A stretch of DNA of 12,807 nt from Candidatus Hydrogenedentota bacterium. Lineage in GTDB: Bacteria; UBA8481; J006. The DNA is taken from the NCBI GenBank assembly GCA_003697085.1, contig RFFU01000114.1, positions 1 to 12,807 on the forward strand. The letters are read 5' to 3'. The position numbers and the translations under genes are program-made. This document shows positions 1-12,807 of the stretch, in pieces. Under the pieces are notes generated by a model that had not been told where the DNA came from, did not search any database, and saw only the letters and a list, made by a program, of their open reading frames with translations. Position 1 is the first letter of the stretch. Each line of letters starts with the position of its first letter.

Positions 1-108
1 AGAACGTTTCAGACTCTCCTCGATGAAGGCCGCCGGGCTTGCCAGCCTCACTACGGATTTCGGTTTAAGCCAGTCCGGCAAGAGATCGCCGGGTTCCTTC
101 TTCGCCAC
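1..108 (-). CDS. N-terminal fragment of an unrecognised protein (runs off the left edge)
   Basis: An open minus-strand frame enters from the window edge. The best start is GTG at 108-106, because AAGGAGG (complement of 114-120) lies 5 bases upstream of it. The first residues read MAKKEPGDLLPDWLKP, and 36 residues are visible. The third codon positions are GC-rich like the neighbouring genes, which supports real coding. The same frame stays open upstream to about base 505, but that part reads as poor protein and lacks a good ribosome site, so I exclude it. I do not recognise the family and too little is present to propose a function. It lies downstream of the transglutaminase-like gene on the same strand, but the 358-base gap and a promoter-like site suggest separate transcription. 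Confidence 0.6.
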   Translation of the reverse strand, partial: MAKKEPGDLLPDWLKPKSVVRLASPAAFIEESLKRS

Positions 109-255
109 TATCTCCTCCTTCGTATTTTTCGTTTCGATCGCGCTCGGGTCCTTCCGGGAAACCTTCCGGCAGAGCCGGGACACGACGCGGAAAACGCTTT
201 CGGGAGAGCAGGATCCGAGCCTTCGTGTGCTCTCGCAGGTTCCGCCGAGGGGAAC

Positions 256-284
256 ATTCCAACGGCAAAACGCCGGAGTGTCAA
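256..284 (-). promoter_or_regulatory. Candidate sigma-70 type promoter for the left-edge gene
   Basis: On the minus strand a perfect -35 TTGACA (284-279) is followed after exactly 17 bases by TGGAAT (261-256), which matches 4 of 6 bases of the -10 consensus. Transcription would start near base 249 and run toward the GTG at 108. This is seen by eye only; the exact -35 and the ideal spacing are the support, and the weak -10 is the caveat. Confidence 0.4.
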
Positions 285-382
285 ATGCTAATGAATTTCC
301 TTCTTCGTTTGGGCTCGGCACGTATTGGCCTCGGGAATCGGCAGAGGACTGTTGGGGACAGAACGTGTTACCTATTACGAAG

Positions 383-401
383 TGGACGGATGCTCCGTCC
401 A
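383..401. repeat. Perfect inverted repeat, possible transcript end of the transglutaminase-like gene
   Basis: TGGACGGA and TCCGTCCA form an 8-base perfect stem around a 3-base loop, 66 bases past the stop of the minus-strand transglutaminase-like gene. No T-run follows on that strand, so it is not a classical intrinsic terminator. It could still be a processing or RNA-stabilising hairpin or a protein-binding site. Confidence 0.5.
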
Positions 402-466
402 ACAGCCTGCCATCCGAAAAACGGAGGGATTGAGAGTACGTGAAACGGTACGGAGAAGGACGAAGT

Positions 467-1588
467 TCAGTTCCCGTAAGGAAGTGGCTTCCAATCGAGA
501 TTCGCCTTCAGAAGGTTCTCCAACATCTCGGGCTTCAATACCTGAAGCCGCGTTTTCGGCGACGTCGTAAAAGTCGTTTCATAGACATCGTTCTGATCGG
601 GGTCTATCACGAGCAAGGGCTTGTTTTCCGGAAGAAATTTTCCGAGGAGCGGGTCCACGTCGAGCCATCCGGCACCATTGATGTAAACCTGAACCCACGT
701 GTGATTGAAGGTGGTTGAATTGTCGAGCACCGTGACCGTCCTCGCGGGAATGTTCTTCGCGCGGAAGAGGGCGGCGGCGAGACGAGATATCTCCACGCAT
801 ACCGCTTCTCGATCCCTATAGGTTTCCAGTGCACTTCTCAAATAAACGGGAGGAAATTCGTAATGAAACGCCTGGTTATCGGTGTTGAGAGAGAAGGGAT
901 AGCCGTCCATCTCTTTCAGGATGGCTTTGATCACTTCGTAATAGAAATCCGAAGTTGCGATCTTTTCAGCGTACTCTCTCAATGTCTCAGTGATCTCTAT
1001 TTCGTCTCCCGGCTCCAAGTACTTCCGCACCTCGATCGGATAATCCGTCTTCCGACTCGGTATTTTCAGATTTTTCCAGTCGCCCAGGGGCTTCCTCGTG
1101 GAGGAGCAAAAACCGGAATAATTCACGATCAGGTTTTCACCGGGAGCGAAATCTTTGTAAACAAGGTGGAGGATCTTTGCTCCGAGCGTATCGGTCCGAA
1201 TCTCGGATATGACGGGATCGTCGGGATAAACCTTCACCTCATCGATCCGGACCTTCTGAAATCCTTCATAGTCGGATAGGAGATAAAAAGATATATCGAC
1301 GTCGGTGGGATGTCTGTCCGCTTGTTTGAAACCGACTGTGTAGGAAAATTTTCCGAAACTGTTTCCGTGCGTTCTCCGCCGTGCATTGCCCCGCATTCCG
1401 GCGGAATCCCTCTCGGGGCGTCCGCGTCGCGGCGGCCGGCGGGGCGGGCGCGCGGGAGGCTTCTTCTCCCAAGGAGGGGGAAGCAGCACCAGCCTCATCG
1501 TTTCCACGGCACGGACTTTCCGGATCCCCAATCCCGGAAACAGGAGAGAGGTCCCTATCAGCAAGAAAAGAAACAATCGAATTCTCAC
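467..1588 (-). CDS. Secreted transglutaminase-like (papain-fold) protein
   Basis: A 373-residue protein with a signal peptide (hydrophobic residues about 5-21). A proline/arginine-rich basic linker covers about 37-74, a region likely to be beta-sandwich covers about 80-200, and a Transglut_core domain covers about 250-320. The catalytic triad is visible: Cys264 in EAVCVEISRLAAALFRA, followed by the family's IPAR turn at 280-283; His296 in FNHTWVQVY; and Asp312 in GWLDVDP. Family members act as cysteine proteases, peptide-modifying enzymes or transglutaminases; the substrate cannot be inferred here. The start is GTG, with GGGAGGAG about 8 bases upstream. The gene is divergent from lexA, 170 bases away, and seems to form a single-gene unit. 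The domain assignment is firm; exported location is likely; the exact reaction is unknown. Confidence 0.87.
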   Translation of the reverse strand: MRIRLFLFLLIGTSLLFPGLGIRKVRAVETMRLVLLPPPWEKKPPARPPRRPPRRGRPERDSAGMRGNARRRTHGNSFGKFSYTVGFKQADRHPTDVDISFYLLSDYEGFQKVRIDEVKVYPDDPVISEIRTDTLGAKILHLVYKDFAPGENLIVNYSGFCSSTRKPLGDWKNLKIPSRKTDYPIEVRKYLEPGDEIEITETLREYAEKIATSDFYYEVIKAILKEMDGYPFSLNTDNQAFHYEFPPVYLRSALETYRDREAVCVEISRLAAALFRAKNIPARTVTVLDNSTTFNHTWVQVYINGAGWLDVDPLLGKFLPENKPLLVIDPDQNDVYETTFTTSPKTRLQVLKPEMLENLLKANLDWKPLPYGN

Positions 1589-1620
1589 TCTTCCGCTCCT
1601 CCCTTGAACACAATTCCCAT

Positions 1621-1648
1621 AATATAGTCCCTTTTTGGTGACTGCGAA
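1621..1648 (-). promoter_or_regulatory. Candidate promoter for the transglutaminase-like gene
   Basis: On the minus strand TTCGCA (1648-1643; 4 of 6 matches to TTGACA) is separated by 16 bases from TATATT (1626-1621; close to TATAAT). This lies 33 bases before the GTG start, a normal distance, inside the AT-rich divergent intergenic region shared with lexA. Confidence 0.4.
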
Positions 1649-1723
1649 CGAAAAATATAAAATATCTTCGCCCGCGTTCCGGAAGGGTACCGTTTTTCGT
1701 CGGGAAGATTTCAGGACGATGCT

Positions 1724-1739
1724 TTCCCTGACAAGGGAA
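1724..1739. promoter_or_regulatory. Palindrome before lexA, candidate LexA operator
   Basis: TTCCCT and AGGGAA flank GACA as a perfect 6-4-6 inverted repeat that ends 19 bases before the lexA ATG. LexA proteins usually repress their own gene by binding a palindrome near the promoter, and operator sequences differ greatly between phyla. This is the clearest dyad in the lexA upstream region. It does not match the enterobacterial CTGT-N8-ACAG box or the Gram-positive GAAC/GTTC box. The operator role is inference. Confidence 0.35.
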
Positions 1740-1758
1740 GCCCGTTAGACTGAAGGCG

Positions 1759-2436
1759 ATGGGAAGAAGGCGAGTGGGAGAGATGCGCGAGCGGGTGTAC
1801 GAGTACGTTCGCGGGCGGATTCTGGCGGGGGACCCGCCGAGCATCCGGGAGATTTGTCGCGAACTGGGGTTTCGCTCGCCCGATACGGCGCGAGGGCATA
1901 TCGAGGCGTTGGTGGCGGAGGGACGGCTGGTGAAGAGTCCCCGCCGTCGTTCCCGAGGTCTTCGGCTGGGTGGGGGAGAAGAGGCCGCGCGCGGGGCGAT
2001 CGTGAGAGGGATCGGAGTCGATGAGGGAATGGAGATGGTGCCGCTGCTCGGACGGGTTCCCGCGGGCGGCGTGGAACTGGCCGTGGAGGAATACGAAGGC
2101 ACGGTTCCGGCGAGAAGACGACCGGGAAAGAGGCTCTTCGCGCTGGAGGTTCACGGTGACAGTATGAACGGCGCGGGAATCCTCGATGGAGATGTGGTCA
2201 TTGTCGAGCAGAGTCCGACGGCGGAGGATGGTGAGATCGTCGTGGCGCTGGTGGAGGAAGAGGCGACGGTGAAGCGGCTTCGACTCCGCCGCGGTCGTGC
2301 GGAACTTGTGCCGGAGAATCCCCGCTATCGATCGATTCCGGTTCCGGGAGATTCCTTCCGGATTCTCGGCCGGGTTGTGGAGGTTCACCGGTACGAGGTC
2401 GGAGCCGGCGGCTCGGGAAGGAAGACAAGAGCATGA
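1759..2436 (+). CDS. lexA: LexA-type SOS repressor (S24 family autoprotease)
   Basis: A 225-residue protein with the full LexA layout. The N-terminal winged helix-turn-helix covers about 8-70, with PSIREICRELGFRSPDTARGH as the recognition region. The autocleavage site is Ala102-Gly103 in GRVPAGG. The nucleophile is Ser135 in HGDSM and the general base is Lys172 in EATVKRL. In the SOS response, RecA filaments on single-stranded DNA trigger self-cleavage and release repair genes. The length is slightly above the usual 200 or so because of a basic linker (about 60-70) and an Arg/Gly-rich tail. ATG 1759 is chosen because it gives the standard LexA N-terminus; the ribosome site is weak (GAAGGC). 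The gene overlaps the MscS-type gene by 4 bases. An S24 phage repressor is the alternative, but the length and Ala-Gly site fit LexA better. Confidence 0.96.
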   Translation: MGRRRVGEMRERVYEYVRGRILAGDPPSIREICRELGFRSPDTARGHIEALVAEGRLVKSPRRRSRGLRLGGGEEAARGAIVRGIGVDEGMEMVPLLGRVPAGGVELAVEEYEGTVPARRRPGKRLFALEVHGDSMNGAGILDGDVVIVEQSPTAEDGEIVVALVEEEATVKRLRLRRGRAELVPENPRYRSIPVPGDSFRILGRVVEVHRYEVGAGGSGRKTRA

Positions 2437-4094
2437 TCGTGAGAAGGGCACGACGAAGGGGGCCGACCGGGGCGGAAAGTTATGCTTTTTTCCTTTCCGC
2501 GCTCCTCTTTTTCCTCCTCTTTCTTCTCGTTCCGGAAAAAATCTCGGCGGCGGAACTGCCTTCGTTTCAAGCGGCCTGGAGTGACACAATTTCGATCGAG
2601 GATCAAAGGCTCTGGATTCGCTATGCTCGTTGGGAACTCGAGGAACGGCTGGAACAACTGAAACACGAGGAGAAGCAACGGGAGCAGGAGTGGGTGGAGA
2701 GCCGGCGGGCCTTGGAGAAGGAGGAGAACCCCTCGGCGGCGGTCAGGATGCGGGAGGAAGCCTATCGGGCGGCGAAGGATTTTCCGGGAACTGCGCGCCT
2801 GGCCGCCGAGTTCTGTCTCAAAGCGCTTGCCGATCTGGACTCGGCCTTGGTTCGGATGGAATTCGTTCGCGGGAGAACTCCATCCCTCTCCGAACTGCGG
2901 CGCGATCGCGAGGAACTTGAAGCCTTCGAGAAACAGATTCGGCAAAACCTTCGTTTTCTCGAAAGCGAATCGGCGCGGGTCAAGGCCGAGAAGAAATGGC
3001 AGGAAAAGCGACTCTCCGAGGCGACGGAGAAGGACCCGACGAGATGGTATCGTTACGAGCTCCGGTGGGTACGAAAGCAGGAGGCGGTTTTGGAGGAGGG
3101 GGCCGCTTTTCTCCAAGGAGCGGCGGATCTCCTCCTTTCGATGCAGAAGGATCTCTCCCACCGTCTGGCGACGCTTCCTCTTTCCCGGAGGCTTTGGGAG
3201 ACCCTCGGGATTTTTGCAGACATCTGGAATTACGAGGTGTTGGTTTTTCAGTCCGGGTCTCTTACCGTCGGAAAGATTCTTCTTTCCCTTCTTCTGGTGG
3301 TTCTGGGGATCGCGTTTGCTCGCCGGATAAGCCGGTTTCTCGTATCCCGTATCGCTCAACGTGTCCGCTTGGACCGGGGCGGGGCCGAAACGGTCCAGAC
3401 CTTTCTCTTCTACGCGCTCCTCATTCTTCTTTTCCTCGTTCTCCTCCAGGTTCTTCAGGTCCCCCTGACACTCTTCACGCTCTTCGGTAGCGCTGTGGCC
3501 TTGGGAGTGGGCTTCGGGACGCAGAACATCATCAACAATTTCATAAGCGGCCTGATCTTGATGATCGAGCGTCCGATCAAGATCGGAGATGTTGTCGAGA
3601 TCGAGAATGTGCGCGGAGTCGTGGATCATATCGGAGCGCGGAGTACGCGGATTCGGACAACGGACAATCTGGTTCTCGTGTTACCCAACAGCAATTTTTT
3701 GGAAAAGCCCGTTATCAACTGGCATCTTCTGGATCGCAGAATCCGTGGATCGGTCAAGGTGGGCGCGGCCTACGGTTCCGATGCCCGGCTCGTCGAGAAG
3801 AAACTCCTGGAGGCGGTGGCGCGGGAAGAGCGAGTCCTTCGCCGACCCACCCCCCAGGTACTCTTTCGCGATTTTGGAGCCGATTCGCTCGAATTCGAAT
3901 TGCTCTTCTGGATGGAACCTCGTTCGGTGGTGGAGAAGCAAGAGATGGAGAGCCGTATTCGTTTCTCCATCGACGAACTCTTCCGCGAATGCGGAATAAC
4001 GATTGCCTTCCCGCAGCGCGACGTGCACCTCGATACAGCCGGCCCGATCGCCGTCAGACTGGAGGGAACACCGTCCTCGGCGGCTCCGTCTTGA
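2433..4094 (+). CDS. Large MscS-family mechanosensitive channel with coiled-coil periplasmic domain
   Basis: A 553-residue inner-membrane protein. A signal or first membrane segment lies at about 16-38. A charged, Glu/Arg-rich coiled-coil region follows at about 55-245 and is probably periplasmic. Membrane helices lie at about 278-297 and 319-341. The pore-lining third helix is in 345-376, with the Gly/Ala-rich GSAVALGVGFGTQNIINNF pattern typical of MscS. The cytoplasmic beta domain follows (GDVVEIENVRGVVDHIGARS, then VLPNSNF at 416-422), with the alpha/beta vestibule to about 535. The channel opens under membrane tension to release solutes in hypo-osmotic shock. At 553 residues it is longer than E. 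coli MscS (286) and shorter than MscK, so it resembles the mid-size paralogues. Its ATG sits in the ATGA that ends lexA, so translation is likely coupled and transcription shared. Confidence 0.95.
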   Translation: MIVRRARRRGPTGAESYAFFLSALLFFLLFLLVPEKISAAELPSFQAAWSDTISIEDQRLWIRYARWELEERLEQLKHEEKQREQEWVESRRALEKEENPSAAVRMREEAYRAAKDFPGTARLAAEFCLKALADLDSALVRMEFVRGRTPSLSELRRDREELEAFEKQIRQNLRFLESESARVKAEKKWQEKRLSEATEKDPTRWYRYELRWVRKQEAVLEEGAAFLQGAADLLLSMQKDLSHRLATLPLSRRLWETLGIFADIWNYEVLVFQSGSLTVGKILLSLLLVVLGIAFARRISRFLVSRIAQRVRLDRGGAETVQTFLFYALLILLFLVLLQVLQVPLTLFTLFGSAVALGVGFGTQNIINNFISGLILMIERPIKIGDVVEIENVRGVVDHIGARSTRIRTTDNLVLVLPNSNFLEKPVINWHLLDRRIRGSVKVGAAYGSDARLVEKKLLEAVAREERVLRRPTPQVLFRDFGADSLEFELLFWMEPRSVVEKQEMESRIRFSIDELFRECGITIAFPQRDVHLDTAGPIAVRLEGTPSSAAPS

Positions 4095-4097
4095 ATT

Positions 4098-6386
4098 TCA
4101 GTAGATTACTTGTTTCAGCCCCGGTTCTCCGGGTTCCGGAGGGACGGGTGAGGAAGAGCGGGAGCGGGAAGGAAATTTTCCGGATAGCGGAGGGCCGAGG
4201 AACGGAGGAAAGCCGCCTTTTCCCGCGTTTTTCATAAATTCCGAGAAGGCCGAGAGGTTCTTGTCCAGGCCGCACCACTGCACGAGCGTCGCGGCAAGTC
4301 CGACTCCTCGAGGGTTCGGTTGAACTTCGCCCGTCAGCAAGACGCTGCCTTCCTGCGCTTTTCCCTCCATCGAAATCTTCCAGGTTTCCTTCGGAAGAGA
4401 TCCGAATTTCTTCGAAGGAGTCTTCTCGGCGAGTTTGCCGAGTTCAGCGAAGGGTATGGTCATTGAGTACCGGAGGAAAACACCGTCTTTTGAAGGAGAA
4501 AGCCCGCGGAACTTCTCCGGATTTGCGGCGGTTTCGGCGTTCAACTGAAAAAGCAACCACGGTCCCTCGCGGACCTCGGACCCTTTTTTATTCTGGATAT
4601 TCCCGGCTTCCCCCAGCTCGAGAAATCTTTCCGCCATTTCCTCGCGTTCGAATCGCAGCGCGCCTAGGACGCGTATATCCTTCGGCGTTTTCCCCCCCCA
4701 ATCGAAGGCGAAACCAAGTTCGCGAATATCGCCGACGATCTCACTCATCGGAACCTCGTTCTCGCCCGAGGACAGCAGTTTTTCAGCGTCCGGCGCCGTC
4801 TCGATGCGCCCCGTTTCGCTTTCGTACACGAGGATGGTGTCGGCCCCCTTCTTCGCCACGATACGGAACACGGCGCCGTTTCCTTCGTAATAGAAGGGTT
4901 CGTTCCACGGAGTCCGAGGGTTATCCGGTAAATATTTTGGGATCAATCCGGCGATCTGCCCCACCTCGACCCTCCCTTTCGTCTCGGGGTAATTGCCGGT
5001 GTGGTCTGCGAAGTACATCGCGAGCGAGCCGTTGATCATCCCGATCGTTGCGCGCGCCGCTCCCAAGCGCGCCTCGCCGATCGATGTTTCGATCTTCTCG
5101 AAAACCGTCTCGAACGGCTTTGCCCACCCTTTTGGAAAGGCGAGCGCGGTCCGGAAGGAATAACCGTTGAACGCATCGAAGGGAAACGCACAACTGGCAT
5201 CCGCGAGGTTCTTCAACCAGGAGGGATTCCCGTCCACCGCGATCGATCCAGTGAAACGGTATGTTCCTCCCTCGGTTTGTCCCGTCGAGACGACGGCGCC
5301 GAACTGATTCAGATACTTCTTCCGGAAGTTCGCATAAGCCTCGCCGCCGAAGAGCCCGACGATGGGATCGATGTCATCGAGAATCTTCCGGAAATCGACG
5401 AAACTCTTGTCCTGCACCGTCTTCTCGGCGCCGGCGAAATATTTCCGATAGTCTTCCGTCTTGGCGAAACTGGCGCCGTTGTCATTCTTCCAGAGGGCCA
5501 ACGCTTCCTCAAAACGTTTCTTGCTGTTCGAAAGGATCCGGTAATCCTTGCGCCGCGCCAGGTGCCACGTTCCCCTCGGGCTCTTTTCACCCGCGAAGAC
5601 CTCCCATCCGTTCTTCTCTTCTCCCTTCGCCGAATTCACGTGGAGGGCATCAAGGGCCTGTTTTTCGAGATCGACGGCCTTTTCGGGATCCTGCCACTGC
5701 ACGACGACGACCATTTCCGGCATAAAGCCGCGGGCGGTGTCGATCTTATAAAGAGCCGTGGCGACACGGAATCCGAGCCCTTCGGGATCCGGGACCGTGA
5801 TCTCCTTTCCCATCTTCAGAAAGGGAATCCATTTTCGTGCTCGTTGAATCTCTTCCGGAGTCAAGTTCCGATAGTCGTTTTCGGTATAGACACGGACACC
5901 CGCTGGTATCAGAGAGGCCAACGGAATCTCCCGAGCGAAATGATCGCGGTAATAGCGCCAACCGAAATACCCGGCGGCGGCAAGGCCGGCGATCGCCACT
6001 AGCAGTCCCGCCGCGGCCAGGAACCACCGTCCTTTACGAGGGCGTTTTCCGTCGCCGACCATCCCCCCCGAACCGGCTTTTTCCACGTCGCCCGGCTTTT
6101 TTGCCGGCCCCGCCGCGGCGACGAGATCGGCTGCCCCGCCCGTTCCCTCGGCCGCCCCGCCCTGCTCGACGGGCGGAGCGGGTACCGCCGGAGGAGTCGC
6201 GGAGGGTGTCAGTAACGGCGCCAGTTCATCAACATCTTTTAACGCCGTCCAATCGGAAAACCCCTCGCGCCAGACGTAATGGTCGGGAGTCAGTGCCCCT
6301 TCTCTGAGCAGACGAGCCAAATCTTGACTGCCGAGAGGGCCGACGGTCTCTCCGGAATCGGAATAATAATACCACTGGTCGCTCAC
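4098..6386 (-). CDS. GYF_2-domain membrane protein with DUF3352-like and G-type pseudopilin-like regions
   Basis: A 762-residue protein from GTG 6386-6384, chosen because GGAGG (complement of 6394-6398) lies 7 bases upstream and the product begins right at the GYF_2 domain. The frame stays open 54 more codons upstream, to 6548, but that stretch is low-complexity Gly/Arg. In order: GYF_2/DUF4339 (about 3-60; QWYYYSDSGETVGPLG, then DHYVWREGFSDWTAL); a Pro/Ala/Gly linker (61-118); one membrane helix (about 121-143); then an extracytoplasmic part. Residues 152-420 resemble DUF3352. Residues about 442-518 look like the globular domain of type II secretion G-type pseudopilins (MYFADHTGNYPE, LIPKYLPDNPRTPWNEPFYY, KKGAD). 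Cytoplasmic GYF_2 and periplasmic remainder are inferred. Function is unknown. The stop lies 3 bases from that of the MscS-type gene. Confidence 0.88.
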   Translation of the reverse strand: MSDQWYYYSDSGETVGPLGSQDLARLLREGALTPDHYVWREGFSDWTALKDVDELAPLLTPSATPPAVPAPPVEQGGAAEGTGGAADLVAAAGPAKKPGDVEKAGSGGMVGDGKRPRKGRWFLAAAGLLVAIAGLAAAGYFGWRYYRDHFAREIPLASLIPAGVRVYTENDYRNLTPEEIQRARKWIPFLKMGKEITVPDPEGLGFRVATALYKIDTARGFMPEMVVVVQWQDPEKAVDLEKQALDALHVNSAKGEEKNGWEVFAGEKSPRGTWHLARRKDYRILSNSKKRFEEALALWKNDNGASFAKTEDYRKYFAGAEKTVQDKSFVDFRKILDDIDPIVGLFGGEAYANFRKKYLNQFGAVVSTGQTEGGTYRFTGSIAVDGNPSWLKNLADASCAFPFDAFNGYSFRTALAFPKGWAKPFETVFEKIETSIGEARLGAARATIGMINGSLAMYFADHTGNYPETKGRVEVGQIAGLIPKYLPDNPRTPWNEPFYYEGNGAVFRIVAKKGADTILVYESETGRIETAPDAEKLLSSGENEVPMSEIVGDIRELGFAFDWGGKTPKDIRVLGALRFEREEMAERFLELGEAGNIQNKKGSEVREGPWLLFQLNAETAANPEKFRGLSPSKDGVFLRYSMTIPFAELGKLAEKTPSKKFGSLPKETWKISMEGKAQEGSVLLTGEVQPNPRGVGLAATLVQWCGLDKNLSAFSEFMKNAGKGGFPPFLGPPLSGKFPSRSRSSSPVPPEPGEPGLKQVIY

Positions 6387-6653
6387 GGTATTTCCTCCCT
6401 TCCCCGCGGGCGTCGAATCGGTCCGTCCGGCAGATGAAGACATTGCAGGCTCCGCTCCATCTCCGCTCGGCCCTCCACGCGCACGACCCCTTCCCCCTCC
6501 TTCCGACCGGCCCCCAACCGCATTTCGCGCGGGAACAGTCTTTCGCACGTTCGCGGTTAGAAAGGCGTTCCCTTGGCGAAACGTTCACGCGATGAGGACC
6601 GTGAGTAGGCTACGGAAAAGCGGAAGCAACGGCAAGCAAAATCCGCAGCGAAA

Positions 6654-6679
6654 CCCGGGAACGGAGGCATCTTGCCTCC
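6654..6679. repeat. GGCATCTTGCC palindromic element, copy 1
   Basis: The unit is CCCGGGAAC, 3 bases, then GGCATCTTGCC and TCC. The inner 6663-6679 (GGAGGCATCTTGCCTCC) is a perfect 7-base stem with a 3-base loop. Two more copies lie at 6714-6739 and 6913-6938 with the same internal spacing, so this is a dispersed repeat and not a one-off hairpin. Confidence 0.8.
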
Positions 6680-6687
6680 AGGTGGAG

Positions 6688-6707
6688 CGCAGACTCTCCA
6701 GTCTGCG
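6688..6707. repeat. Perfect inverted repeat between repeat copies 1 and 2
   Basis: CGCAGACT and AGTCTGCG form an 8-base perfect stem around the loop CTCC. It sits between copies 1 and 2 of the GGCATCTTGCC element and has a different sequence, so it is a second repeat type in the same cluster. Confidence 0.7.
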
Positions 6708-6713
6708 GCGATC

Positions 6714-6739
6714 CCTGGGAGAGAAGGCATCTTGCCTGC
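6714..6739. repeat. GGCATCTTGCC palindromic element, copy 2
   Basis: CCTGGGAGA, 3 bases, then GGCATCTTGCC and TGC: the same 26-base unit as copy 1 with a few changes in the left part and an unchanged 11-base core. The AGGCA/TGCCT stem (6725-6737) is intact. Confidence 0.75.
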
Positions 6740-6795
6740 TCCTTGTGAACACCAAAAGCGCAACAGCTACAACTGGGACAGCCGGCAACTTCCTC

Positions 6796-6840
6796 ATTCT
6801 CCCTCACCCCTTTCGGGAGAGGGTTGGGGTGAGGGGTGAA
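6796..6840. repeat. REP-like long imperfect hairpin
   Basis: CCCTCACCCC (6801-6810) and GGGGTGAGGG (6826-6835) form a 10-base perfect stem around a 15-base loop, extended outward by ATTC/GAAT with small bulges. Such C-rich/G-rich hairpins are typical of repetitive extragenic palindromes that occur in many copies between bacterial genes. The match to that class is from memory, not a search. Confidence 0.7.
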
Positions 6841-6873
6841 TTGAGCACCGGCGCGGGATGCCAAGTGGAGGGG

Positions 6874-6901
6874 ATTCCTCGGCGCTTACGCGTCTCGGAA
6901 T
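6874..6901. repeat. ATTCC...GGAAT inverted repeat
   Basis: ATTCC and GGAAT flank an 18-base loop. The element reads GATTCCTCGG at the left and CTCGGAATGACA at the right. Similar GATTCCTC...GGAATGAC elements recur between genes in many environmental genomes, as far as I recall. It ends 11 bases before copy 3 of the GGCATCTTGCC element. Confidence 0.5.
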
Positions 6902-6912
6902 GACAATGGCCC

Positions 6913-6938
6913 CCCGGGAACACGGGCATCTTGCCTGC
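6913..6938. repeat. GGCATCTTGCC palindromic element, copy 3
   Basis: CCCGGGAAC, 3 bases, then GGCATCTTGCC and TGC. It has the same left motif and spacing as copy 1 and the same right end as copy 2. All three copies lie in the same orientation within 285 bases. Confidence 0.75.
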
Positions 6939-7061
6939 AAAAACGGTTTCGCCGAGGATCCTCCTTCGACCGTCCCGTTTCTATGCAGGGTTTCGCCCAG
7001 GAGCGGACGGATACGATTCGGAAAAAGGTACTTTTTCTATGCCCCCGGCGTCGCGTTCCGG

Positions 7062-7090
7062 TTGGCAAAAACTCTTTCGGATGGTAGTTT
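7062..7090 (+). promoter_or_regulatory. Weak candidate promoter for the phosphohexomutase gene
   Basis: TTGGCA (5 of 6 matches to TTGACA) is followed after 17 bases by TAGTTT (3 of 6 matches to TATAAT). It would give a leader of about 130 bases ending in the purine-rich stretch. The good -35 and spacing are the only support; the -10 is poor. Confidence 0.25.
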
Positions 7091-7226
7091 TTGGGACGCG
7101 TCGCCCCGCACGGAGGAGATCAAAACGCGAACCGCATCGAAAGCGCGTCGGAGAGGATGGGAGAAGAAGAAGCAAAGAAGCCGAGAGAAGCAAAGAAGAT
7201 TCGAAAGAGAAGAAGAGGAAGAACAA

Positions 7227-8582
7227 ATGGCGGAATTTCCGAATGATCCGAGGTTGAAATTATCCGAGGCGGGGTTGCGGGGGGTCGTCGGAGAGACGTT
7301 TCTTCCGCCGCTGGTTTGCGGTATGGCGGCGGCCTTCGCCGCCGGGCGCGGTGAAGGCGCCTTGGCGTTGGGGCGGGACACGCGTCATTCGGGGCCGATG
7401 TTGTTGGATCTTGTGGCATCGAGTTTCCGCTCCGTCGGGCGGGATGTGATCGATCTGGGGATTTGTCCCGTGCCGACGATCGAGTTCTTTGTTCGTTCCG
7501 AAGGGCTCCCGGGCGGCATCGACGTGACGGCGTCTCACAATCCTCCGGAATGGAACGCGCTGAAGTTCATAGGGGAGGGAGGATACTTCCTCGATCGGGA
7601 AGAGGCCCTGGCGATCCGCAGGATTTTCGAGCGTGGGATTCCGTGGCAGGCGTACGATCGCTTGGGAAGACGTATTGCCGACGATACGGCGGCAAGGCGC
7701 CACATCACACGGATTCTCGAAGTGGTGGATGTGGAACTGATTCGCTCGAAGCACTTCCGCGTAGCGATCGATTGTGTCAACGGCTCCGCCTCGTTGATGA
7801 CCCCTCGGTTGCTCGAGGAATTGGGATGTGAGGTCGTGGCCATTCACACGACTCCCGACGCCGGATTCCCACATCCTCCCGAACCGCGACCGGCTCATCT
7901 GGAAGATCTTTCCCGTGCCGTGAGGGAGAGCGGCGCGGTGATCGGTTTCGCGCAGGATCCGGACGCGGACCGGTTGGCGTTGGTCGCCGACGGCGGGGAG
8001 TGTCTCTCCGAGGAGTATACGCTCGTTCTCGCCGCGGAACACGTGCTCAGCCGAAAGCCGGGCCGCCCGGTGGTCGGAAACCTTTCCGGCTCCCGGATGC
8101 TCGAGGATGTCGCGGCCAGGTATAACAGTCCTTGTTATCGAACCCGCATCGGCGAGATCAATGTCTCGAAGAAATTGCGGGAGGTAAACGGGGCGATCGG
8201 AGGCGAGGGGAACGGTGGAGTGATGATTCCGGAGGTCCACGAAGGTCGCGATTCCTTTACGGGAATTGCGTTGATTTTGGAGATGATGGCGGAGAGGGAC
8301 GCGTTGCCTTCGGAACTCGTGAGAGAGATCCCTTCCTACTCGATGTTGAAGTTTCAGAAGGAGATGGAGCCGGAGGCGATCGGAGCGGCGCTGGAGAGGA
8401 TCGAGGAGGAAATGGGCACGGGCGCGGAGAAGGATCATCAGGACGGCGTGAAACTTTCCTGGAGTGACCGTTGGCTTCACGCGCGGGCCTCCAATACGGA
8501 ACCGATCATTCGTGTTATGCTGGAGGCTCCAACCGAAGCCGCGGCACGGGAATTGCTCGAAAGAGCCGTGGCGCTGTTGTGA
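7227..8582 (+). CDS. Phosphohexomutase (phosphomannomutase/phosphoglucomutase/GlmM superfamily)
   Basis: A 451-residue enzyme of the alpha-D-phosphohexomutase superfamily, which moves phosphate between C1 and C6 of a hexose or hexosamine phosphate in the cytoplasm, feeding cell-wall and polysaccharide precursors. All four active-site elements are visible. The phosphoserine is Ser103 in TASHNPPEWNALK. The metal loop is DPDADR at 244-249. The sugar-binding loop is GGEGNGG at 325-331. The phosphate-binding loop is RASNTEP at 420-426. The N-terminal GLRGVVG and GRDTRHSG are also typical. ATG 7227 is chosen because a GAGGAAG ribosome site precedes it and the protein starts at the family's normal place; the frame extends to 6858, but through repeats. 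Substrate (glucose, mannose or glucosamine) cannot be settled by eye; GEGNGG resembles that of archaeal-type GlmM/PMM members. Confidence 0.95.
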   Translation: MAEFPNDPRLKLSEAGLRGVVGETFLPPLVCGMAAAFAAGRGEGALALGRDTRHSGPMLLDLVASSFRSVGRDVIDLGICPVPTIEFFVRSEGLPGGIDVTASHNPPEWNALKFIGEGGYFLDREEALAIRRIFERGIPWQAYDRLGRRIADDTAARRHITRILEVVDVELIRSKHFRVAIDCVNGSASLMTPRLLEELGCEVVAIHTTPDAGFPHPPEPRPAHLEDLSRAVRESGAVIGFAQDPDADRLALVADGGECLSEEYTLVLAAEHVLSRKPGRPVVGNLSGSRMLEDVAARYNSPCYRTRIGEINVSKKLREVNGAIGGEGNGGVMIPEVHEGRDSFTGIALILEMMAERDALPSELVREIPSYSMLKFQKEMEPEAIGAALERIEEEMGTGAEKDHQDGVKLSWSDRWLHARASNTEPIIRVMLEAPTEAAARELLERAVALL

Positions 8583-8685
8583 TCCCTTGCGGCGAAACAG
8601 GAACGCCGGTGGGGCGGAAAAGGCCGAGCCATTCGAAAGGAGAGTCTTGGTTGAGATTGCAGGGGTCGAAAAAGAGGGGAGAGCG

Positions 8686-10143
8686 GTGAGCGCGTCTCTC
8701 TTTCGCTTCGCCGATATCCGAAACCACGTCGTCGGGCTTCCACTGTTTCGTCGATGGTGTGCGGTGTCGGCGATTGCGGTCTCTCTGATCCTTTTCTTCG
8801 GCGGGACGGTGCACGCGGATACCGATCCGCTTGCGCGTGCGCGGCAGTACGTCGACTATCAGAAATACGACAAGGCCATCCCGCTTCTCGAGTCCTATTA
8901 CGGCCACAACCCGGAATCGACGGAGGCGTACTATCTTCTGTTGCACGCCTTGCGGATGAACGCGGTGGTGGCGTATGACGAGAAGGACTACGGGACCGCG
9001 ATCGTCTCGCTTGTGCGAGCCGTTCAGCTGGCCCCCACGGATACCTTCGTCAAGAGGGACCTGGCGACGGTCTATACGGCTTACGGGTACCATCTTTATT
9101 CGCGGGCGGATACTCCAGGCGCGGAGGAGGCGTTCCGGAAGGCGTTGGAGATCATCCCGACTTCACGGGCGGCGCGGCGGGGAATGGCGCGGATCGAGGA
9201 GGGAAAGGGGGATGCGGAGCGGGAGGCGGGGAGGCCGTTGATCGCCATTCATCATTATCGTTCGGCGTTGGAATGGGATTCCACTTCGATCGCGGCGCAT
9301 CTTGCCTTGGGGCAGATCTATTACCGCCGCGAGGAATTCGCGTTGGCGCGGCAGCATCTCAAGAAGGCGCGCGAATTGTCGGCGAAAACCATAAAGGGTT
9401 TGGACGATCTTCTGGCGCGCGTGGACCGGGAAGAAGAGGAGACGAGGTTGTACGAGACGATCGAGGCTGATGGATTTCGGGTGCGTTTCCGCGGCGCGGC
9501 GCGGTATGAACTTTTCAACCAGATCCTTCCGATTCTTCAGGAGGCGCGGCAACGGGCGTCGTTTCTCTTCGAGCGAACGCCCCGCAAACCGTTGACCGTG
9601 ATTCTTTACACGGGCGAGGCCTTTTCCCGCGCGGTCGCCGCTCCCGACTGGGCCACGGGACTTTATGATGGAAAGGTTCGCCTACGGGAATCCGAGGTGA
9701 ATCGGCCGGTGACCTATCTGACCCGCGTCATTCGCCACGAGGTTGCCCACGCGGTCTTGAATCAGGTTTGCGCGGGCGATGTTCCGGCGTGGATCCACGA
9801 GGGGATCGCCAAGTATCTCGAAATCGATCAATGGGACTCCCTGCAGGACGCCTCCTATCTCGTGACGGCGATCAAGAGGAAGGAATGGATCGATCTTTGG
9901 AGATTGGAAAAACCGTTCACGAGTTTGCCGGGGGACAGCGATGTTCGGTTGGCCTATGACGAGTCGGCGGCGGCGATCCGTTTTCTTGCTACAAATTATG
10001 GCCAGCGGGCCATCGCCGATCTCGTGACGCTTCTTTCAGCAGGGCGAAGTCCGGCCGAAGCAATCGACAATATCACGTTTCTCGACAGAAATGTATTTCA
10101 GTCGCGCGTTCGAGACTGGGTTTTGTGGGAATATGATCGGTGA
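8686..10143 (+). CDS. Secreted TPR protein with gluzincin-type (peptidase MA-like) metalloprotease domain
   Basis: A 485-residue protein from GTG 8686, preceded by GAGGGG at 6 bases; a TTG at 8647 is a possible alternative. The longest frame begins at 8464 inside the phosphohexomutase gene and is unlikely. A signal or anchor segment lies at about 24-41 (WCAVSAIAVSLILFFGG, then VHAD). TPR-like helical repeats run over about 46-245, for example KYDKAIPLLESYYGHNPEST and EEAFRKALEIIP. The C-terminal half carries the zinc motif HEVAH (351-355) and a downstream HEGIAKYLE, whose Glu372 is the likely third ligand, as in gluzincins such as peptidase_MA_2. It is probably a periplasmic or membrane-anchored zinc protease with a protein-binding repeat arm; the target is unknown. 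It overlaps the next gene by 11 bases. Confidence 0.88.
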   Translation: MSASLFRFADIRNHVVGLPLFRRWCAVSAIAVSLILFFGGTVHADTDPLARARQYVDYQKYDKAIPLLESYYGHNPESTEAYYLLLHALRMNAVVAYDEKDYGTAIVSLVRAVQLAPTDTFVKRDLATVYTAYGYHLYSRADTPGAEEAFRKALEIIPTSRAARRGMARIEEGKGDAEREAGRPLIAIHHYRSALEWDSTSIAAHLALGQIYYRREEFALARQHLKKARELSAKTIKGLDDLLARVDREEEETRLYETIEADGFRVRFRGAARYELFNQILPILQEARQRASFLFERTPRKPLTVILYTGEAFSRAVAAPDWATGLYDGKVRLRESEVNRPVTYLTRVIRHEVAHAVLNQVCAGDVPAWIHEGIAKYLEIDQWDSLQDASYLVTAIKRKEWIDLWRLEKPFTSLPGDSDVRLAYDESAAAIRFLATNYGQRAIADLVTLLSAGRSPAEAIDNITFLDRNVFQSRVRDWVLWEYDR

Positions 10144-10840
10144 CGCGGAGGTATCGTCCGTCGGGGCCTGTTTTTTGGAAGAGCCGTGTTCGGACGACGA
10201 AGTCATCATGGTGGTCGGCGCGGTGGAGCAGATGAAAGCGGACGAGGAGGCGCTGCGGAGCACGGCTCGTGACGGAAAGACGCGAGCGGCGCTTTATATT
10301 TTCCGCCGGCCGAGTGTGACGGCGGGAAGGAATGCCTCCGTGAACGAGGAGATGCTGGAACGCTGGCGTTGCGCGGGGCACGAGTTCGCGCGGCGACCGA
10401 CGGGCGGCGGAATCCTGCGCCACGACGGAGACTTATGTTTCGGTGTCGCCTTTCCGGAATCCACGGAAGCGGCGATTCGAGGAACGGGGCGGCATTTGGA
10501 ACGGGTTTCGGAGGCGTGGCGGGCGGCATTGTCGAAGCAGGGAATCATCGTCGCGCGGGCGGAGCGACCTTTGGTACGCGCTCCACGTTTCTGTTATACT
10601 GCCGGCGTCGGTGCGGAACTTTGTCTCGACGGTACGAAGATTCTCGGGTTGGCGGCCCGGGCGATCCGCGGCGGCGTTTTGGTACAAGGGACGCTTTCGA
10701 CCGGACGGATCGATCCCGAACTCGACCGAACGCTGGTCGGAGCGGGACCGCGCATTTCGTTGCGGGAACGATGCGACTGCGCTGAACTGGCGAGGAATTT
10801 CCGGGAGATTCTCTTGAAGCGGAATCCGCTTCTCGTATGA
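10133..10840 (+). CDS. LplA/LipM-family lipoate ligase or octanoyltransferase
   Basis: A 235-residue BPL_LplA_LipB-domain protein, counted from ATG 10133, which overlaps the previous stop by 11 bases; an upstream start at 10091 would overlap more. The substrate-binding signature RRPTGGGILRHDGD is at 87-100. The conserved lysine is Lys169 in DGTKILGLAARAIRGG, and VLVQGTLS follows, as in the family. These enzymes attach lipoate or octanoate to E2 and H proteins. Cys154 in APRFCYTAG sits just before the lysine motif, where, from memory, LipM octanoyltransferases have their catalytic cysteine (Cys150 in B. subtilis). That favours octanoyl transfer from acyl carrier protein over ATP-dependent ligation. 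The protein also lacks the extra C-terminal domain of E. coli LplA. Family is firm; exact reaction is inferred. Confidence 0.88.
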   Translation: MIGDAEVSSVGACFLEEPCSDDEVIMVVGAVEQMKADEEALRSTARDGKTRAALYIFRRPSVTAGRNASVNEEMLERWRCAGHEFARRPTGGGILRHDGDLCFGVAFPESTEAAIRGTGRHLERVSEAWRAALSKQGIIVARAERPLVRAPRFCYTAGVGAELCLDGTKILGLAARAIRGGVLVQGTLSTGRIDPELDRTLVGAGPRISLRERCDCAELARNFREILLKRNPLLV

Positions 10841-10856
10841 CCAAGGAGGAGAAGGA

Positions 10857-12704
10857 ATGAGAAAGAAGAGGAACGGGGTTGCCTTGTGGGCGAGTGGAGT
10901 GTTGGGAGTGCTTCTGGTGATTTCGACCGGAGGCGGAGTTCTTGCGGCGGTGCCGCAAGAACTTCTCCGGGGCCTCGATGAGGCGATCCAAGGGTTTCTC
11001 CCCGCCGAGGGTGTCGTGATCTTTGCGGGGGAGAAAGAGGTTTACGTCGATGTGACCGCGGAGAAGGGGGCAGCGGTCGGAAAGGAATATCTGGTGGAAC
11101 GTCCGGGAGAGACGCTCAAGCATCCGGTTACTGGCGAGGTTCTGGGAAGGACCCGGACGCTGGTGGCTCGCGTCAGGATCACTTGGATTCGAAAGAAGTT
11201 CTCGAAGGCGGAGATCGTGGAGAGCGAGGGGGCGATGAAACCCGCTGTCGGAGATCTCGTTCGGCCGGCACGGAATCCGATCGGTGTTTTCTTTCCGCCT
11301 CAATCGAAGGATGCGGGAATCCGGGAGATGGCGGAGGAGGTGGCGGCGGCGGCGCGAAGGGTCCCGAACGTCGAGTGGAAGACAAGCGACCCGAGATCGT
11401 TGAGGACTTCTCGAGCCTCCGGGGCGGTGATCGAGGCCGGCGCGGATGTGGGAATCGGATTCAACGTATCGCGGGACGGCGTGACCCTGGTCGTGGCTTC
11501 CGCTTCCAGTGAAAAGGAGCCGTGGACAAGGGAGATTCCTCGGGAAAACCTCCGCGAGGCGCGACGCGCCGCGGCCGAGGTGCGGGAATCGGAGTCCGCT
11601 GAGGAGGCGGAGAAAACCGGCGGATCGGCTGAGGAAGAGACTCGTCGATCCCGGCGCGACGAAGCCGCGGCAGTAGAGGCGAACCAGAAGACGGAACGCC
11701 GAACCGCGTCCGCGAACCGGGGATTCCACGAGGTAAAAGAGGAGGAAGGGAACGCGGCGAGTTTTCGATTGGATTTCGTTCCGGTGGCGGCGGTACCGGC
11801 GGACATCGACGGTGATGGAACCGATGAGATGCTTTTGGCCGAGGAGAAGGTCCTTCACGTTTTCGAACTTTCGACCAAAGGAGCCCGGGAAATGGAAAAA
11901 CTTTCTTTGGGGTGGATGGCGCGCGCGTTTCTCTTGAGTGCGGGGGATATCGACGGCGACGGCCGGGACGAGATTTTCGTGACGCAAAAACCGGGAGACT
12001 ACGTGACCGGCATCGGGTATCGGTACCGGAATGGGAAATTGAAGAAGTTTTACAAGGCGGGAGGAAAATTTCTTCGCGTGATGAAAATCGACGGGAAGGC
12101 TGAACTCTTCGCGCAGAGGTACGGGTCTTCGCGGCCCTTTCAGGGCAAGATCGAGCGGCTTCGGTATCGAGACGGAAAGATGGTTTCGGAACCGGCCGTA
12201 TTTCCGGGAAAAGCCAGGCTCTTCGGTGTGGCTCGGTTGGGAGGAGGATTCACCGTCTCGCTCGATTACGAAAATCATCTGCTTCTCTTCAATCCCTCGG
12301 GCAGTCTGCTCTGGAAGAGTCCGCTGCGATACGGCGGGTCGAACCGGCGGATCGAGTCGGCGGACAAGAAGAATGCGGAGGAGTTTCGAACGGGGCTGGA
12401 GGTCTTCGACCTCGACGGAGACGGAACGGAGGATCTGATCGCGGTACGGAATCTTCTGGAGGGCGGAGCGGAGCGAGGATTCATTCGTTTGGGCCGGCTT
12501 CAGCGGTATTCCTCGGGGAAGATCGTCGGAATGCAGCTGCGCGGCGACCGGTTGGTGAAACGCTGGGAGACGCCGCTCTTCGACGGCGAACTGACGAATC
12601 TGGGAATCGCCAAGATTGAACGGGGGCCGGTGGTGGTCGTCGTCAAGGTCCGAAAGACCGGTTGGAACGAGCGAAAGGCGGAACTGGTGCTGTTGCCGCT
12701 TTAA
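10857..12704 (+). CDS. Exported FlgT-like protein with FG-GAP/VCBS-type repeats
   Basis: A 615-residue protein with a signal peptide (about 1-31) and a strong AGGAGG ribosome site 7 bases before ATG 10857. Residues about 50-140 (VYVDVTAEKGAAVGKEYLV, TGEVLG, then AVGDLVRP) resemble the C-terminal domain of FlgT, a flagellar outer-membrane-ring protein. Residues 141-228 may be a reduced middle domain. A Glu/Arg/Ala-rich linker covers 230-290. The C-terminal part is FG-GAP-like, with three calcium-binding type motifs: DIDGDGTDE (316-324), DIDGDGRDE (364-372) and DLDGDGTED (518-526). This suggests a Ca-binding beta-propeller in the periplasm or outer membrane. No other flagellar gene is near, so a flagellar role is unproven. 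It starts 16 bases after the lipoate-type gene and is probably in the same operon. Confidence 0.87.
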   Translation: MRKKRNGVALWASGVLGVLLVISTGGGVLAAVPQELLRGLDEAIQGFLPAEGVVIFAGEKEVYVDVTAEKGAAVGKEYLVERPGETLKHPVTGEVLGRTRTLVARVRITWIRKKFSKAEIVESEGAMKPAVGDLVRPARNPIGVFFPPQSKDAGIREMAEEVAAAARRVPNVEWKTSDPRSLRTSRASGAVIEAGADVGIGFNVSRDGVTLVVASASSEKEPWTREIPRENLREARRAAAEVRESESAEEAEKTGGSAEEETRRSRRDEAAAVEANQKTERRTASANRGFHEVKEEEGNAASFRLDFVPVAAVPADIDGDGTDEMLLAEEKVLHVFELSTKGAREMEKLSLGWMARAFLLSAGDIDGDGRDEIFVTQKPGDYVTGIGYRYRNGKLKKFYKAGGKFLRVMKIDGKAELFAQRYGSSRPFQGKIERLRYRDGKMVSEPAVFPGKARLFGVARLGGGFTVSLDYENHLLLFNPSGSLLWKSPLRYGGSNRRIESADKKNAEEFRTGLEVFDLDGDGTEDLIAVRNLLEGGAERGFIRLGRLQRYSSGKIVGMQLRGDRLVKRWETPLFDGELTNLGIAKIERGPVVVVVKVRKTGWNERKAELVLLPL

Positions 12705-12733
12705 AAAAGGGGTCATTCTTACAATTTGTCAAT

Positions 12734-12761
12734 TTCGTTTTTCGGAACGGCCGGAAACGAA
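12734..12761. terminator. Weak hairpin after the FlgT-like gene
   Basis: TTCGTTT and AAACGAA form a 7-base stem, partly extended inward by CGG/CCG, 29 bases past the stop codon. There is no following T-run, so this is at best a weak or rho-assisted terminator, or simply an intergenic repeat. Confidence 0.35.
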
Positions 12762-12762
12762 C

Positions 12763-12807
12763 CACGGAAGGCACGGAATAAAGAAAAAGTCAAAAGGCAA
12801 AAGGCAA
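12763..12807. repeat. Short direct repeats at the right edge
   Basis: CACGGAA occurs at 12763-12769 and 12772-12778, with a period of 9. CAAAAGG occurs at 12791-12797 and 12798-12804 and then begins again at the window edge, with a period of 7. The array is cut off by the window, so its full length is unknown. Base composition is A/G-rich and unlike the coding sequence. Confidence 0.6.

Follow-up and report, generated by a model that had tools for sequence, protein, structure and literature searches.

Pilin heads are usually regarded as subunits of filaments, and the occurrence of such a head inside a protein that is anchored by a single transmembrane helix raises the question of where it originates from and what it would do there. 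We find this combination in a protein of 762 residues from a Candidatus Hydrogenedentota bacterium, whose gene resides on a contig (C7, 12.8 kb) that in its entirety forms the window of our analysis, within a genome of 3.2 Mb distributed over 145 contigs. A sequence-only reading had described the protein as a fusion of a GYF_2 domain, a DUF3352-like region and a domain of the pilin/pseudopilin class, and this architecture is confirmed by a Pfam match for GYF_2 (E 1e-16) and by the 40% identity of the head to prepilins. For both the anatomy of the fusion protein and the origin of its pilin head, we hold the conclusions reached here to be nearly certain.

Gene and domain organization

The gene is encoded on the minus strand (4098..6386) as an uninterrupted frame with coding GC3, which starts with a GTG at 6386 and ends with a stop codon at 4098-4100. 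On the same strand, the sequence GGAGG (6394..6398), located 8–12 nucleotides upstream of the start codon, likely serves as ribosome-binding site. The GC3 ranges from 0.62 to 0.78 across the full frame, the pilin segment included. The gene is flanked by a convergent MscS-like channel and a divergent phosphoglucosamine mutase, and no pilus or secretion genes adjoin it within the 12.8-kb contig. Translations of the region between the fusion gene and the mutase gene (6592-6903) resemble dispersed repeats and contain stretches like TPHPNPLPKG and QTGESAL, of which the second also appears in frames near L023:10336-10956. Elsewhere in the window, a gene at 8464-10143 on the plus strand joins TPR repeats to a peptidase MA-type domain with a HEVAH motif, with a possible N-terminal membrane segment ahead.

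The GYF_2 domain (PF14237) comprises residues 6-55 (6222..6371, minus strand) and passes the Pfam cut-off by a wide interval (60.9 versus 25.8 bits); it also matches the GYF domain of AgmX/GltJ (7z3c) in a phmmer search with an E-value of 2.4e-9. A Pro/Ala-rich linker connects it to the transmembrane helix at residues 121-139 (5970..6026, minus strand), which constitutes the sole peak of the protein in a hydropathy scan. Since this helix is preceded by the basic stretch KRPRKGR, the positive-inside rule suggests an orientation with the N-terminus inside, in which GYF_2 would be cytoplasmic and the pilin head, as part of a presumed periplasmic portion of about 620 residues, would face the periplasm. 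GYF_2 is a protein-binding domain and, because it is found about ten times in unrelated proteins of the genome, it does not indicate any specific partner. In this genome (G000), the expanded domain occurs in fusion with LURP-one-like, OB-fold, PilZ/CIA30 and other domains. Two paralogues (C118, L021:1075-2694, plus strand; C117, L022:577-2172, minus strand) have an N-terminal region that is PilZ or PilZ-like, together with GYF_2, a single transmembrane helix and a periplasmic CIA30-like part, with PilZ scoring above cut-off in L022 and CIA30 in L021, and are possibly bitopic receptors linked to c-di-GMP.

The first recognizable segment of the periplasmic part, at residues ~204-387 (5226..5777, minus strand), resembles the N-terminal half of DUF3352. 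Its Pfam match is weak and sub-threshold (residues 214-318, E 0.081, 11.9 bits versus a cut-off of 26.8), whereas a profile-profile comparison with hhalign, for which we aligned 12 DUF3352 proteins taken from other genomes, relates residues 204-387 to the N-terminal half of the family with a probability of 89%, a P-value of 2e-6 and a score of 50, compared to scores of 19–25 for shuffled sequences. The earlier assignment to DUF3352 consequently stands for about 180 residues but not for the C-terminal half of the family, as residues 546-700 remain without match in the comparison with the same 12-protein alignment. We also considered that the pilin head was inserted between two halves of a DUF3352 domain, and have dropped this arrangement, as the C-terminal part was still unmatched after excision of the head in silico. 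For the entire C-terminal region (residues 546-762; 4101..4751, minus strand), whose last ~35 residues are rich in Pro and Ser, no relatives were detected in sequence searches and a match to DUF3352 is absent. Apart from sub-threshold matches to T2SSG and DUF3352, whole-protein searches of Pfam, NCBIfam, PHROGs and PDB left the periplasmic part without a match, and a structure model of this part is unusable (pLDDT 33).

Origin of the pilin head

The head of a type IV pilin, devoid of the N-terminal hydrophobic helix, is located at residues ~430-534 (4785..5099, minus strand), where it is supported by sequence identity, profile matches, a phylogenetic tree and a fold search. With the whole protein as query, it is 40% and 35% identical (E 3e-15 and 9e-15) to two prepilins that the genome itself encodes in tandem on contig C45 (17922-18905); these carry a prepilin methylation motif (GFTLIELLVVVAIIGILASIALPK) followed by a GspG/PilA-like head. 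A comparison restricted to the heads, to which the hydrophobic helix cannot contribute, yields an E-value of 6e-22 with 38% identity over 106 columns and an alignment score of 173, compared to a maximum of 55 among 2000 shuffled sequences. The homologous region begins in α1-C and stops in the last strand of the C45-type pilins, and a profile search of 290 genomes recovers it at 4785-5081. The Pfam model T2SSG matches residues 435-505 below its cut-off (E 0.0064, 17.0 versus 21 bits), with an alignment that stops at model position 81 of 108, and the score remains below cut-off at 20.3 bits if the segment is taken alone. Since the two true prepilins of the genome themselves only reach 17–18 bits with this model, the Pfam score alone undersells the head. 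The match to TIGR01710 is similarly below cut-off (12.7 versus 88.85 bits). Judged by these comparisons, the resemblance of the segment to pilins is homology and not chance.

In a tree of 17 pilin and pseudopilin heads, the head of the fusion protein joins the PilA-like pilins of its own lineage with a support of 97/97, within a wider PilA-like clade (95/94) and apart from the GspG of the genome, to which it aligns with an E-value of only 6e-5. Tree and pairwise scores together show that the head descends from the family of PilA-like prepilins of the lineage and is closer to these than to the GspG of type II secretion systems. The proposed likeness to type II secretion pseudopilins was thus appropriate at the level of the pilin/pseudopilin class and misplaced within it, and the GAD sequence, which had been taken as part of a type II pseudopilin pattern, aligns with the last strands of PilA-type pilins instead of the calcium loop of GspG.

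We have also modelled the isolated head with AlphaFold, using a pilin from the sister genome as the only second row of the alignment. The resulting low-confidence model (pLDDT 54) contains a helix (16-34) followed by an antiparallel sheet (strands 73-77, 82-88, 92-97 and 102-105). Among 350,542 PDB chains searched with Foldseek, the best two are the Thermus type IV pilins 4bhr (E 0.026, probability 1.00) and 5g2f (E 0.17, probability 0.93). The same chains superimpose with VIA Z-scores of 7.3–7.5 over 77–80 residues, followed by PilV, PilE and PilX with values of 4.5–5.3. Because unrelated sucrose synthases also reach a Z-score of 5.3 against the model, the match to the pilin fold is supportive but not decisive, and the claim is carried by the sequence evidence. 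Sucrose synthase and monellin entries ranking below the pilins in the fold search were disregarded as partial matches.

Despite its head, the protein itself is, on its sequence features, not a pilin, as it lacks the cleavage site, the hydrophobic N-terminal helix, the cysteines and the GspG calcium loop. A Pfam match to the prepilin motif N_methyl, which is present in the C45 prepilins, is absent from the fusion protein, and its sole transmembrane helix precedes the head by about 300 residues, such that the hydrophobic α1-N is missing, which bears out the earlier notion that the segment is not placed behind a prepilin helix. Equally, the head contains neither the C-terminal cysteines of its pilin relatives nor the calcium loop of GspG.

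Pilin heads in non-pilin proteins

An orthologue of the whole protein was not found in our searches, which included the 86% complete sister genome as one other genome of the same phylum. Scans of genome and viral contigs did not detect a fused relative, and only identified one pilin in Candidatus Hydrogenedentes CG07. Similarly, the profile search of 290 genomes located other pilin-type heads in frames of 126–206 residues and no other fused frame, and the search of the phylum containing the next closest pilins did not add any. The combination of GYF_2, transmembrane helix, DUF3352-like region and pilin head was not found described in the literature searched, whose incomplete coverage makes this weak evidence of novelty.

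The presence of a pilin-type head in a protein that is not a pilin is in itself not unique. The T2SSG family is found in 115 of 241 genomes, mostly in short frames, and several of the long frames inspected bear the head without a prepilin signal. These include FecR-T2SSG proteins in three genomes (G025, G172 and G125; L043, L044 and L046) and a DUF4388-TM-T2SSG protein (G064; L051), all above Pfam cut-offs, a stalk-T2SSG protein (G144) and a DUF3352-T2SSG protein from two sister species (G098 C66 and G290; L049/L066), whose sequences are 93% identical and score above cut-off for both domains. In the same genome as the fusion protein, a protein of 466 residues (C67, L003:1438-2838, minus strand) contains a T2SSG head at its C-terminus (E 4e-10) and one hydrophobic segment near its N-terminus. 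With these cases, the reuse of pilin/GspG heads in non-pilin proteins is recurrent. Descriptions of the FecR, DUF4388 and DUF3352 fusions were not found in the literature searched.

A comparison with its relatives defines the position of the fusion protein. With the PilA-like prepilins of C45 and of Candidatus Hydrogenedentes CG07 42_17 (PEWQ01000010.1), it shares a homologous head of 31–43% identity, the motifs INGSLAMYF and LIPKYL..P..PW and a supported clade; the prepilins, however, stand alone as proteins of 142–199 residues with prepilin motif, hydrophobic helix and C-terminal cysteines, none of which accompany the head in its context of 762 residues. GspG, the major pseudopilin of type II secretion, which is related by the weak T2SSG and TIGR01710 matches, differs in its prepilin signal, its calcium loop (GADG..GGEG..AD-like) and its α1-N helix. 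The DUF3352-T2SSG protein likewise brings together DUF3352 and a head of pilin/GspG type within a single secreted or anchored polypeptide, but it carries a GspG-type head with a calcium-loop-like GGEGFNAD at its extreme C-terminus, a fuller DUF3352 and no GYF_2, and by sequence the two appear to be independent fusions. The FecR and DUF4388 proteins, although sharing a head without prepilin signal, contain other partner domains and place the head at the C-terminus instead of internally. Finally, the order of GYF_2, linker, single transmembrane helix and long periplasmic part is common to GltJ (AgmX) of the gliding machinery of Myxococcus xanthus, an example of a bitopic GYF_2-TM protein. GltJ is the closest NCBIfam match (E 1.6e-12), with an alignment that is confined to residues 12-129, a score of 47.4 bits far below the equivalog cut-off of 450, and periplasmic parts that do not match. 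Among the proteins compared, the fusion protein is set apart by a head that is internal, of PilA-like instead of GspG-like stock, and joined to GYF_2.

Possible roles of the head

Type IV filament systems are present in the genome, although none adjoins the fusion gene. We find 11 family matches to PilB/GspE/PilT-type ATPases, four secretins and type II secretion genes in the form of a gspG cluster on contig C70. The tandem pilin genes of C45 are surrounded by a pyruvate phosphate dikinase-like frame, a PDDEXK-GGDEF protein, an O-antigen ligase, a histidine kinase and a sigma-54 response regulator, and this setting resembles a type IV pilus locus, with its two regulators identified to class but not specifically as PilS and PilR. 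The adjoining PDDEXK-GGDEF gene (L023:7173-8759, plus strand) fuses a PDDEXK_1 nuclease domain to GGDEF.

The head very probably serves binding rather than filament building. In the explanation that we favour, the protein would be a bitopic scaffold or regulator of the inner membrane, with the head as non-polymerising interaction module that, on the periplasmic side, touches pilins or the machinery that assembles the pilus, and with the cytoplasmic GYF_2 recruiting a proline-rich partner, which would link both sides of the membrane. That a type IV filament system is the partner is possible, if short of probable. Such a docking partner could exist, since the genome contains the corresponding machinery, and the strong homology confined to the head, the supported donor family and the location of GYF_2 on the basic side of the helix speak for the scaffold as a whole; the missing linkage to pilus or secretion genes, the lack of an orthologue, the weak fold model and the sub-threshold Pfam scores speak against it. 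In an unlikely but more far-reaching variant of the docking scaffold, a type IV pilin gene captured in this lineage would have given rise to a pilin mimic that is permanently anchored in the membrane and unable to polymerise, with a periplasmic head that monitors or regulates the pilin pool or the pilus base and a cytoplasmic GYF_2 adaptor that signals across the membrane. If true, this mimic would act on type IV filaments as a regulator of a new, trans-envelope kind.

Alternatively, the head might be a stable periplasmic α/β module, which acts as spacer or ligand-binding unit in a DUF3352-type envelope protein without any link to type IV filaments, a serious contender to which we would assign not quite an even chance. 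None of the heads joined to FecR, DUF4388-TM, DUF3352 or other stalks implies a filament, and the missing pilus neighbours and the absence of the cysteines and calcium loop found in pilin/GspG relatives are equally consistent with such generic reuse. Conversely, the head is specifically akin to the pilins of its lineage, with 38–43% identity and the common runs INGSLAMYFAD and LIPKYLPDNPRTPW, a closeness that a neutral spacer would not need. An assembly factor of type II secretion, whose head mimics GspG and docks on the secretion system, as the first reading had proposed among its options, could be accommodated by the cluster on C70 and the match to the T2SSG profile; with tree and pairwise scores favouring PilA-like pilins and the calcium loop absent, we consider it improbable and, on tree and scores, have rejected it as main interpretation. 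Hardly credible is a chance resemblance or a mis-joined contig, for which a T2SSG score below the gathering threshold and a gene known from one genome could be invoked, as the shuffle control is exceeded threefold and coding GC3 persists throughout an unbroken frame. An identity of only ~40% to the C45 pilins also implies that misassembly did not paste the head into the gene.

Since the head closely matches two pilins of its own genome but is devoid of the parts that form filaments, a building block of the pilus has apparently been put to new use as part of a scaffold or regulator. A pilin head whose donor family is contained in the same genome is found here in a protein unable to polymerise, and the recurrence of such heads with FecR, DUF4388 and DUF3352 suggests that the pilin fold also serves as periplasmic module, a use that has been little described. 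For annotation pipelines, this serves as warning that a T2SSG match does not always denote a pseudopilin. If the head of the fusion protein binds pilins, it would offer a natural pilin mimic for studies of assembly control.
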